Origin: Opitutaceae bacterium
GTDB lineage: Bacteria; Verrucomicrobiota; Verrucomicrobiia; Opitutales; Opitutaceae
Length of the DNA: 64,000 bases
NCBI GenBank assembly: GCA_028691845.1
Contig: JAQUYL010000008.1
Coordinates: 62,001 to 126,000 of the forward strand
Reading direction: 5' to 3'
The notes below the pieces were generated by a model, which was given only the letters and a program-made list of their open reading frames with translations, had not been told where the DNA came from and did no database searches. Made by a program: the position numbers and the translations under genes. Of the stretch, positions 1 through 64,000 are shown one piece after another (positions within the stretch are counted from its first letter, which is position 1; every line of letters starts with the position of its first letter).

Positions 1-195
1 ACACCAAACTCCAGGACACCCGACAATCGGCTCCCTTCAAAGTCCACGAAGAAGAGAGGTGTGTCATTCCAGTGCATAGTCATTCAAAAGAAATACACGT
101 CCAGCGTGAACGCACGGAAATTCTTTCACCCGCCTCTTTCCGGGCCGTCTGCGCGCCCGGGCAAGGATCCCGCCGCGCGCCCTATGGCGTCCAGA

Positions 196-216
196 ACGTC
201 AACTAATAGTTGACGT
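196..216. repeat. Dispersed palindrome, copy 1
   Basis: The core GTCAACTAATAGTTGAC spans 198-214 and is extended to 10-base arms (ACGTCAACTA and its complement) around one central base. As a hairpin it would have an 8-bp stem and a TAATA loop. It abuts the 3' end of queF and overlaps the stop codon by one base. The same core recurs at 3239, 23126 and 39982, with relatives at 23056 and 40024. No T-tract follows, so a simple intrinsic terminator is unlikely. Confidence 0.85.
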
Positions 217-599
217 TATCCGGGCCGCCCCGGTCGGCGGCGCCGCCGCGTCTTCCCCTCGTAGTCCGCGGTGATGACAGAAGTGAACCCGCCGCGCGCC
301 TGCCATCGTGAGACGACCGTCAGGCGCCGCGGCTGCAGCACCGACACAAGATCCGTGAGAATCCGGTTGGTGACCGCCTCGAAGAAGATGCCTTCGTTGC
401 GATAGGCGTGAAAGTAGAGCTTGAGCGACTTCAGCTCGACACACTTCCTGTCCGCCACGTAGCGCACCAGAATCTCCGCGAAATCCGGATGCCCCGTAAT
501 CGGACACAACGAGGTGAACTCGTGGTGCGTGTGTTCGATGAGGTAATCGCGCTCCGGCGCAGGATTCGGAAAGATCGCGAGGATTTTTTTGTTGGCCAT
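216..599 (-). CDS. queF: NADPH-dependent 7-cyano-7-deazaguanine reductase (QueF)
   Basis: This 127-residue protein matches the short, single-domain QueF type, which reduces preQ0 to preQ1 in queuosine synthesis in the cytoplasm. The EFTSLCPITGHPDF block holds the nucleophilic Cys (about residue 32) and the proton-donor Asp (about 39); the substrate-binding KSLK segment follows, then RNEGIFFE. The ATG at 599 (MANKKILAIF) is preferred over an upstream alternative because the family starts just before the first strand. The Arg/Gly-rich tail ends at a TAA touching the palindrome at 196-216. No other queuosine gene is visible nearby. Confidence 0.9.
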   Translation of the reverse strand: MANKKILAIFPNPAPERDYLIEHTHHEFTSLCPITGHPDFAEILVRYVADRKCVELKSLKLYFHAYRNEGIFFEAVTNRILTDLVSVLQPRRLTVVSRWQARGGFTSVITADYEGKTRRRRRPGRPG

Positions 600-703
600 G
601 ACGGAAGAAAGTACTGAGCAGCGGGCGGCGGGTAGCGAGTAGAAATTCAACGTGGCGCAGCCAATGCCTACTGCTCGCTACACACTCCTCGCCACCTCCA
701 CCG

Positions 704-2248
704 TCATGTCGCAGTCTCGGTGAAGCGCTGCTCCCGAATGACGGTGACCTTGATCGTGCTTGGATATTGCAGCTCCTCCTCGATCCGGAGCCGCAACCGC
801 TTGGCCAGCTCCTTGGCCTGCTCGTCGGTGACGAGACTGGGCTGCACCACGACGCGCACCTCGCGGCCCGCCGAAATGGCGAAAGCCTGCTGCACCCCCT
901 CCATCGAAAGGGCCAGTTTCTCCAGCCGGCCCAGCCGCTCGATGTAGGACGTCATCGCCTCGGCGCGGGCACCGGGCCGCACTGACGAAACAGTGTCGGC
1001 CAGCATCACCAGACCGGCGTAGATCGTCTCCGGCTTGACCTCCTCGTGATGCGCGGCCACGGCGTTGACCACGATGGGGGTCTCGCCGTAGCGTTGGAGA
1101 AAATCGGCGCCAATGATCGCATGGCTACCCTCGAATTCGCCATCGATCGCCTTGCCGATATCGTGCAAGAGACCGGCGCGCTTCGCCACATTGGGGTCCA
1201 GTCCGACCTCCGAGGCGATCATCGAGCAGAGCTGCGCGACCTCGACGGAATGGTCGAGCACGTTCTGGGTGTAAGAGAAACGGAAGTGGAGTTTGCCGAG
1301 CAGCCGGATGAGTTCAGGATGCAGCCGGCTGATCTTGAGCTGCTGCACGGCGTCCTCGCCAAGCTGCGTGACATGGGAATCCACCTCCTGCCGGGCCCGG
1401 GTGACCGCCTCCTCGATGCTGGCCGGATGGATGCGCCCGTCCTTGATCAGACCCTCCAGGGCGAGCTTGGCGATCTCGCGCCGCACGGGATCGAATGACG
1501 AGATTAGGACCATCAGCGGGGACTCGTCGATCAGGAGCGTTGTCCCGGTGGACGCCTCGAAGGATTTGATGTTGCGGCCTTCGCGCCCGATGATTCGCCC
1601 CTTCATTTCCTCGCTAGGCAGCTGGACAATGGTGGACGAAATGTCGGCGTTGGGCTTGCTGGCCAGCCGCTGCATCGTCAGAAGAAGCACACGTTTGGCC
1701 TCGGCCTGCACTTCCTGTTCGGATTTTTCGAGCAGCCCGTGCCGGAGCGTCCGCAACTCCTCCTGGCACTCGAGCTGCACCTCCTCGCGCAGTTGTTTCT
1801 TGATGCCTTCCGCATCGGTCTGGGCCGCCCCTTCGAGCCGCTGGCGCAGGCTTTTGGACAGATCCCGCAGGGCATCACGCGCCTGCTTTATGGCGGTGGA
1901 TTCGCGCGCCAGCCGTTCGCCGCGCTGCTCCAGCTGGTTATCCAGCAGGGCCAGCGACTCCTCGTGGGCACGGATTTCGCGCAATTTAACCTCCATTTCG
2001 ATCTCCCGCCGGTCGTACTCGCGATTGACCTCCGCCTGGCGTACGCGGATTTCCTCCTCGGCCTTGGTTCTGACTTCCTGCGCCAGCAGCGCCGCCTCGC
2101 GCTGGGCCAGTTCATGGTGCGCCCGTGCCTGCTGTTCCGCCGCCCGGCGGCTCTGGCGCGTCAGGATTAGCGCGAGGAGCATGCCGAGGCTGGTACCCAC
2201 CAGCGCGGCTACGGAAAAAGTCCACCAGAGCGGTTCGCCGGTGGCCAT
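704..2248 (-). CDS. rny: Ribonuclease Y
   Basis: RNase Y is a membrane-anchored endoribonuclease that starts mRNA decay. The 514-residue product has the full architecture: an N-terminal transmembrane helix (about residues 8-30), a long charged coiled coil (35-200), a KH domain with GRIIGREGRN (about 218) and an HD domain with the metal-binding HDIGKAID (about 362). The ATG at 2248 places the membrane helix right at the N-terminus; a TTG at 2284 would add 12 residues. It lies 171 bp downstream of the exosortase gene on the same strand. The window also encodes an RNase E/G, so both decay endonuclease types coexist here. Confidence 0.95.
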   Translation of the reverse strand: MATGEPLWWTFSVAALVGTSLGMLLALILTRQSRRAAEQQARAHHELAQREAALLAQEVRTKAEEEIRVRQAEVNREYDRREIEMEVKLREIRAHEESLALLDNQLEQRGERLARESTAIKQARDALRDLSKSLRQRLEGAAQTDAEGIKKQLREEVQLECQEELRTLRHGLLEKSEQEVQAEAKRVLLLTMQRLASKPNADISSTIVQLPSEEMKGRIIGREGRNIKSFEASTGTTLLIDESPLMVLISSFDPVRREIAKLALEGLIKDGRIHPASIEEAVTRARQEVDSHVTQLGEDAVQQLKISRLHPELIRLLGKLHFRFSYTQNVLDHSVEVAQLCSMIASEVGLDPNVAKRAGLLHDIGKAIDGEFEGSHAIIGADFLQRYGETPIVVNAVAAHHEEVKPETIYAGLVMLADTVSSVRPGARAEAMTSYIERLGRLEKLALSMEGVQQAFAISAGREVRVVVQPSLVTDEQAKELAKRLRLRIEEELQYPSTIKVTVIREQRFTETAT

Positions 2249-2419
2249 CGCAAGTATCACTTCATGTGCCTGATATGTTAGCAAAGAGACTGCACCTTAC
2301 CCCTCTTTATGTCGTTGGCAACCTTTCTCCCGCAACGCCTCCCCCTTCATGTTTTGCCCTCTTCCGGTGGCGCGGAGAGGGAGCGAAGCCCCTTTGTACC
2401 GGCCGCCGCCGGCCACTGC

Positions 2420-4216
2420 TCAACGTGCCGGCAGCGGTTCTTGAAAAACGGGCAGGGTGCGGTTGAGCACGTACTGCATGCGATTGAACGCCGCCCCTTC
2501 ATCGTCCGGCACCATGGTGTGCACCACGACATAGGCCCACCGGTGGCTTTGCAAATGGCGCAGGCGGTCCAGCGATGCATAAAGGACCCGTGCCGTGTTT
2601 GAAGCCACCACTTTGTCGGCCCCGACAAACCAGTAGGCGAAAAGCGCGGTCGCCTTCGCCGTCCGGCCTCCGGGAGTGCGGACTTCACGCTCGAGGCGGA
2701 GCACGGTGGCGGGCACCGTGACATCGCGGCGCCCGGGCCAGGTAAAAGTGTGCGCCTGACGGCCCGCGATCGTCCATCCCTGGCCCACCAGACACAATTC
2801 CGGCCGGTGAATCGAAGTCCGATCACGCCCGCTCAGCACGATCGAGAGAAATACCCATTGATCCGGGTCCAGCCGCGAAAAATAATTTTTGCGCGAATAC
2901 CCCGTGTCAGGAGGCAGCACCTGCCGCTCAATATCCGTCACCTCGGCCTCGCGCCCGAACCAGTCGGAACCAATCACGCCGGGCAGCGCGACCGGATTCA
3001 CCCCGTCCGCCGCCAGCTTGACGCCGACTCGCGGGTTCACCTGCGCAAGGTCGAGCCGGTGCGCCGCAAGGATGACCAGCGCGCATCCCGCTGCGACGAT
3101 CACCGCCGGGACCGCCACCGTCCGCCCGGACAAAGTACCACTGAATCCGTTACCCTCCGCCTTGGCGTCAGCCGGCGCAGCGTCCCGCGGAATGTCCCCG
3201 GTAGAGTGGCCTTGCGGCGGACCCAGCCAAGACGGTTTGTCAACTAATAGTTGACGTGTTTCCGGGGTTGATCCGGAGGAATTCGTCCCCGTGGGCTGGC
3301 CCGGCCCGGGTTCCGGCCACCGACGCTGCCAGAGGCTGGTGGCCGCGAGAACACCACCGAGCACGATCACAAACACGATGAAACCGGCCCACTCGTGCAC
3401 CCACACGCCGGCCTCCTGCCCGAACCACTGGCCCGCAAAAATGATGGCGGAAATGCGCACCACGTTGCCCAAAAAGGCCAGCGGCAGGCTCAGCAGGAGA
3501 ATGACGCACCGCCGCCACCAAGCGCGGAAGTTGAGATACCCGACGAGCAGCGACAGTGCGATCAGCGCCATCAGCGAGCGCATGCCCGAGCACGCCGCCG
3601 CCACGTCGTACTGGTAGGAACCATCGGGAGAAAGGAGCTGGGTGCCGTTGCGAATGACCTCCACGCCGCAGGCCCGGGCCAGGTGGTAGCTCGTTTCGAT
3701 GACCCCGAGGCGCAGGTGGAACCCGAGCGTGTCGAAGACATCGACCGGCACCGCCAGTAGCATGAATCCCAAGGGAAACGCCGCCGCCCGCCCCCACCGT
3801 CGCCCGCCCCCGTGCGCCAGCACCCCCCAGGCCACCAGCAGGAAGCCCACGATGGAGATGCGCGTCTGCTGCATCGCGTATCCGAGCAGATGCACCACCA
3901 GGCCTCCGAGCATGGCGGCAAGCGCGGCCCCTCCCACCTCCCGCCTCCCGCCTTCCGTCTCCCGCCTCTCGTTTTGGAGGTTCCGCCAAAACAGCCATCC
4001 CGCCAGGGCCAGGATCAACCACCCATGCTCGCACTCCGACGGTGGATTCCACCATTGGAAGCCCCACCAATAGAACAACGACCGGGTGGGAATATAGCCC
4101 CGTGCTGCATTGCCGAAAAACTGGAACACGGGGAAGGCGACCAGCGCGCACACCGCCGCCGCGATCCATGCGGAGGGCGGTGCGATTCCTGACTTGGCCA
4201 CGGGGGGGCTTGCCAT
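2420..4216 (-). CDS. Exosortase fused to a C-terminal EpsI domain
   Basis: Residues 1-300 (of 598) form a multi-helix exosortase with the catalytic triad visible: Cys in AACSGMRS (about 209), Arg in GNVVRI (about 254) and His in VHEWAGF (about 274). Exosortases cleave and sort PEP-CTERM proteins during transfer to the envelope or exopolysaccharide. After a low-complexity linker (310-355) and one more helix comes an EpsI-type domain ([21 protein letters not shown]), so the two usually adjacent genes are fused. ATG 4216 is chosen over TTG 4252, which would overlap the divergent GT9 gene. The linker contains a dispersed palindrome translated as RQLLVDK. The exact exosortase class is not certain. 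Confidence 0.9.
3239..3255. repeat. Dispersed palindrome, copy 2, inside the exosortase gene
   Basis: An exact GTCAACTAATAGTTGAC lies within the exosortase reading frame, in the linker between the sortase and EpsI domains. Read on the coding strand, two of the three frames through the repeat hit a stop (TAG or TGA). The gene uses the only open one, giving QLLVD. Confidence 0.9.
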
Positions 4217-4245
4217 GCCCACCACAAAAGCAAGATAACGCCTGA

Positions 4246-5181
4246 ATGCCAAGTCCCTCCACGCCTGCGCCCGACCGCCGCCCGCGGCTGCTGGTGGTGG
4301 AGCTTTGGGGCCTCGGTGATCTCGCGCTGGCCGTGCCGTTCCTGCGTGAGGCAGGGCGCCACGCGGAGGTGACGCTGCTGGCCAAATCCCACGCCGCTCC
4401 CCTGCTGCGCCGCTTCTGTGCGGAGATCGAGCACATTTCCTTCACGGCGCCATGGACGGTTTTTCGCGGCAAATACCGACTGCACCGCTGGCCGTGGAGG
4501 GAGATGTGGCGGATCACCCGCGAACTGCGTTCCCGACGCTTCGATGTTGCCGTGTCGGCGCGGCGCGATCCGCGCGATCATGTGCTGATGCGTCTCGCCG
4601 GCGCCCGGCGGCGCCTCGGTTTCCCCCGTTTCGGCTCATCCCTTCTGCTCACGGAGCCCCTCAGCCCACCGGCGCACCCGCACCGCGCCGAACACTGGCG
4701 TTCGTTGGCCGAGACGCTCGGCTGGGAGCTGGCCCCGGTAGCGCCGGCACCGCGCCGCGGCCGCCGCGCCGTCATTCACACGGGCGCGGGCCAGTCCACG
4801 CGCCTCTGGCCGCTGGAACGCTTCGACGAAATCGCGGCCCGGATGCGCGCCGCCGGGTGGGAGGTGACCCTGCTGGACGATTCGCTGCGCGATCTCGATC
4901 AGTTGCTCGCTCGTCTGTCTGCTGCCGATCGTTTCATTGGCAACGATTCCGGCCCGGGACATCTCGCCGCCCTTCTCGGCGTGCCGACATTCACAATCTT
5001 CGGCCCGCAGTTGCCGGAGCTGTTTGCCCCGCAGCATCCGCAGGCAGCGTGGATTGAAGGCGCCCCCTGTCCGTACAAGCCGTGCTTTGATTTCTGCCGT
5101 TATGCCGAACTGCACTGCATCCGCAACCTGACCACTGACGCCGTCTGGCCGCGCCTGGCCGATTGGCTGGCGCGCGGCTAA
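4246..5181 (+). CDS. Glycosyltransferase family 9 (heptosyltransferase-like)
   Basis: The 311-residue protein has the GT9 fold: an N-terminal Rossmann start ([19 protein letters not shown]), a middle linker, and the C-terminal signature [23 protein letters not shown] that binds the ADP-sugar donor. GT9 enzymes add heptose or related sugars to LPS core or surface glycans at the inner membrane face. It diverges from the exosortase gene with about 30 bp between starts and converges on a GT2 gene, where the two stop codons overlap. This supports a surface-glycan role. Donor and acceptor cannot be predicted. Confidence 0.88.
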
Positions 5182-6068
5182 ACAGACATCCAACGCCCAA
5201 GCACTGGCAGGCGGCGAAGAAAGAGATTGGCTAACAATCGCCATTCGCCCGGGCCGCCAGTTCGCCAAACCCAGGACGCCGCCTTGCCGAGCGAGCCAAA
5301 GCCCCGGCCCTCAATCTCGCGCGCATACCAAATCCGGGCAGCAAGCTGCCGGCGCACGGACCGGCTGAATCGAACCGAATGCCTGTGCCAGATTCTCCGC
5401 TGGCCTCTGAGCACGGCTTCCGCACGGGTGTTTTGGCGCAATGCAGGATCCTGTTGAAAGACGTGCACAAGCGGCGCCGGCACGTTGGGCACGGAGGCCA
5501 AGCTCCAGTGCTCGACCAAACGGAGAAAATAATCGGCATCCTCCCCGGCGAAGAACTCGGCATCAAACCGGAAGGAATCCACCCGTTGATGAAAAATGGC
5601 CGGAGCGGCGGCCTGCGCGCGCACCAAGAGGTCCCCGCCGGCAAACCGTTCCTCCCGGCACTGGCGCCGGCGGACCCGCATGCCGGCGTGGTAAGCCAAG
5701 CCACATAACACCAGGGGCGCGCCGGTCGCACGCGCCAGAGCGAGCTGCCGGGCCAGTTTCATCGGTTCATAGGTATCGTCGTCATCGAGGAAAGTCACCC
5801 ACTCGCCAAGCGCAAACCCAAGTCCCGTGTTGCGAGCCGAGGCCCCATTGCACGGGTCGGCATTGACAAGGTAGCGCAGGTGGGGGTCGTCCCGCCAGGG
5901 AGCCAGCGCGACGGTCGTGGCGGCGCGGTCTGCGGGAGGATTGTCGTCCACCACTAGCAGCTCGAAATCCGGATGAGTCTGTGCAAACACGCTCGCCACT
6001 GCCCGTGGCAGCAGATGCGGCCGGGCCCGCGTCGCCATGATCACGGTGATTTTTTCACCAGCGCTCAC
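5178..6068 (-). CDS. Glycosyltransferase family 2
   Basis: A GT-A enzyme of about 296 residues: ITVIMATRARPHLLPRAV opens the nucleotide-sugar fold, VVDDNP follows, and WVTFLDDDD gives the DxD metal site. The C-terminal part (EDADYFLRLVEHW) is also family-typical. The start is ambiguous: GTG 6068 forms a GTGA overlap with the upstream GT2 stop and suits translational coupling; ATG 6095 would add nine residues. It probably adds a sugar during exopolysaccharide or O-antigen-like glycan assembly at the cytoplasmic membrane face. Confidence 0.85.
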   Translation of the reverse strand: MSAGEKITVIMATRARPHLLPRAVASVFAQTHPDFELLVVDDNPPADRAATTVALAPWRDDPHLRYLVNADPCNGASARNTGLGFALGEWVTFLDDDDTYEPMKLARQLALARATGAPLVLCGLAYHAGMRVRRRQCREERFAGGDLLVRAQAAAPAIFHQRVDSFRFDAEFFAGEDADYFLRLVEHWSLASVPNVPAPLVHVFQQDPALRQNTRAEAVLRGQRRIWHRHSVRFSRSVRRQLAARIWYAREIEGRGFGSLGKAASWVWRTGGPGEWRLLANLFLRRLPVLGRWMSV

Positions 6069-6994
6069 GGTCCGTTCTTTAGTCTCAGATAACATTGCTG
6101 GAATTGCGTGAAGCCAGGCGCGCCCCCCGGCGCCCGGCGCACGGCGCCACGCCAAGCGGCAAGCACCAGATCTTTCACTGCGCAAGGCGACCAGTGCCAG
6201 TTGCGCAAGAACCGCCAGCAGTTGCCCGGCAGATGCCGCAACGCTCGCCGGCAGTGCGGCAGGTGAAACACCATGTAAAACACGTTTTGCATGCCAACGC
6301 ATTCCCGGTAATAGAAACTGCGGTGATCCGCCTGCCCGGGCGGAGGATAATGCATCGCCTGCGCCGCCGGGACAAAAAAACACGGGAAACGTGCCGATAA
6401 CCGCATGGCGTATTCAAGGTCGTCGCCCTGATACCACATGTCCTCCCGCGGCAGGCCGACGGTCTCGATGGCGGCACGGGATACCAGCATCACGGGCCAC
6501 GGGGCCCAGCTAAAGCGCACCGGATCGGTGCCGCATTTGCGCAGGTATTCCTCGGGCCGCAGCGGTTGGCGTTTGATGACCCGCCACTTGGCCGGCTCGA
6601 GCAGCCCCGGGAACCAGCCGATGTTGCCATTCTCGCGCAGGAGCATCGGCACCGCCGCCCCACCGTGCTCGCGGGCCAGCACCGCCCGGAGCAGCGCCGG
6701 CGCTCCAGGCGCAACCAGGGCGTCATCGTCGCACACGAGCACGTAGTTTACCGCCGGGTTGCACAAGGTCGCCAGCATGCCATGCGCGACGCCACCTCCC
6801 ACCCCCAGATTTCTCCCGGGCTCGAGCAAGGTCACGTCCGGCCAGCCAAGCCGCTCGATCTCCTCCTGGATCGAGCGGGGGGAGTTGTTGACCACAGTGA
6901 TTCCGCCCTCGATGCCGCCGCATTCCCGCAGGCTGGCCAGCAGGCGCCGTAGCAGCGGAAGACGGTCGAGGCTGGGAACGATAGCGGCAATCAT
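6065..6994 (-). CDS. Glycosyltransferase family 2
   Basis: A 309-residue GT2 enzyme: MIAAIVPSLDRLPLLRRLLASL at the N-terminus, GRNLGVGGGVAHG, then VLVCDDDA as the DxD site. The segment DMWYQGDDLEYAMRLS, followed by an aromatic C-terminal half (FYYRECVGMQN), resembles galactofuranosyl- and rhamnosyltransferase-like GT2 members, although the specificity is not proven. The ATG at 6994 has an AGAGGA ribosome site about 8 bp upstream, which decides against longer reading frames. It overlaps the next GT2 by four bases and probably forms a two-gene transcript with it. Confidence 0.88.
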   Translation of the reverse strand: MIAAIVPSLDRLPLLRRLLASLRECGGIEGGITVVNNSPRSIQEEIERLGWPDVTLLEPGRNLGVGGGVAHGMLATLCNPAVNYVLVCDDDALVAPGAPALLRAVLAREHGGAAVPMLLRENGNIGWFPGLLEPAKWRVIKRQPLRPEEYLRKCGTDPVRFSWAPWPVMLVSRAAIETVGLPREDMWYQGDDLEYAMRLSARFPCFFVPAAQAMHYPPPGQADHRSFYYRECVGMQNVFYMVFHLPHCRRALRHLPGNCWRFLRNWHWSPCAVKDLVLAAWRGAVRRAPGGAPGFTQFQQCYLRLKNGP

Positions 6995-7086
6995 GCGGAA
7001 GTCCTCTTTGGTTAGGCCTGCCGTGCCGGCACGGCAACCAAGTAGTTGGATTGCACCGGAAGGACGGCTTGTGCCATGCTCAACCA

Positions 7087-8346
7087 ATGGACGAACCGGC
7101 ACTGCAGCAGCATCTCTCTCCTGACTGGCTGCCCATCCTGCTTGCTCAAGCAACGGGGATTGCCTGCGGACTGGTGGGCGTGTGGGTAAGTTCGACGCTC
7201 GTGTCGCCCGAGATCTATGGTGCGTATGGCTTGTTTCTCACGTTTACGCCGCTGGCGAGTTTGCTCACCCATGCCGGCATGATCAAGCACGCAAGCCGCA
7301 ACTGGCCGGACACGCTTGATCAGCAGGCCTATCTCGCCTGGTGGCTGCGCGCGACGCTTCGGTCCGCGGCATGGCTGGCGGTCGTTGTGCTGCTGCTGGC
7401 GCTGGCCGCAGGATTGGCCGGTAATTTCGGTCTGGCCATGATCGTCCTGACCGTCTTTCCGGCGAGCCTGGCCGGGGCCTACGCGCTGGCGTTCCAATCA
7501 TGCCTGCAAAGCATACGGCGCTATTGGGCCGACTTTGGGCTGACGGCGTTCTACGCGCTGACTCGCACCTTTCTCCCGCTCCTGGCGGTGGTGCTTCTGA
7601 GTGCGAGTTTCCCGTCGCTGGCCAGCGGCTATCTGCTGCACGCCTGCGCCACCGCCGCCGCTGGATTCATCGTCCTGCGCGCCTACGCCCGACCGGCTGC
7701 AGGCACATTCTCCGTGCCCGGGGATCTGGGCGCTTATCATTGGGGATTCGGCATCAATGGCATGCTGATATTCATCAACGCCGGGCTCGTGCGCTGGACC
7801 GCCAGCCTGTTTTTCGATCAGGCCACAGTGGGACACATCACGCTGGCTGGAAACATTGCCATGGTTCTGCCCAACGTTTTGGGCGGAGCATGCAACCAAT
7901 ATTATTATCCACGGCTGCTCGCCCTGCATCAACAATCCCGCTCCGCCGCCCTGACCAAGCTGGCCGATCGCGCCCTGTTGATGCTCCTGGTGATCTGCGC
8001 TGTGGCCTTCGCCGCCCTTGGCTGGGTGCTGCCGTGGCTGCCGGGCCGGCTCATCGATCTGCAATACGCCTCCTGCATTCAGTACGTGCTGCCGCTTTTC
8101 TCCCTCGGCACACTGCTGGGCGGGTTGAGCCTCCTGCAAACGGAGCTGCTGGTGGCCGAGGCGCCGCAGTCTGCCTGGAAGATCGCGGCGTGGACCAGCG
8201 GCGCGTTGGCGGCGGGACTGCTTCTGTCCGCCGCTCGGCACTCGACCGAGGGCCTCCGGCTTTGGTTGCTGGCTTCACCACTCGTGGTGCTGCCATTGGG
8301 CCGTTGGTTCACACGAAACGCGCTCAAACATAGAGCGGCCGGCTGA
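7087..8346 (+). CDS. Wzx-like polysaccharide flippase
   Basis: The 419-residue product is almost entirely hydrophobic, with about 12 predicted membrane helices. It starts with the amphipathic WLPILLAQATGIACGLVGVWV typical of PST/Wzx flippases, which move lipid-linked oligosaccharides across the inner membrane. NPNVL-like and YYYPRL segments in the middle also fit the family. ATG 7087 fits the family start, and an upstream alternative would extend into the region between divergent genes. It is followed 19 bp later by a ligase-like gene, which supports a role in glycan export. Confidence 0.8.
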   Translation: MDEPALQQHLSPDWLPILLAQATGIACGLVGVWVSSTLVSPEIYGAYGLFLTFTPLASLLTHAGMIKHASRNWPDTLDQQAYLAWWLRATLRSAAWLAVVVLLLALAAGLAGNFGLAMIVLTVFPASLAGAYALAFQSCLQSIRRYWADFGLTAFYALTRTFLPLLAVVLLSASFPSLASGYLLHACATAAAGFIVLRAYARPAAGTFSVPGDLGAYHWGFGINGMLIFINAGLVRWTASLFFDQATVGHITLAGNIAMVLPNVLGGACNQYYYPRLLALHQQSRSAALTKLADRALLMLLVICAVAFAALGWVLPWLPGRLIDLQYASCIQYVLPLFSLGTLLGGLSLLQTELLVAEAPQSAWKIAAWTSGALAAGLLLSAARHSTEGLRLWLLASPLVVLPLGRWFTRNALKHRAAG

Positions 8347-8365
8347 ACCCCGCAGCGAGGGATGC

Positions 8366-9916
8366 TTGTCACCAAACCGGAAAAGAGATTCATACGCGAT
8401 TCCCGTGAATCCCATTTGGAAGAAACGCCTGATCGCCAGTTTTTGCTCCATTTTCGCAATATATGCTGGATTTCAGATCGCAGATGGCAGCATAGGATTG
8501 CTGGCATTGCTGGGGGCCTTCCTTGTCCTCGCCTCGCTGCAACGATGGACAGGCATTCGTGCTGAGACCTGGATACTATGCAGTGTGTTAATCGGTTATA
8601 TCGTGGGAAACCGCGGTTTCGCGCAGCAATTGCTGCCAGGCACCCTGCCTTTGCTTCCCGCCGAGGCGGCTCTGATGAGCTGTGGAGTGATAGTTCTGGT
8701 GCGGGGAGCGATGGCGCGGCGCTTCCCGATCGACAAGGACTCGTTGAGTCTGGCAATTCTGGCCTGGATGGTGATCAGCTTGGCTCGCCTGCCCTGGGAT
8801 ATGCGCACCCATGGTTTTATCGCCCTGCGTGACGCGGCTACGGTTTACTACGCAGCTTTCTTCTTCATCACCGTTTATGCCGCCCGGCAAGTGACCGACC
8901 AGAAGGCCCTCGCGGCCGCCTTGACGATCGCACTGGGACTGCTGCCGCCGCTGTTCTTTCTAAGCAACGCCCTGCCCTACTTCTTCACGCATCAACTGGC
9001 CTTGAACGGCGTGCCGCTAATTGTCATCAAGCCCGATTTGGCTTCGACTTATTCCGGGGCCGCCTTGCTCTGGTTTTATTTCCGGCAGCGGGCAAAACAG
9101 GGCGCGGCTTGGCTGAACCTTGTGTTCTTCCTGGGGAATTTCGCTCTTTTCGCCTACGCTATCGGCCGTTCCACCATTGTGGCGATGATGGGGGTGTGCT
9201 TGTTGCTGTTCTATGCCCGGGAAGGCCGCTTTGTGCTTAGATTCGCCGCGGTGGCCGTGTTGGCGATGACGATATCCGTGGCTGTCGCCATCTTCCAAGA
9301 CAGGGATTTGAGCCAAACCCATGCTTATGGCTTCCTTGAAAAAGCCCGCTCGATCCTCGATGTAAGCGGCAGCGGAGCCTATCAGAGCAGCGCGGCCCTG
9401 TCTTCCCCGGACAACAACCGCTTCCGCCTGGTCTGGTGGCGCCAAGTGTTGCAGGAGACCTTCGCAGGCGGACCCATATTCGGACTGGGTTGGGGTTACG
9501 ATCTGGCCGCTGGTTTTTCGCGGGAATATTTCGGCCTCGAAGACGAGTCCTTTACGGTCCGCAGTCCGCACAATATTCTCATCACGTTGTTTGGCCGTTC
9601 AGGGTTCCTGGGTTTGGCCTCGTTCCTCGCCGTTGTCGCTGCCGGCGCGGCGCAAGGATTTGGCGCGATCCGCCGACATCGTGACTCCCCTGCCTATGGA
9701 ACCGTAGCGCTTTGGACGGGGGGCGGACTTTACTTTGTTTGCGCGTGTTTCGGCGTCGTGCTGGAGGGACCGATGGGGGCGATCCCGTTCTGGATCATCC
9801 TGGGACTGGCCCAGCAGGAGGCGGAGACGGCCGGCCGCCATGCTACGGCGGCCGGCGCCGCTTCGCTCGGAAACGACACTGCACCGTTGCCAGCGCCGGC
9901 CGGACGGGTATACTGA
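8366..9916 (+). CDS. O-antigen ligase / Wzy-family membrane protein
   Basis: The 516-residue protein has about 11 membrane helices and a large loop (residues 310-400) ending in SPHNILITLFGRSGFLGL, the motif shared by O-antigen ligases (WaaL) and Wzy-type polymerases. The loop His may take part in glycan transfer. The start is unclear: TTG 8366 has GAGG at a suitable distance, and GTG 8405 is an alternative. With the flippase and three glycosyltransferases it completes a small surface-polysaccharide set. Ligase and polymerase roles cannot be separated from sequence alone. Confidence 0.8.
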   Translation: MSPNRKRDSYAIPVNPIWKKRLIASFCSIFAIYAGFQIADGSIGLLALLGAFLVLASLQRWTGIRAETWILCSVLIGYIVGNRGFAQQLLPGTLPLLPAEAALMSCGVIVLVRGAMARRFPIDKDSLSLAILAWMVISLARLPWDMRTHGFIALRDAATVYYAAFFFITVYAARQVTDQKALAAALTIALGLLPPLFFLSNALPYFFTHQLALNGVPLIVIKPDLASTYSGAALLWFYFRQRAKQGAAWLNLVFFLGNFALFAYAIGRSTIVAMMGVCLLLFYAREGRFVLRFAAVAVLAMTISVAVAIFQDRDLSQTHAYGFLEKARSILDVSGSGAYQSSAALSSPDNNRFRLVWWRQVLQETFAGGPIFGLGWGYDLAAGFSREYFGLEDESFTVRSPHNILITLFGRSGFLGLASFLAVVAAGAAQGFGAIRRHRDSPAYGTVALWTGGGLYFVCACFGVVLEGPMGAIPFWIILGLAQQEAETAGRHATAAGAASLGNDTAPLPAPAGRVY

Positions 9917-9928
9917 CACTTAAATTTC

Positions 9929-11155
9929 GTGAATCTGCCGTCGCGCCTCGATCCATCCCATCTTTTCAAACTCGCCACCAAGGAGCGTTCCGACTGGATC
10001 ACGCCGGTCTGCCTGACGGTGCTGGCGGTCATCGGGGTCTTCTTCATCTACAGCGCCCAACTGGCGACGGGACGCGGCCAGTGGTCGCAGCAAATCGTGT
10101 GGTTCAGTGCGGGCGCGATCCTCTACCTCGCCATCGCGCTGCTCGATTACCGGGTCTGGCTGCGCTGGTCGCACTGGGTTTACCTCGCCAGCCTGCTCCT
10201 GCTCGTGCTGGTGCTGATTCCGGGCGTGGGCAGCGCCCACATGGGGGCCCGGCGCTGGCTGGACCTGGGACCGGTGACTTTTCAACCGGCGGAGGCGGCA
10301 AAATTAGGCTGCCTGATCATCACCGCCGCCATCCTGACCGGCGCGAAAATCGGCACGGTGCGCGACTCAGTGCAGACGCTAGGGAAATTGGCTCTTGCGG
10401 TGGGGGTCCCTGTTCTCTTGATACTCGCGCAGCCCGATCTGGGGTCAGCCATGGTCATACCCCCGATGGTCTTTGCAATGTTGTATGTCTCCAATCTTTC
10501 GCAGCGCTTCTTCGCCGCCGCCCTGGGCGGCTTTTTGCTGCTGGTCGGCATCATCGCGCTCGACACATGGAACTATTCCAAGTTCTTGGAGAAAAACAAC
10601 TTGTCGCCATTGTCAGATCGGGGAGCCTACGAGGCGCACTCCTGGCTGCCACTGCGTGATTACCAGCGCAATCGCGTCCTCGCCTTTGCCGCGCCCGACA
10701 AGGTCGATCCGATGGGCATCGGCTGGAACCAGCGCCAGTCGCTTATTTCCGTCGGCTCAGGCGGGCTGACCGGCAAGGGTTGGACCGAAGGCACCCAGGC
10801 CAAGCTCGGCTACCTGCCGCGCGGCATCGCGCACAACGATTTTATCTTCTCCGTCATCGCGGAGGAAAAAGGATTTTTGGGAAGCATCACAATTATCGGT
10901 TTCTTGGGAGTGGTTTTGTGGAACGGAATACGAATCGCCGGCCTGGCACGCGACCGCTTCGGCATGTTGCTCGCCATCGGCGTCACCGCACTCACTGCAG
11001 TGCACGTCTTCGTGAACATTGCCATGACCATTGGACTGCTGCCGATCACCGGCATACCGCTTCCCTTCATTAGCTACGGCGGCACCTTCGTGCTCAGCTG
11101 CTGCTTGCTGCAAGGACTGGTCCAAAGCGTCTATCGTTTCCGGAGGGATTTCTAA
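9929..11155 (+). CDS. rodA: Rod shape-determining protein RodA (SEDS glycosyltransferase)
   Basis: RodA polymerises peptidoglycan strands during cell elongation with a partner class B PBP. The 408-residue protein has about ten membrane helices and SEDS landmarks: GARRWLDLGPVTFQPAEAAKL, the catalytic-Asp region LAQPDLGSAMV, HNDFIFSVIAEEKGF and the closing GIPLPFISYGGTFVLS. It starts at GTG 9929. The gap to rng (106 bp) and shared strand suggest co-transcription, as in the rodA/rng arrangement common in bacteria. MreBCD and PBP2 are not in the window. Confidence 0.95.
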   Translation: MNLPSRLDPSHLFKLATKERSDWITPVCLTVLAVIGVFFIYSAQLATGRGQWSQQIVWFSAGAILYLAIALLDYRVWLRWSHWVYLASLLLLVLVLIPGVGSAHMGARRWLDLGPVTFQPAEAAKLGCLIITAAILTGAKIGTVRDSVQTLGKLALAVGVPVLLILAQPDLGSAMVIPPMVFAMLYVSNLSQRFFAAALGGFLLLVGIIALDTWNYSKFLEKNNLSPLSDRGAYEAHSWLPLRDYQRNRVLAFAAPDKVDPMGIGWNQRQSLISVGSGGLTGKGWTEGTQAKLGYLPRGIAHNDFIFSVIAEEKGFLGSITIIGFLGVVLWNGIRIAGLARDRFGMLLAIGVTALTAVHVFVNIAMTIGLLPITGIPLPFISYGGTFVLSCCLLQGLVQSVYRFRRDF

Positions 11156-11260
11156 CCATGAACCCCTTTTTACCCGATATGGACCGCTCTGCCGGAATCT
11201 CCTGCGCGCCGCATGCCAGCCCGGAGTGCCCCGTGAAAACAACCCGGGACATAGCCCACC

Positions 11261-13009
11261 ATGAGCGAACAACCATCCACCACCGGCGCCAACCAGGACG
11301 CCGCCCAGAAATATGACGCCGAACTTGCCAGCCCTCCTCCGTCGCAGGCGCGCCACCCCGTTTCACCCGAACAGCTTCGCGCCCAAGCCCAGGAACGCGC
11401 CGCCCAGCGTCCTCTCCTGCAAAAGATCCTGAGCATTTTCCGCAAAGAAAAAGGCTCTTTCCGCGAACTCGTCATCAACTCCGAACCCTTGGAAAAGCGC
11501 GTCGCGCTGCTCCAAGACGGCATCCTCGACCGCTTCGAGATCGAACGTGAGTCCGACAACCGGATGGTGGGAGGCATCTTCAAGGGCCGGATCAAAAACC
11601 TCGATCCCGGGCTGAAGGCCGCCTTTGTCGACATCGGTTATTCGAAAAACGCCTTCCTTCACTACTGGGACATGCTCCCTGCTGCGGCCGACTCCTCGGT
11701 CGAGGTCGTCCGCGTCAACCGCCGGAAGGACGGCGGTGCCCGCCCCCCCGCGCAGCCCACGGTCAAGGACATCCCGAATCTCTACCCGTCCGGCACTGAC
11801 ATCGTCATCCAGGTGACAAAAGGCCCCATCGGCACCAAGGGCCCCCGTACCACCACCAATCTCGCCCTCCCGGGCCGTTTCCTTGTGCTGATGCCCTTCT
11901 CCGACCAGTGCGGCATTTCCCGCAAGATTGAGGACCCCAAGGAACGGCAGCGCCTGCGCCAGATGCTCAACGAACTCACCATCCCCGAGGGCATGGGCGT
12001 CATCGTCCGCACGGCAGGTGAAAACAAAAAAATCCGCTACTTTGTCCGCGATCTCCACCTGCTCCTCAAAAAATGGGATGAGATCACGCGCAAGATGGAC
12101 TCCGAGCGCGCCCCCGCCTGCCTCTACATGGAGCCCGACATCGTCGAGCGTACCGTGCGCGACTTCCTGACCGAGGAGGTCGACCGCGTGCTCGTCGACA
12201 GCGAGGAAGACTATCAGCGCGTGGTCGATCTCGTCAGCCAAATCTCAGGCCGTTCCCGGTCCAAGATCGCTTGTTACAAGGATTCCATCCCGATCTTCGA
12301 ACGCTTCAACATCGAGCGGCAGATCGAGCATACCGGCCAGCGCAAGGTCTCCCTGCCCTCCGGCGGCGAGATCGTCATTGATGAAACCGAGGCCCTCATC
12401 GCCATCGACGTCAACACCGGCTCCCACAAATCGCGGTCCGGCGACGAAAAGAACACGATCTTTCAGGTCAATATGGAGGCCGCGGTTGAGATTTCCCGAC
12501 AGATCCGCCTGCGTAACATCGGCGGCCTCATCATTCTCGACTTCATCGACATGAAGGAGCGGCGTCATCGCAATGCCATCTACGACAAGATGGTTGAGCT
12601 CATGTCGGAGGACAAGGCCAAGACGCACATCCTGCCCATCTCGTCGCTCGGCATCATGCAGATGACGCGTCAGCGCCAGCAGGAGTCGCTCGCCTCCAAC
12701 CTTTACACCAACTGCCCCTACTGCCACGGCCGCGGCATCGTCAAGTCCGCCACCACCATGTCGGTCGAGCTGCAACGCAAGCTTTCCTCGATCGCCCGCC
12801 GCCTGCAGAGCCGCAAGGACGGCAAGGAATACGCCCTGCGCGTGCTCGTGCATCCCTCGATTCTCGATCGCCTCCGCAGCGAGGATACCGACCTGCTGGT
12901 GCGCATGGAGAAGAGCTACGGTGTCAAGCTCGCCTTCCGCGCCGACCCGAACTACCACGTCGAAAACTTCAAGATTATCAACGCCGTCACCAACGAGGAA
13001 TACCGGTAG
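11261..13009 (+). CDS. rng: Ribonuclease E/G family endoribonuclease
   Basis: The 582-residue enzyme cuts single-stranded RNA in rRNA maturation and mRNA decay. After a non-conserved 60-residue N-terminus come the S1 domain ([31 protein letters not shown] split by an acidic/basic insertion), the DNase I-like catalytic core with Asp residues in AIDVNTG and LDFIDM, and the zinc-link [10 protein letters not shown]. It lacks the long RNase E scaffold tail. Its last ~100 bases occur again at 16692-16792, downstream of the perR-katG-bfr block. Confidence 0.95.
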
Positions 13010-13011
13010 GC
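12911..13011 (+). repeat. Direct repeat, copy A: 3' end of rng
   Basis: This 101-bp segment matches 16692-16792 at 97 positions, and 12939-13011 is identical over 73 bp. It encodes the last residues of the intact RNase E/G, ending at TAG 13007-13009. Identity stops two bases after the stop codon. Confidence 0.95.
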
Positions 13012-13392
13012 GTGATTTGATAAATTGATACCGGTTTCGCCCGCCCCCCCGGCGGAGGCATTGCCCGGGGGGGGTTGATTCCGGGGCATCCCCGGGTTGG
13101 CGGGCACCCTGAGGGTTTTCCGGGAATCGGCGCCGGCCCGTTCCAGTCGCCGCCCCGTTGATCGGGACCGAACGCCCGGGGAACGCCGTGCCCGCGGCGC
13201 CTGGCAAAGGCGGCGCCTCGCTCTCCGAGCCGGCGAACTCGAGGCCGAAATCGCGGGAACTCCGTCGTCCCATCGTTGCTCAGCGCGCGGGCTTCCCCCG
13301 CGTTCATCACCGTTTTGTGCGGAGATCGCCGTCTGACGAAAGATCCCACTTGCATATAAATATCATCCGGTGCATGTAGCCATCCTCCACCA
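13012..13392. other. Intergenic region before perR with GC hairpins
   Basis: There is no credible gene in these 380 bp. The first 90 bp contain two GC-rich inverted repeats: a C-run at 13044-13050 facing a G-run at 13067-13074, and the tight hairpin CCGGGG-CAT-CCCCGG at 13081-13095. They may end rng transcription, although no T-tract follows. The remainder is GC-rich without clear structure until the AT-rich patch just before perR. Confidence 0.5.
13350..13378 (+). promoter_or_regulatory. AT-rich candidate PerR box / promoter
   Basis: Within a very GC-rich background, TTGCATATAAATATCAT lies 15-45 bp upstream of the perR start. It has the ATAT-AA-ATAT symmetry and TATAAA hexamer expected of a PerR operator overlapping a -10 box, but it does not match the B. 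subtilis consensus closely. The assignment rests on position and composition. Confidence 0.35.
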
Positions 13393-16070
<2,678 letters not shown>

Positions 16071-16107
16071 GCAGCACCGCTCCTATCCCAAACCACGGCA
16101 AAGTATC

Positions 16108-16605
16108 ATGAACACGAAGACCAGCATTGAATTACTGAACCAAGGCGTCGCCGACGAACTCCAGGCCGTGCATCAATACATGTACTGGCATTTTCACCTG
16201 GATGACCAAGGCTTTGGCCCGCTTTCCACCCTTCTCAGACGGATCGCCATCGAGGAGATGGGCCATGTCGAGCGCCTGGCCGAGCGCATCCTCTTCCTCA
16301 AGGGGGACGTTCAGATGGTGCCGGCCGGGCCAGTGGAACCGATCATCGAGCCGGGAAAGATCCTGGCCAAGGCCGCGCAAATGGAGCAGGCAAGTGCGGC
16401 GAGTTACAACCAGGCCGCGATCAAGTGCAGCCAGAACGCCGATGCCGCCTCCAAACAGGTCTTCGAGTCGCTGGTGAACGACGAAGAGCGCCACTTCGAT
16501 CAATTCGACAAGCAACTGGAGAACATCAAGCGCTTCGGTCCCAACTACCTCGCCCTGCAGTCCTTCGAAAAAGGACCCGCCGACTCAAAATCGTCAGCGG
16601 AGTAA
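16108..16605 (+). CDS. bfr: Bacterioferritin-like iron storage protein
   Basis: The 165-residue ferritin-like four-helix protein carries diiron ligands in NQGVADELQAVHQYMYWHFH, EEMGHVERLAERILFL and NDEERHFDQF. The Met in EEMGH aligns with the haem-ligand Met52 of E. coli bacterioferritin. Bacterioferritins oxidise Fe2+ with peroxide or O2 and store it as a mineral, limiting Fenton chemistry. It starts 37 bp after katG and is likely the last gene of the perR-katG-bfr transcript. The C-terminal tail after residue 145 is not conserved. Confidence 0.85.
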   Translation: MNTKTSIELLNQGVADELQAVHQYMYWHFHLDDQGFGPLSTLLRRIAIEEMGHVERLAERILFLKGDVQMVPAGPVEPIIEPGKILAKAAQMEQASAASYNQAAIKCSQNADAASKQVFESLVNDEERHFDQFDKQLENIKRFGPNYLALQSFEKGPADSKSSAE

Positions 16606-16691
16606 TCGGGTGGCTCCCTCCGCCCGCTGTTCAATCCTCCGCTCCTCGATCGCGCCCTGATCGAGGACGCCGGTCGCTCGCGAACCGGGGA

Positions 16692-16792
16692 AAGAGCTCC
16701 GGCGTCAAGTTCGCCTTCGGCGCCGACCCGAACTACCACGTCGAAAACTTCAAGATTATCAACGCCGTCACCAACGAGGAATACCGGTAGGC
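16692..16792 (+). repeat. Direct repeat, copy B: detached rng 3' end
   Basis: A second copy of the rng tail, including the same TAG stop, lies 86 bp after bfr with no rng coding sequence before it. The last 73 bp (16720-16792) are identical to copy A; 16692-16719 have four changes. Weaker resemblance to rng seems to continue back to about 16640. Together with copy A it brackets perR, katG and bfr. Confidence 0.95.
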
Positions 16793-16875
16793 TGGGTCGA
16801 TTGGTTAATGCTGTTTTGGAGACCCGGCCGATCCAGCCGGGTCTCTTGCCTGAATCTTTTGCCCACCCAGCCACC

Positions 16876-17151
16876 ATGCCGGCCAAGCGTGCGTTCCTCT
16901 ATATACTCAAGTGCGCTGACAGCACCTTCTACATTGGCACGGCAAAGAACGTGCCCAAACGGCTCGTGCAGCACAACTCCCGCCAGGGCGCCAAGTATAC
17001 GCGGTCGCGGCTTCCCGTGCGGTTGGTCTACGTGGAGGGGCCGCTCAGCCTGACCCGGGCGCTGCGGCGCGAATTCCAGTTGAAGCAATTGACGCGCACC
17101 CAGAAGCAGGCGCTGATCTCGGGCCGGCTCATCGTCAAGATGCCGCGCTGA
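16876..17151 (+). CDS. GIY-YIG nuclease-domain protein (YhbQ/UPF0213-like)
   Basis: A 91-residue single-domain GIY-YIG protein: FLYILKCADSTFYIGTAKNVPKRLVQHN contains the paired Tyr motifs and the catalytic Arg, and GAKYTRSRLPVRLVYVE follows. Stand-alone members of this family are small and their role (DNA repair or nucleic-acid trimming) is poorly defined. The ATG at 16876 precedes the first beta strand by six residues. It sits just outside copy B of the rng repeat, so it probably followed rng before the stress genes arrived. Confidence 0.88.
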   Translation: MPAKRAFLYILKCADSTFYIGTAKNVPKRLVQHNSRQGAKYTRSRLPVRLVYVEGPLSLTRALRREFQLKQLTRTQKQALISGRLIVKMPR

Positions 17152-17167
17152 GGCCCGCCGCAAGCAT

Positions 17168-17197
17168 GCGGTTTGCATGTTTCCGCATGCAAACCGC
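17168..17197. terminator. 12-bp perfect hairpin between convergent genes
   Basis: GCGGTTTGCATG pairs fully with CATGCAAACCGC around a six-base loop (TTTCCG). It lies between the 3' ends of the GIY-YIG gene and the Lys/Glu-rich gene and so could serve both strands. There is no T-tract on either side, so it may instead block 3' decay. Confidence 0.5.
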
Positions 17198-17262
17198 TTG
17201 GTGAGTCGTGCAACGCCGCCTACGCATCGGGCTTTTTGCCCGGCAGCGTCACATTGACCGGA

Positions 17263-17763
17263 CTATTTCCCCGACTTCCTTCCCTTCCCCTTGTTCTGCT
17301 TCTCGGTCTTCTCTTCCTCGGCCTCCTTCTTTGCTTTCTTCGCTTTCTCTTTCCCCTCCTTCTTCGCCTTCTCGGCCTTCCTCTCCTCCTTCTGTTTCTC
17401 CTTCTCGGCCTTGCTTCCTTCACGCTGCCTGTCCTTCTCGGCCTTCATTTTCTCCTTCTGTTTCGCCTTCTCGGCCTTTCTTTCCTCGCGCTGTTGCGCC
17501 TTCTTGGCCTTCTCGGCCTTCCTCTCCTCCTTCTGTTTCGCCTTCTCGGCCTTGCTTCCTTCACGCTGCCTGTCCTTCTCGGCCTTCATTTTCTCCTTCT
17601 GTTTCGCCTTCTCGGCCTTCTTCATTTCGTTCTTCCTAGCCTGTTCGGCCTTTTGCTCCTGCCCCACGACATTGGGGGGAGTTTTCTCGTCTGCCGCACG
17701 CACAAGCAGCGGAGAACCCAACATGACTGCGCAAACCGCGAATGGGATGAATTTGGATTTCAT
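17263..17763 (-). CDS. Secreted Lys/Glu-rich repeat protein
   Basis: A 166-residue protein with a clear signal peptide (MKSKFIPFAVCAVMLGSPLLVRA, cleavage near residue 23) followed by about 130 residues made almost only of Lys, Glu, Ala, Arg and Gln in KAEKAKQKE-like units, and a basic tail. A long charged alpha helix or coiled coil in the periplasm is likely. A 36-residue segment is tandemly duplicated at DNA level. I do not recognise a family, and similar low-complexity proteins often match unrelated coiled coils. It converges with the GIY-YIG gene. Confidence 0.75.
   Translation of the reverse strand: MKSKFIPFAVCAVMLGSPLLVRAADEKTPPNVVGQEQKAEQARKNEMKKAEKAKQKEKMKAEKDRQREGSKAEKAKQKEERKAEKAKKAQQREERKAEKAKQKEKMKAEKDRQREGSKAEKEKQKEERKAEKAKKEGKEKAKKAKKEAEEEKTEKQNKGKGRKSGK
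17371..17619 (-). repeat. Internal 108-bp duplication in the Lys/Glu-rich gene
   Basis: Segments 17371-17478 and 17512-17619 are near-identical copies spaced 141 bp (47 codons) apart, so the duplication preserves the frame. Each encodes a block including KMKAEKDRQREGSKAEK. The near identity points to recent expansion. Confidence 0.85.
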
Positions 17764-17953
17764 GGGATGATCGTGGAATGTCTGACTGAGCTTTGCAGTA
17801 ATGCCGATCCATTACAGGACTCGACATTTTCGTATATGACAGAGTTTGGCCCGGATGGCGATGCGATTTCAGTGGCATACTTATCCCGGAGCACGTCACA
17901 AATTGCCCTGCCCGGTTGTTTGCCGGGATAGGGCACCGGGGAGCCACAGCGTG

Positions 17954-18156
17954 GGCGGAACTGGATTCCCGGGCTGCAGGCGTAAAAATCCAGTTAATAT
18001 CCGCCGAGTGCCGCTCTTGCGGAAAGATGCGCACGGTCGTTTGTGAACGTTTTGCCAGCCAACTGCGTCTTTCTATGCGTAGCTTCTATGGTTAGTTGGT
18101 ATAGGGTAAAAGAGCTACAGGGCCGTCTTTAGGGGTAGAGGCGGCCCCATTTTTTT
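17954..18156 (+). ncRNA. Candidate structured RNA with intrinsic terminator
   Basis: Four helices can be read directly. GGCGG (17954-17958) plus AACTGGATT (17959-17967) pairs with AATCCAGTT (17987-17995) and CCGCC (18001-18005), a 14-bp helix with one bulge. CCGC-TCTT-GCGG spans 18011-18022. CCAACT (18059-18064) pairs with AGTTGG (18094-18099). GTAGCT (18079-18084) pairs with AGCTAC (18113-18118). The last two interleave, which is pseudoknot topology. A strong terminator follows. No + strand gene precedes it; the next one downstream is a pseudogene. I could not match it to tmRNA, RNase P, SRP or 6S RNA. The 5' end is unknown. Confidence 0.45.
18120..18156 (+). terminator. Intrinsic terminator
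   Basis: GGGCCGTCTTTA (18120-18131) pairs with TAGAGGCGGCCC (18136-18147) over 12 positions, two of them G-U, around a GGGG loop. A seven-T run follows. On the - strand no T-run follows, so it acts on + strand transcripts. Confidence 0.85.
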
Positions 18157-18393
18157 CTTCGCAGATTTCCCGCTGCCAGTCCCTGCGAAACCGTCGGGCC
18201 GGGGCGGAGTCCCCGGAGCCACGCATAACCGAAAGACAGGGTGAGCGAAGGTGCAGGGTATTCGCCGCGGTCGCTGACCGGGGTTATGATCCGCGCATGA
18301 CATAGCCCGCTGCCAAGGAAACGGACCGCGACGCCCAGGCTCAGAATGGGCCTCTCCGCCACGCCGCCGTCCTTCACCCTGCGAAGACCCCCT

Positions 18394-18892
18394 CACACAT
18401 TGCGGACAATCCGCCCATCGATCCGGCTGTCCACATCGGCCACGTACACCTGAAGGTTGCCTATCTCCCGCGTTCGCTGGATTTTTGCTGCAGCGTCCTC
18501 GGCTTTCAGCTCAGGCAACGCTTTGTTTCGCAGGCCGCGTTCCTCGCCGCCGGCGGTTGCCACCATCATCTCGGTCTCAACGCTTGGAAAAGCCGCACCG
18601 GCAAGGCCCGGGAACGACGGGACTCTACCACGTGGCGTTTCCCTAACCGAACCGGCCCGCGCTGGCCGACGCATTCCGCCGCCTGCAACACGTCGCGGTT
18701 CCGCTAGAGGGCGCGGCCGACCACGGTGTGAGCGAGGTGATCTCCCTGCGGGATCCCGATGACAGCGGCGTGGAACTCAACTGGGACAAACCCACGGAGC
18801 AATGGCCCCACGCGGCGGATGGCAGCCTGGCCATGTTCACCCGCCGTTTGGATCTGGCCGAATTGCTCCAGGCAAACGCCAGAACCGTGTGA
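18394..18892 (+). pseudogene. Frameshifted VOC-family dioxygenase/glyoxalase
   Basis: Two reading frames join into one vicinal-oxygen-chelate protein. The first gives VHIGHVHLKVAYLPRSLDF, then LGFQLRQRF and CHHHLGLNAW with the metal His residues. After a frameshift near 18605, GTTGLYHVAFP appears, then a stop. After a second shift, RPALADAFRRLQ, GAADHGVSEVISLRDPDDSGVEL and FTRRLDLAELL complete the CatE/YfiE-like catechol dioxygenase fold up to TGA 18892. No proper start codon precedes the first part. The match to a full family profile across two frames makes decay rather than chance likely. Confidence 0.8.
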
Positions 18893-18910
18893 TCGGCGTC
18901 GAGCCGGAAA

Positions 18911-20104
18911 TTATTCCAGCTTCTTGAGCTGCTCCCGCACGACCTCGGGCGGCAGCGGCAGGTACCGCCCTTCGCGCTGGATGCAGTCCTGGCCCTCCTG
19001 GCTGAGGATGAAATGCATGAACTCGCTTACCTTCGGCTCTACGGGTTTTCCCGGCTCGCGGTTCAAATAAAAGTAATAGTGGTTGTAGAGCGGATAGGTC
19101 AGGTCGTGAATCGACTCGAGGCTGCGCTTGACATAAGGCCCGCCGTCATAGGCCTGGATGGCCAGCTCCTTCAATTCATCCCCCATCGACAGCGGCGAGA
19201 CGTAGAACATCGCATAACGGTCCCTGGCGATCGCGCGTCGGACTTGCGAGCTCCAGGTGTTAATTTTCCCGTCCGGCGTGATGTAATTGGTGTAGGCTTG
19301 GTAGCCTTCGGCGAACTGGTAGCTGCCCCGCAGGACTTTCATCTGGAATGAGTAGGAGGCCCCCGCCGTCAGGTTCTGGCCGCCGGTGTGGATCGGCTTG
19401 TCCGCCCATTCACCGGTCAGGCCGAGCTGACCCCAGGTGCGGATGTTTTCCTCCGGCCCGCGGGAGTACGGGTATTCGGTATGCCAGACGCTGCCCACAT
19501 AGCCGCCCAGCCGCGCGCCGCCGAAGACCCCGTCGAGCTGCTTCATGCTGATCTGGGTGAGCGGATTTTCCCGGTTGACCACGATGATGGCGGCCGGCGC
19601 CCAGCCGTAGACGTCATAGGACCCGGTCACGGTCGTGATTTCCGTGATCGGATAATGGTACACCTGTTCGAACACCAACAGGTCCGTCAACCTCGCCTGG
19701 TAGCACATGGCCAGGTCGCACGAACCGCCGGCCAAGGCTGGAATCGAGATGGTCGCCGTCGGCAAGTTGTACTCGATCGTGATGCCCGGCTGGAATTTCT
19801 TGAAGTCCTCCTGCCAATATCCCCCAAGGTAGCCGTCCTTGAGGTAGTTGTTGCCCCAGATCCGGAGTGTGCCGGTCAGTTGCTGCTTGGGCACATAATG
19901 GGGCATTCCGCTCAGATCCCAGCGCTTCTTGCCCTTGTAGCCGCCCACGGAGTGATCCTTGCGGAAACTGGTGACATTCTGGGTCCAGATGCTGACGCCC
20001 GCGTTTTCCGGTTCCTTGCCGTTGACCGGTTGGGCGTCCGCTCCGAGCAGGGAGCCGCCAAGGGGGAGAGCCAGCAGCGCGCAAAGCAGCGCGCGTTTGT
20101 TCAT
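18911..20104 (-). CDS. PstS-like phosphate-binding protein
   Basis: A 397-residue secreted solute-binding protein: the signal peptide MNKRALLCALLALPLGGSLLG is followed by a PBP-like domain (GTLRIWGNNYLKDG, CDLAMCYQARLTDL, PAAIIVVNRENPLTQISMKQLDGVF) and the segment EENIRTWGQLGLTGEWA, which also appears in the protein at 54239. These proteins resemble PstS, but no pstCAB genes are adjacent, so the ligand may be phosphate or another oxyanion, and the role may be scavenging or sensing. ATG 20104 sits at the signal peptide. No clear Pho box is seen upstream. Confidence 0.8.
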   Translation of the reverse strand: MNKRALLCALLALPLGGSLLGADAQPVNGKEPENAGVSIWTQNVTSFRKDHSVGGYKGKKRWDLSGMPHYVPKQQLTGTLRIWGNNYLKDGYLGGYWQEDFKKFQPGITIEYNLPTATISIPALAGGSCDLAMCYQARLTDLLVFEQVYHYPITEITTVTGSYDVYGWAPAAIIVVNRENPLTQISMKQLDGVFGGARLGGYVGSVWHTEYPYSRGPEENIRTWGQLGLTGEWADKPIHTGGQNLTAGASYSFQMKVLRGSYQFAEGYQAYTNYITPDGKINTWSSQVRRAIARDRYAMFYVSPLSMGDELKELAIQAYDGGPYVKRSLESIHDLTYPLYNHYYFYLNREPGKPVEPKVSEFMHFILSQEGQDCIQREGRYLPLPPEVVREQLKKLE

Positions 20105-20409
20105 GGTTGGGTTTCTAATCATTTCTATTGATGGTCAATTTTTCTGGGGGTTTCGGGATCGGCACGGACGACGAACAGCCACGAGACGTTCGGCGATTGC
20201 CGCGGTGGTGAATTTCGGTGAACTGGGCGAAAGGTCACGTATCCCTATTTTGACCCTAACGTAAATTGCAGCTTGGGCCATCGTGAAATTACCTGAAATG
20301 CGTTCTAGCCATAAGAGAGCGCGGAAGGTCCGCCGAAATAAGAGGGGAATTTTTTAATCCGGCTGATCTGGTTGTCCGAGGCGCACCTTGCCGCGTTTTT
20401 GCGCGCGCC
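20105..20409. other. Intergenic region upstream of the PstS-like gene
   Basis: There is no gene in these 305 bp between two - strand genes. A short hairpin, GCGGA-AGG-TCCGC, lies near 20319-20332. A 12-mer, CTAACGTAAATT (20256-20267), recurs upstream of the MFS gene at 56746-56757. No other signal was found. Confidence 0.4.
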
Positions 20410-21285
20410 CTATCCTGCCACCTTGGCCGCCGCGATGAATTTCTCCAGTGCTGCGGTCGGGGCCGTGGCGCGAAAGACGGCTCCGACCACCAGTGGCTCC
20501 GGGGCCGGGCGCAAGGGGATCAGCTTGAGCCGCGGGCCGGCCAGAAAGACGAGGCAGCTGGGCATCAGGGCCACGCCGCGGCCGGCCTCCACCGCCGCGA
20601 TCATGCTCGTCACGCTGTCCAACTCCTCCGCCACCCGCAATCCGGCCCCAAACAGGCCGGTGAGCTGCTCGTGGTAATCGGGATAGTCGGCCCGGGTGTA
20701 GGCGATGAAAATCTCCCGCCCCGCCTGCTCCCGGGTGAGCGAACGCGAGCGAGCAAGCGGGTGCCGCGGCGCCACGGCCACGCACAGCGGATAGCGTGCG
20801 AGTTCGACCACGCGCAACCCGCGCAATTGCTTGGGGCCGGGCCGCACCATCAGGGAGAGGTCGATCTTCTTTTCGCGCAACTGCGCGAGCATCTCTTCGG
20901 TGGTCAGATCATGCAGCAAAACGCGGACGCGCGGCAGCTCCTTTTGGAAATTGCGCAGCGCGACCGGGAGGATCTGCACCGTCAGCGACGGCGCGTAGCC
21001 GACATGCAGCTCCGCGTGGGCGCCACTCGCCGCACTCCGCACCGTGGCCACCGCGGCCTCGGCGCGTTCCAGCACCGCCCGGGCCTCGCGCAAGAAGGTC
21101 CGTCCCGCCTCCGTCAGCCGCACCGACTGGGCGCCGCGTTCCAACAGCAGCACCTGCAGTTCGTCCTCCAGGTCGCGGATCTGCCGGCTCAGCGCCGGCT
21201 GAGAAACATGCAGCCGGCGCGCGGCCCGCGTGACATTTTCCTCTCCCGCCACGGCGACGAAATAGCGGAGATGGCGGAGTTCCAT
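20410..21285 (-). CDS. LysR-type transcriptional regulator
   Basis: The 291-residue protein starts with the LysR winged helix (MELRHLRYFVAVAGEENVTRAARRLHVSQPALSRQIRDLE, residues 1-60), then a linker helix, then the two-lobed effector domain (LHVGYAPSLTVQILPVAL, VALMPSC). ATG 21285 is the family-typical MELRHLRYF start. It is divergent from a pirin and a WrbA-like gene, 83 bp away, so it probably controls them together with itself. The inducer is unknown; an aromatic or quinone-like electrophile would fit the neighbours. Confidence 0.9.
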   Translation of the reverse strand: MELRHLRYFVAVAGEENVTRAARRLHVSQPALSRQIRDLEDELQVLLLERGAQSVRLTEAGRTFLREARAVLERAEAAVATVRSAASGAHAELHVGYAPSLTVQILPVALRNFQKELPRVRVLLHDLTTEEMLAQLREKKIDLSLMVRPGPKQLRGLRVVELARYPLCVAVAPRHPLARSRSLTREQAGREIFIAYTRADYPDYHEQLTGLFGAGLRVAEELDSVTSMIAAVEAGRGVALMPSCLVFLAGPRLKLIPLRPAPEPLVVGAVFRATAPTAALEKFIAAAKVAG

Positions 21286-21368
21286 GGGAGGGCAGCATGC
21301 CTTTGGGTTATGGTGAGGCAAGCAACATGATATTATCCTTAAGAGGCGGGCGCGGGTATGCTCGGGCC

Positions 21369-22064
21369 ATGAAAATTATTCGCCGTTCCGCCGAACGCGG
21401 CCACTTCAACCACGGCTGGCTGGACACCTACCACACTTTCAGCTTCGCCGATTACTACGATCCGCAATGGCTGGGGTTTCGCAGCCTGCGCGTGATCAAT
21501 GATGATCTCATCATGCCGGGCATGGGCTTCGGCACCCACCCCCACCGCGACATGGAGATCATCAGCTACGTCCTCAGCGGCGCGCTCCAGCATAGGGACT
21601 CGATGGGCAACGGTCGCGTCATCCGGGCGGGCGAATTCCAATACATGGCCGCTGGCACGGGGGTGCAGCACAGCGAGTTCAATCCCGCGCCAGACGAGGC
21701 CACCCGTCTCCTGCAGATCTGGATCCGGCCGGACCAGCACGGCGTGGCCCCGCGCTACGCCGAGAAATCGCTCGCGGGCGCACCGGTCGGGAAACTCCAT
21801 CTCGTCGCCAGCAAAACCGGCCGCGAACACTCGATGGCGATCCACCAGGACGCCGATCTCTGGTACGCCCGCCTAGAAGGCGGCCAGCTGGTGAGCCATC
21901 CCCTGGCTGCGAACCGGCATGCCTGGCTCCACGTCGCCGAAGGCGAGGTGACCGTCAACGGCACGAAGCTGACCGGCGGCGACGCCCTGGGGGTGAGCGC
22001 CGAACCCTCCCTGAGAATTGCCGCCACCGGACCCGCGCAAATCCTCCTTTTCGATCTCCACTAG
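21369..22064 (+). CDS. Pirin family protein (quercetinase-like bicupin)
   Basis: The 231-residue bicupin matches pirins of the YhhW type: FNHGWLDTYHTFSFADYYDPQW at the start, and the metal ligands of the first cupin in GMGFGTHPHRDMEIISYVL and GTGVQHSEFN. Such enzymes have quercetin 2,3-dioxygenase activity in vitro and often respond to redox stress. The ATG at 21369 gives the conserved MKIIRRSAERG start. It is followed 31 bp later by a flavodoxin-like quinone reductase and divergent from LysR, a common detoxification arrangement. Confidence 0.92.
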   Translation: MKIIRRSAERGHFNHGWLDTYHTFSFADYYDPQWLGFRSLRVINDDLIMPGMGFGTHPHRDMEIISYVLSGALQHRDSMGNGRVIRAGEFQYMAAGTGVQHSEFNPAPDEATRLLQIWIRPDQHGVAPRYAEKSLAGAPVGKLHLVASKTGREHSMAIHQDADLWYARLEGGQLVSHPLAANRHAWLHVAEGEVTVNGTKLTGGDALGVSAEPSLRIAATGPAQILLFDLH

Positions 22065-22095
22065 ACTCCCCCCACTCGCTAACCAAAGAAAACTC

Positions 22096-22668
22096 ATGAG
22101 TACTGTATCCATCGTCTATTATTCGGGCACCGGCCACACGACCAAGTTGGCGGAGGCCGTCGCCAAGGGCGCCGCCTCCATCGCCGGCGTGAAGACCAAT
22201 CTCCTCGCCATCAACGCCGACAACATCACCAAGGGACGCTACCAGAACGCCGCCCTCCTCGCGCAACTCGACGCGAGCGATGCGATCATCTTCGGCAGCC
22301 CGACCTACATGGGCGGCCCCGCGGCCCAGTTCAAGGCCTTCGCCGACGCCATCAGCGAAAAATGGTACGTGGGTGCGTGGCGCGACAAGCTGGCTGCCGG
22401 CTTCACCGTCTCGAGCGGGCCGAGCGGCGACAAACTGAGCACTCTCCATTACCTTTTCACCCTGGCGATGCAGTTGGGCATGATCTGGATCGGCCAGCCC
22501 GAGCTCCCGATGAACGACAAGGGCATCAACCGCCTGGGCAGCTACAGCGGGGTTATGGCCCAGGCCGGGCAGGAGCCGACCGACGTCGCGCCCAATGCCG
22601 CCGACCTGCTGACCGGCGAACTGCTCGGCCGGCGCGTCGCCTCGTTCGCGGAAAAACTGAGAAAGTAA
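22096..22668 (+). CDS. Flavodoxin-fold NAD(P)H:quinone oxidoreductase (WrbA-like)
   Basis: A 190-residue flavodoxin-like protein: VSIVYYSGTGHTTKLAEAV is the FMN-phosphate loop, and DAIIFGSPTYMGGPAAQFKAFAD and FTVSSGPSGDKLSTL complete the flavin site. WrbA-like enzymes reduce quinones by two electrons and avoid semiquinone formation. ATG 22096 (MSTVSIVYYS) is well placed. It probably shares a transcript with the pirin gene under the divergent LysR regulator. Just after its stop lies an SRPBCC gene remnant on the other strand. Confidence 0.88.
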   Translation: MSTVSIVYYSGTGHTTKLAEAVAKGAASIAGVKTNLLAINADNITKGRYQNAALLAQLDASDAIIFGSPTYMGGPAAQFKAFADAISEKWYVGAWRDKLAAGFTVSSGPSGDKLSTLHYLFTLAMQLGMIWIGQPELPMNDKGINRLGSYSGVMAQAGQEPTDVAPNAADLLTGELLGRRVASFAEKLRK

Positions 22669-22670
22669 AC

Positions 22671-22887
22671 GTGATTCCCGTGCGCCAGCAGAACGGAATC
22701 CCGCGCACCCGCAACCGGCAGTCGATCAACGCGCCTGGTCGCATCTCGAAGGCGCCGGCGTGAGGATCTCGAAATGCAACCACGGGGGAGTGATGCTCTC
22801 CAGGTTTCGCGCATCGGCGAAAAACGGGAATACTTTTCCGGGAGGTTGCGGCAGCCAAAGCTCGGCCTGGAAAAGATGCGTCGTCAT
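22671..22887 (-). pseudogene. Truncated, frameshifted SRPBCC-family gene
   Basis: From ATG 22887 the frame reads MTTHLFQAELWLPQPPGKVF, FFADARNLESITPPWLHFEILTPAP, the usual start of an SRPBCC (polyketide-cyclase-like) protein. A shift near 22755 moves the homology (ALIDCRLRVRGIPFCWRTGIT) to another frame, and the gene is then cut off at the 3' end of the WrbA-like gene. Only about 70 of the usual ~150 residues remain. Confidence 0.7.
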
Positions 22888-23055
22888 GATGGATAACTTA
22901 AAGAACCCTGGCGCTCTTTCGATTTCTAAAGGCCCGTCGGAGTGCCTGGACGCCAAATTTCGTTCCGGGGAGACGAACTCAGCAAACCAGGGAGCGGGGA
23001 TTGGCGGCGTCTCCTCCGCGCGTCCCTCGCGCGGGAGCGACCCGCTGACGAGAAT

Positions 23056-23072
23056 GTTGGCTATTAGTTGAC
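23056..23072. repeat. Dispersed palindrome, degenerate inverted copy
   Basis: GTTGGCTATTAGTTGAC keeps the TATTA centre and the right arm of the family, but its left arm has three transitions. The central base places it in the opposite orientation to the exact copy at 23126, 53 bp away. Confidence 0.6.
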
Positions 23073-23125
23073 GTGAGTCTGCGGCCGTCACAGGGCCAAC
23101 GACCGGGTCAGGGGAAGGCGTAATT

Positions 23126-23142
23126 GTCAACTAATAGTTGAC
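23126..23142. repeat. Dispersed palindrome, exact copy
   Basis: An exact GTCAACTAATAGTTGAC in non-coding sequence. With the degenerate copy at 23056 it forms an oppositely oriented pair. Confidence 0.9.
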
Positions 23143-23309
23143 ATTGACGGCACTGCCCGCCGCCCACGGACGGGACGAGCAACCGCCGGCCGGCGAACGG
23201 CGCCAAGATATCGATTCGCTTGCACGCCGGTATCGGTTGCGGGAAAATCAAGAACTGACCGGAGTGACGGACGGACGATTCCCGCCGGTTGCCTCCGGTC
23301 TCAACCGTC

Positions 23310-23636
23310 ATGCGGCTCGTGCCCATCCAGATCGAATGCCAACCCGGTTCCCAAACCGAGGAAACTCCGCTTCGCCTGTGCGTGAAGGAGCGCTGGCTCG
23401 ACGTGATGGAGATCTGCGACCGTTGGTATGAGAAGGGAACCGACCCGGAGTGGCCGGAGACCGATCACTTCAAGGGGCTCGCCAGCGAGGACCATGCCTG
23501 CCACATTAAGCGTGATCTGGAATGCGATGAAGGCTTCTCCTGCGCCGCTGGTAAACCGCGCCAGGGGCGCGACATGGGATCGGGCACCCCGTGGACAAAT
23601 GGTCGCGGTGCGAAACACCATGATTCCCATCCATAA
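23310..23636 (+). CDS. Small conserved hypothetical protein
   Basis: The frame from ATG 23310 encodes about 108 residues. The part IQIECQPGSQTEETPLRL, ERWLDVMEICDRWYEKGTDPEW, DHFKG, HIKRDLECDEGF resembles small unnamed bacterial proteins in which a beta-rich core ends near this point. The last 25 residues look unrelated and may reflect a frameshift. Its 3' end overlaps the start of a DUF504 gene by 17 bp, suggesting a coupled pair. The function is unknown. Confidence 0.6.
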   Translation: MRLVPIQIECQPGSQTEETPLRLCVKERWLDVMEICDRWYEKGTDPEWPETDHFKGLASEDHACHIKRDLECDEGFSCAAGKPRQGRDMGSGTPWTNGRGAKHHDSHP

Positions 23637-23913
23637 GTTCCTCAGCCGCCTCCGGTGGGACCGCGGGTTCGCCCGGGGCCGGATAGAGATCGGCTATCTT
23701 GACCGCGTACAGCAACGGATCATTCGCGTGCCGTTCCAGGAACTGCGTTTCCCGGAGGACCAGCACCACATCTTTGAAATCGTGGACGCCGGGGGCATAA
23801 GCCGTCGCATTCCCTTCCATCGGGTGCGGGAAGTGCGCCGCGATGGACGCATCATCTGGCGCCGACCGGACTTGAGCCGCTTGCGGCCTTATAAACAATT
23901 CCCCGAACGATAA
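23620..23913 (+). CDS. DUF504 (MJ1316-like) domain protein
   Basis: A 97-residue single-domain protein: MIPIHKFLSRLRWDRGFARG, then IEIGYLDRVQQRIIRVPFQEL, then IPFHRVREVRRDGRIIWRR. This is the DUF504/MJ1316 fold, proposed to recognise RNA ends or cyclic phosphates. ATG 23620 starts exactly at the conserved MIPIH. The tail LSRLRPYKQFPER is not conserved. It overlaps the preceding small gene, and the two probably work together, but no process can be named. Confidence 0.8.
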   Translation: MIPIHKFLSRLRWDRGFARGRIEIGYLDRVQQRIIRVPFQELRFPEDQHHIFEIVDAGGISRRIPFHRVREVRRDGRIIWRRPDLSRLRPYKQFPER

Positions 23914-24087
23914 CAAAAACCAGTGGCGAACACGCGCAGGCTGTGTGCTTGGAGTCTTTCGTGGCTAAATGTCCGTCCCCGGTCTCCACTTTCGCCTCCC
24001 ACCAAAATATAATATGGAAATCCCGCCGCAAGCGACGGGGAATGTCACCGCCTTCAACCCCGGCTTGGAGCCACCGCCATCTCGAAC

Positions 24088-25275
24088 GTGAATCCTTCCG
24101 ACGCTTCCCCGTTGCTGAGGAATTTGTTTCTCCTCGACCCTGCCGTTGCCTTCCTGAACCACGGCTCGTTTGGTGCCACGCCCCGGCCTGTATTTGAAAA
24201 ATACCAGGAATGGCAGCGGGAATTAGAACGCCAGCCGGTGGAATTCCTGGGGCGGCGTTTTGCCGGTCTGATGCAGGCGGCCAGAGCCGCATTGGCGGAT
24301 TTTCTCGGGATCCAGGCCGGCCACTTGGTCTTTGTGCCGAATGCCACGACGGGATTGAACATCATCGCCCGCAGCCTGCGCCTGGGGCATGGAGACGAAA
24401 TCCTCACCATGGATCACGAGTACGGGGCCATTGATCGCACCTGGCGGTTCATCAGCCGCAAGACCGGCGCCAGCCTCCGGGTCCAGTCGATTCCGCTGCC
24501 AGTGACCGGCGCCGACGCGGTCGTCGCGAGCATCTGGGCCGGCATGACCCCGCGCACCCGCGTGCTCTCCCTGAGCCATATCACCTCGCCGACGGGCCTG
24601 ATCCTGCCCGTGCAGGAACTCTGTCGTCGCGCCCGGAAAGCTGGGATCCTGAGCATTGTCGACGGAGCGCATGCGCCCGGGCAGCTTCCGCTCAACCTCG
24701 CCGAAATCGGCGCCGACTTTTACTCCGCCAATGCGCACAAATGGCTGTGCGCGCCCAAAGGCTCGGCCTTTCTCTTCGCCCGTCCTGAGGTGCAATCCCT
24801 ACTTGAGCCGCTGGTTGTTAGTTGGGGCTATGAAGCCTCCGTCCCAGGCCCGTCGCGGTTCATTGATGAGCAGCAATGGACCGGGACCCGCGATATCGCG
24901 GCTTATCTGACCGTGCCGGCCGCCATCGAATTTTGCACCAGTCACGATTGGGACAACGTCCGCCGCCACTGTCACGCCATGCTCGTTCAGGCTCGCGACC
25001 GGATTGCCAGCCTGACCGGCCTGCCGCACCTGTGTCCCAATTCGCCGGAATGGTTCATGCAGATGGCGAGCCTGCCATTGCCGCCGGTTGATGGGCCGCG
25101 GCTCCAGGCGCAGCTTTACGAGCAATATCGGGTGGAGGTGCCAGTCATCGAATGGCAGGGTCGGTCATTGCTTCGTGTCTCGATCCAGGGATACAATACG
25201 CCAAGGGACGTCGAGCGTCTGGTCGCAGCCTTGCGCGTGTTGTTGCCGGGTCCGGCCGCGTCCAGCGCACGGTGA
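24088..25275 (+). CDS. Class V aminotransferase (isopenicillin-N-epimerase-like)
   Basis: The 395-residue PLP enzyme shows FLNHGSFGATPRPVFEKYQEWQ at the N-terminus, FVPNATTGLNIIARSL for phosphate binding, the Asp in VDGAHAPGQ that contacts the PLP ring, and the Schiff-base Lys in SANAHKWLCAPKGSAF. This matches the isopenicillin N epimerase-like group of class V enzymes, whose bacterial members have varied or unknown substrates (epimerases, desulfurase-like enzymes). It starts at GTG 24088. Neighbours give no metabolic clue. Confidence 0.88.
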   Translation: MNPSDASPLLRNLFLLDPAVAFLNHGSFGATPRPVFEKYQEWQRELERQPVEFLGRRFAGLMQAARAALADFLGIQAGHLVFVPNATTGLNIIARSLRLGHGDEILTMDHEYGAIDRTWRFISRKTGASLRVQSIPLPVTGADAVVASIWAGMTPRTRVLSLSHITSPTGLILPVQELCRRARKAGILSIVDGAHAPGQLPLNLAEIGADFYSANAHKWLCAPKGSAFLFARPEVQSLLEPLVVSWGYEASVPGPSRFIDEQQWTGTRDIAAYLTVPAAIEFCTSHDWDNVRRHCHAMLVQARDRIASLTGLPHLCPNSPEWFMQMASLPLPPVDGPRLQAQLYEQYRVEVPVIEWQGRSLLRVSIQGYNTPRDVERLVAALRVLLPGPAASSAR

Positions 25276-25513
25276 TGACAGATGACGGACCGCTCCCCGG
25301 CCTGCCCCGCATCATGGCCCGGTTGCTGCCTGTCATGACCGCCTGCAGCGGACGTGCTTTTTTGATGCGGTGGGCATCCTTCGCTTTTTTGATCCGCCAT
25401 CAGTGACAGACTGGGGAAAAATGAAGCAATTGATCCGGTCCCGATCAATTGCCCGCTTCATGCGTTGGTTTTCCACGGACGCCACCGCCTGGCCAGCCGG
25501 CCGCCTCATTGTT

Positions 25514-26668
25514 TCAGCCGGTTTGCGCCAACCCGAAGTATTTGCGCTTCAGCAACCGCCACGCCGTCACAAAAAAGGCCGTCAAAGGAACGGCGAGCAA
25601 CATGCCGAGCACGCCCCCCAGCGCCTGGCCCCAAAAAAAGACCGCGAAGATGATCGCGACCGGATGAAGCCCGGTTTGTTCGCCCATAATACGGGGTGTC
25701 AGCAGCCAGCTTTCGACGATTTGCACGGCGACAAACACGCCAAGCACGATGGCCATGAGTCCCCAGCCGCCTTGGGGCTGCAGCAAGGCCAGAGGCAGCG
25801 CCACGCTCAGTCCTAGGATCGAGCCGAGGTAGGGAATGATGTTCAGCAACCCGATGATCAGGCCAAGCGCGAGACCGAAACGCAACCCGGCGATTGAAAA
25901 ACCGATGGCCAGCAGCACTCCCATTATTAGCCCGATCAACAATTGCCCCCGAAAGAACGCCACGATTATGCCGAGAAACTCGCGCAGCAGGAAAACAACG
26001 TCCTCGCGATGCTGCGGGCGGAGAAAACCCAGATTGTCGTCAATCCGGCGCACCGGATCCGCGTCGCTTGATAGCAGGAAGAAGAACAGGTAGACTGGAA
26101 TAATCGCAAACGCAGCCACGAAGCCAAAAAGGCCGAATAGACCGGCCCCGGCCTTCTTCAGCGACGGAGCCAGTTGCGCAATGACGTCCTGCGCTTGCTG
26201 GGCGAGGGAATTCACGAGGGACTGGACGGCCGGGCTCTCCAAGTAGCGGCGCGCGACCGCAAGCCATTCGGGGAAGTTGGCCTCCACCCAGCCCAGGGTT
26301 CTTTCCCATAACACTGGCAGATAGGCGAAGAAGTCGATGATCTGTGACAATACCGCAGGCGCGACGGCAAGAATGAGTGCCGCTGCGGCCATCGACACGA
26401 GGCTGTAGAGCAATATCACGGCAGCCAGACGGTGTCCGCGCAGGCGGCTTTCAAGGAAGGTTACCACCGGCTGTAAAATCACACCCAGGATCCCGGCGAT
26501 TGCGAGGGGCCAGAAGACGAGGGAAAATTCGCTCAGAAAGCGTCCCAGCAGGGCGATTGTGATCACCCCAAGCGCGGCAATTACCAGCAGTGCCGCGAAC
26601 GAAATGGCGACCGCCGCAATTCGGCGCTGGGACGGAGACAAAAACGGGGCATCATCCGGCGTGCGCAT
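25514..26668 (-). CDS. PerM / AI-2E family transporter
   Basis: The 384-residue protein has the family pattern: two helices near the N-terminus (residues 17-65), a soluble middle part, and a conserved block of membrane helices including FFRGQLLIGLIMGVLLAIGF, GLLNIIPYLGSILG and PRIMGEQTGLHPVAIIFAV. Members export small molecules, including AI-2 in TqsA, or Na+/H+; the substrate here is unknown. ATG 26668 fits family length. An upstream ATG at 26773 would add 35 poorly conserved residues. Confidence 0.85.
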   Translation of the reverse strand: MRTPDDAPFLSPSQRRIAAVAISFAALLVIAALGVITIALLGRFLSEFSLVFWPLAIAGILGVILQPVVTFLESRLRGHRLAAVILLYSLVSMAAAALILAVAPAVLSQIIDFFAYLPVLWERTLGWVEANFPEWLAVARRYLESPAVQSLVNSLAQQAQDVIAQLAPSLKKAGAGLFGLFGFVAAFAIIPVYLFFFLLSSDADPVRRIDDNLGFLRPQHREDVVFLLREFLGIIVAFFRGQLLIGLIMGVLLAIGFSIAGLRFGLALGLIIGLLNIIPYLGSILGLSVALPLALLQPQGGWGLMAIVLGVFVAVQIVESWLLTPRIMGEQTGLHPVAIIFAVFFWGQALGGVLGMLLAVPLTAFFVTAWRLLKRKYFGLAQTG

Positions 26669-26810
26669 GCAGTCGAGGTAAAGACCGCCTTGGTTCTCAA
26701 GCCAGCACAAATAACCCGGGTGAAGAAATCCCGGGCCTGCCATATACTCGTATGCCCAGGGGACTTCCTCCATCGAGTGCCCCCGCAGGCGGATCCCATC
26801 TCAGCCGCGG

Positions 26811-27329
26811 TCATGCCTTTGGCGTGCCGGCGCCAGCCAAAACTTCGCCTGATGAATTCGTCGACCGCAATTCTCCCATCGCCTTTTGCGTTCCATTGGA
26901 AGATTGCGGGGTAACGGCGGTTTGATCGTTGATTATTTCCGGAAGATTTCCGCCAAAAACCGCCGGCGAGCCGGTGAATATGTGCTTGGGTGGAACGGTC
27001 AACCTCCGACCGATCTCCAACAGCGAACGCTTGGTATCGAAATTGATCTTCATGCCATGATCGAATTCCACATCCGCTTGGTCGCTCACAATTGCCGCCA
27101 GATGATGAATCGCCCCCGTATCTGGAGGGATCAATCGCTCGAGATCGCGCGAATTACCGATATCGCACGCCACCGAGTTAACACGAGAGTCTGCTTCAAA
27201 GGCATGGACCTTGGCGACGTCAACCAGCAGCAAGCTGAGCGAGTCGCGGGATTCGGCCTTTTCCAGGAGGGCCCGGGCTCGCCCTGATATTCCGATGACT
27301 TCGTGCACTTCCCAGCCCGAATGACTCAC
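26811..27329 (-). pseudogene. Remnant of a DenD-like NAD-dependent epimerase/dehydrogenase
   Basis: The middle of an extended SDR protein is readable: LLLVDVAKVHAFEADSRVNS, GAIHHLAAIVSDQADVEFDHG, PPKHIFTGSPAVFGGNLPEI and QSSNGTQKAMGEL. The N-terminal GxxGxxG loop is replaced by unrelated sequence, the catalytic Tyr of the YxxxK motif has become Asn (NGTQK), and the frame drifts after GELRSTNSSG. Only about half of the usual ~320 residues remain. It resembles D-erythronate dehydrogenase (DenD) relatives. Confidence 0.7.
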
Positions 27330-27410
27330 AGCAGGCCAGGAAACCCGATCCTCCTCCCGGAAGGCAGGCCCGCCAGTGCGCTCGCTCCTCCTTCGCCTCC
27401 CCTTTTCATC

Positions 27411-28469
27411 CTAGGATGCTGTTGTGGCACCAACAGCCGGTGCCGCGGCAAGACGCTTGCGCGCAAGCGCGATGTAAGTTTCGGCAGATTCGATCCCGAC
27501 AGCGCGTCGCCCCAGCTTTGCTGCGGCCATGAGGGTGGTGCCACTTCCCAGAAAAGGATCGAGAACGAGGCCGGATGGGTCAGTCGACGCAAGTATGATG
27601 CGCTCGAGGAGCGCGATGGGTTTTTGCGTGGGATGCTTGCCGAAAGCCTTCTCATCATGCCTGGGAGCCGATAGTGCCCAGACGGAAGCAAGTGCGTCCC
27701 TCCTCGGTCCCTCGTTATTCCCCTGCCCTGGTTCGCCGTTTCCATGTGGAATCTCCCGGTCAGGATCAAACTGAGGTCTCCATACGTCTTTCATCTGTTT
27801 GCCGCCGTTTGTCTGCCGCATGACGTCGTAGTGGAAAATGTGTTTGCTCTGCTCGCTCTTGGCGGCCCAGAGGACGGTTTCGGTGGAGTGCGTGAAGTGA
27901 CGGCACGAAAGATTGGGCGGCGGATTGGGTTTCTCCCACGTGATCTGATTGAGGATTTTCATCCCCAGTTCCTGCATCGCATGACCAACCGAGAAGATGA
28001 CGTGATGCGTGCCGCTGACCCAGAGGGTACCATTGGGCTTGAGGAGGTCCCGACACCGGCGGAGCCACTCGCGGTTGAAGTTGTGGTTTTCCTCGGGACC
28101 GCGGGACTTGTCCCATTCGCCTTTGTCCACCTTCACCATGCGGCCGGCATGACACGTAATGCCGCCGTTGGAGAGGAAGTAGGGCGGGTCGGCGAAGATC
28201 ATGTCGAAGCAGCCATCGGGGTGCTTTTGCAGGATGGAGTCCATAACCCCGAAACAGTCGCCATGATAGAGGCAGAGGCCGCGGGCGTCGTCGCGCCAGA
28301 AGAGCTTGCTCGGTTGCAGAACGCCCGGACCATCGGCTACGACGCCGTCAGTGGGGTTGAAGATGTCCCCGCCGCTAATCGGGCAAGTTAAAGTTTGCTG
28401 GCGAAGGAGGGATCTGGTCTGGGCGGCCGGGTCTGCGCTGGGCAGCTTGCGGGACTTTTTTGAAGTCAC
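27411..28469 (-). CDS. DpnA-like adenine-specific DNA methyltransferase
   Basis: The AdoMet-dependent DNA methylase carries FADPPYFLSNGG (catalytic DPPY) followed by a recognition region and the C-terminal AdoMet motif VLDPFLGSGTTLMAAAKLGR, the beta-class order. GTHHVIFSVGHAM, KPNPPPNLSCRHFTHSTE, NGGKQMKDVW and HPTQKPIALLERIILAS follow M.DpnA (DpnII system) closely, so GATC is a plausible target, as inference. The N-terminus is about 70 residues longer than DpnA. GTG 28469 with an upstream GGAG is tentative. No restriction endonuclease is adjacent, so it may be an orphan or phage-derived enzyme. Confidence 0.85.
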   Translation of the reverse strand: MTSKKSRKLPSADPAAQTRSLLRQQTLTCPISGGDIFNPTDGVVADGPGVLQPSKLFWRDDARGLCLYHGDCFGVMDSILQKHPDGCFDMIFADPPYFLSNGGITCHAGRMVKVDKGEWDKSRGPEENHNFNREWLRRCRDLLKPNGTLWVSGTHHVIFSVGHAMQELGMKILNQITWEKPNPPPNLSCRHFTHSTETVLWAAKSEQSKHIFHYDVMRQTNGGKQMKDVWRPQFDPDREIPHGNGEPGQGNNEGPRRDALASVWALSAPRHDEKAFGKHPTQKPIALLERIILASTDPSGLVLDPFLGSGTTLMAAAKLGRRAVGIESAETYIALARKRLAAAPAVGATTAS

Positions 28470-28998
28470 GCAACGATCGGATCTCCGACCGCTGGAAGGA
28501 TCAAGATTTATTTGACGGGGATCGCAGAATTCTGCCGGGCCCGGGTTGAGCACTCATCAAGTGCGGCGGCCCTGGCAGGGTCGTGAAAGGAATGGCTGCC
28601 GCAGCCGTCCAGTGCCGGGTTGGAGACAAAACGGGATGACATCCCGCGTGCGCATGCGATTGAGGCAAAGGGGCAGTAATTAAAGGAGGCCACCTGTCCA
28701 GCTCAGGCAGCAGTATGACCGGACTCACCTTTTCGAGCCACCCCCAGTGTTAGTCTGGGAGGCTGTTGATCCGCTACCGTTTACTGAGCCAGCGTTGGGG
28801 TTAGTTTGGCCGGGTTGGGCGTAGGTTTTGGTGGGGACCTGGTGGCGGAGGGAGCGTTAGTTCACCATCATTTACCCATCAGAACCCGGCAAACGAAGTT
28901 CGACTCATATTATGGCCATTGCCATTGATGAATATCGCAACCGTTGAAAAATTCGCCGTTTGCCCGGCAAGAGCGTTCCTTGACGTTACTTACGAAAT
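28470..28998. other. Intergenic region between methylase and tRNA-Leu
   Basis: Apart from a possible 28-codon N-terminal extension of the methylase, no gene is evident in these 530 bp. A short hairpin CCCAG-TGTTAGT-CTGGG lies near 28745-28761, and 28780-28860 is unusually G/T-rich on the + strand. Being next to a tRNA, it is a plausible integration scar, but no integrase or repeat of the tRNA end was seen. Confidence 0.4.
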
Positions 28999-29083
28999 TG
29001 GTGCTCAGGGGGGGACTCGAACCCCCATGCGGTTAGGCACAGGCTTCTGAGACCTGCGTGTCTACCAGTTCCACCACCTGAGC
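28999..29083 (-). tRNA. tRNA-Leu (CAG anticodon)
   Basis: Read on the - strand, the acceptor GCTCAGG pairs with CCTGAGC, followed by A73 and an encoded CCA. The anticodon stem CAGGT/GCCTG encloses the loop CTCAGAA, giving anticodon CAG for CUG codons. A T-arm GGTTCGAGTCC and a leucine-type extended variable region are present. Length is 85 nt including CCA. Confidence 0.95.
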
Positions 29084-29215
29084 AAAACTAGGGGCGGTAA
29101 ACACAGCCTGTCGTCCCGGCCGGCGCAAGAAATTTGTTTCCTAGGGGGCGGGAGTCGAAAATGACCCCGGCCAGTATCCGTCCACCGGCCCGGGGAGGAC
29201 CCGCCGTCATGCAGG

Positions 29216-29968
29216 TTACACAAGGTAGGCCGCAAGATCGGGAATCTCCTTCACGCGCCGGCCGTTCCGACGGCGTTCGAAATAGGGATCGGCCGGTGGC
29301 GCCAATTCCTCCGGCGTCAGCTCCACGTCCTCCTCGCCTTCGATGTCCTCCGGCGTCAGTTCGACCGGTTCGTCGAAATATTCCGACACGCGCCGCGCCT
29401 CCGGCTCGAGCACCAGCGCCGGATTGTCGATTTCACCTTCCCGGGGCTGGAGGAAATGACATGGGTAATGCTGGCTCTGGAAATGCTTGAGAAAAGTGCT
29501 CAGCCATTTGTTCGCCACCCCGACGCGCCGGGTGACAAAAACCACATCGGAAAAATGCACGCAGGCATCGAACCAGGGCAGCAATTTCGGATTTTTCTCG
29601 GCCAGTCCGCAGTCCACGACACACATGATGCGCGCCAGCCGGGCGCCCTGCCGTTCGATCCACGGCTTGAGCGCCTCAAGCTGGTCGACCGGATTGCCTC
29701 GCGGATCGGCGAAAAAGAAAACGACCGCAAAGCCGGCCCCTTTCACGGCCGGCAGGTCCGGCGGCGTCCAGCGCCAGCGTCGCACCTCGGCCTGCTTGAG
29801 CGCTGCCAGCCGGGCATCGGCGGCGTCCGCCGGTTCGCCCTCCGCCAGCAGAACCAGCGCACGCTGGTCCGGCTCCAGGCCGTTTTCGATCAGGTCGCTC
29901 ACGAGTCCTCGCCGCCCGGAACCGGGCGTGCCCAGGATAAAATAAACCAGTCTGTCAGCACTCTGCAT
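29216..29968 (-). CDS. P-loop nucleotide-binding protein (CobW/G3E-like)
   Basis: The 250-residue protein starts MQSADRLVYFILGTPGSGRRG, a Walker A-like loop in which the usual GKS/T is GRR, so nucleotide binding may be altered. The rest (FAVVFFFADPRGNPVDQLEALKPWI, ARIMCVVDCGLAEKNPKLLPWFDACVHFSDVVFVTR) looks like the GTPase domain of CobW/HypB-type proteins without their metal CxCC motif. The C-terminus is acidic (VELTPEDIEGEEDVELTPEEL). It lies between tRNA-Leu and aroC on the same strand, 74 bp after the aroC stop. The role is unknown. Confidence 0.6.
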   Translation of the reverse strand: MQSADRLVYFILGTPGSGRRGLVSDLIENGLEPDQRALVLLAEGEPADAADARLAALKQAEVRRWRWTPPDLPAVKGAGFAVVFFFADPRGNPVDQLEALKPWIERQGARLARIMCVVDCGLAEKNPKLLPWFDACVHFSDVVFVTRRVGVANKWLSTFLKHFQSQHYPCHFLQPREGEIDNPALVLEPEARRVSEYFDEPVELTPEDIEGEEDVELTPEELAPPADPYFERRRNGRRVKEIPDLAAYLV

Positions 29969-30042
29969 GGCCCCACTACAAACACGAAGTGCCCAAAGAT
30001 TCAAACCAACTCAAAAACCGGCGGCCTCATCGGGCCGGCCGG

Positions 30043-31134
30043 TCAAAACTTGAAGGTGCGGTTTTGGGCGTTCTGCCGCTGCCAATGGTCGACGAGCACG
30101 AGTGCCGTCATCGCCTCCACGATCACCACCGCGCGCGGAACCACGCAGGGATCGTGCCGGCCCCGGCCGGTCAACTCGGTGGCCCGACCCTGCATATCCA
30201 CCGTTTTCTGAGGCTGCAGGATCGTGGCGGTGGGCTTGAACGCCACCCGAAAGACGATCTCCTCGCCGTTGCTGATCCCGCCCTGCACGCCTCCCGAATG
30301 GTTGCTGGTTGTGCGCACGCGGCCGTCGCGGCTTTCGAAGGGGTCGTTGTGCTGCGAACCGCGCAGGAGCGCCCCGGCAAAGCCGCTGCCGATCTCAAAT
30401 CCCTTGGTGGCCGGCAGCGACAGCATCGCCTTGGCCAGGTCGGCTTCCAGCCGGTCGAACACCGGCTCGCCGAGCCCCGGCGGCACGCCGCGCACCCGGC
30501 ACTCGATGACCCCGCCTACGGAATCGCCCTCGCTGCGCACCTGCTTGATGCGTTCGATCATCCGGGCAGCAGTGCCGGCGTGGGGGCAGCGCACCGGGCT
30601 GGCCTCCACTTCCGCCAGGGTGGGGAAAGCCGCCATCGCCGGCGCGGCGATGTCGTGGATGGAGGTCACGAAGGCCCGAATTTCGACACCCCCGGCCAGC
30701 AGGAGAATCTTCCTCGCCACGGCGCCGGCCGCGACGCGGCCAATGGTTTCACGGGCCGAGGAACGGCCGCCACCCCGATGGTCGCGGATGCCGTACTTGG
30801 CCTGGTACGTGTAGTCGGCGTGCGACGGGCGGAATTTCTCCCGCATCTCGTCGTAGGCCCCGGATCGCGCGTCGGTATTGCGCACGAGCATCAAGAGGGG
30901 CGCGCCGGTGGTCAGGCCCTCAAACAGCCCGGAAAAAATCTCCACCTGGTCGGCTTCCTGGCGCGGGGTGGTGATCTCGCTCTGGCCCGGACGGCGGCGA
31001 TCGAGCTCGGCCTGCACGTCGGCGACAGTGAGAGGCAGGCGCGGCGGACAGCCGTCGATGACGACTCCAACGGCACCGCCATGGCTCTCGCCCCAAGTCG
31101 TCACACGGAAGAGTTGACCAAAGGAATTGGGCAT
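30043..31134 (-). CDS. aroC: Chorismate synthase
   Basis: AroC makes chorismate from EPSP using reduced FMN, the last common step of aromatic amino acid synthesis. The 363-residue protein shows [52 protein letters not shown], the conserved [17 protein letters not shown] and the closing [17 protein letters not shown]. The ATG at 31134 is the standard family start. The gene is divergent from gspD. No other aro gene is nearby. Confidence 0.97.
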
Positions 31135-31288
31135 CGCGCAGGAGATTTGGCCCCAAGGCCGCCGGCAAGCAAGCCCCGAGCGTGGCCCGACCCGACAAGG
31201 CCTGGACGGCTTGATCTGCCTGCGGGGGTCGCCGAGACGGTCCTCCCGACAATAGAAAGACTGTTTACAAATTCGACTATCGCCTGCC

Positions 31289-33379
31289 ATGCTTGCCTTC
31301 GCGATGCCGTCATACCCGATCGATTCCGGTCCGAGTCTGCCCCGCGGCTGGCGCATGATTCTTGCCTTGGCCGGAGCCTTGATCGCCGGAGATGTGCTTT
31401 TTAGCCAGGGTCAGTCCGCCACGACTGCACCCTCGCTGGCGGCCGCGCTCGGCGGCAACCCGGCCGACGAACCGGCGGACGTCAGCTTCAAGTTTCGCGA
31501 TGAGTCCATCGACCAGGTGCTTTCCATGCTGGAGAACCTGACCGGACGCTCGGTCATGCATCCGCAGCAGCTGCCGCCCAACACCTACACCTTTACCACG
31601 CAACGACCCCTCACGCGCAGCGAGGCCATCCGGGCCATCGAAACGATGCTCAACATGAATGGCATCGCCGTCGTGCCGCTCGGGGATAATTTCCTCAAGG
31701 TCACGCCCGTGCAACTCGCCCGCACGGAGGCGCCGCTCATGATCGACGGTTCGACCCTCGGCCTGCCGCCCAGCGGCCGGATCGCCGCCAAGCTCTTCCA
31801 GCTGAATTTTCTGCGCGCGAGCGAATTCGTGCCGATGATCACGGGCCTGTTGAATCCCAACCTGGCCAGCCCGCCCGCGGTCTTCGACCGCGCCAACGCC
31901 ATGCTCGTCACCGATTCGGTGAGCAACCTACAGCGCATCGAGGCCCTGCTGCAGAAAGTCGACCAGCCGGCAACGGCCGCCCTGGCGCCACGGTTTTATT
32001 CGCTCAAGTATGCCAAGGCCAGCGACACGGTGACCAAGATCCGCACGATCTTCCAGAGCCAGCCCTTGCAGGCGCAGCTCGGGGCCGCCACCACCTACAG
32101 CGCCGACGATCGCACCAACCAGATCATCGTGGTCAGCGATCCGCGCCAATTTGCGTTCTTCGACGAGCTCATCGCTCGGCTCGACGTCAAGGCCGACCCC
32201 AACACGCGCAACGAGGTCCTCCCGCTCAAGCACGCCACGGCCGCCGATGTGGCCCAGCTCCTCGCGCAGATCATCGCCGGACAGAACAATGCCGCCCGTT
32301 CTTCCGGGCAGGATACCACCGCCCAGCTCCGCGCCGGCCAGCCGCCAGCGACGAACGCCCCGGGGTCCACGCCCGCCGGCCAGGCGGCCCTCGCCGCCCT
32401 CGGGGCCGAGTCGACCAATCAGTTCAGCAGCGTCGTCACGGTCCTGGCCGACGCCCGAAGCAATTCGATCGTCGTCTCAGGCACGGTTGATGATCTCCGA
32501 CTGATCCGCGGCATCATCGACAAGATCGACGTCCTGCTCGCCCAGGTCCGGATCGAGGTGATCATCGCTGAGGTCACCCTCACCGACGCGGACAAGACCG
32601 GACTCAGCGCGCTCAATCTCACCGTCGGCACTGATCCTGCACGCGGCACCCGGATCACTAATTTCACCGGCAGCGTCGCCGGCTGGGATGTCACCTCAGG
32701 CGTCGTCAACCCGCTGGCCTTCCAGGCGGCGCTCAACAGCGCCGGCACGCGGAGCAACGTGAAGATCCTGTCCGCGCCGACCATCACCACCACCCACAAC
32801 AAGCAGGCGCAAGTCGTGGTCGGGCAGCAGCAGCCCGTCGTCACCGGCGTAATCTCCACCCCGAGCGCCACGACGACCACCACCGGCCTGACGACCAGCT
32901 CGCAGGTCACTTATAAAAACATCGCCATCGACCTGAAGGTCACTCCGCTCATCGGCGACGACGGCAGCGTCCAGCTCACCATTGACCAGACGGTCGACGA
33001 TGTGCTCGGCAATGTCACGATCGACAACAACAGCCAGCCGATCATCGGCCATCGCCAGGCCACCTCGTTCATCAACGTGCAGGACGGCCAGATGATTGTG
33101 CTCGGCGGCCTGCAGCGCACAAAGAACACCGCCGACCGGAACAAGATCGGGCTCCTGGCCGAAATCCCGATTCTCAGCCACCTTCTCGGCGCCCGTGAAA
33201 ACACCCTCGAACGCACCGAACTGCTCCTCTTCATCCGCCCGCATGTGATCAGGCCTGGGGAGACAACGGGCGACACGACCAAAAGCATCGAGGCGCTTTC
33301 CAACCAGGATCAGGTCAGGCAGTTCCTCACGGATCCCTCGAAGACGGCCAAGGATAGCCTGATCGACAAGCTCAAGTAA
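31289..33379 (+). CDS. gspD: Type II secretion system secretin GspD
   Basis: The 696-residue outer-membrane secretin forms the exit pore. After an N-terminal hydrophobic segment (about residues 23-40) come the N0 domain ([25 protein letters not shown]), N1-N3 repeats (residues 165-440, with a low-complexity Ala/Gly/Gln insert around 335-370), and the C-terminal secretin core with [34 protein letters not shown] and the closing [29 protein letters not shown]. The start may be ATG 31289, 31304 or 31355; the signal sequence lies after 31355. It is followed by gspE and gspF. Confidence 0.92.
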
Positions 33380-33401
33380 GCGGTTCGCCGACCTCCCCGC
33401 C

Positions 33402-35132
33402 ATGTCCGCGCCCGTCATGGAATTACTGCCCGCGCCCCTCGCCGGCCTCCTCACCGAGGAGCAGCGGCAGCGGCTGTGCGAGGCCCCGCGCGACAAGCGC
33501 CTCTCTCTTCTTGCCGAGCTGCTGGCCCTGGAGGATAACGCCGCCCTCGACGAACTGGCCCGCCTGGCCGGCCTCGACGTTGCCCGCGACCTCAAGGCCG
33601 ACCGCGCCGCCCTCGGCCTTCTGCCATCGCGCCTGGTGCACGACTACCAGATCCTCCCTCTCGCCGTCGCCGAGACGGCGGCCGGGACCGATTCCCAGGC
33701 CCCCTTCCCCCTCCCCCGGCAGCCGCTGCATCTGGCCTCCGCGTGGCTGCCCGACGCCATCATGAACGATTGGATAGCCACGTTCACGGCCCGTCCCCTG
33801 CACTGGCACCTGGCCACGCCAGACCGGGTGCGCCAGCTCATCATCGAAAACTACGGCGTCGGTTCCGGCAGCCTCGAAGACACGGACGACTCCTATGTCG
33901 CACCCCAGGCCCAGGAACGGGCCGAGGAAGAGGCCGATGAGGAGGCCGCCGTCGTGCGTTTCGTGAGCGATGTCATCGCGCAGGCCGTCGAGGATCAGGC
34001 GACCGACATTCACTTCGAGCCCCAGGAGGGCCAGCTGCGCATCCGTTACCGCGTGGACGGTCTGCTAGTGCCGGTGCCGCTGCCCGAAAACCTGCTGCGC
34101 TTCCAGGACGCCATCATCTCGCGCCTGAAGATCATGGCACGGCTCAATATCTCCGAACGCCGCCTGCCGCAGGACGGCCGCATCAACTTCAAGGCCAGCG
34201 GTTCGTCGCTCGACATCCGCGTCTCCACCATCCCAACCATCTACGCCGAGAGCGTGAGCCTGCGCCTGCTCAACAAGAAGAAGGAGGCCTATTCGATGGA
34301 GCGCCTCGGCATGAGCGTCGAGGAGCAGGCCCAGATCATCCGCGTGCTCGACTATCCGCACGGCATCATCCTCGTCACCGGGCCGACCGGCTCGGGCAAG
34401 TCGACCTCGCTCAACGCGTTTCTGCGCAAGATCAACTCCACCGATATGCGCATAGTCACCATTGAGGACCCCATCGAATACGAGGTGCCTGGCGCCAACC
34501 AGATGCAGGTCCGCCCCGAGATCGGTCTCACCTTCGCCAACGCGCTCCGCCACGTGCTGCGCCAGGACCCCGACATCGTCATGGTCGGCGAGATTCGCGA
34601 CCTCGACACCGCCGAGATCGCCATCCGTGCCTCGCTTACCGGCCACCTCGTGCTGTCTACGCTACACACCAATGACGCGCCCGGTGCCATCACCCGCCTG
34701 ATTGACATGGGCATCGAGCCCTTCCTTGTCGCCTCGGCCATCGAGCTCGTCATCGCCCAGCGCCTTGTGCGCCGCCTGTGCACGCACTGCTGCCGCCCCC
34801 AGCCGGTGAGCTCCCTCAAGCTGCGCGACGCCCTGGCCATCCTCGGACTCGATCCCGCCGAGGCCGACACGGTCAAGGAACTGCAGGGACCCGTCGGCTG
34901 TGATCGCTGCCGCGGCACCGGCTATCGCGGCCGCATCGGACTATTCGAGATATTCCGCCTCAACGATGACCTGCACGAGCTCATCCTCAAACGGGAGAGC
35001 ACGCACAACCTGACCAACTGCGCCCGCCGGCACGGCATGCGATCGCTCCAGCAGTCCGGCTGGGAAAAGGTCAAGGCCGGCTACACCACGTTCGACGAGG
35101 TGCTGCGCGTCATCACCGTCACTGACAAATAG
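33402..35132 (+). CDS. gspE: Type II secretion ATPase GspE
   Basis: GspE is the cytoplasmic hexameric ATPase that drives pseudopilus assembly. The 576-residue protein has an N-terminal N1E-like domain, an acidic linker (QERAEEEADEEAAVV), then the ATPase core with Walker A GPTGSGKST (about residue 327), the Asp box IEDPIEYEV, Walker B RQDPDIVMVGEIRD and the His box LVLSTLHTNDAPGAITRL. The zinc-binding CTHCCRP and GCDRCRGTGYRGR pairs are intact. It starts 22 bp after gspD and ends 6 bp before gspF. Confidence 0.95.
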   Translation: MSAPVMELLPAPLAGLLTEEQRQRLCEAPRDKRLSLLAELLALEDNAALDELARLAGLDVARDLKADRAALGLLPSRLVHDYQILPLAVAETAAGTDSQAPFPLPRQPLHLASAWLPDAIMNDWIATFTARPLHWHLATPDRVRQLIIENYGVGSGSLEDTDDSYVAPQAQERAEEEADEEAAVVRFVSDVIAQAVEDQATDIHFEPQEGQLRIRYRVDGLLVPVPLPENLLRFQDAIISRLKIMARLNISERRLPQDGRINFKASGSSLDIRVSTIPTIYAESVSLRLLNKKKEAYSMERLGMSVEEQAQIIRVLDYPHGIILVTGPTGSGKSTSLNAFLRKINSTDMRIVTIEDPIEYEVPGANQMQVRPEIGLTFANALRHVLRQDPDIVMVGEIRDLDTAEIAIRASLTGHLVLSTLHTNDAPGAITRLIDMGIEPFLVASAIELVIAQRLVRRLCTHCCRPQPVSSLKLRDALAILGLDPAEADTVKELQGPVGCDRCRGTGYRGRIGLFEIFRLNDDLHELILKRESTHNLTNCARRHGMRSLQQSGWEKVKAGYTTFDEVLRVITVTDK

Positions 35133-35138
35133 GGCGCC

Positions 35139-36410
35139 ATGCCGCATTTTAGCTACACCGCCCGTAATCGCGCCGGCCAGACCTTACCAGCGGTGATTGA
35201 GGCCCCCTCCCGCAAGGAGGCCGCCCGTTTGCTGACGGCTCGCGGCCTGCAACTGCTGTCCCTGACCGAGACCACGGCCGATGTCCGCCCCCTGAAAGAC
35301 GGCCCCCCCGGCCCTCCGCCTGCGCCAGGCGACGCCCTTGCCCGGCCGACCCCCCGCGCCACCACCGCCCCGGGACTGTCCCGCAAGCTGCGCCTGCCCT
35401 TCCTCCAGACCCTCTCCGATCTGACCTCCAGCGGGCTTTCCGCCGGCGAGGCGGTGCGTCTGCTGAGCATCCGCCTCAAGGAACCGGAGCTGCGCGCGCT
35501 TTGCACCGGCCTCTGGGAAAGGCTGGGCGAGGGCCTGCCGCTATCCCGAGCGATGGAGGCCTACCCCGGGGTCTTCGACAGCCAGACCACGAATCTCATC
35601 AGCGCCGGCGAGGCCACCGGCAACCTCAACGAGGTGCTCCAGCGCCTCATCCAGCATTTCGCCGAACAGAAGGAGATGCGGCAGAAAATCCTGGCCGCCC
35701 TCGCCTACCCGGCGTTCATCTGCGCGATGGCGGTGGTCGTCATCCTCTTCTTCATTTTCTTCCTGCTGCCGCAGCTGCAGAAGCTGCTGAGCGCCCTGGG
35801 GGGAAAACTGCCGGTCGCAACCAAGCTCCTGGTCGGCCTGTCCGACTTCCTGATGCACTACGGCCTGCTGGTGGCCATAGCGGTGGCGTTTGGGGCCGTG
35901 TCGTTCTGGCGCTGGCGGCGAACGGAGGCGGGCCGCGAGACCACGGATCGCTGGCTGCTCCGGCTGCCGTTCACCGGCGCGTTCATCACCGGCTCCACCA
36001 TCCTCAATTTCAGCCAGACGCTCGCCGTGCTGCTGGAAAACGGCGTGACCACGGCCGAGGCCCTGCGCATGACCGAACGTACGCTCACCAACCGCACCCT
36101 GCAGCGCGCCTTCACCGCCGCCACCGCGAGGGTGCTCGAGGGCGAGAGCCTGTCGTCATCGCTCAACCAGACCGGCTGCTTCCCGGATCTGGTTCTCGAC
36201 CGCCTCACCGTCGGCGAGAACACGGGCAACCTCGTGCCCAGTCTGCGCGACATCGGACGCACCTATCAGAAGGAACTCTCGCGCCAGCTCCAGATCATCA
36301 CCAATGTGGTTTCGAGCGCCGTGCTGATGTTTGCGTTCGGTTTCGTGGCGTTCATTGCCTACGCGATCGTTTCCGCCGTCTTCTCGCTCAGCGCGAGCTT
36401 CAAGTTCTGA
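35139..36410 (+). CDS. gspF: Type II secretion inner-membrane platform protein GspF
   Basis: A 423-residue platform protein with two repeats of the T2SSF domain. The N-terminal PHFSYTARNRAGQTLPAVIEAPSRKEA is followed by a variable Pro-rich stretch (50-75) and the first T2SSF domain, which includes ISAGEATGNLNEVLQRL and a membrane helix. The second includes TLAVLLENGVTTAEALRM, LTVGENTGNLVPSLRDI and the terminal helix. It interacts with GspE and GspL. It is the last gene of gspDEF before carB on the opposite strand. Confidence 0.95.
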   Translation: MPHFSYTARNRAGQTLPAVIEAPSRKEAARLLTARGLQLLSLTETTADVRPLKDGPPGPPPAPGDALARPTPRATTAPGLSRKLRLPFLQTLSDLTSSGLSAGEAVRLLSIRLKEPELRALCTGLWERLGEGLPLSRAMEAYPGVFDSQTTNLISAGEATGNLNEVLQRLIQHFAEQKEMRQKILAALAYPAFICAMAVVVILFFIFFLLPQLQKLLSALGGKLPVATKLLVGLSDFLMHYGLLVAIAVAFGAVSFWRWRRTEAGRETTDRWLLRLPFTGAFITGSTILNFSQTLAVLLENGVTTAEALRMTERTLTNRTLQRAFTAATARVLEGESLSSSLNQTGCFPDLVLDRLTVGENTGNLVPSLRDIGRTYQKELSRQLQIITNVVSSAVLMFAFGFVAFIAYAIVSAVFSLSASFKF

Positions 36411-36505
36411 AGCCCGCGCGCGCAGGGGGGCCGGCGGGCCGGGACGAGCCTCCCCGGGGCTTGTCCCGGGGAGTAGCGCTGGCAAAAAGGCGACCGGCCG
36501 CCGCG

Positions 36506-39500
36506 TCAGTGGATGTCCGCGTGGTATTCCTGGAGGGATTTGACGCCGGCGCGGCCCGTGCGGTATTCGGCGATGCCGACGACGGCGGCCCGGGCCGCCG
36601 CGGTGGTGGTGATATAGGGCACCTTGTATTTGATCGCCGCCTTGCGAATGTAGGCGTTGTCGGATTTTTCGGCCCGACCGACGGGCGTGTTGATGATGAG
36701 CGCGATTTCCCGGCTCGTGATCTCATCCACGATATTCGGACGCTGGAATTCGTGGAGCTTGTAACTGCGCTCGCTTTTGACCCCGTGGCGGCTGAGGTAC
36801 GCGTGCGTGCCGTCCGTGGCCTTGATCCGGAAGCCCAGTTCCTGGAACCGACGGGCCGCTGCGAGAATCCGCGGCTTCTCGGGGTCCGTGACCGAAATGA
36901 AGACGGTGCCGGCCGTCGGCAGCGACGGGCTGGCGGCCTCCTGCGACTTGAAGTAAGCGAGGCCGAAGGTCGGCGCCATGCCCAGCACCTCGCCGGTCGA
37001 GCGCATCTCCGGGCCGAGCACGGGATCGACCTCGGGGAACATGTTGAACGCCATCACCACCTCCTTCACGCCAACGTGCGGAATCTTCCGGCGGCGTAGG
37101 CCGAGGTCGTGCAGGCGCCTGCCAAGCATGAGTTGGGTGGCGATATGGGCCATCGGTACGTTGCACACCTTCGAGACGAGCGGCACCGTGCGCGAGGCGC
37201 GCGGGTTGGCCTCAAGCACGTAGACCTGGTCCTGGCAGATGGCATATTGGACGTTCATCACGCCGCACACATGCAGCTCACGGCTGATGCGGAGCGTGTA
37301 GTCCTCGATCGTCTTCACGTGCTTCGCCGGCAGCGTCACGGGCGGAATGGCGCACGCGGAATCGCCGGAGTGAATGCCGGCCAGCTCGATGTGCTCCATC
37401 ACAGCCGGAACGAAGGAGTCGGTGCCGTCCGCCAGCGCGTCGGCCTCGGCTTCGACGGCATTCTCAAGGAACCGGTCGATCAGAATGGGGCGGGTCGGGG
37501 TGATATCGACGGCGCGGGCGACGTAATCGCGCAGCATATCCTCGTCGTGCACCACCTCCATCGCCCGCCCGCCGAGCACGAACGAGGGCCGCACCATCAC
37601 CGGATAGCCGATGCGCTGGGCGATTTCGCGCGCTTCCGCGAAGTTGCCCGCCATGCCCGATTCGGGCATCGGGAGGCCCATCTTCTCCATCATCTGCCGG
37701 AAACGATCGCGGTCCTCCGCAATATCGATTGTGTCGGGGGTGGTGCCAAGCACCTTGATGCCGTTGGCCTCGAGTTCCTTGGCGATGTTGAGCGGCGTCT
37801 GTCCGCCGAACTGCACCACGACGCCCTCGGGTTTCTCCTTCTCGTAGATCGCCAGCACGTCCTCAACCGTCAGCGGCTCAAAGTAGAGTCTGTCCGACGT
37901 GTCGTAGTCGGTCGACACCGTCTCGGGGTTGCAGTTGACCATGATGGTCTCGTAGCCGGCTTCGCGCAGGGCAAAGGCGGCATGGACGCAGCAGTAGTCA
38001 AACTCGATGCCCTGGCCGATGCGGTTCGGGCCCCCGCCGAGCACCATCACCTTTTTGCGCGTGCTGGTCGCCACCTTGTCCGGCCGGTTATAGGTCGAGT
38101 AGTAATAGGCCGCCTGCTCGACGCCGCTGACCGGCAGCGCATCCCACGCCTCGACCACGCCGAGCTTCCGGCGCTGGTCGCGGATTTGCGCCTCGGGCAC
38201 ACCGAGGATCTCCCCGAGGTATTTGTCGGCGAAACCGTCCTGCTTGGCGCGCCGCAGCAGGGCGTCGGGCAGCGGACCACCCTTGCAGGCGAGGATCTTC
38301 CCCTCGAGCTCAACCAGCTCCTTCATCTGCTGGATGAACCAGGGCTTGATGTGGGTCTTGGCGTGGAGCGCCTCCACCTTCGCCCCCTGGCGCAGCGCCT
38401 CATACATGATCCACTGCCGCTCGCTGCTCGGCTCATTGAGCAGCGCCATCAACTCGGGGAGGGACCGCTGGTGGAAATCCTTCGCGAAGCCAAGGCCGGA
38501 ACGCCCCTTTTCGAGCGAGCGGATGGCCTTCTGGAAGGCCTCCTTGTAGGTTTTGCCGATGCTCATCACCTCGCCGACGGCGCGCATCTGCGTGCCGAGC
38601 TTGTCCTCGGCCCCCCGGAATTTCTCAAAGGCCCAGCGCGGAAACTTCACCACCACGTAGTCGCCCGACGGCGTGTACTTGTCCAGCGTGCCGTCGCGCC
38701 AATAGGGAATCTCGTCGAGCGTGAGGCCGGCGGCCAGCTTGGCCGAGATCAGCGCGATCGGGAAGCCGGTGGCCTTCGACGCCAGCGCCGACGACCGCGA
38801 TGTGCGGGGGTTGATCTCGATCACGACCACCCGGCCGGTTTGGGGATCGTGGGCAAGCTGGATGTTGGTGCCGCCTATGACGCCGATGGACTCGACAATG
38901 CGGTAGGAGAACTCCTGCAGCTTCGCCTGCAGCTTCGGGTCGATCGTCAGCATCGGCGCGACACAGAAGGAATCGCCCGTATGCACGCCCATAGGGTCCA
39001 CGTTCTCAATGAAGCAGACGGTGATCATCTGGCCCTTGGCGTCGCGCACGACCTCCAATTCCAGCTCCTCCCAGCCCTGCACGGACTCCTCGATGAGAAT
39101 CTGGTTCACCATGCTGGCGGCGAGACCGCGGCTGGCCACCGCACGCAGCTCCTCCACATTGTAGACGTGGCCGCCGCCCGTGCCACCCAGGGTGTAGGCG
39201 GGGCGGATGACAACCGGATAGCCCAGCCCGGCCGCGACCTTCTCCGCCTCCTCGACGCTGAAGGCCGGCGAGCTGCGCGGCATGTCGATGCCCAGCTTTT
39301 TCATCGTCTCCTTGAAGATGATGCGATCCTCTCCCTTCTCGATCGCTTCGGCCTCGACGCCAATGATGCACACGCCGTATTTGGCGAGCACGCCGGCCTT
39401 GGCGAGCTGCGACGAGAGGTTCAGCCCGGTCTGCCCGCCCAGGTTGGGCAACAGCGCATCAGGCCGCTCCTTCTCGATGATCTCGGTCACGGACTGCACC

Positions 39501-39709
39501 GTGAGCGGCTCGATGTAGGTGGCGTCGGCCAGGCCGGGGTCGGTCATGATCGTGGCCGGGTTGGAATTGACCAGCACGATCCGGTAACCGAGCGCGCGGA
39601 GCGCCTTGCAGGCCTGTGTGCCGGAATAGTCAAATTCGCACGCCTGGCCGATAATGATCGGGCCGGATCCGATGATCAGAACGGTTTTAATGTCGTCGCG
39701 TCTTGGCAT
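36506..39709 (-). CDS. carB: Carbamoyl-phosphate synthase large subunit
   Basis: CarB combines two ATP-grasp halves that make carbamoyl phosphate for arginine and pyrimidine synthesis. The 1067-residue length is normal (E. coli 1073). The first half starts MPRRDDIKTVLIIGSGPIII and contains AYTLGGTGGGHVYN; the second has VMVLGGGPNRIGQGIEFDYC and PSFVLGGRAMEVVHD. A C-terminal MGS-like allosteric domain follows from about residue 940. The small subunit carA is absent from the window. It sits between the two halves of the gsp locus. Confidence 0.97.
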   Translation of the reverse strand: MPRRDDIKTVLIIGSGPIIIGQACEFDYSGTQACKALRALGYRIVLVNSNPATIMTDPGLADATYIEPLTVQSVTEIIEKERPDALLPNLGGQTGLNLSSQLAKAGVLAKYGVCIIGVEAEAIEKGEDRIIFKETMKKLGIDMPRSSPAFSVEEAEKVAAGLGYPVVIRPAYTLGGTGGGHVYNVEELRAVASRGLAASMVNQILIEESVQGWEELELEVVRDAKGQMITVCFIENVDPMGVHTGDSFCVAPMLTIDPKLQAKLQEFSYRIVESIGVIGGTNIQLAHDPQTGRVVVIEINPRTSRSSALASKATGFPIALISAKLAAGLTLDEIPYWRDGTLDKYTPSGDYVVVKFPRWAFEKFRGAEDKLGTQMRAVGEVMSIGKTYKEAFQKAIRSLEKGRSGLGFAKDFHQRSLPELMALLNEPSSERQWIMYEALRQGAKVEALHAKTHIKPWFIQQMKELVELEGKILACKGGPLPDALLRRAKQDGFADKYLGEILGVPEAQIRDQRRKLGVVEAWDALPVSGVEQAAYYYSTYNRPDKVATSTRKKVMVLGGGPNRIGQGIEFDYCCVHAAFALREAGYETIMVNCNPETVSTDYDTSDRLYFEPLTVEDVLAIYEKEKPEGVVVQFGGQTPLNIAKELEANGIKVLGTTPDTIDIAEDRDRFRQMMEKMGLPMPESGMAGNFAEAREIAQRIGYPVMVRPSFVLGGRAMEVVHDEDMLRDYVARAVDITPTRPILIDRFLENAVEAEADALADGTDSFVPAVMEHIELAGIHSGDSACAIPPVTLPAKHVKTIEDYTLRISRELHVCGVMNVQYAICQDQVYVLEANPRASRTVPLVSKVCNVPMAHIATQLMLGRRLHDLGLRRRKIPHVGVKEVVMAFNMFPEVDPVLGPEMRSTGEVLGMAPTFGLAYFKSQEAASPSLPTAGTVFISVTDPEKPRILAAARRFQELGFRIKATDGTHAYLSRHGVKSERSYKLHEFQRPNIVDEITSREIALIINTPVGRAEKSDNAYIRKAAIKYKVPYITTTAAARAAVVGIAEYRTGRAGVKSLQEYHADIH

Positions 39710-39981
39710 AAATCGTTGTCCGCGGCTTGCACCGCGGTGAAAGGAGTTAGGTTTGGGTCGACGGCTGCACTAATACAGAAAAGGACCGCCAACGCCCGCA
39801 GCTTATACGGGTGCCTTTCCTCGCGGCGCAATCGCGAAAGCCGTTTTTTACAAACGAGAAACCGGCCGCCTGCGGGGGCTCCGGAAGGATCCCCGGTGCC
39901 GCGCCCTCACGATGGGGCGGTGCAGGGCACGGCCGTTTGACGTAACCCGGCAATTTGCGGAATCGGCAACGCCCGACAAAT

Positions 39982-39998
39982 GTCAACTAATAGTTGAC
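39982..39998. repeat. Dispersed palindrome, exact copy
   Basis: An exact GTCAACTAATAGTTGAC, followed by GT as in the copy at 196. It lies 93 bp past the 3' end of gspM and 25 bp from a variant palindrome of opposite orientation. Confidence 0.9.
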
Positions 39999-40023
39999 GT
40001 AAATGCCGAGACCTTCCGGAGCT

Positions 40024-40044
40024 TTGTCACCCATTAGGTGACAA
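40024..40044. repeat. Dispersed palindrome, variant with compensatory arms
   Basis: Arms TTGTCACC and GGTGACAA enclose CATTA. Read on the other strand it is GTCACC-TAATG-GGTGAC, which has the same layout as GTCAAC-TAATA-GTTGAC but with an A-T pair in the arms replaced by C-G on both sides. Confidence 0.8.
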
Positions 40045-40090
40045 GTACGGACACCCACCCCCCCGCGAGGACAAGGGCTGCCGATCGTGG

Positions 40091-40612
40091 TCAACGCTTG
40101 ATCTCGGTCGAGGAGACCTTGAACGAGGCGTTGAGCAGCCGGGGGTTGGTGCGATCGACGGTCAGGGTGAACTGCTCCAGGCCGAGGTAGGGCGAACGCT
40201 TCGAGAGCTCGTCATTGAACCGCATCAGGGATTCCAGCTCCACTCTGCTGAAGCTGATCTGCGTGGTGTGGAAGGTGAATTGTTGCGTATGCACCGAGAT
40301 CGGCGAATCGATCGTCGGTGTGAGTCCGACCTGCCGGGCGACCGCATCGAGCTCTCCCTGGAGACGCGTCGCATCCAGCGTTCTCCCAGGGTCGAGGTTT
40401 TTGACCGCCGTTTCGGCCTGCTGCTCGATGGTGGCACGGTCCCGCAGCAGCCGGGTCTGGCCGGCCAGTTCGGCCGCAGTGCTGCGCCAATCCACGAGGA
40501 ACACCCGTCCGCGGCCGGCCAGGCTCACAAGCCAGAGAAAGGCCGCAAGCCCGGTGAAGAGCAGCAGCAGAATTTTCTCCCGCAGTGCCCGGGACAGGAA
40601 AAAGGTCTTCAT
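40091..40612 (-). CDS. gspM: Type II secretion GspM-like protein
   Basis: The 173-residue protein has one N-terminal membrane helix (KILLLLFTGLAAFLWLVSLA, residues 14-33), a coiled-coil stretch and a small ferredoxin-like periplasmic domain (about 75-170). This layout fits GspM/PilO, which clamps GspL to the platform. Sequence identity in this family is low, so the assignment depends on position: it overlaps the GspL-like gene by four bases (ATGA) and ends the gspGHIJKLM series. Confidence 0.75.
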   Translation of the reverse strand: MKTFFLSRALREKILLLLFTGLAAFLWLVSLAGRGRVFLVDWRSTAAELAGQTRLLRDRATIEQQAETAVKNLDPGRTLDATRLQGELDAVARQVGLTPTIDSPISVHTQQFTFHTTQISFSRVELESLMRFNDELSKRSPYLGLEQFTLTVDRTNPRLLNASFKVSSTEIKR

Positions 40613-41805
40613 GACCTGCCTCCCTTCTGCAGGGCTTCAGGCTTGAAGACGACGGTGAGCGTGAAGGTGGTCTGCCCCTCGCGGGTCAGGAGGTTGCTGA
40701 CTTCCACGCTGGCGACGACATCGCGCAGGGTCCGGAGAGAGGACTGGTAATTGCCCACATCTGCGGTGTTGGCGGTCCGGGCACTGACGACGAGCTTGTA
40801 GAGCCCCTCGGTGGTCGCGTTGCCGAACCAGATGGTCGCCGGTCGCTTTCGATTGAGATAATCGAGCATGTCGAAGGGTGCGAGCCGCCGAACTGACAGC
40901 TCCCCAACCCGCTGGGCGAGTTCCCTGGCAGTTTGAATTTTCTGCACCCCGGGCGCCTGTTTCTGCACGGTGGCTTTGCGGGTCTTGAGCAGCAGGGGGC
41001 CCAGTCCGTGGCTGCCGAGACCGAAACCGAGTTCGAATATGAACGCGGCGGCCAGCCCGAGGACGCAGGCGGCAAATACGCGCCAGAGCACCAGGTCGCG
41101 CGCCTTGTCCCGGGCGCGCACGGCCAGCACTCCTTTGTCGCGGACATCCAGCGTGGCCAGTTGCGCGGCGTCCAGCTCGACGACCAGCGGCGGGCTCCCG
41201 CCGGCACCCGGCGTGGTCAGCACCAGCGAGCCCTCCCTGGCGCCGGCCGCCACGGTGGTCGCTCCCTCCAGCCACCGTTCCGCCTTGCCCGCCTGGCCCA
41301 GGCGGCCGGCCAGCCCGGCGGCGAAATCCGCGCGCGGTCCGGGCGCCACCACGGGCGCGGCGTCCTTTCCGTCCGACAGTTCCATCTCGCGCGCCAATGC
41401 TCCGGCTGGCAACGGCTCCTTCCCATCCCAGGCAAGGCCAGCGAGTCGGAGACCGTTGGCGTGCAGGATCGTCGCCGCATGTTTCGGCGGCACGGCAAGC
41501 AGCGCGGCAAACGCCGGCAGCACCGCCGCGGCCTCGGCCCAGCTCCCAGTCTCGTCCGTCGTGAAACGCCTCCGGTAGGCCGCAAAAACCAGCGCACTCG
41601 CGCGATCGGGCGCCGGCAGGAAGCCGTAGTAAAGCTGCGCCACCGGGAAGGGCGCGAGGCCCTCCAGGGCGAGCTCCACCTGGACTGCGGCATCACCCTC
41701 CGGGGCGAGCGGCACCCGGCGCACGAAAAAGCGGTCGGCAGGCAAAAGCACGACGCGGGGGACGCGCGGCGGGGGCTTGAGTGCATCCGGTAGTTTGAGT
41801 GGCAT
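40609..41805 (-). CDS. gspL: Type II secretion GspL-like protein
   Basis: The 398-residue protein has a cytoplasmic actin-like N-terminal part (LPADRFFVRRVPLAPEGD, LEGLAPFPVAQLYYGFL), a single membrane helix (VLWRVFAACVLGLAAAFIFE, about residue 240) and a periplasmic ferredoxin-like domain. This is the GspL/PilM-PilN layout that links GspE to the pseudopilus machinery. ATG 41805 overlaps the gspK stop by one base (TGATG), so an adjacent GTG at 41808 is less likely. Divergence makes the family call partly contextual. Confidence 0.8.
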   Translation of the reverse strand: MPLKLPDALKPPPRVPRVVLLPADRFFVRRVPLAPEGDAAVQVELALEGLAPFPVAQLYYGFLPAPDRASALVFAAYRRRFTTDETGSWAEAAAVLPAFAALLAVPPKHAATILHANGLRLAGLAWDGKEPLPAGALAREMELSDGKDAAPVVAPGPRADFAAGLAGRLGQAGKAERWLEGATTVAAGAREGSLVLTTPGAGGSPPLVVELDAAQLATLDVRDKGVLAVRARDKARDLVLWRVFAACVLGLAAAFIFELGFGLGSHGLGPLLLKTRKATVQKQAPGVQKIQTARELAQRVGELSVRRLAPFDMLDYLNRKRPATIWFGNATTEGLYKLVVSARTANTADVGNYQSSLRTLRDVVASVEVSNLLTREGQTTFTLTVVFKPEALQKGGRS

Positions 41806-42983
41806 CACAGGGCGGGGGACTCGGTAGGCAGGGAAAGGGGCCGGTCGGCGTCTTCCTGAATCTCCAGAATTTTGAAGGGATAATTCAACTTAATTGGAGC
41901 ACTGGGTTCGGACACCGCGTTCGCCGGACTGGCGGCCGCTGGAACCGGGCTGCTGGCAGGGGGGGGGGCCGAAGGCGGCGGCACCGGCCCGACGGCCGTG
42001 GCGCCGCCCGGCGGAGCCACCACGGCGCTCACCCGGAACGACGCAGCCCCTTCCTGCACAGTTATATTGATGCGCAGGGCACGTATCTGGACATCCAGAC
42101 TGCTTCCGGGTGCGCTCGGACCCAGCAGTCCCAATGCTTCATTGAGAGAGCGGAAATAAGGTGGCACACCCGGGGCCCTCGGACCCTGCTGGCCGGTGAG
42201 ATAGCTGTTGATGAGGCCGGCCTGGCTGCTGTCGAACCCGGCAATGGCCATGGTGGCAGGCCGGGCAGCGTTGAGATTGGCCCCGGCGAAATCATACAAC
42301 GACACGTTGTCGGCGAACGTACGCCAGAGACCGGTCGGCTCTCCGTCCTGATCGTAGAAGTAATCGCGGGCCACGGCGATTGCAGCCAGTTCATGAAAGG
42401 AGCGCAGGGAGCGCTGCGGCGGCTGGTACGCCGGATCGGCGCTCTCGTAGACATGCGGATCGGTGTCAAAACTGGCCGCGACGTAATTGGGACGCATCCA
42501 GGCCATCAGGGCGTCGGTGATGCGCTCGGCGTCCCGCTGGGGCACCCCGAAACTCTCCAGCATCACCTGCATGGTGGTCTGGTTCAGACGGGGGAGGGAA
42601 ATCCTGCCGCTTTCATCCTCGTAAGCGATCGCGACCGTAACGCCGTGACGCGGCGTGTAGCCGGCATAATCGAGCGGCTGGTCCCAGCCCTGGGCGGGGG
42701 CGTAGAGCCCGCCATCCACTTCCATGAATTCGGCGAGCACCGCCAGGGTGACTTCCAGCGCGGAATAGGCGTCGGCCCGCAGGCGGTTCTGGTCCGCGGC
42801 CCGGACCTCGGCGAGCAGTTCGACGCCGGCTTTCTCGATGAACCGCGATAGCGCCAACGAGGCAAAAAACAGCATGACCAGAACGAGCAGAATAACGGAA
42901 CCGCCGGAGTTGAACCCGCGCCGGAGCCGTCCGCGCGGAAGGAGCGCAGCAGTCAGGGACGGGGTGGCAGGCGGAGGTGGCAT
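41805..42983 (-). CDS. gspK: Type II secretion minor pseudopilin GspK
   Basis: The 392-residue protein has a basic N-terminus, the hydrophobic pilin-like helix GGSVILLVLVMLFFASLALSRF, and a large periplasmic domain with the helix-hairpin-helix features of GspK (LPRLNQTTMQVMLESFGV, RSFHELAAIA). GspK caps the pseudopilus tip with GspI and GspJ. The last 80 residues are a Pro/Ala-rich linker and an extra segment not seen in E. coli GspK. One base separates it from the gspJ stop. Confidence 0.82.
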   Translation of the reverse strand: MPPPPATPSLTAALLPRGRLRRGFNSGGSVILLVLVMLFFASLALSRFIEKAGVELLAEVRAADQNRLRADAYSALEVTLAVLAEFMEVDGGLYAPAQGWDQPLDYAGYTPRHGVTVAIAYEDESGRISLPRLNQTTMQVMLESFGVPQRDAERITDALMAWMRPNYVAASFDTDPHVYESADPAYQPPQRSLRSFHELAAIAVARDYFYDQDGEPTGLWRTFADNVSLYDFAGANLNAARPATMAIAGFDSSQAGLINSYLTGQQGPRAPGVPPYFRSLNEALGLLGPSAPGSSLDVQIRALRINITVQEGAASFRVSAVVAPPGGATAVGPVPPPSAPPPASSPVPAAASPANAVSEPSAPIKLNYPFKILEIQEDADRPLSLPTESPAL

Positions 42984-42984
42984 G

Positions 42985-43743
42985 TCAGTAGCAGGGTAAT
43001 CCCTCGCTGGTGAAGGGCAGCGTGATCGCGGACTCGCTGGCGTAGGTATCGTATTGGAATCTGAGCCGCAGGCGGGCGGGCAGTTGCCACTTCCCCTGTG
43101 AGTCCTTTTGGAGGCTGGTTTGATTCTGCCAGGTTTTAAAGTCAGCGTTGTAGTAGTCGTAGGTCAGCGCCGTCACCAGCGGCGAAAGCACCATCGTGCG
43201 CGGCGGATCGTCATGGAAACGCGTCTCGAGCCGCGAATGCCAGTAAAGCACCAGCCCCTGCCCTTCCGCGGCCGCCAGTGAGCACTCCACATCCGGCAGC
43301 GGGCGGTCCGGCCACGGGAGCACCCGCGCCCCCGATGGCAACAGGAAGGTGAGCACGGTCGCGGTCGCCGCGCCGGCCGAGGGTCGGACCTCCTGCGGCG
43401 TGAGGAGACTCGACGTGGAATCAGCACCGCCGCTGGAAAAAGGAGCCAGGGCCGCGGAGCGCAGCAGGCCGTCGAGATAGCGCGTGACGGCGCGCACATG
43501 CTCGTCAAAGAGCCGCCGGTCTGTGTTGCGCCCCCAGATTTCGCCCATGGAAAAGACGAACGTGTTGACCGCGAGCAACAGTATGGAAATCAGCGCCAGT
43601 GAGAGGAGCAGTTCCAGCAGGGTGAATCCGCCCCTCCGGCGGGAACAGGAAACCCGTGTGCGGGCACCATGGCGCGACCCCGGACGGCGGTGGCAGGCGG
43701 CGGGTGGCGGCGGTGAGAACGTGATGCTTCCGACGCGGTTCAT
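42985..43743 (-). CDS. gspJ: Type II secretion minor pseudopilin GspJ
   Basis: A 252-residue pseudopilin with prepilin peptidase motif RRGGFTLLELLLSLALISILLLAV (Gly-Phe cleavage at about residue 39, after an unusually long 38-residue basic leader), followed by a C-terminal globular domain. GspJ forms the tip complex with GspI and GspK. The start codon (ATG 43743) overlaps the gspI stop (ATGA). Confidence 0.82.
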   Translation of the reverse strand: MNRVGSITFSPPPPAACHRRPGSRHGARTRVSCSRRRGGFTLLELLLSLALISILLLAVNTFVFSMGEIWGRNTDRRLFDEHVRAVTRYLDGLLRSAALAPFSSGGADSTSSLLTPQEVRPSAGAATATVLTFLLPSGARVLPWPDRPLPDVECSLAAAEGQGLVLYWHSRLETRFHDDPPRTMVLSPLVTALTYDYYNADFKTWQNQTSLQKDSQGKWQLPARLRLRFQYDTYASESAITLPFTSEGLPCY

Positions 43744-44234
43744 GGGGACTGGCGCTTGGCGAGGCGGTCGCGGGCATCGCCCCGCAGCTTTTCCCGGACG
43801 GCGGGGTCGGACCAGGTGGGCCGAAGCAGCATGAGCACCTGGTCATAGGTCCGGGGCTGCGATTGATCGGCCTCGGGCACCTCGCAATGAAAAGCAACCG
43901 TGAAGAGATCGGCCACGGCGGTCTCCTCGATTTGAGCACGCCATTGGCCGGTGCGGCCGTTGGGCAGGACGAAATCAGCGCCCTGCTCCGCCTTCGTGCG
44001 ATCCGGTTGCGTCAGCAGCGCGGCCCGCATCATGCGCACGGTCTCGTCGCGTCCCTGGCGCCGGGTCATCGTATCGTACCCCAGCAGCACGTTGACGTAG
44101 GCCGTGCCCAGCACGACGGCCGCCAGCGCAAAGATCGCGAGCGCCACGAGCACCTCCAGCAAGGTGAAGCCCGGGGAGAGGCGCCGTTGCCGGTTCGCAC
44201 GGCTGGAATCGGGCATCGAAGATCGCCCTCTCAT
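43740..44234 (-). CDS. gspI: Type II secretion minor pseudopilin GspI
   Basis: The 164-residue protein has a prepilin motif LSPGFTLLEVLVALAIFALAAVVL and a small C-terminal domain. Glu at position +5 (TLLE) is present, so it should assemble. ATG 44234 overlaps the gspH stop (ATGA); an internal Met (44216) is a second option. Assignment to GspI rather than GspJ rests on order and on the short length. Confidence 0.78.
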   Translation of the reverse strand: MRGRSSMPDSSRANRQRRLSPGFTLLEVLVALAIFALAAVVLGTAYVNVLLGYDTMTRRQGRDETVRMMRAALLTQPDRTKAEQGADFVLPNGRTGQWRAQIEETAVADLFTVAFHCEVPEADQSQPRTYDQVLMLLRPTWSDPAVREKLRGDARDRLAKRQSP

Positions 44235-44776
44235 TTCTTCCCCTCCAGCCTCGGCGCACACGTCCACGGATCAATGGCGAGCACATGAGGCGGAGCATCG
44301 CCCGTCTTGATCTGCACCCGGAATGCATCGCATGTGCCGTCGGAATAGAACTTTACCAGCGGGATCTCGGTCATCTCCACGAGATACCCGCCAAGCAGCA
44401 CGGTGTTTCCCTGGCGCGGTTGCAGGAACTGAAGCGAGGCCTCGGTGCCCAGCGCTTCCGTGCCAGTGGAGGCGCCATCGGTCCAGGTCAGGATCCCGTC
44501 CCTGGCGTCGAAGCGGAGTTGCACGGTGCGCTCGCTGGTCAGGGCCAGCTGGCGGGCGGCGGTCACGGTCCGCCAGAAAACCTCCTCGGCAGCCGGGTGG
44601 GACGCGGTGCGGAAAATTGCCCCGGCACCGGAAATCAGCACGGTGCCCAGCATCGCCATGAGCGCGATCGCGAGCAGGATTTCGAGAAGAGTGAAGGCGC
44701 CGGAAATCGCAGGGCGAAGGTCGCGGGCCGGGCCGGGCCTTCGCCATGCCACCTGCGACTTTCGACGGCTCCACAT
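44231..44776 (-). CDS. gspH: Type II secretion minor pseudopilin GspH
   Basis: The 181-residue pseudopilin shows ISGAFTLLEILLAIALMAMLGTVLISG with a variant Ala-Phe cleavage site in place of Gly-Phe, which is unusual for prepilin peptidase substrates. The C-terminal domain is beta-rich (LQFLQPRQGNTVLLGGYLVEM). It follows gspG with a one-base overlap. ATG 44776 is preferred over GTG 44779. Confidence 0.78.
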   Translation of the reverse strand: MWSRRKSQVAWRRPGPARDLRPAISGAFTLLEILLAIALMAMLGTVLISGAGAIFRTASHPAAEEVFWRTVTAARQLALTSERTVQLRFDARDGILTWTDGASTGTEALGTEASLQFLQPRQGNTVLLGGYLVEMTEIPLVKFYSDGTCDAFRVQIKTGDAPPHVLAIDPWTCAPRLEGKK

Positions 44777-45219
44777 CACCAGTTGCCGATGTCGTCGTCA
44801 GTTCCGTCGGTCTTGTCCGGGCCCTTGGACCAGAGGTCGAAGCTGTTTTTGTTTTTCACGCCGGGATAACGGTATTGATAGGATTCGCCCCACGGATCCT
44901 GCGGCAGCTTGTTGCCGGGCGCGTCGAGATAGGGTCCGCGCCACCGGTCGGTCCTGCCCTCGGGTGGAGCCAGCAGGGCCGGCAAACCCTCGGCCGTCGT
45001 GGGAAAGTCGCCGATCGCGAAGCGGTATGCATTCAGCGGCGTCTTCAGGGTTTGGGTCACGAAAATCTCCGCGATCCTTGTCCGGCTTTCGCCAAAAATG
45101 CTGCCAACGTTGGTGATCAGGAGCGTGGCGAGCAGGCCCAGGATGGCGAGCACCACGAGGATCTCGAGCAGCGTGAAGGCGCGCCGGCCGCGCCGGGAAA
45201 GATTCGGGAAAGCGAGCAT
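44776..45219 (-). CDS. gspG: Type II secretion major pseudopilin GspG
   Basis: The 147-residue major pseudopilin, with RRAFTLLEILVVLAILGLLATLLI (again Ala-Phe at the predicted cleavage point) and the conserved GspG C-terminus: FAIGDFPTTAEGLPALL, GPYLDAPGNKLPQDPWG, YQYRYPG, FDLWSKGPDKTDGTDDDIGNW, which holds the calcium-binding Asp residues. ATG 45219 gives a short basic leader. It is the first gene of the - strand gspGHIJKLM operon. Confidence 0.9.
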   Translation of the reverse strand: MLAFPNLSRRGRRAFTLLEILVVLAILGLLATLLITNVGSIFGESRTRIAEIFVTQTLKTPLNAYRFAIGDFPTTAEGLPALLAPPEGRTDRWRGPYLDAPGNKLPQDPWGESYQYRYPGVKNKNSFDLWSKGPDKTDGTDDDIGNW

Positions 45220-45337
45220 GACGGGGGCATGATACGGATGGATCAACTCCTGTCGAGACACCGCGGCGCGTCGTCCCGCGGGTATTGCGGCGGCAGGCGG
45301 GGCTTGTGCATTTACAGCCTCTTTCCATGCTGCCGCC

Positions 45338-46543
45338 ATGAGCCCCTCCCCCCTCGATGCTCCGGCCACTCCTCCCGGTCGGGATTTCCCGGGCGCGGAC
45401 CTACTGGGAGGTCTTGCGTCGAAGAGGGCCCCTCTGGCCGTGCTCTATCAGGCGGCCTTCCCCCCGCCGATCGACGGAATTCGCAAACCAATGAAGCCGG
45501 GCGGCTACTCGGACAGCGGCGCCGACCTCGCCTTCATCTTGCGGACCGCAGGATATCCAGTCGTCACGCCGGTCGCCCACCCTGAACCGCGCCGGGATTT
45601 CGACTGGGTTTTCCCGGATCTTGAGTCCGGCGTGCGTGCGGCGCTGGCGGCCGGTGCGCAGATTCTCTGGGCCAACACCGTGCTGTTCGAACGCCATCCG
45701 CTTGAGGCGGTGCTGCGGGAAGTGTGGGTCGTCGGGCAGGTTCCGGAGCGAGTGCAGCGGCATGATGACAAATGGCTGACCAATTCCCTCCTGCGCCAGC
45801 ACCATTGCCCTGTGGCCCGGGCGGCGCTTATAGGCCGGGAGCCCGGCGCCGGTGTGACGAGCCTGCGCGAGCTGGCCAGCAGATCCTGCCTCGCGGAACA
45901 GGGCCTGGACTTTCCCCTGGTGGTCAAACCGGTCCGAGGCCGAGGCAGCCAGGGTGTGGTCAAGGTGGAATCCCTGCCCCAGCTCATCGCCGAAGCGGAC
46001 CGGCTTCTATCGATGACGGTCAATGTCGATGCCCAGGAATTCCCGGTCTATGGCACCCGTTTGATCGTGGAGGAGTATCTTCCGGGCGAGGAAGTCACTG
46101 TCACTGTGATGCCGCCGGGAGCGTACGAGATCGGCGGGGAGGAACGGACCTGTCCGGTGCCCTGGGCGCTGCCGCTTGTGCGGCGCTTTAATCACCTCAA
46201 CGGCATAGCGCCCTACAACGGGGTGGTCGCCGTCATTCACAACAGCGCGGTGGTCGATCCGGGGGAACTCGACTCCGCCCTGGCTGCACCCCTTCTCGCG
46301 GCTTGCATCAAGGCTGCGGAGATCGTCGGGGCGATGGCGCCGATCCGAATCGACTGCCGGGCCACCGCCGCCGGCGACTATCTGATCTTCGATCTGAACA
46401 TGAAGCCGAACATGACTGGCGCAGGCCGCCCCGGTCGGGATGACCAGGACAGCCTGACGAGCATGGCCGCACGCGCCATCGGATGGTCCTACCGGGATCT
46501 GCTGGAGAACATGCTGCGGCAGGCATGGAGGCTGCGGCCGTAA
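45338..46543 (+). CDS. ATP-grasp protein, D-alanine-D-alanine-ligase-like
   Basis: The 401-residue protein has the ATP-grasp pattern: a divergent N-terminal domain (LYQAAFPPPIDGIRKPMKPGGYSDSGADL), an ATP-binding central part (FPLVVKPVRGRGSQGVVKVES, LIVEEYLPGEEVTVTVMPPG) and a metal-binding C-terminus (IRIDCRATAAGDYLIFDLNMKPNMTG). Ligases of this group join a carboxylate to an amine or thiol. The substrate cannot be named, and it is not a standard Ddl. The gene is divergent from gspG with 118 bp between, with no partner gene. Confidence 0.8.
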   Translation: MSPSPLDAPATPPGRDFPGADLLGGLASKRAPLAVLYQAAFPPPIDGIRKPMKPGGYSDSGADLAFILRTAGYPVVTPVAHPEPRRDFDWVFPDLESGVRAALAAGAQILWANTVLFERHPLEAVLREVWVVGQVPERVQRHDDKWLTNSLLRQHHCPVARAALIGREPGAGVTSLRELASRSCLAEQGLDFPLVVKPVRGRGSQGVVKVESLPQLIAEADRLLSMTVNVDAQEFPVYGTRLIVEEYLPGEEVTVTVMPPGAYEIGGEERTCPVPWALPLVRRFNHLNGIAPYNGVVAVIHNSAVVDPGELDSALAAPLLAACIKAAEIVGAMAPIRIDCRATAAGDYLIFDLNMKPNMTGAGRPGRDDQDSLTSMAARAIGWSYRDLLENMLRQAWRLRP

Positions 46544-46692
46544 GAGAGCCGCCCCAGATCGCTGACCGGGAGCCAGGAGGTCGCGAGTTCAAATTCGGGT
46601 TTGGGTCCAAGCCTCCCATGCTGGCAGCGGAACCGGCCGGCCATGGCCCTGCCAGCATGGCAGCAACCGTCGGGGAAAAGATGCGGCCGGGG

Positions 46693-47055
46693 TCAATCCG
46701 CCCGGAAGGCATCCGCCTGCTCCGAAAACTGTTTCTCCAGGCTGCCGCACACCAGTTCGCACAACTTCCTGACTGTGGGATCCGCCACCCGATAGAAAAC
46801 CTGCGACCCCTGCTTGCGCCGATCCAGCAGGTGCGCCGCCGTCAGCGTGTGCAGATGACGGGAGACGTTCGTCTGGGTGCCACCCGTGAGCTTGACGAGG
46901 CCGTTGACGCTCAGTTCCCCGGAAAAAAGTATCTGCAGCAACCGGAGACGCATGGGTTCGGCCAGGACCGCGAAACGTTGCGCCACGAGCTGCCGGGACT
47001 CATCGTTGAGCTCCCGGTATTTTTTTGCGGAAACAGGGAAACAGAGGCTTGACAT
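46693..47055 (-). CDS. ArsR-family repressor
   Basis: A 120-residue winged-helix repressor: LNDESRQLVAQRFAVLAEPMRLRLLQILFSGE, LSVNGLVKLTGGTQTNVSRHLHTL (recognition helix) and GSQVFYRVADP. Cysteines lie only at position 5 and in KLCELVC (about residues 102-106), so the alpha-3 Cys pair of ArsR/SmtB metal sensors is missing; the inducer may be an electrophile, sulfane sulfur or a metal bound elsewhere. ATG 47055 lies directly beside the palindromic operator candidate and diverges from the efflux operon at 47114. Confidence 0.85.
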   Translation of the reverse strand: MSSLCFPVSAKKYRELNDESRQLVAQRFAVLAEPMRLRLLQILFSGELSVNGLVKLTGGTQTNVSRHLHTLTAAHLLDRRKQGSQVFYRVADPTVRKLCELVCGSLEKQFSEQADAFRAD

Positions 47056-47065
47056 ATTTTTGTCT

Positions 47066-47084
47066 ATATGCACATATGCGCATG
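47066..47084. promoter_or_regulatory. Candidate ArsR operator
   Basis: ATATG-CA-CATAT (47066-47077) is a perfect inverted repeat, and ATGCGCAT (47076-47083) is an overlapping palindrome. They lie in the 58-bp gap between divergent arsR and the efflux operon, where binding would repress both. Confidence 0.55.
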
Positions 47085-47113
47085 TCCAACTAAACGGTCA
47101 AGCCGATTTTTCC

Positions 47114-47356
47114 ATGAAAACCGATTCACTGGTCCGCCTCCTCGCCGGCACGGTCGTCCTCATCGGGACGGCCCTCTCCTGGCTCGTCAGCCCCTGGTGG
47201 CTGCTCCTGCCCGCCTTCGTCGGCGCGAATCTCATCCAGTCCGTCTTCACCGGCTTCTGCCCTCCCACCCTCCTCCTGGCCAAAATGGGCTGGGTCGACG
47301 AAACCGGCGTCATCCACTGGGGCGGCATCCGGAAGCAACCGGAGGCCCGGCCATGA
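47114..47356 (+). CDS. DUF2892 small membrane protein
   Basis: An 80-residue protein with two hydrophobic helices (LVRLLAGTVVLIGTALSWLV, WWLLLPAFVGANLIQSVFTGFCPPTLLLAKMGW). This is the DUF2892/YgaP C-terminal-like membrane domain, usually found beside or fused to rhodaneses in sulfur-handling operons. The Cys in GFCPPT is conserved in that family. It is the first gene of the operon and overlaps the next by four bases (ATGA). Confidence 0.8.
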   Translation: MKTDSLVRLLAGTVVLIGTALSWLVSPWWLLLPAFVGANLIQSVFTGFCPPTLLLAKMGWVDETGVIHWGGIRKQPEARP

Positions 47357-47535
47357 CCCATCCTGCCATCCGCTTCGTCCTCCCGATACTGGCCGGCGCC
47401 GTCCTCGGCGCTCTCCTCGGCTACTTCGCCCAGTGCACCTCCGGCACCTGTCCGCTCACCTCCACCTGGTGGCGCGGCACCCTTTACGGGGCCGCCCTCG
47501 GCCTGTTGCTCTCGTTCTCCGCCCGTTCCTCATGA
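47353..47535 (+). CDS. DUF6132-like small membrane protein
   Basis: A 60-residue protein with two membrane helices and a conserved Cys motif GYFAQCTSGTCPLTSTWWRGTLYGAALGLLL, as in DUF6132 proteins. The paired Cys (QCTSGTC) could bind a metal or persulfide. It overlaps both neighbours by four bases, so expression is coupled. The function is unknown. Confidence 0.75.
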   Translation: MTHPAIRFVLPILAGAVLGALLGYFAQCTSGTCPLTSTWWRGTLYGAALGLLLSFSARSS

Positions 47536-48935
47536 ACCAATCCCCTGCCTCCCCTTCCTCCGTCCGCCGGCACCGGCGCTGCGCGGTCGCGGCGGCCCGG
47601 ACCAGCGATGGTTTCCTCTCCCGCTGGATCGTTGCCACCCTGGCAGTCTCCCTCCTCGCCGCCGCGCCGCTGCTCCGCGCCGAGCCCTGGACGCTCGAGC
47701 GGGCGCTCGACACCGCGCAGAAAAACAGCCCCGACGCCCTCGTGGCCCAGCAACGCGTCGAAGGCGCCCAAGCGCTCGTCGAGCAGGCGCAGGCGGCCTG
47801 GCTGCCGCAAGTCATGCTGGCTGGACGCTACACCCAGACCAACACCGCCATGGCCGGCTTTGGCGCCATCCTCAATCAGCGCGCCTTCAGCTTTGGCCTG
47901 GATTTCAATCATCCTGGCAGGATCGACGACCTCAACGCCACCGGCACCGTTGCTTATAATATCTACAGCGGCGGCCGGGCCACGGCGGGCCGCACCGCCG
48001 CCCGGGCCGGAGCCCTCGCCGCCGGGCACGACCTCCGCGCCATCCGCCTGCAACTGGGCACCGAGGTCGTCCGCGCCTACCTCAACATCCGCAAGGCCCG
48101 CGAGGCGGTGGCCGCCGTTGAGGCCGGCGTCAGGGCCTACGAGGCAGCCGTCGCCAACGCCCGACTGCGCTTCGAAGCGGGCCAGGTGCTCAAGGCCGAC
48201 CTGCTCAGCCTCGAGGTCCAGCTCGCCCAGACCCGCGAGGCGCTTTCCTCCTCCCGCCACGGCGCCGCGCTCGCCGAGCAGGCTTTCACCTATGTTCTCG
48301 GTCTTGACGCCACCAAGGAGCCGGTCGATCTCGCCAGCAACGACGCCTCCCTCGCCCGCCTCGCCGTGCCCGACTCCCGTGATTTTTCCAACCGGCCCGA
48401 ACTGCTCGGCCTGCAGGAGCGCGTCCGTGCCGCCGAGGCCATGGTGACCGCCGCCCGTGGCGGCCGCCGGCCCACGGTCAATGCTTTTGCCAGCTACCAG
48501 TACGACCAGGGCTGGCAGCTCAACCGCCATGCCGACGGCTGGCTGGCCGGCGTATCCGTCGACCTCAACGTCTTCGACGGCGGACAGACCTCAGGCAAGA
48601 TCCGCCAGAGCACGGCCGAACTCGCCCAAGTGAAGGAAATGCTTCGCAAGGCGACCCTGGGCATCGGCTTGGAGGTGGAGCAGGCCCGCCTCGCCTATGA
48701 TGACGCCAATGAGCGCCTGGCCGTCAGCGGCCGTGCCATCGAACAGGCGGAGGAGAGCGCGGCCCTCACTCGCGCCCGCTTCGAAAAGGGCGCCCTGCTC
48801 ACGGCCGATCTCATCGGCGTCGAAGGCCGCCTGATCGAAGCCCGCATGCGCCGCGCCGTCGCCGCAGCCGATGCCAGCATCGCCCTCGCTGATCTGCGTC
48901 GGGCGCTCGGCCTTGCTCCGCTCGACCAACCTTAA
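47532..48935 (+). CDS. TolC-family outer-membrane efflux protein
   Basis: The 467-residue protein has a long basic leader with signal peptide (WIVATLAVSLLAAAPLLRA) and the two-fold TolC repeat: LERALDTAQKNSPDALVAQQRVEGAQALVEQAQAAWLPQV in the first, and LEVEQARLAYDDANERLAV and LTADLIGVEGRLIEARMRR in the second. It would form the outer channel of the tripartite pump with the next two genes. ATG 47532 overlaps the preceding stop (ATGA). Confidence 0.88.
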   Translation: MNQSPASPSSVRRHRRCAVAAARTSDGFLSRWIVATLAVSLLAAAPLLRAEPWTLERALDTAQKNSPDALVAQQRVEGAQALVEQAQAAWLPQVMLAGRYTQTNTAMAGFGAILNQRAFSFGLDFNHPGRIDDLNATGTVAYNIYSGGRATAGRTAARAGALAAGHDLRAIRLQLGTEVVRAYLNIRKAREAVAAVEAGVRAYEAAVANARLRFEAGQVLKADLLSLEVQLAQTREALSSSRHGAALAEQAFTYVLGLDATKEPVDLASNDASLARLAVPDSRDFSNRPELLGLQERVRAAEAMVTAARGGRRPTVNAFASYQYDQGWQLNRHADGWLAGVSVDLNVFDGGQTSGKIRQSTAELAQVKEMLRKATLGIGLEVEQARLAYDDANERLAVSGRAIEQAEESAALTRARFEKGALLTADLIGVEGRLIEARMRRAVAAADASIALADLRRALGLAPLDQP

Positions 48936-48954
48936 CCCATCCTCTTTCCGCATT

Positions 48955-49980
48955 ATGAAGACGTCACTCCTCCTGGTTCCACTTTCCACCCTGGCCCTGC
49001 TGGCGGGATGCGCCAAACATTCCACCCCCGGCGAAGCCGCCGCATCCCTGCCCCCGGCCACCGTCCGCATCGCCACGGTCCAGGCCGAGACAGCGCCGGT
49101 GATCACAGGGGTGACCGGCACCATCCGGCCCGCCCAACGGGCCACGATCGCCGCCAAGGTAATGGGGACAATCCAGGACCTGCCGGTGACCCTCGGCCAG
49201 CACGTCCGCGCCGGCGACATCCTGGCCAGGATCGCCGCGGACGAGATTTCCACGCGCGTACTCCAGGCGCAGTCACAGCTCAACCAGGCCCGGCGAGACC
49301 TCGACCGTGAGCGTGATCTCCTCGCCAAGGGAGCCAGCACAGCGGACATGGTCAAGGGACTGGAAGACCGCTTTGCAATGACGCAGGCCATGGTCCGCGA
49401 GGCTGAAGTCATGCTCGGTTACACGATGATCCGCGCGCCATTCGATGGAGTGGTGGCCCGCAAATTTGCCCACGCCGGCGATCTCGCCGCTCCCGGCATG
49501 CCCCTGCTCGAAGTCGAGGGCACCGACGCCTTCCAAGTCGAGGCCGGCATTCCCGATTCGCTCGTCTCCGGTCTCTCCGTCGGCACGACCATCACGGTTG
49601 AAGTCCCCGCAGCGAACGCCACCTTCAGCGGCAATCTCGCCGAGGTTTCCTCGGCGGCCGATGCCTCGGCCCGCACGGTGGCGGTGAAGATCGCCGTCCC
49701 GGCCGGCACCGCCGTCCGCTCCGGCCAATTCGCCCGCCTGCAGGTGCCCGGCGAGTCCGTCCGCGCCCTCCTGGCCCCGGCTGCAGCGGTGACTTCCTAC
49801 GGTCAGATGCAACGCGTGTTCATTGCCGCGGGCGACCGCGCGGAACTCCGCCTGATCAAGACCGGAGCTGCGCATGGCGACCGCATCGAGATCCTCGCCG
49901 GCCTAGCCGAAGGCGAGAGGGTTGTCGTCAGCCCGCCGACCGGACTTCGGGAAGGCCAGCCGCTGGAGGTCCGGCCGTGA
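48955..49980 (+). CDS. RND efflux periplasmic adaptor (membrane-fusion protein)
   Basis: The 341-residue lipoprotein (LALLAGC lipobox, Cys about residue 19) has the adaptor layout: lipoyl half-motifs [13 protein letters not shown] and [32 protein letters not shown] surround a coiled-coil hairpin ([20 protein letters not shown]), followed by a beta barrel. It links TolC to the RND pump. It ends with a stop overlapping the pump gene start (GTGA). ATG 48955 is immediately before the signal peptide. Confidence 0.9.
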
Positions 49981-52900
49981 GCGCCCCCCACTCCTCGCCT
50001 TTCCCCGATCCGGCGCGCTATGGCTTCGCCGGCCGCCTGGCCGCGCGGTTCATCGACTCGAAGCTGACCCCGATCCTTGTCGCCGCCTCGCTCCTGCTCG
50101 GCGCGTTCGCAGTCCTCATGCTGCCGCGCGAAGAGGAGCCGCAGATCAAGGTGCCGATGGTCGACGTAATGGTCGCCATGCCCGGCGCGAGCGCGCACGA
50201 GGTAGAGAACCGCGTCACCCGGCCGATGGAGAAGCTCCTCTGGGAGATTCCGGGCGTCGAATACCTCTACTCGACCGCCAGCCCCGGCGGCAACCTCACC
50301 ATCGTCCGCTTCAAGGTCGGCACTGATCTCGAGACCGCGATCGTCCGGCTCAATCAAAAGCTGCAGACCAATTTCGACCGCATCCCGATCGGCGTCAGCT
50401 TTCCGCTGATCAAGCCGCGCACGATTGATGATGTGCCGATTGTCGCCCTCACGTTCCACAGTGCCCGCTACGACCATTACACCCTGCGCCGCATCGCCGT
50501 GCAGGTTGACGATGCCATCAAAGCCATCCCGCAGATCGCCGAGACCACCATCATCGGCGGCAACCGGCGGCAGGTTCGCGTATCGATCGACCCGGCGCGC
50601 CTCACCTCGTACAACCTCAGCGCCTCGTACCTCGTGCCGATGCTCCAGCAGGCCAACGCGCAGGCGCACACCGGCGCGCAAGCCGTCGCCAACCAGGAGA
50701 CCCTCCTGCAAACCGGCACGTTCTTCCGCGACGCCCGTGATGTCGGCGCCGTCGTTGTCGGGGTGGCTGATGGCCGGCCCGTTTACCTGCGGGATGTCGC
50801 CGCCATCACTGACGGCCCGGAGGAACCGTCCAACTATGTGCTGTTCGGGATGGGCGCCAGTGCCCAAACCCGTGCCGATCCCGGCGTCGCCGGGGACGGC
50901 GATGCCCGCCAGGAACAGGCCGCGGTCACCCTCAGCATCGCCAAGCGCCCTGGCGCCAACGCCGTCGAGGTGGTCGCCAACGTGCTCAGGATGGCCGATT
51001 CATTCAAGGGCACGCTAATTCCCGCCGATGTCACGATGTCGGTGACGCGCGATTACGGTGCCACCGCCAGCGAGAAGTCCAATGAACTGCTCCTGCACAT
51101 GGGCCTGGCCGTCTTCGGCGTGGCCATCCTCATCCTGCTGTTCCTTGGCTGGCGCGAATCGATCGTGGTGCTTCTCGCCATCCCGGTCACGCTCGGTCTC
51201 ACCCTGCTGGTTTTCTATCTCTACGGCTACACGCTCAACCGCATCACGCTCTTCGCGCTGATCTTCTCCATCGGCATCCTGGTCGACGACGCCATCGTGG
51301 TGGTCGAAAACATTGTCCGCCACATGGGCCTGCCCAGCTGCCGCCGCAAGCACCTCCTCCAGATCGCCGTCGATGCGGTGGACGAAGTCGGCAATCCAAC
51401 GATCCTCGCCACCTGGGCGGTGATCGCCGCCGTGCTGCCGATGGCGGCCGTCAGCGGCATGATGGGGCCCTACATGCGCCCAATCCCGATCGGTTCGAGT
51501 GCCGCCATGCTTTTCTCGCTGCTCGTGGCCTTTGCCGTCACGCCGTGGGCCGCGATCAAGGTCCTGCGCGGCCATGCCCGGCACAACGGTCACTCCACCG
51601 AATTCATCGATGCGCCGCTCACCGAGGAGGAGGAGGCCGCCGACGAAACCATGCCCGACACGCTGTTCACGCGCCTCTACCGGCGGTTCATGGAGCCGCT
51701 GCTCGCGCACCGGAGCTGGCGCTGGGCGTTCCTTGCCGTCGTCGCCGGGCTCACCGTCGGCTCAATGGGCCTCATCGGCATCGGCGCCGTGAAGGTCAAG
51801 ATGCTGCCCTTCGACAACAAGTCGGAGTTCCAGGTGATCCTCAACATGCCGGAGGGCGCCACGCTTGAGCAGACGGCGCGAGTCGCCCGGGAGATGGCCG
51901 CCGCAGTGCGCACCGAACCCGAGGTGCGCGACTACCAGATCTACGTCGGCACTGCCTCGCCGTTCAATTTCAACGGCCTGGTGCGCCATTACTTCATGCG
52001 CCGCGGCTCCAATGTCGCCGACCTGCAGGTCAACCTGCGGACGAAGCACGAACGCTCCGCACAGAGCCACGACATTGCCAAGCGCGTCCGTCCGCGCCTC
52101 GCCGCCATAGCCGCCAAATACGATGCCGCCGTGGCCGTCGCCGAGGTGCCGCCCGGCCCGCCCGTGCTCCAGACCATCGTCGCCGAAATCTACGCTCCGA
52201 CCGAGGAGATGCGGATCAAGCTCGCCGCGCGGGTGCGCGAGATAATGCGGGGCACCGATGGCGTCGTCGACATCGACTGGTATACCGAGGAACTGCAGCC
52301 GAAGATCATCTTCCACGTCGACAAGACCAAGGCCGCCTTGCATGGCCTCACCGAGGCCGCCATCGCCCGCACCGTGCAGATGGCAGTCCAGGGCTACCCG
52401 GTCACGCTCCTGCACGAACCCGGCCACCGGGAGGACGTGAACATCGTGCTCGAGATTCCGCGGGCTCTCCGCGCCCGGCCCGAGGATCTGCTGGCCTTGA
52501 CCGTCCGCTCTGAGATGAACCCCCAAGCCCCCCTCGTGCCGTTGAGCGAGCTTGTCACGGTCGAAAAGACCCTGGGGGAGCGGAACCATTACCACAAGAA
52601 TCTCCAGAACGTGACCTATGTCACCGCCGACGTGGCGGGCGCCATCGAGAGTCCGGTCTATGCCATCCTCAGGATGAACCGTGCCCTCGCCCAACTGGAC
52701 GGCCGCGAGTTCGGGGGCACGCAGCCGACGGTCAAAATCCATAATTCCACCATGCCCTTCGACGACCGCGAACCCGCGATGAAGTGGGATGGCGAGTGGC
52801 AGGTGACGATCGAGGTGTTCCGCGACCTCGGTCTGGCCTTCGGCGCCGTGCTAATTCTGATCTACATGCTCATGGTCGGCTGGTTCAAAAACTACTCCAC

Positions 52901-53348
52901 CCCGCTCATCGTCATGACCGTGATCCCGTTTTCGCTCATCGGCATCCTGCCCGCGCACGCCGCGATGGGAGCGTTCTTCACCGCCACCTCCATGATCGGG
53001 TTCATGGCCGGGGCCGGCATTGTGGTGCGCAATTCGATCATCCTCGTCGATTTCATCGAACTGCGCCTCGGTCACGGCCGCTCGCTGCGCGACGCCTGCC
53101 TCGAGTCCGGCGCGGTGCGCTTCCGGCCGATGATGCTGACCGCGTTCGCCGTGGTGGTCGGCGGCCTGGTAATTCTCGCTGATCCAATCTTCCAGGGCCT
53201 GGCGATCTCGCTGCTTTTCGGCGCCATCGCCTCGCTCATTGTCAGCCCGCTGGCCGTGCCGCTCATCTATTACATGACGCACGCCGGCAAGCACGCCCAA
53301 CCCCCATCGTCTACCGGCGGCGACGGCCGCAGTGAAACGTCTCCATGA
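49977..53348 (+). CDS. RND-family efflux pump (AcrB/MMPL superfamily)
   Basis: A 1123-residue RND transporter with 12 helices in two halves and two large periplasmic loops. [17 protein letters not shown] opens the porter domain, and the proton-relay helix [20 protein letters not shown] contains the DD pair required for coupling. The second-half counterpart [19 protein letters not shown] is typical. It is longer than AcrB mainly through an acidic insertion ([16 protein letters not shown]) after helix 6. It belongs to the hydrophobe/metal-type RND group; the substrate is not clear. It starts at GTG 49977. Confidence 0.9.
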
Positions 53349-53737
53349 ACCTGTTCCTCCTTATCCTCGCGCTCGTCATGGTCGCCTTCGTCGCCCGCCA
53401 GTTCATCGCCGCCCGCCCCGGCCTCGCGCCCGCCGCCGCGCAGACCGCCCTCCACGACGGCTCCGCCGTGCTCGTCGACGTCCGCGAAGCTCCCGAGTGG
53501 GCCGACGGGGTGCTCAAGGGCGCCGCGCTCCTGCCGCTGAGCGACCTGCGCAGCGGCCGCCGGAGCTGGCGTCCGTTCCTTGAGAAGAGCCAAGGCAAAA
53601 GGATCCTGCTGTATTGCCACTCAGGCACGCGATCCGGCATGGCCGCCTCCACTTTGCGTGGGGAGGGCTTCGATGCCGTCAATCTCGGCAGCTTCGGCGG
53701 GCTCGTTCGCGGCGGACTGCCTGTGCGCAAGCCGTAG
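53345..53737 (+). CDS. Membrane-anchored rhodanese-like protein
   Basis: The 130-residue protein has an N-terminal membrane helix ([20 protein letters not shown]) and a rhodanese domain: [20 protein letters not shown], then [17 protein letters not shown] with active-site Cys and a six-residue loop. Rhodaneses transfer sulfane sulfur; this one would face the periplasm. ATG 53345 overlaps the pump stop (ATGA), so it belongs to the efflux operon. Confidence 0.9.
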
Positions 53738-54238
53738 CTTTCCCCTCTGAACGACGACCTCGCCGACAGCCAAACCGATCCCTTCTCCACCAATAAATTC
53801 GCTCAGCCAGCCGGGTGGGCAGCTGACCGCCTCCCCGCCACCCTCTGCTCATCCCGACCAAGCCAGGGGGGCCAAGCCTCCCGGCTTAGGCCCTCCCAAT
53901 ATATCCCCTTACCCCGCCAAACTGAGGCTGCCCGATTTGAGGGACACAGCTCACAAGGATTTGAGCGCAAGATCCGCAAATTGCTGCGCTATGTCATGAG
54001 TCGCGCCGGTCAGGACGTCCTGCAATGCGCCAGCAGGTGCCTTTCCCCTCCCACGCAGGCCGCCCAGAAAAGCCTGAAAATACTCGAACAAGGCGGCGCC
54101 AGCCGTGAGGTGCGGCTCTTGACACCCAAGGGGGGATCGCGCGAGTGTCTAAGAGGAAATTGAGCCCCCCCCGGCAGGCCGCCACCCTTCCACTGAGGAG
54201 TGCCGGTCAAGACCGGAAAGAAAAGAAATAATACCCCG
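53738..54238. other. Intergenic region after the efflux operon
   Basis: These 500 bp contain no credible gene. A short inverted repeat GCCGGTCAAGACCGGA is at 54202-54217, just before the PstS-like gene. No promoter consensus was recognised. Confidence 0.4.
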
Positions 54239-55282
54239 ATGATCGCACGACCGTTCACCGCCTTCGTGGTCGCCATAGCGGCCACTCTTGCCACCAACCT
54301 GCCCGCGGACCAACTGCCCCGCTACGTCAAGAAGACTAACGCGCGCGGCACAATCCGCATTTGCGGCGACATGCAGGGGGGGCTGCTCAAGCTACTGGAA
54401 GACGCCTTCGTCAAGATCCACCCGAACGTCCGTTTTTCCGAGATTCCCGGGGCCAGCCAGCTCGCCGTACCCGCCATGGTCCTCGGGGTCGCCGACCTAG
54501 GCATCGCCGGCGCGCCGGCGGAGCCCGCCCAGCTCTACCTTCTCGACAAGGTGGGTCCGGCCCGGCCTGTTGAGATCTCCATAGCCGGCGGGTCATTCGA
54601 CGTCAGGGGACGAAGCGCCGTGCTGACCATTTACGTCCACCGGACCAATCCGCTCGATAAGCTGACCGTGAGGCAATTGGAGGGAATCTTCGCCGAGGCG
54701 CGCAACGCCGGCTGGAAGGATAATCTCTGGAACGACGCCCAGGCTCGCGGTGCCGAGGAAAACATTCGCACCTGGGGGCAGCTTGGCCTGACGGGCGAAT
54801 GGGCGAACCGGGAAATCCACACCTACGGCCTGTCGTGGGGTGGCGGGAACATTTTCATGAGCCGGCTTCTGACCGGGGATTCCGGCAAGTGGAATCCCAC
54901 TTTCCGGTCGTACAACATTGAGGGCTTCGCCAGTGGCAAGGCCCTGATGCCACAGATGATGGCCGACATGTCCGCCGATCCGTCGTGCATCGGGTTCACG
55001 CTGATGATTTTCGCCGCGGGGCACAACGATGTGAAGCCAGTGCCTCTGGCCTGGAATGAGCAGGGACCATATTTGCTGCCCTCCAGGGAGACCCTGGCAA
55101 ACCGGACCTACCCCCTCAACCGGGACATCTTCATCTATGCCTGCGTCCCGCTAGACCGCGCCAAGTCGGAATTCCTGCGCTTCATCCTCAGCGCCGAAGG
55201 GCAAAAGATCGTGGCCGACCACGGTATATTCAACCCTCTGACCGCCGGCGCCATCCAGGAGCAGCTCAGGAAATTCGAGTGA
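54239..55282 (+). CDS. PstS-like solute-binding protein
   Basis: The 347-residue secreted protein (signal peptide PFTAFVVAIAATLATNLPA) has a PstS-like domain: ARGTIRICGDMQGGLLKLLEDAF, VADLGIAGAPAEP, SAVLTIYVHRTNPLDKLTVRQLEGIF. It is a paralogue of the protein at 18911, sharing EENIRTWGQLGLTGEWA. No transporter genes are adjacent. ATG 54239 is chosen for the signal peptide. It may bind phosphate or another oxyanion. Confidence 0.8.
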   Translation: MIARPFTAFVVAIAATLATNLPADQLPRYVKKTNARGTIRICGDMQGGLLKLLEDAFVKIHPNVRFSEIPGASQLAVPAMVLGVADLGIAGAPAEPAQLYLLDKVGPARPVEISIAGGSFDVRGRSAVLTIYVHRTNPLDKLTVRQLEGIFAEARNAGWKDNLWNDAQARGAEENIRTWGQLGLTGEWANREIHTYGLSWGGGNIFMSRLLTGDSGKWNPTFRSYNIEGFASGKALMPQMMADMSADPSCIGFTLMIFAAGHNDVKPVPLAWNEQGPYLLPSRETLANRTYPLNRDIFIYACVPLDRAKSEFLRFILSAEGQKIVADHGIFNPLTAGAIQEQLRKFE

Positions 55283-55456
55283 TTTCGCCGGCGTTCATCT
55301 GAACGCGCGTGCCGGCCCCGGTAGTCCTGTGGACTGACTCGACTTTCCGGGCCAGGGGCAGGTCGCGCCCACCAGCTGCCGCCCTCACCCCCGAGGGCAG
55401 TGTGGGCGGCCCCCCCGGGCCAATCACGATCGCAAGCACTGCGTGGCGCGGGGGAA

Positions 55457-56698
55457 TCACTCCGTCTCGTCAGTGGGAACAATGCCCTGCGCCGTGTGGC
55501 GGGCGTGACTTGGCAACTGCTGAAAGCGCGAGAGCATGAAAACCAGTCCCACGATGTACAGGACCGCGGTCGCCCAGAAGACCGAGCGCAGGCCCAACGC
55601 CCCACCAATAAAGGCCCCCGAGAGCGGCCCTATCGCATTTGCCAGGGAGATCGCAGTCGCCCCGAGTCCAAACGCGGCGCCGCGCCGGTTGGCCGGCACC
55701 AACCCGGCCAGCAGTGCGTTCGCTCCGGGCATCAGCCCGCCAAGGAACAATCCAAGCACGATCCGCAGCGCGAAGAGCTCGGCGGGGCTGTGCACGAAAG
55801 CCTGCGGCACGCAACTGAGCGCAGCGCCAAGCAGGCACACAGGGAGTATCCGGCGGTGACCGAAGCGATCTCCGATCCGCCCTGCCAGCACCGCGGCGAT
55901 TGCGCTGGCGATGCCGGTGCCGGCCAGAATCACCCCGGCCGTGCTTGCCGCGTTCATCCCGTTTGCGAGTTCATTGATAAACAATGCCAGAATCGGCGTT
56001 ACGACCGTATTGCCATACTGGATGAGGAACGAGAGACCCATGACCAGCAGCAGACCCGGAACGGACAGCAGCCGCCGGCTATTCGCGAGAACCCCCGGAC
56101 ACGGGACATTGGCGGGCGGCGGCGTGAAGGATTCACGCACGAACGCGACGACGAGCAGAAATGCTGCAAACATGAGCCCGCCAGCGGCGAAGCACGCAAC
56201 GCGATAGCCCAGCCGATCCGCAATGAAACCACCGATGAGCGGTCCCAGCGACGTGCCACCGTAAAGCGCCACCTGCATGAGCCCAAGCGACGAGCCCAGG
56301 CGTGCATGCGGCACCGATGTCGCCACAAGCGCGTTGGATGCCGCGACCGTGCCAGTGAAGGCGCCCTGCAAGAAGCGCAGCACCAGCAATTGCCAGGGGT
56401 GGTGCACCAGGCCCATCAGCCCCAGCGTGATGCTCGCCGCACCGATTGACCGCAGAACCATGATGCGTCGCCCGTGACGGTCGGCAAGGCTGCCCCAAAA
56501 CGGCTGGGCGACCGCCATCGTTATTGCGGCTGCAGCACCAATGACGCCCGCCCAACGTGCTGCCGCAGCATTGTCCGTGATCCCAAGATCGCGCACATAG
56601 AGCGGGATGAAGGGAAACACGAAACTGAATGCGATCATCACGCAAGTCTGCGCAATGAAGAGTGATACAAGATTGGCTTTCCAGGCGGTAGGCATCAT
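55457..56698 (-). CDS. MFS efflux transporter (DHA1/MdtG-like)
   Basis: A 413-residue, 12-helix major facilitator: GSLADRHGRRIMVL is motif A, and GRIGDRFGHRRILPVC is its second-half copy. LRFLQGAFTGTVAASNALVA and LGPLIGGFIADRLGYR also match drug:H+ antiporters of the MdtG group. ATG 56698 has GGTGA about 6 bp upstream. It converges with the PstS-like gene and faces the oad leader. The substrate is unknown. Confidence 0.88.
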   Translation of the reverse strand: MMPTAWKANLVSLFIAQTCVMIAFSFVFPFIPLYVRDLGITDNAAAARWAGVIGAAAAITMAVAQPFWGSLADRHGRRIMVLRSIGAASITLGLMGLVHHPWQLLVLRFLQGAFTGTVAASNALVATSVPHARLGSSLGLMQVALYGGTSLGPLIGGFIADRLGYRVACFAAGGLMFAAFLLVVAFVRESFTPPPANVPCPGVLANSRRLLSVPGLLLVMGLSFLIQYGNTVVTPILALFINELANGMNAASTAGVILAGTGIASAIAAVLAGRIGDRFGHRRILPVCLLGAALSCVPQAFVHSPAELFALRIVLGLFLGGLMPGANALLAGLVPANRRGAAFGLGATAISLANAIGPLSGAFIGGALGLRSVFWATAVLYIVGLVFMLSRFQQLPSHARHTAQGIVPTDETE

Positions 56699-57439
56699 GG
56701 GTGATTTCACCCACTGGAGGAAGATGCCTCCCTTATCCGGTGTGTCTAACGTAAATTCCGACCCGGCGTTGAGACTTAAATGACTCGCCTTTCCTGGAAA
56801 AAACGAATCCCACCTGTAATTACATTACCTACAACACAATTACATAGAATGTATGAGCTGGACTTAAACCTACAATCTTCAGGTTGTGATCTGCGTTTTT
56901 AAGGCTGCATCTCAACGACTAACACATTTTCAATGCTATAATGGGTTGGGATTCGGCAATTTTTTACAATTCTCGACACAGAGAATTTCGCAACCGCTTG
57001 TTAAAACGAAGCTTAGGGTGCGCTGTTTGATCAAGGTTGGGTCCAGACAACTCATCACCAGGCCCTAAAATGCGAGTACATCCATCTCATTGGATGTCTT
57101 GACATCATTTGTCAGGACCAATTCTTGTGGACCTTTTTACGAACAAAAAAAATCAACCCATAAAGACGAGACACAATACTGCTGAAGACAGAGTTCGGCT
57201 TCATCGGGAAGCCGACCGGTCGGAGTATTGTCAAACTGTTCTTGGGAAAGAACATCTACGAGGCTTGCCTGTTCACTGCTGGAGCGCAGCGTGCAGCGAT
57301 TTGTAAATGAAAAAACCATAACCCCTGGGAACAAGATGCAACTGGCCGTGGCGATGCCTGCCTCCGATTATCACCGCCGCATCTGTTCCTTCAAGCGCAA
57401 CAACTTCCTGCCTTTACCGTCGTCCCTACCTTACACCAA
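56699..57439. other. AT-rich, hairpin-dense leader upstream of oadB
   Basis: No protein is recognised in these 740 bp, which are clearly more AT-rich than the flanks. Perfect hairpins occur on the + strand: ACATCCA/TGGATGT (57078-57097), GATGTC-TT-GACATC (57093-57106), TCGGCTTC/GAAGCCGA (57195-57215) and TGTTCTT/AAGAACA (57237-57254). TATAAT at 56937-56942 is a possible -10 box. It could be a long regulatory leader of oadBGA or inserted foreign DNA. Confidence 0.5.
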
Positions 57440-58696
57440 ATGATCACCTGGCAAACAGTCCTAAATATCTTCGAGGGCGTCTCCTCGCTCTTTGCGGTAC
57501 ACCCAAAACTGGCGCTGGCCCGTCTCGGCCTCATTGCCCTGGGCTTCCTGCTCATGTACCTCGGCCGCAAGGGGGTGCTTGAGGCGCTAATCATGATCCC
57601 GATGGGGCTGGGCATGTCCACGATCAATGCCGCGGTCATGTTCTTTGACCCGCTCAACCTGCACGGCGGCGTCGGCACCCTCTTTGTCGAGCCCCAGGCA
57701 GGCGCAACTCCCGACGCGATCCGCAACGCCGCCGACCTGATGACCATCCTTCAGATCGACTGGCTCCAGCCCATCTATACGTTCACGTTCAGCAACGGCC
57801 TCATCGCCTGCCTGGTGTTTATGGGCATCGGCTCGCTGCTCGACATCGGCTTCATCCTCGCCCGCCCCTACACGAGCATGATCATCGCGCTCTGCGCCGA
57901 GCTGGGCACGATCCTCACCATCCCGATCGCCACCGCTTTCGGCTTCACCACGAAGCAGGCCGCGGCCATCGCCCTGGTCGGCGGTGCCGACGGCCCAATG
58001 GTGCTCTTCTCCTCCCTCAAGCTCGCCCCCGAGCTTTTCGTCCCCATTGCCGTCGTTGCCTATCTTTACCTCGGCCTCACCTACGGCGGCTATCCCTACC
58101 TCGTGCGCGCCCTCATCCCGAAGCGCCTCCGCTCACTGCCCATGCAGCCACCGAAGAACCAGCGCGAGTTCAGCTCCTTCGAAAAGATGATCGTCGCCTC
58201 GGTCTCCTGCGTCGTGCTTTCGATTCTCCTCCCCGTCGCCGCCCCGCTGATCTTCAGCCTCTTCCTCGGCATCGTCATTCGCGAGTCCGGCATCAAGGCC
58301 TTCCAGGATCTCATCAGTGGCCCCGTCCTCTACCTCTCCACCCTCTTCCTCGGCCTGATGCTCGGCGTCCTCTGCGACGCCAACACCATCATGGATCCAA
58401 AGATCCTCCCGCTGCTCCTCCTCGGCTGCTGCGCCCTGCTGCTCTCGGGCATCGGCGGCATTCTCGGCGGCTACCTCATGTACTTTGTCAGCGGGGGCAA
58501 GGTGAACCCCGTGGTGGGCATCGCCGGTGTCAGCTGCGTTCCCACCACCGCCAAGGTCGCCCAGAAGATCGTCTCGAAGGACAACCCCTCCGCCGTGATC
58601 ATGCCGGCCGCCCTGGGCGCCTGCATCTCCGGCGTCATCACCACCGCGATCATCACCGGCGTCGTCTGCAGCATCCTCGGCAAGCTCGCCAACTGA
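57440..58696 (+). CDS. oadB: Na+-translocating decarboxylase beta subunit
   Basis: The 418-residue membrane protein is the Na+ channel of oxaloacetate/methylmalonyl-CoA-type decarboxylases (OadB/MmdB/GcdB). It has about nine helices with the conserved RLGLIALGFLLMYLGRKGVLEALIMIPMGLGM, GIGSLLDIGFILARPYTSMI, the Asp-containing GGADGPMVLFSSL and NPVVGIAGVSCVPTTAKVAQK. It is the first gene of oadB-oadG-oadA. The substrate is not fixed by this subunit; OadA-like biotin protein follows. Confidence 0.92.
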   Translation: MITWQTVLNIFEGVSSLFAVHPKLALARLGLIALGFLLMYLGRKGVLEALIMIPMGLGMSTINAAVMFFDPLNLHGGVGTLFVEPQAGATPDAIRNAADLMTILQIDWLQPIYTFTFSNGLIACLVFMGIGSLLDIGFILARPYTSMIIALCAELGTILTIPIATAFGFTTKQAAAIALVGGADGPMVLFSSLKLAPELFVPIAVVAYLYLGLTYGGYPYLVRALIPKRLRSLPMQPPKNQREFSSFEKMIVASVSCVVLSILLPVAAPLIFSLFLGIVIRESGIKAFQDLISGPVLYLSTLFLGLMLGVLCDANTIMDPKILPLLLLGCCALLLSGIGGILGGYLMYFVSGGKVNPVVGIAGVSCVPTTAKVAQKIVSKDNPSAVIMPAALGACISGVITTAIITGVVCSILGKLAN

Positions 58697-58707
58697 CATA
58701 TTCCCTC

Positions 58708-58938
58708 ATGAGCCCAATCCCCCTCACTCTCTGGACCTACGCACTTTCCATCGTCTTCGCGATGTCCGTCGCCGCGGTTATCCACGGTCTCGGCTACTTC
58801 GTGAAAGCCCTCCGGCTCGACCGCAACGAGGCACCCCCCGACGCCTCCGTCCCCACCGCCGACACCGAGCGCGAACAGCAGGCCCTTGCCGTCGCGATCG
58901 CGGTGACCCATCACGCCAAGCGCCGGCCGCAATCCTGA
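58708..58938 (+). CDS. Na+-translocating decarboxylase gamma-like subunit
   Basis: A 76-residue protein with one N-terminal membrane helix (LWTYALSIVFAMSVAAVIHGLGYFVKALR) and a soluble Pro/Glu/Ala-rich tail ending in HHAKRRPQS. Position and layout between beta and alpha genes match OadG, which anchors the alpha subunit and binds Zn; the tail His pair fits this. Confidence 0.75.
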   Translation: MSPIPLTLWTYALSIVFAMSVAAVIHGLGYFVKALRLDRNEAPPDASVPTADTEREQQALAVAIAVTHHAKRRPQS

Positions 58939-58967
58939 CCTCCCAACCCAACCCCTCCTTGCCCATT

Positions 58968-60785
58968 ATGAAAAAAATCGACTTCATGCTCACCACGTTC
59001 CGTGACGGCTTCCAGTCCGTCTTCGGCGCGCGGGTCTTCTCCAAAGATTATCTGCCTCTCGTGGAATATGTCGCCAACGAGTGCGGCATCACTCACTTCG
59101 AGGCAGGTGGCGGGGCGCTTTTTCAGTCGCAGTTTTTCTACGCCAACGAGAACGCCTTCGATGTGATGGACGCCTTCCGCGCCGCCGTCGGTCCCAAGGC
59201 CAATCTCCAGACTCTCGCCCGCGGCATCAATGTAGTCGCCCTTAAGTCCCAGCCGCGCGACATCGTCAAACTCCACGCCGTCCTTTTCAAGAAGTACGGC
59301 ATATCGACTATCCGCAATTTCGACGCGCTCAACGACGTCCACAACCTGATCGACTCCGGGCGCTTCATCACCGAGGCCGGCCTCAAACACGAGATGTGCG
59401 TCACCATGATGGAGCTGCCCCCGGGTTGCTCGGGTGCCCACGAGGTGGACTTCTACGAAAAAAACCTCCGCGCCCTGCTCGACGCCGGCATCCCCTATTC
59501 GTCCATCTGCTTCAAGGACGCCTCCGGCACCTCCCGGCCGCAGAAGGTCCACGACACGATCAAGATGGCACGCTCCCTCCTCGGCAAGGACGTCCGCATC
59601 GTCTTCCATTCGCACGAGACTGCCGGCACATGCGTTGCCGCCTACCTTGCCGCCATCAATGCCGGCGCCGATCAGGTCGATCTCGACATCGCCCCGATCT
59701 CCGGCGGCACCAGCCAGCCCGACATCATCACGATGTGGCACGCCCTCCGCGGCACCGAGTACACCCTCGATGTCGACATCAACAAGATCATGCAGCTCGG
59801 CGATCGCTGCAAGGAAGCCCTCAAGGACTACTTCTTCCCTCCCGAGGCCATGCGCGTGGAGCCCCTCATCCCGTTTTTCCCGATGCCCGGCGGCGCACTC
59901 ACGACGAATACCCAGATGCTCCGCGACAACGGCCTCATGGACCGCTACCCCGAGATCATCGCCGCCATGGGCGAGGTCGTGAAGAAGGGCGGCTTCGGCA
60001 CCTCCGTCACCCCCGTCAGCCAGTTCTATTTCCAGCAGGCGTTCAACAACGTCATGTTCGGACCCTGGAAGAAGATCGCCGATGGCTACGGCCGCATGGT
60101 CCTCGGCTACTTCGGCAGCACCCCCGTCGCTCCTGATCCCGAGGTCGTGAGAATCTCCGCCGCGCAGCTCAAGCTCCAGCCCACCACCGACCACCTCACC
60201 GTCATCGAGCAGGACCCCAAGCGTGGCATCGCTGCCGCCAAGGACCTGCTCGAAAAGGAGGGCCTGGCCACCACCGACGAGAACATCTTCATCGTCGCCT
60301 CCTGCGAGGAAAAGGGCATCGCGTTCCTCAAGGGCAACGGCACCATCGGTGTCCGCAAGAATCCCGCGAAGTCCGAGACCGCGCCGGCGCCCGTCGCCAG
60401 CTCCACGCCGGGCTCGACCGCCCCCGTCGCCTACGACATCGATCTCAACGGCCGCAACTACCACGTCATCGTCGACGGCGCCACGGCGCTCGTGAACGGC
60501 ACCAGCTATCCCTTCGGCGTGAAGGAATCCGCCGTACCCGCCGCCGCGGCGCCCGCCACCGGCACGGGCACTGGACAGCCGGTCACCTCCCAGCTTCCCG
60601 GCCTCGTGCTCCGCATCGATAAGCCGGTCGGCAGCCGCGTGAAGTCCGGTGACCCCATCCTCATCCTTGAATCGATGAAGATGGAAATCACCATCGGCGC
60701 CTCGCACGACGGCATCGTCGCCGAGATCCTTGTCGCCCAGGGGGCCCTCGTCCAGGCTGGTCAGATTCTCGCGATCATCCGTTGA
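58968..60785 (+). CDS. oadA: Oxaloacetate decarboxylase alpha-like subunit
   Basis: The 605-residue biotin enzyme contains the carboxyltransferase TIM barrel (MLTTFRDGFQSVFGARVFSKD, FKDASGTSRPQKVHDTI, VFHSHETAGTCVAAYLAAINAGAD, with metal His residues), a helical domain, a Pro/Ala/Thr linker (470-520) and the biotinyl domain with ESMKMEI (biotinyl Lys about 570). Such alpha subunits transfer CO2 from oxaloacetate to biotin, and OadB then decarboxylates it while pumping Na+. Pyruvate carboxylase subunit B is the alternative, but the oadB neighbour argues for a decarboxylase. ATG 58968 is preferred over TTG 58959. Confidence 0.93.
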   Translation: MKKIDFMLTTFRDGFQSVFGARVFSKDYLPLVEYVANECGITHFEAGGGALFQSQFFYANENAFDVMDAFRAAVGPKANLQTLARGINVVALKSQPRDIVKLHAVLFKKYGISTIRNFDALNDVHNLIDSGRFITEAGLKHEMCVTMMELPPGCSGAHEVDFYEKNLRALLDAGIPYSSICFKDASGTSRPQKVHDTIKMARSLLGKDVRIVFHSHETAGTCVAAYLAAINAGADQVDLDIAPISGGTSQPDIITMWHALRGTEYTLDVDINKIMQLGDRCKEALKDYFFPPEAMRVEPLIPFFPMPGGALTTNTQMLRDNGLMDRYPEIIAAMGEVVKKGGFGTSVTPVSQFYFQQAFNNVMFGPWKKIADGYGRMVLGYFGSTPVAPDPEVVRISAAQLKLQPTTDHLTVIEQDPKRGIAAAKDLLEKEGLATTDENIFIVASCEEKGIAFLKGNGTIGVRKNPAKSETAPAPVASSTPGSTAPVAYDIDLNGRNYHVIVDGATALVNGTSYPFGVKESAVPAAAAPATGTGTGQPVTSQLPGLVLRIDKPVGSRVKSGDPILILESMKMEITIGASHDGIVAEILVAQGALVQAGQILAIIR

Positions 60786-60976
60786 GCAGCGCTCCGGCAA
60801 CTCAAACCACGGTTCACCAAGTCAGCTCAACGCCGCAGGCAGGACCATTATTCCTGATTCAGTCTCACGATCGGGGTTGGCCGCCGCCACATGATGGCGA
60901 TAGCGCCCACCCCTGATGCTTGGATGCTTCCGGTTTAACCTCTCCTGTGGCCGTTTCCTTCACTTTGCCTTACTCC

Positions 60977-62320
60977 ATGAAAGCATCCCTTACCCTCGCC
61001 ACAGTCGATAGCGCCCTTGGCGATATACCGTTGTGGCTTACGATGCCGTTTGCCCTGCTGCTGATCCTGATCGCGGCCATGCCGCTCTCCCCGGCACGGA
61101 TCAAACATTTCTGGGAAAATTATTATGCACATACCGCCATCGCCCTGGGCGTAGCGGTCGCCTCGTACTACCTGTTTTTTATATCAGGCGGGGGCGTGAC
61201 CGTGCTGCACACGGCGCAGGAGTATTTTTCCTTCATCTGCCTGATCGGTTCACTGTTTGTCGTCGCCGGCGGCATTCATATCAATGTCAAAGGCGGGGCG
61301 GCGCCGCTGGACAACGTCGTCTTCCTTGCTGTCGGAGCCGCGGTCGCCAACCTGATCGGAACCACCGGCGCCTCCATGGTGCTGATCCGGCCGTTCATCC
61401 GGATGAACAAGATCCGGATCAGCGCATACCACATCGTCTTCTTCATCTTCATCGTTTCCAACTGCGGCGGCGCGCTCACGCCAATCGGCGATCCGCCGCT
61501 CTTTCTCGGCTATCTGCGCGGCGTGCCGTTCTTCTGGCTGATCAATGAAGTGCTGGTGCAATGGCTCGTCACCATTGGCATGATTCTGGCGGTATTTTTC
61601 GTCATCGACCGGCGGGCCTACCGGCACGTGGCGAAAACAGCGCGGGCCAAGATCGAAGCACCGGACACCTGGCGCTTCGAGGGCGGCCTCAACGTGCTGC
61701 TGCTGCTGGCCATCATCGGCGCGGTCTTCCTGCCCGAGAGATTCTTCCTGCGCGAAGCCGTGATGCTCGGGGCGGCGGCGGCGTCCTGGCGGCTCACGCC
61801 GCCGGTGGTCCACGCGGAAAACCATTTTTCCTTCGGCCCGATCAAGGAGGTCGCCTTTCTCTTCTTCGGCATCTTCCTCACCATGATGCCGGCGCTCGGC
61901 TATATCGACCGGCACGGCGACGAGTTCGGGGTCCGGAAACCGCTTCAATATTATGTGTCGGCCGGCAGCCTCTCCGCCGTGCTGGACAACGCGCCGACCT
62001 ACGCCACGTTCCTGCGTCTGGCCGAGACCACGGCCATGAAAGAGCGGCCGGAGGATTTTCCCGCCAACCCGAAGGGGGAGGCCGAGATGGTCGCCGGCTT
62101 GCGGTCCAGCCGCGCCGGCTCCAACCTCATCATCGCGGTCAGCCTCGGCGCAGTCTTCTTCGGCGCCATGACCTACATCGGCAACGGTCCGAATTTCATG
62201 GTGAAATCCATCGCCGAGGGGGCGGGCATCAAGGTGCCGACCTTTTTCGGCTATATCTTCAAATATAGCCTGCCTTTTCTGCTACCGATCCTGCTCTTGA
62301 GCGGCTGGCTGTTCCTGTAG
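60977..62320 (+). CDS. Na+/H+ antiporter, NhaD-like (ion transporter superfamily)
   Basis: The 447-residue protein has about 12 helices, including GAAVANLIGTTGASMVLIRPFIRMN and SNCGGALTPIGDPPLFLGYLRGVPFFW, the signatures of NhaD-type Na+/H+ antiporters. The second-half motif LDNAPTYATFLRLA and GAMTYIGNGPNFMVKSIAE complete the two-fold repeat. It lies 190 bp after oadA on the same strand. Na+/H+ exchange would couple the sodium pump to proton gradients. ATG 60977 fits; an upstream TTG is possible. Confidence 0.88.
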   Translation: MKASLTLATVDSALGDIPLWLTMPFALLLILIAAMPLSPARIKHFWENYYAHTAIALGVAVASYYLFFISGGGVTVLHTAQEYFSFICLIGSLFVVAGGIHINVKGGAAPLDNVVFLAVGAAVANLIGTTGASMVLIRPFIRMNKIRISAYHIVFFIFIVSNCGGALTPIGDPPLFLGYLRGVPFFWLINEVLVQWLVTIGMILAVFFVIDRRAYRHVAKTARAKIEAPDTWRFEGGLNVLLLLAIIGAVFLPERFFLREAVMLGAAAASWRLTPPVVHAENHFSFGPIKEVAFLFFGIFLTMMPALGYIDRHGDEFGVRKPLQYYVSAGSLSAVLDNAPTYATFLRLAETTAMKERPEDFPANPKGEAEMVAGLRSSRAGSNLIIAVSLGAVFFGAMTYIGNGPNFMVKSIAEGAGIKVPTFFGYIFKYSLPFLLPILLLSGWLFL

Positions 62321-62656
62321 GCGGCGGGATTCATGCTTCTCCGCAGGCCCCGTTCGCGGCGCCTGCGGTTTCATGCAGCCCTGGACTGTGCACGGACTCT
62401 GCACCTCTGCAGCTTCCGCCTTGAAACCCTCCCTCATCTCTCTCGCTTGGGAAGCATCTTCCCCTGCCGGGCTGTGGCAGCACAAGGGGGGCGTGATATT
62501 GCATATCCCGGAAGCAGGCGCGTCTTCATAAACAGGAAAAGTTCAGAGCTGGTTGATGATTTCGACCAGCTCGCCCGGGCGGCGGCTTCCTCGATCAGGG
62601 TAACGGTGCCAAAGACAAGAGACGCCGGTCAGGCAACCGCAGGCCCGATCCCTATA
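62321..62656. other. Intergenic region with one hairpin
   Basis: No gene is recognised in these 336 bp. The only structure seen is the hairpin at 62341-62368. Confidence 0.4.
62341..62368 (+). terminator. Candidate terminator after the antiporter gene
   Basis: CCGCAGGC pairs perfectly with GCCTGCGG across a 12-base loop, followed by TTT. It lies 21 bp past the antiporter stop. The short T-run makes it a weak intrinsic terminator. Confidence 0.5.
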
Positions 62657-64000
62657 TCAGACTGTGTGCACTGCTCCGGGTTTGGTGAATACCAATTGGG
62701 CGGTGACGCTGCCGACGGACAATCCCAGTGTGACAGCCAAAGCATTCCGGTAGGCGTTGAGCTGCGCGGAGTGGTGAACTGCGGCTTGTTCGACATCGGC
62801 TGCCGAAGACACGGCGTCTGTCTTGAAATCCACAATCTCCGCCGACACGGGATTATTGTTGCCATCAAGATGCACCACCACGCGATCAATCTGGCCACTG
62901 GTCAGGCGACCTTCCTGGAGCAGTTCAAATCTTTTTTCCCTCCATAGAAGGACTGGCGTTGCGGGCTTCTTGAAGATCTGCCGCAAGGTTGGCGATTCAA
63001 CACACTGCAACACCTCCTGTACGGCCTCCGCGGTGGCGTTGACTCCCAACGATTGAACAAGTTCGCGGTCCTTCTCTCCCATGCCCGTCAGCCAGTCGAT
63101 TTGCTCAAGGAGCCTGTGAACCTCGCTGCCGAGCTGGTGCCCGCGCTTTTCATCGGGTTTGAAAAGGTGTGCCCCCCTGACGACGATTGGGATCGTCTTC
63201 GAGGGCCGCACCCGCTGAAAGCGTTTCCCCTCCCCCTGCTCAGCAGCCGGCAAGGAGTGAAGCTCCGGCTCAGTGGCGAATTCCTCCTGGAGATGGGTTG
63301 TCTGGTACCAAGCCGGGTCCCCCCGTTGCCACGCTATTTGGAAATTCTCCTTCCCGATTGAGCCTGAAACTGGATTTTCCACCCCAAGAGCCTCATCAAG
63401 CAATTTATAATAGTTCGGAGATGTTGAATCACCAGCGGGAAACGTGATGAGATAAAGTCCGCGCTTGGCCCGGGTCATCGCCACATAAAGAAGGCACAGC
63501 GCCTCATAGGCCCCGTCTTCACGCCGATCGCGATCAAACTGCGCCAGCCGTGCCTCGACATTCAGCAAGTCACGCCGCGGCAAATCGAAGATCCAATCGA
63601 TCTGCCCTTCATCGTTGCGAAACACATCGACCGTGGAGTCACCCTCGTTGCGTTCGAGGAGGGTATTGCGTTTCAAGCACGGCAGGATGACCATATCCCA
63701 ATCAAGTCCCTTCGCCTTGTGGATGGTCAGGATGGGGATGACACCTTTGGCACCTTCGCTGCTGCGAACCGCATATTGCCGCAGGTGCGAGAGAAACTTG
63801 TCGGGGGATCCCTCTCCTGTTTTGTCGAACTCGCGGGCTGCGGTGAGAATCTGCCTGGCGCGCAACCGGGTGAATTCGTCGATGCCGTGGCCTGCCTGCT
63901 GCAATGCAAGAATCCACGCGCGGATGGTTGCCTCGAATCCGAAAGTCGCGAACTGGCGCAAAGTGTCCGCAACGAACTCCGGCGGTTTGCCAAACAGAAT
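62657..64000 (-). CDS. UvrD/AddA-like helicase-nuclease, partial (5' end outside window)
   Basis: The frame is open to the window end, so the N-terminal ATPase part is missing. The visible 447 residues contain superfamily 1 helicase motif V (ILTIHKAKGLDWDMVIL), motif VI (LLYVAMTRAKRGLYLI) and a C-terminal PD-(D/E)XK nuclease (EVHRLLEQIDWL, AEIVDFKTD, QLNAYRNAL). This is the AddA/RecB layout for double-strand-break end processing. Whether an AddB partner lies beyond the window is unknown. Confidence 0.88.
   Translation of the reverse strand: MLFGKPPEFVADTLRQFATFGFEATIRAWILALQQAGHGIDEFTRLRARQILTAAREFDKTGEGSPDKFLSHLRQYAVRSSEGAKGVIPILTIHKAKGLDWDMVILPCLKRNTLLERNEGDSTVDVFRNDEGQIDWIFDLPRRDLLNVEARLAQFDRDRREDGAYEALCLLYVAMTRAKRGLYLITFPAGDSTSPNYYKLLDEALGVENPVSGSIGKENFQIAWQRGDPAWYQTTHLQEEFATEPELHSLPAAEQGEGKRFQRVRPSKTIPIVVRGAHLFKPDEKRGHQLGSEVHRLLEQIDWLTGMGEKDRELVQSLGVNATAEAVQEVLQCVESPTLRQIFKKPATPVLLWREKRFELLQEGRLTSGQIDRVVVHLDGNNNPVSAEIVDFKTDAVSSAADVEQAAVHHSAQLNAYRNALAVTLGLSVGSVTAQLVFTKPGAVHTV

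Follow-up and report, generated by a model that had tools for sequence, protein, structure and literature searches.

A palindrome translated within an exosortase-EpsI fusion gene belongs to a family-wide system of dispersed palindromes and small HTH cassettes in Opitutaceae

Results

The exosortase-EpsI fusion gene and its palindrome

The window, that is the whole stretch of 64,000 nucleotides of Opitutaceae DNA analysed here, contains on its reverse strand a gene (2420..4252) coding for an exosortase-EpsI fusion protein of 610 amino acids from a TTG codon, the true start being maybe a few codons further in. The exosortase domain (PF09721) covers residues 58-307 (3332..4081, reverse strand) and the EpsI/DUF3485 domain (PF11984) residues 403-604 (2441..3046, reverse strand). 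The protein scored 131.1 bits with the exosortase/EpsH model TIGR02602 (cut-off 105.55) and 60 bits with PF11984 (cut-off 26.1), and a score of 40 bits, slightly below the cut-off of 42.8, was obtained with TIGR02914. The palindrome GTCAACTAATAGTTGAC is located at 3239-3255 (3239..3255, reverse strand; codons 3236-3256) and is translated as (R)QLLVD(K), the peptide RQLLVDK corresponding to residues 333-339. Since these residues lie between the two domains, the repeat is in the linker of the fusion, as the earlier note had proposed. Direct reading showed also that, of the three frames in which the repeat could be read, two are closed by a stop and the gene uses the only open one. None of 2000 synonymous redraws of the RQLLVDK stretch was as palindromic as the real DNA, and the palindromy at 3239 is therefore not forced by the peptide.

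Copies in the window and in the host genome

Four exact and two degenerate copies of GTCAACTAATAGTTGAC were present in the window, compared to 0.02 expected (up to 3 mismatches). Outside the linker, an exact copy was found at 198..214, just 3' of a queF-like gene, and two others are intergenic: one at 23126..23142, paired with the degenerate copy GTTGGCTATTAGTTGAC (23056..23072) at a distance of 70 nt, and one at 39982..39998, located 44 nt from a palindrome of a second (ACC) type, GTCACCCATTAGGTGAC, at 40026..40042. The host genome (G000; 2.95 Mb, 37 contigs) contains 22 exact copies, with 0 in the control; together with the excess in the window, this showed that the repeat is not due to chance. 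The window contains also an imperfect 33-bp tandem repeat with 11 overlapping copies (17292-17685) and a 101-bp direct repeat, 96% identical, whose copies (12911-13011 and 16692-16792) are 3.8 kb apart.

With the wider pattern GTCANNNAATNNNTGAC, 76 places were found in G000 and 0 in the control. Their arms are of the types GTCAAC (23), GTCACC (27) and GTCAT (25), a single site being odd, and at nearly all 76 sites a change in one arm is mirrored by the matching change in the other. Two sites within genes with non-canonical arms (L076 and L103) are probably chance matches. Asymmetric, half-changed copies are present as well, and many of the variants changed in one arm only are transitions, so that a G-U pair remains on one of the two strands. 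Beyond a core of 17-23 bp the flanks of the sites hold little information, and no GTAG/CGTC tag was found in the aligned flanks of the 76 sites.

According to a hexamer gene model, 66 of the 76 sites lie between genes (21 convergent, 35 tandem and 10 divergent), 6 across a gene end and 4 within genes. The palindromes are thus enriched between convergent genes, with 21/66 compared to about 10% of intergenic bases, a small reference taken from the window alone. Pairs of palindromes are often separated by 41-46 bp. In a helicase-like ORF of about 814 amino acids (L104:576-3017, in G000:C27 45664-48680), two palindromes of the ACC type lie at a distance of 45 bp and share one open frame, with the peptides CHPIGDK ... 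CNPIGDN.

Distribution across the family

The GTCANNNAATNNNTGAC pattern gave at least one match in 196 of the 252 genomes of the family, with a range from 0 to 117, and the number of palindromes differs widely among congeners (0-117 within genera). The family was taken as Opitutaceae because a protein of G261 is identical to one from a named Opitutaceae record. A sister type, GTAACNNAATNNGTTAC, was present in 117 of the 252 genomes. In 15 genomes from other families of the order, a third pattern gave no more than a single match each, as did the control. One asymmetric form predominates in G023, and tandem arrays of palindromes occur in some genomes. The 6.0-Mb, single-contig genome G003 carries about 20 untagged palindromes AAAGAGTAACC..GGTTACTCTTT, the GTAG/CGTC tag being not consistent in the flanks of the 20 sites examined.

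Four palindromes with a regular, array-like spacing of 66-68 or 90 bp were observed in L288 (G060:C319) and at G057:C1 2648303-2648589. In G061, G062 and G063, several palindromes (e.g. L232, L234, L262 and L275) were also observed at up to about 200 bp from contig ends, as if they were close to repeats that break the assembly.

Small HTH genes between palindrome pairs

A search for genes recurring beside the palindromes led to a small ORF enclosed by two of them. At the first loci, homologous HTH ORFs of about 120 amino acids are enclosed at 8 of 8 distinct places where like palindromes are separated by 395-455 bp, and the ORF is absent between pairs spaced by 280 and 331 bp. In 20 further regions chosen by coordinates, the HTH ORF was found in 9/9 with a spacing of 390-530 bp and in 0/11 with another spacing. 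Altogether, the gene was enclosed at 17 of 17 distinct sampled places where like palindromes are separated by 390-530 bp; in each of these cassettes the upstream palindrome precedes a start codon by 4-51 nt, and the distance of the downstream palindrome to the stop is -4 to 71 nt. In the genome G000, where cassettes were located by palindrome spacing rather than by protein search, exactly three places have the spacing of a cassette (contigs C13, C15 and C24), and each of the three arm types has one of them. At L301 and L302 (G057:C1, about 470.7 kb and 2178.0 kb), two copies of GTCACCTAATAGGTGAC separated by 344-345 bp enclose no HTH ORF, perhaps corresponding to a deleted or different cassette.

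The HTH proteins of the cassettes have 11 invariant residues in common. Searches against Pfam gave weak matches to YdaS for 13 of the 17 proteins and to HTH_3 for 7 of them; the best YdaS match reached 2e-4, below the cut-off, and the best of four proteins scored 20.7 bits for the YdaS/Cro family, compared to a cut-off of 30. No NCBIfam match was obtained for the three proteins searched, and a profile search against the PDB gave weak homeobox and Cro matches only. With three different single queries, neither phages nor plasmids nor viral contigs yielded a homologue, and a phage or plasmid origin was thus rejected. Where the same arms occur in different genomes, the proteins have a recognition helix in common: LDRQ for GTCAAC, PRQRVH[DE]F[LI]VGRGRMP for GTCACC and PRQRIH[ED]FLKS for the CCATAATGG GTCAC form. 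A residue of the recognition helix tracks one base of the palindrome: column 89 of the alignment is a histidine in 8/9 GTC-type and 1/8 GTA-type proteins (Fisher p 0.003, uncorrected for kinship), the two exceptions being L291 and L297; columns 39, 32 and 31, outside the helix, are associated with the arm type as strongly, again uncorrected for kinship.

The linker site in exosortase orthologues

Orthologues of the exosortase were found in 102 of the 252 genomes. The 98 loci examined correspond to 95 distinct ones, L126-L128 being dropped as copies of G177, G026 and G261, and the set covers loci other than contig-end cases (G210, G250) and C-terminal-only or unlisted matches (e.g. G079, G084, G127, G186 and G262). 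At 21 of the 95 loci the linker carries a palindrome with at least 7/8 symmetric pairs, and two of these loci carry two, giving 23 strict copies. A decayed palindrome was assigned by eye at 8 further loci, and 66 have none. Outside the linker, only two matches with at least 7/8 symmetric pairs were found in the same ORFs (L032 and one of the two matches of L146); they are excluded from the 23.

The linker copies have arms of the types GTCAAC, GTAACC, GTAACG, GTAGTC, GTCACG, GTCATA and GTCATC, plus the CCATAATGG form, and all 23 are read in one frame. Two frames are open in the three CCATAATGG copies, yet the same one is used. This shared frame would be expected if a linker peptide, C-[HN]-x-x-x-[DY]-K, were conserved and its palindromic encoding accidental. 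For 20 of the 23 copies, however, at most 0.5% of synonymous redraws were equally symmetric (5-7% for the remaining three, which all encode CHPLDD), which refutes the peptide motif; the residues vary while the palindromy stays, and 66 of the 95 loci do without the palindrome, so that a conserved peptide has practically no chance of being the explanation.

In an alignment of 19 linker copies with their 23-nt context, out of approximately 31 copies, the arm covariation score was 0.415, compared to 0.139 when shuffled (0/500) and at most 0.104 when slid. Symmetric covariation is what would keep the stem of an RNA or single-strand DNA hairpin involved in mRNA stability or termination, and the one-sided transitions leaving a G-U pair point in the same direction, as does the better folding of palindromes with their own than with swapped flanks (-23.7 vs -22.4 kcal/mol), an effect that is real on average and small. 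The strand bearing the G-U pair is nevertheless inconsistent, no U-run follows the stem in G000, no Rfam family matches, and the presence of one HTH gene per arm type is left unexplained; we consider a hairpin improbable. An intrinsic terminator was rejected on the absence of the U-run beside the stem in G000, and a known RNA family on the Rfam search, which gave only a tRNA within the window.

On the exosortase tree, presence of the palindrome needs 13 changes, or 11 without the decayed rows; 7 are forced by well-supported branches, and the mean for shuffled data is 25 (label 'none'). These counts indicate that the linker site was gained several times and kept in two clades. In the genus g59, a strict or decayed copy lies at the same codon position in 7 of 7 species, with several arm types, so the place persists despite the turnover of the arms. 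A simple insertion would not predict this pattern. Decay was seen between G177 and G162, whose sequences are 92% identical and which have few palindromes each in their genomes: the left arm is gone in G162.

These data bear on the suggestion of the earlier note that the element is mobile, with selection for frame-preserving insertion. The constant frame in the 23 strict copies, the several independent gains and a signal at the level of DNA rather than peptide are in line with it. A clean empty site was not seen, and the alignment of the fusions from relatives that the note had recommended gave no tidy insertion edge within genera, the linker being hypervariable (72-132 residues). The note had also held that orthologues keeping the same residues without the DNA repeat would speak against its view; the opposite was found, since the residues vary and the palindrome persists.

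A related possibility is a REP-like miniature mobile element, comparable to the GTAG/CGTC REPs and the Rickettsia palindromic elements, copied around the genome by a transposase acting in trans and tolerated in frame, of which the HTH cassette would be the master copy. We consider it unlikely, even if it would suit the patchy copy number (0-117), the pairs 41-46 bp apart, the arrays, the enrichment between convergent genes and the second gene carrying palindromes in frame, and even if in-frame REPs have been published for O. terrae (available part of PMC3733652). The Y1 transposase family PF01797 gave 0 matches in G022 and G016 and one weak match in G000, so that RAYT mobilisation was rejected as a requirement, and PF01797 counts, as judged by eye, do not track palindrome counts. 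The GTAG/CGTC tag is absent from the flanks in G000 and not consistent in those of G003. Transposases are not enriched among 100 neighbour genes; as the proteins encoded there are diverse, toxin-antitoxin or transposase neighbours were rejected too. The g59 copies, with different arms at one codon position in 7/7 species and no clean insertion edge, also disagree with such an element.

Match to the host genome and persistence of places

The linker arms differ between species, are symmetric throughout and usually match palindromes elsewhere in the same genome. In G057, G060 and G061, the 17-mer of the exosortase gene recurs many times in the genome, and the same holds for G058. The coarse GTAAC/GTCA ratio of the genome follows the exosortase type in most carriers, with the exceptions G057, G058 and G105. 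Strict linker carriers are rich in palindromes (median 39 vs 9, Mann-Whitney p 4e-5; 10.5 in decayed carriers), these medians being based on two patterns by which other arm types go uncounted, as for G060 with 4 by these patterns and about 61 by another count.

In several species pairs of the genus g20 (e.g. L254/L276 and L241/L282), an intergenic place is likewise occupied in both species by palindromes whose arms differ, as found in a comparison of 60 stretches from six species. Since these stretches were picked because they bear palindromes, they show that places are shared and not how often. One g20 place reached without this selection bias is empty in G061.

Symmetric changes at persistent places would also result from template switching, a mutational by-product that makes imperfect palindromes perfect with neither selection nor mobility, and the asymmetric half-changed copies are in line with it. 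It leaves unexplained the agreement of the exosortase copy with the remaining copies in its genome, as well as the cassettes and the single frame with recurrent gains, and we regard it as very improbable.

Discussion

The larger finding is the family-wide palindrome/HTH system to which the exosortase copy belongs. The repeat looks like a binding site because each version flanks a small HTH gene whose product probably recognises it. With a probability of roughly two in three, we propose that the palindrome serves as a dispersed operator, to which a small autoregulated Cro/YdaS-like HTH protein binds. From the match of arms to cassettes, each protein probably recognises the palindrome of its own cassette, and it would bind it as a dimer. 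The gene would be contained in a cassette of about 410-470 bp directly between two copies of its palindrome, the one near the start codon serving for autoregulation and the second lying near the stop. Each genome would then have one to several cassettes, each with its own arm sequence, together with tens of solo copies, most of them outside genes and with an excess between convergent ones. Solo copies may exert their effect wherever the protein is bound, most likely by forming roadblocks at the 3' ends of genes, as do phage stoperators. When the specificity of the protein shifts, both half-sites would change and many places would be kept, so that species would differ like dialects.

In this system the exosortase linker would be one of the rare intragenic sites, gained several times. 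It may be tolerated owing to the lack of conservation of the linker and to the one frame free of stops, and it would be retained as long as the host has the system and decay where the system is scarce. A function of the palindrome even within a gene, the other option of the earlier note, is thus favoured by the putatively cognate cassettes, and both of its options, mobile insertion and in-gene function, appear partly supported; binding, mobility and function alike are inferred here.

The half-changed hybrid palindromes suggest that change proceeds site by site. The dominant asymmetric forms, the arrays and the swings in copy number suggest copying rather than selection of sites. A minimal selfish unit made of a DNA-binding protein and its own site, spreading and re-spelling across host chromosomes without a transposase, is conceivable, and we hold it as a doubtful alternative. 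Cassettes would in that case seed solo operators throughout the genome, and existing sites, one of them within a conserved gene, would be overwritten in place by a new specificity.

If the operator reading is true, numerous pairs of a protein and its operator would have diverged in parallel throughout a whole bacterial family, each pair having tens of sites per genome. This would amount to a natural experiment on how specificity changes jointly in a DNA-binding protein and in the sites it recognises. Intergenic palindromes that resemble REPs and are not accompanied by a transposase would become candidate protein binding sites. The linker would provide an example, open to testing, of a regulatory DNA site that persists within a coding sequence although it has been re-spelled several times.

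Compared with known systems, the HTH proteins exhibit a weak similarity, over residues 64-107 approximately, to phage repressors of the YdaS/Cro type (PF15943, PF01381; PDB 2pij), but they remain below the curated cut-offs, and their N-terminal part and RPG..TPLWN region are without assignment. DNA uptake sequences of Neisseriaceae are present in thousands of copies. According to the available part of PMC3630211, their dialects are likewise dispersed, with a species-specific spelling and a cognate DNA-binding protein. The Opitutaceae repeat differs in being palindromic, in its tens of copies and in the gene inside a repeat pair, and no link to competence was seen for it.

By the description of a REP as a multicopy palindrome of 20-40 bp that is located chiefly between tandem or convergent genes, the Opitutaceae repeat qualifies. 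The accessible text of Di Nocera et al. 2013 (PMC3733652) describes tagged GTAG/CGTC REPs which are likewise short palindromes with alternative complementary stem bases, forming dimers and lying mostly 3' of genes, with some in frame inside genes and, in REPtrons, a gene flanked by repeats; O. terrae is given as the richest for intragenic GTAG REPs. A palindrome translated inside a gene is therefore known in kind. The same portion of PMC3733652 mentions the Rickettsia palindromic elements, also translated in frame inside genes, of which RPE-4 and RPE-6 are CGTC-tagged, whereas the Opitutaceae repeat is untagged. With no unpaired GTAG or CGTC-like tetranucleotide at one end in G000, and none consistently in G003, the palindrome departs from the GTAG/CGTC REPs. 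It differs also from REPtron/RAYT systems, since it needs no IS200/605-type tyrosine transposase, its partner being an HTH protein, and since its arms differ at persistent sites. An untagged palindrome family with HTH cassettes was not found in the literature searched, from which subscription papers were largely absent.

A close parallel may be the immunity repressor of cluster A mycobacteriophages with its stoperators, described in the available parts of PMC9283540 and PMC6550527 as many dispersed sites. Both systems would have a repressor with numerous dispersed sites and specificities that differ between relatives, and dispersed sites with an HTH gene were found here for 17 cassettes, cognacy being deduced from the arm match. 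The Opitutaceae system differs from the stoperators in that its sites are perfect palindromes in the host chromosomes of one bacterial family, and in that its Cro/YdaS-like protein, for which no phage or plasmid homologue was found, is encoded in a cassette between two of the sites that it would recognise.

What the first reader, a model, noticed from the sequence alone, without database searches (positions are those of the whole stretch)
17954..18156. Structured RNA with interleaved helices and terminator, no host gene
A 14-bp bulged helix, a small hairpin, two interleaved 6-bp helices (CCAACT/AGTTGG and GTAGCT/AGCTAC, pseudoknot order) and a strong intrinsic terminator follow one another on the + strand. 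No + strand gene precedes it, and the first gene downstream is the VOC pseudogene. It could be an sRNA or a stranded riboswitch whose controlled gene decayed. It matches none of the common RNA classes I can check by eye.
Basis: partly seen in the sequence, partly recalled or inferred. Interest (0 to 1): 0.62.

Follow-up and report, generated by a model that had tools for sequence, protein, structure and literature searches.

The report
Multicopy ECF-type-promoter small RNA, Opitutaceae
The spot holds a gene for a short regulatory-type RNA of about 80 nucleotides, one of several copies in this bacterium and of a family found across its whole bacterial family (Opitutaceae), each copy preceded by the same unusual promoter and in none of the RNA catalogues checked.

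Summary
The finding is real but mis-bounded. The window holds one diverged copy of an undescribed small-RNA gene family. A covariance model from three copies in this genome finds the family across its relatives; a second scan gave 80 loci, essentially all Opitutaceae/Verrucomicrobia. Each unit has three blocks: a promoter TTTTGARCG-N16/17-CGTCTWTC (the AAC/CGT signature of ECF sigma factors), a conserved unpaired core (GGUUUGCUUGGUGUUAGG), and a covarying intrinsic terminator.

In the window the promoter is 18040-18073 and the RNA about 18076-18156. Rfam has no match.

All 22 strong promoter matches in 60 genomes precede this RNA; the reversed-pattern control gave none.

Best reading: a multicopy, ECF-sigma-dependent, trans-acting sRNA, Hfq-free, perhaps served by RRM proteins, functionally resembling FopS of Bacteroides. 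The gene architecture is shown by comparison. Transcription, the sigma factor, the target and the protein partner are inferred; target searches found nothing.

The parts
18040..18049 (+). -35 element TTTGTGAACG (GAAC 18045-18048) of an ECF-type promoter
   Evidence: PWM from 72 homologous promoters: 29.7 bits here, next best site in the 64-kb window 9.7 bits; conserved in homologs
18066..18073 (+). -10 element CGTCTTTC; spacer to GAAC is 17 nt
   Evidence: spacing 16 or 17 in 72 of 79 homologs against 1.7% of random stretches with such a site
18076..18156 (+). predicted small RNA, about 80 nt (start inferred, 7-10 nt after the -10; end at the T run)
   Evidence: covariance-model matches R1/R2; z -3.45
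18079..18118 (+). 5' stem GTAGCT 18079-18084 / AGCTAC 18113-18118 enclosing the core; specific to this copy
   Evidence: fold; not kept in the other own-genome copies
18090..18106 (+). core GGTTAGTTGGTATAGGG, diverged form of the family core GGTTTGYTTGGTGTTAGG
   Evidence: alignment A5
18120..18156 (+). intrinsic terminator: 12-bp stem, loop AGGG within the conserved TAGGGGTA, then T7
   Evidence: 7 of 9 consensus pairs with two-sided changes in 33 sequences
   Evidence: absent from the other own-genome copies and not found in relatives

Best explanation
Window 18040-18156 is a small-RNA gene of a multicopy family of the Opitutaceae. Step 1 (inferred from a conserved bipartite promoter): an ECF sigma factor directs RNA polymerase to TGAAC-N16/17-CGTC and starts a transcript near 18076-18080. 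Step 2 (shown by covariation across relatives): transcription ends at a strong intrinsic terminator, giving an RNA of about 65-110 nt whose middle is a conserved, mostly unpaired G/U-rich stretch. Step 3 (inferred): that stretch pairs with target mRNAs, most plausibly of cell-envelope or uptake proteins as in other sigma-dependent sRNA families, with an RRM-domain protein rather than Hfq as partner. Several co-transcribed copies would raise the dose and diversify the seed. The window copy is a diverged paralog whose core is partly closed in a 5' stem.
For: Two paralogs in the same genome at 72-74% over 117 nt, plus a complete type II member and a partial one. Model from three copies: best non-own E 4e-13, candidates in 143 of 200 family genomes at E<=0.1 (the weak ones are not all certain). 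Stricter model: 23 of 25 family genomes, 4 of 7 of a sister family, one doubtful match elsewhere in the phylum sample. A pattern scan of 84,980 species genomes gave 93 stretches; the 80 listed are all Opitutaceae/Verrucomicrobia except one titled only 'bacterium'. GARC-N16/17-CGTC in 72 of 79. ECF promoters typically carry AAC at -35 and CGT at -10, with a 16+/-1 spacer reported for group ECF41 (PMC3426412). Exact promoter pattern: 22 matches in 60 genomes, all before this RNA, reversed pattern 0. Covariation: type II 5' hairpin 8 of 8 pairs changed on both sides, 0 of 500 shuffles reach the whole-structure measures. Hfq 0 of 29 over cut-off, RRM_1 26 of 29.
Against: No transcript data. The sigma factor is unidentified: none of the own genome's ECF genes carries the promoter upstream, although most ECF factors autoregulate. 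No target: pairing of the core with 430 gene starts is no better than with shuffled cores, and exact 11-mers complementary to the core turned up almost only in the RNA genes themselves. The link to RRM proteins is co-occurrence only.
Confidence: 0.6

Rival explanations
1. The RNA is a protein sponge: repeated UUUG-type motifs in the unpaired core bind and titrate an RNA-binding protein (for example an RRM protein), and copy number sets the dose; no mRNA pairing is needed.
For: UUUGY motifs 1.46 per RNA against 0.42 in shuffles and 76 of 128 RNAs with two or more UUUG; variants in other loci keep GUUUGU-like motifs while losing the long core; RRM proteins in 26 of 29 relatives; no targets found.
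Against: The 18-nt core is kept almost letter for letter, more than a short protein motif needs; most loci were fetched by that very core, which inflates the motif count.
Confidence: 0.2
2. A cis-acting leader or riboswitch remnant of the downstream VOC-like pseudogene.
Against: Copies end in their own terminator and are flanked by unrelated genes in both orientations (nearest downstream + 39, - 38); tandem copies; no such gene recognised beside the paralogs.
Confidence: 0.02
3. A small mobile repeat (MITE/REP type) that happens to carry a promoter and a terminator.
For: Several copies per genome, tandem pairs, one copy abutting an insertion-sequence-like end.
Against: Copies agree only in promoter, core and terminator and differ in between; type II keeps its place beside a lysine-2,3-aminomutase-type gene in 30 of 46 loci; stems covary instead of being copied.
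Confidence: 0.05
4. A small membrane peptide gene: ATGTTTGTAGTTCTTACGGTTTGCTTGGTGTTAGGTCAC in many type II members reads MFVVLTVCLVLGH.
For: Open frame in many type II members.
Against: The ATG is not kept, one-base length changes occur between GTAGTTC and GGTTTGC (L110, L158), type I breaks the frame, and codon third positions hardly vary.
Confidence: 0.03

Closest known systems
FopS family of paralogous sRNAs with RRM-1 protein RbpB, Bacteroides thetaiotaomicron (PMC11697453)
   Same: Multicopy sRNA family in a lineage without Hfq that has RRM-1 proteins; conserved unpaired seed-like stretch; kept across a bacterial family.
   Different: FopS is driven by canonical sigma-ABfr promoters, ours by an ECF-type promoter; no credible sequence relation (Bacteroides BTnc231 only at 19.7 bits against a cut-off of 80.4); binding to an RRM protein and SusC-type targets not shown here.
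FoxI/FoxJ, sigma-E-dependent sRNAs of Fusobacterium nucleatum (PMC11005410); RybB/MicA of E. coli (from general knowledge)
   Same: Small RNAs driven by an ECF sigma factor.
   Different: Those regulons also include protein genes; here the strong promoter precedes only the RNA. Multi-copy with three architectures. No sequence similarity established.
LhrC1-5 sibling sRNAs of Listeria monocytogenes (PMC5880928)
   Same: Paralogous sRNAs of one family in one genome.
   [quoted passage not shown] different phylum.

Membership tests
Any Rfam 15 family | score at or above the family's gathering cut-off | tested here: not met
   window, own paralogs, 20 homologous loci (only a tRNA and a TPP riboswitch nearby), one type II and one type I member at E<=10
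ECF-sigma-dependent promoters | AAC in -35, CGT in -10 (PMC3426412); 16+/-1 spacing as in group ECF41 | tested here: met
   72 of 79 GARC-N16/17-CGTC; six of the other seven keep AAC as TCAAC; control 1.7%
ECF-sigma-dependent promoters | same motif upstream of a sigma gene (autoregulation, usual but not universal) | tested here: not met
   own ECF loci, best site 13.5 bits inside a coding region
ECF-sigma-dependent promoters | loss of transcription when the sigma factor is removed | not testable with these tools
   needs an experiment
Hfq-dependent sRNA | Hfq encoded in the genome | tested here: not met
   PF17209: 0 of 29 genomes over the cut-off, own genome none; E. coli and B. subtilis controls positive
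FopS-like, RRM-bound paralogous sRNA | several paralogs per genome plus an RRM-1 protein | tested here: met
   own genome 4 complete members and 1 partial, two RRM_1 proteins
FopS-like, RRM-bound paralogous sRNA | physical binding by the RRM protein and repression of SusC/TonB-receptor mRNA | not testable with these tools
   needs CLIP and reporters; pairing scan of 430 gene starts negative
Riboswitch / cis leader | conserved position before one class of gene | tested here: not met
   neighbours vary in identity and strand
   paralogs do not keep them

The most novel reading that the evidence does not exclude
A dedicated sigma factor whose strong promoters drive only a multicopy family of small RNAs: a non-coding-only ECF regulon, working without Hfq and probably with RRM proteins, conserved across an order-level lineage of Verrucomicrobiota.
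Probability: 0.3. Interest if true: 0.8.

Novelty: new member of a known kind. Interest (0 to 1): 0.58.

Why it matters
No small-RNA regulon turned up for Verrucomicrobiota in the literature searches made here (open-access full text only). This gives one with a ready-made promoter signature, three architectures, copy counts and named hosts (for example Cephaloticoccus), so it can be tested at once. All 22 strong promoter sites in 60 genomes stand before this RNA and none before a protein gene, which raises the question whether a sigma factor can have a purely non-coding regulon. It would also be a second lineage, after Bacteroides, in which a multicopy sRNA family occurs without Hfq but with RRM proteins.

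Tried and rejected
Riboswitch/leader: rejected by flanks and terminators. Pseudoknot: arms not conserved. Small peptide: start and frame not conserved. Exact terminator pattern in GTDB and IMG/VR: no hits, because the window copy is diverged; the family appeared only with a covariance model. Plain BLAST of the window stretch in 200 genomes gave chance-level matches only outside the own genome. ECF autoregulation in own genome: none seen. Target prediction by duplex energy at 430 gene starts: real -23.8, shuffled -24.3 kcal/mol mean, no enrichment; one TonB-receptor duplex in L115 looked good but lies inside the coding region and is single. Exact antisense 11-mers: almost only RNA genes. One fold (L226) was taken from the wrong stretch and is ignored.

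Full report
WHAT IS THERE. A nucleotide search of the window's own genome (G000, 2.95 Mb) found two further copies of the 3' part only, window 18039-18155, at 74% (L002, C34) and 72% (L003, C31, about 115 nt downstream of a tRNA-Glu). Those two copies are 88% alike over 200 nt. The bulged helix 17954-18005 and the hairpin 18011-18022 are in neither, and BLAST of the whole stretch in 200 family genomes gave only chance-level matches outside the own genome.

THE FAMILY. A covariance model (R1) from the three copies found full-length matches in other genomes of the family, best E 4e-13, with candidates in 143 of 200 genomes at E<=0.1 (the weakest need not all be true). Reading the matches showed one plan: TTTTGARCG, 16-17 nt, CGTCTWTC, a conserved core GTAGTTC..GGTTTGCTTGGTGTTAGG, and a strong terminator. 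A pattern scan of GTDB species genomes for core plus terminator gave 93 stretches. Of the 80 listed, 79 have titles naming Opitutaceae, Opitutia/Opitutae/Opitutales or their genera, or Verrucomicrobia (Cephaloticoccus primus and capnophilus, Candidatus Didemnitutus, Opitutus sp. among them) and one is titled only 'bacterium'.

THREE ARCHITECTURES. Type I (window, L052, L082 and others): promoter, core, terminator whose loop reads TAGGGGTA. Type II: an additional 5' hairpin and a longer linker TGTTTGTAGTTCTTAC before the core, terminator stem extended by CACA/TGTG. Type III (L066, L068, L073): another single-stranded stretch, with TTTGGGGTAA, between similar ends. In type II all 8 pairs of the 5' hairpin show changes on both sides, and over the whole structure no measure was reached by any of 500 shuffles or by the slid versions. 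In type I, 7 of 9 consensus terminator pairs have two-sided changes.

PROMOTER. In 72 of 79 homologs GARC and CGTC are 16 or 17 nt apart, against 1.7% of random stretches; six of the other seven carry TCAACG in place of TGAACG, and the seventh has CATC instead of CGTC. AAC at -35 and CGT at -10 is the signature of ECF sigma factors, and group ECF41 has a 16+/-1 spacer (PMC3426412). A weight matrix trained on these sites scores 29.7 bits at window 18045; the next best site in 64 kb scores 9.7. Over 1.21 Mb of fetched DNA every site above 14 bits precedes one of these RNAs (read by eye where the automatic label failed); the first that does not scores 13.9. An exact pattern over 60 whole genomes gave 22 sites, control 0, and all 22 precede the RNA. 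The pattern is strict and finds only a minority of members, so weaker protein-gene sites are not excluded.

DISTRIBUTION. With the stricter model R2: 23 of 25 own-family genomes, 4 of 7 of a sister family f2 (AT-richer versions with GTTTGTTGTTTG-like letters in place of the core), one doubtful class-level match (L208), nothing in the rest of the 288-genome phylum sample. The own genome has four complete members (window, L052, L082, and L086/L226 of type II) and a partial one (L084). Tandem copies occur in L014, L166, L191, L201, L203 and L211. Type II stands near a lysine-2,3-aminomutase-type gene in 30 of 46 loci and near a carbamoyl-phosphate-synthase-like gene (named from its sequence by eye) in 17, which marks orthologous loci; type I does not.

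THE WINDOW COPY. With the start inferred at 18076-18080, the RNA is about 80 nt and folds with z -3.45: GTAGCT/AGCTAC closes a 5' stem around the diverged core GGTTAGTTGGTATAGGG, followed by the terminator. The second helix is in the transcript but is private to this copy.

FUNCTION. Shown by comparison: conserved promoter, core, terminator, copy number, lineage. Inferred: transcription, ECF sigma dependence, trans action. Hfq is absent from 29 of 29 genomes at the curated cut-off, while RRM_1 proteins are present in 26 of 29. This recalls RbpB and its FopS sRNA family in Bacteroides (PMC11697453); FoxI/FoxJ show ECF-sigma-dependent sRNAs outside Proteobacteria (PMC11005410). My searches for targets were negative and no own sigma gene shows autoregulation by this promoter. 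I put about 0.9 on 'a transcribed small-RNA gene family', 0.7 on 'ECF-type sigma', 0.5-0.6 on 'acts in trans by pairing'.

NOVELTY. Not in Rfam 15 at any credible score, and not found in open-access literature searches. It is a new family of a known kind (multicopy, alternative-sigma-type sRNA); the apparently RNA-only promoter class is the surprising part and needs an experiment.

Noticed in passing
window 17904-17935 and 17954-18005: Two strong inverted repeats just upstream of the promoter, single-copy and not found in relatives; not a terminator of either strand by eye. Possibly an operator or a decayed element.
   Followed up: partly
L002 1-125 and about 20 contig ends of the own genome: A 125-bp sequence repeated at contig ends, looks like an insertion-sequence end that caused assembly breaks; one RNA copy begins right beside it.
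   Followed up: partly
window 17263-17763 (-): Repetitive lysine/glutamate-rich ORF with a signal-like N-terminus (KAEKAKQKEERKAEK repeats), no Pfam match.
   Followed up: no
   Followed up: no
L014 (G055:C190), positions about 1240, 1536, 1774, - strand: Array of three copies with the same promoter but a different core (TTTGCAGGGCTAGTTTC..GTTTGTAGTTTGTTAGTCGG), suggesting further subfamilies.
   Followed up: no
L201, L202, L198, L204 (sister family in the same order): AT-rich homologs with the same promoter and GTTTGTTGTTTG-like letters instead of the Opitutaceae core.
   Followed up: partly
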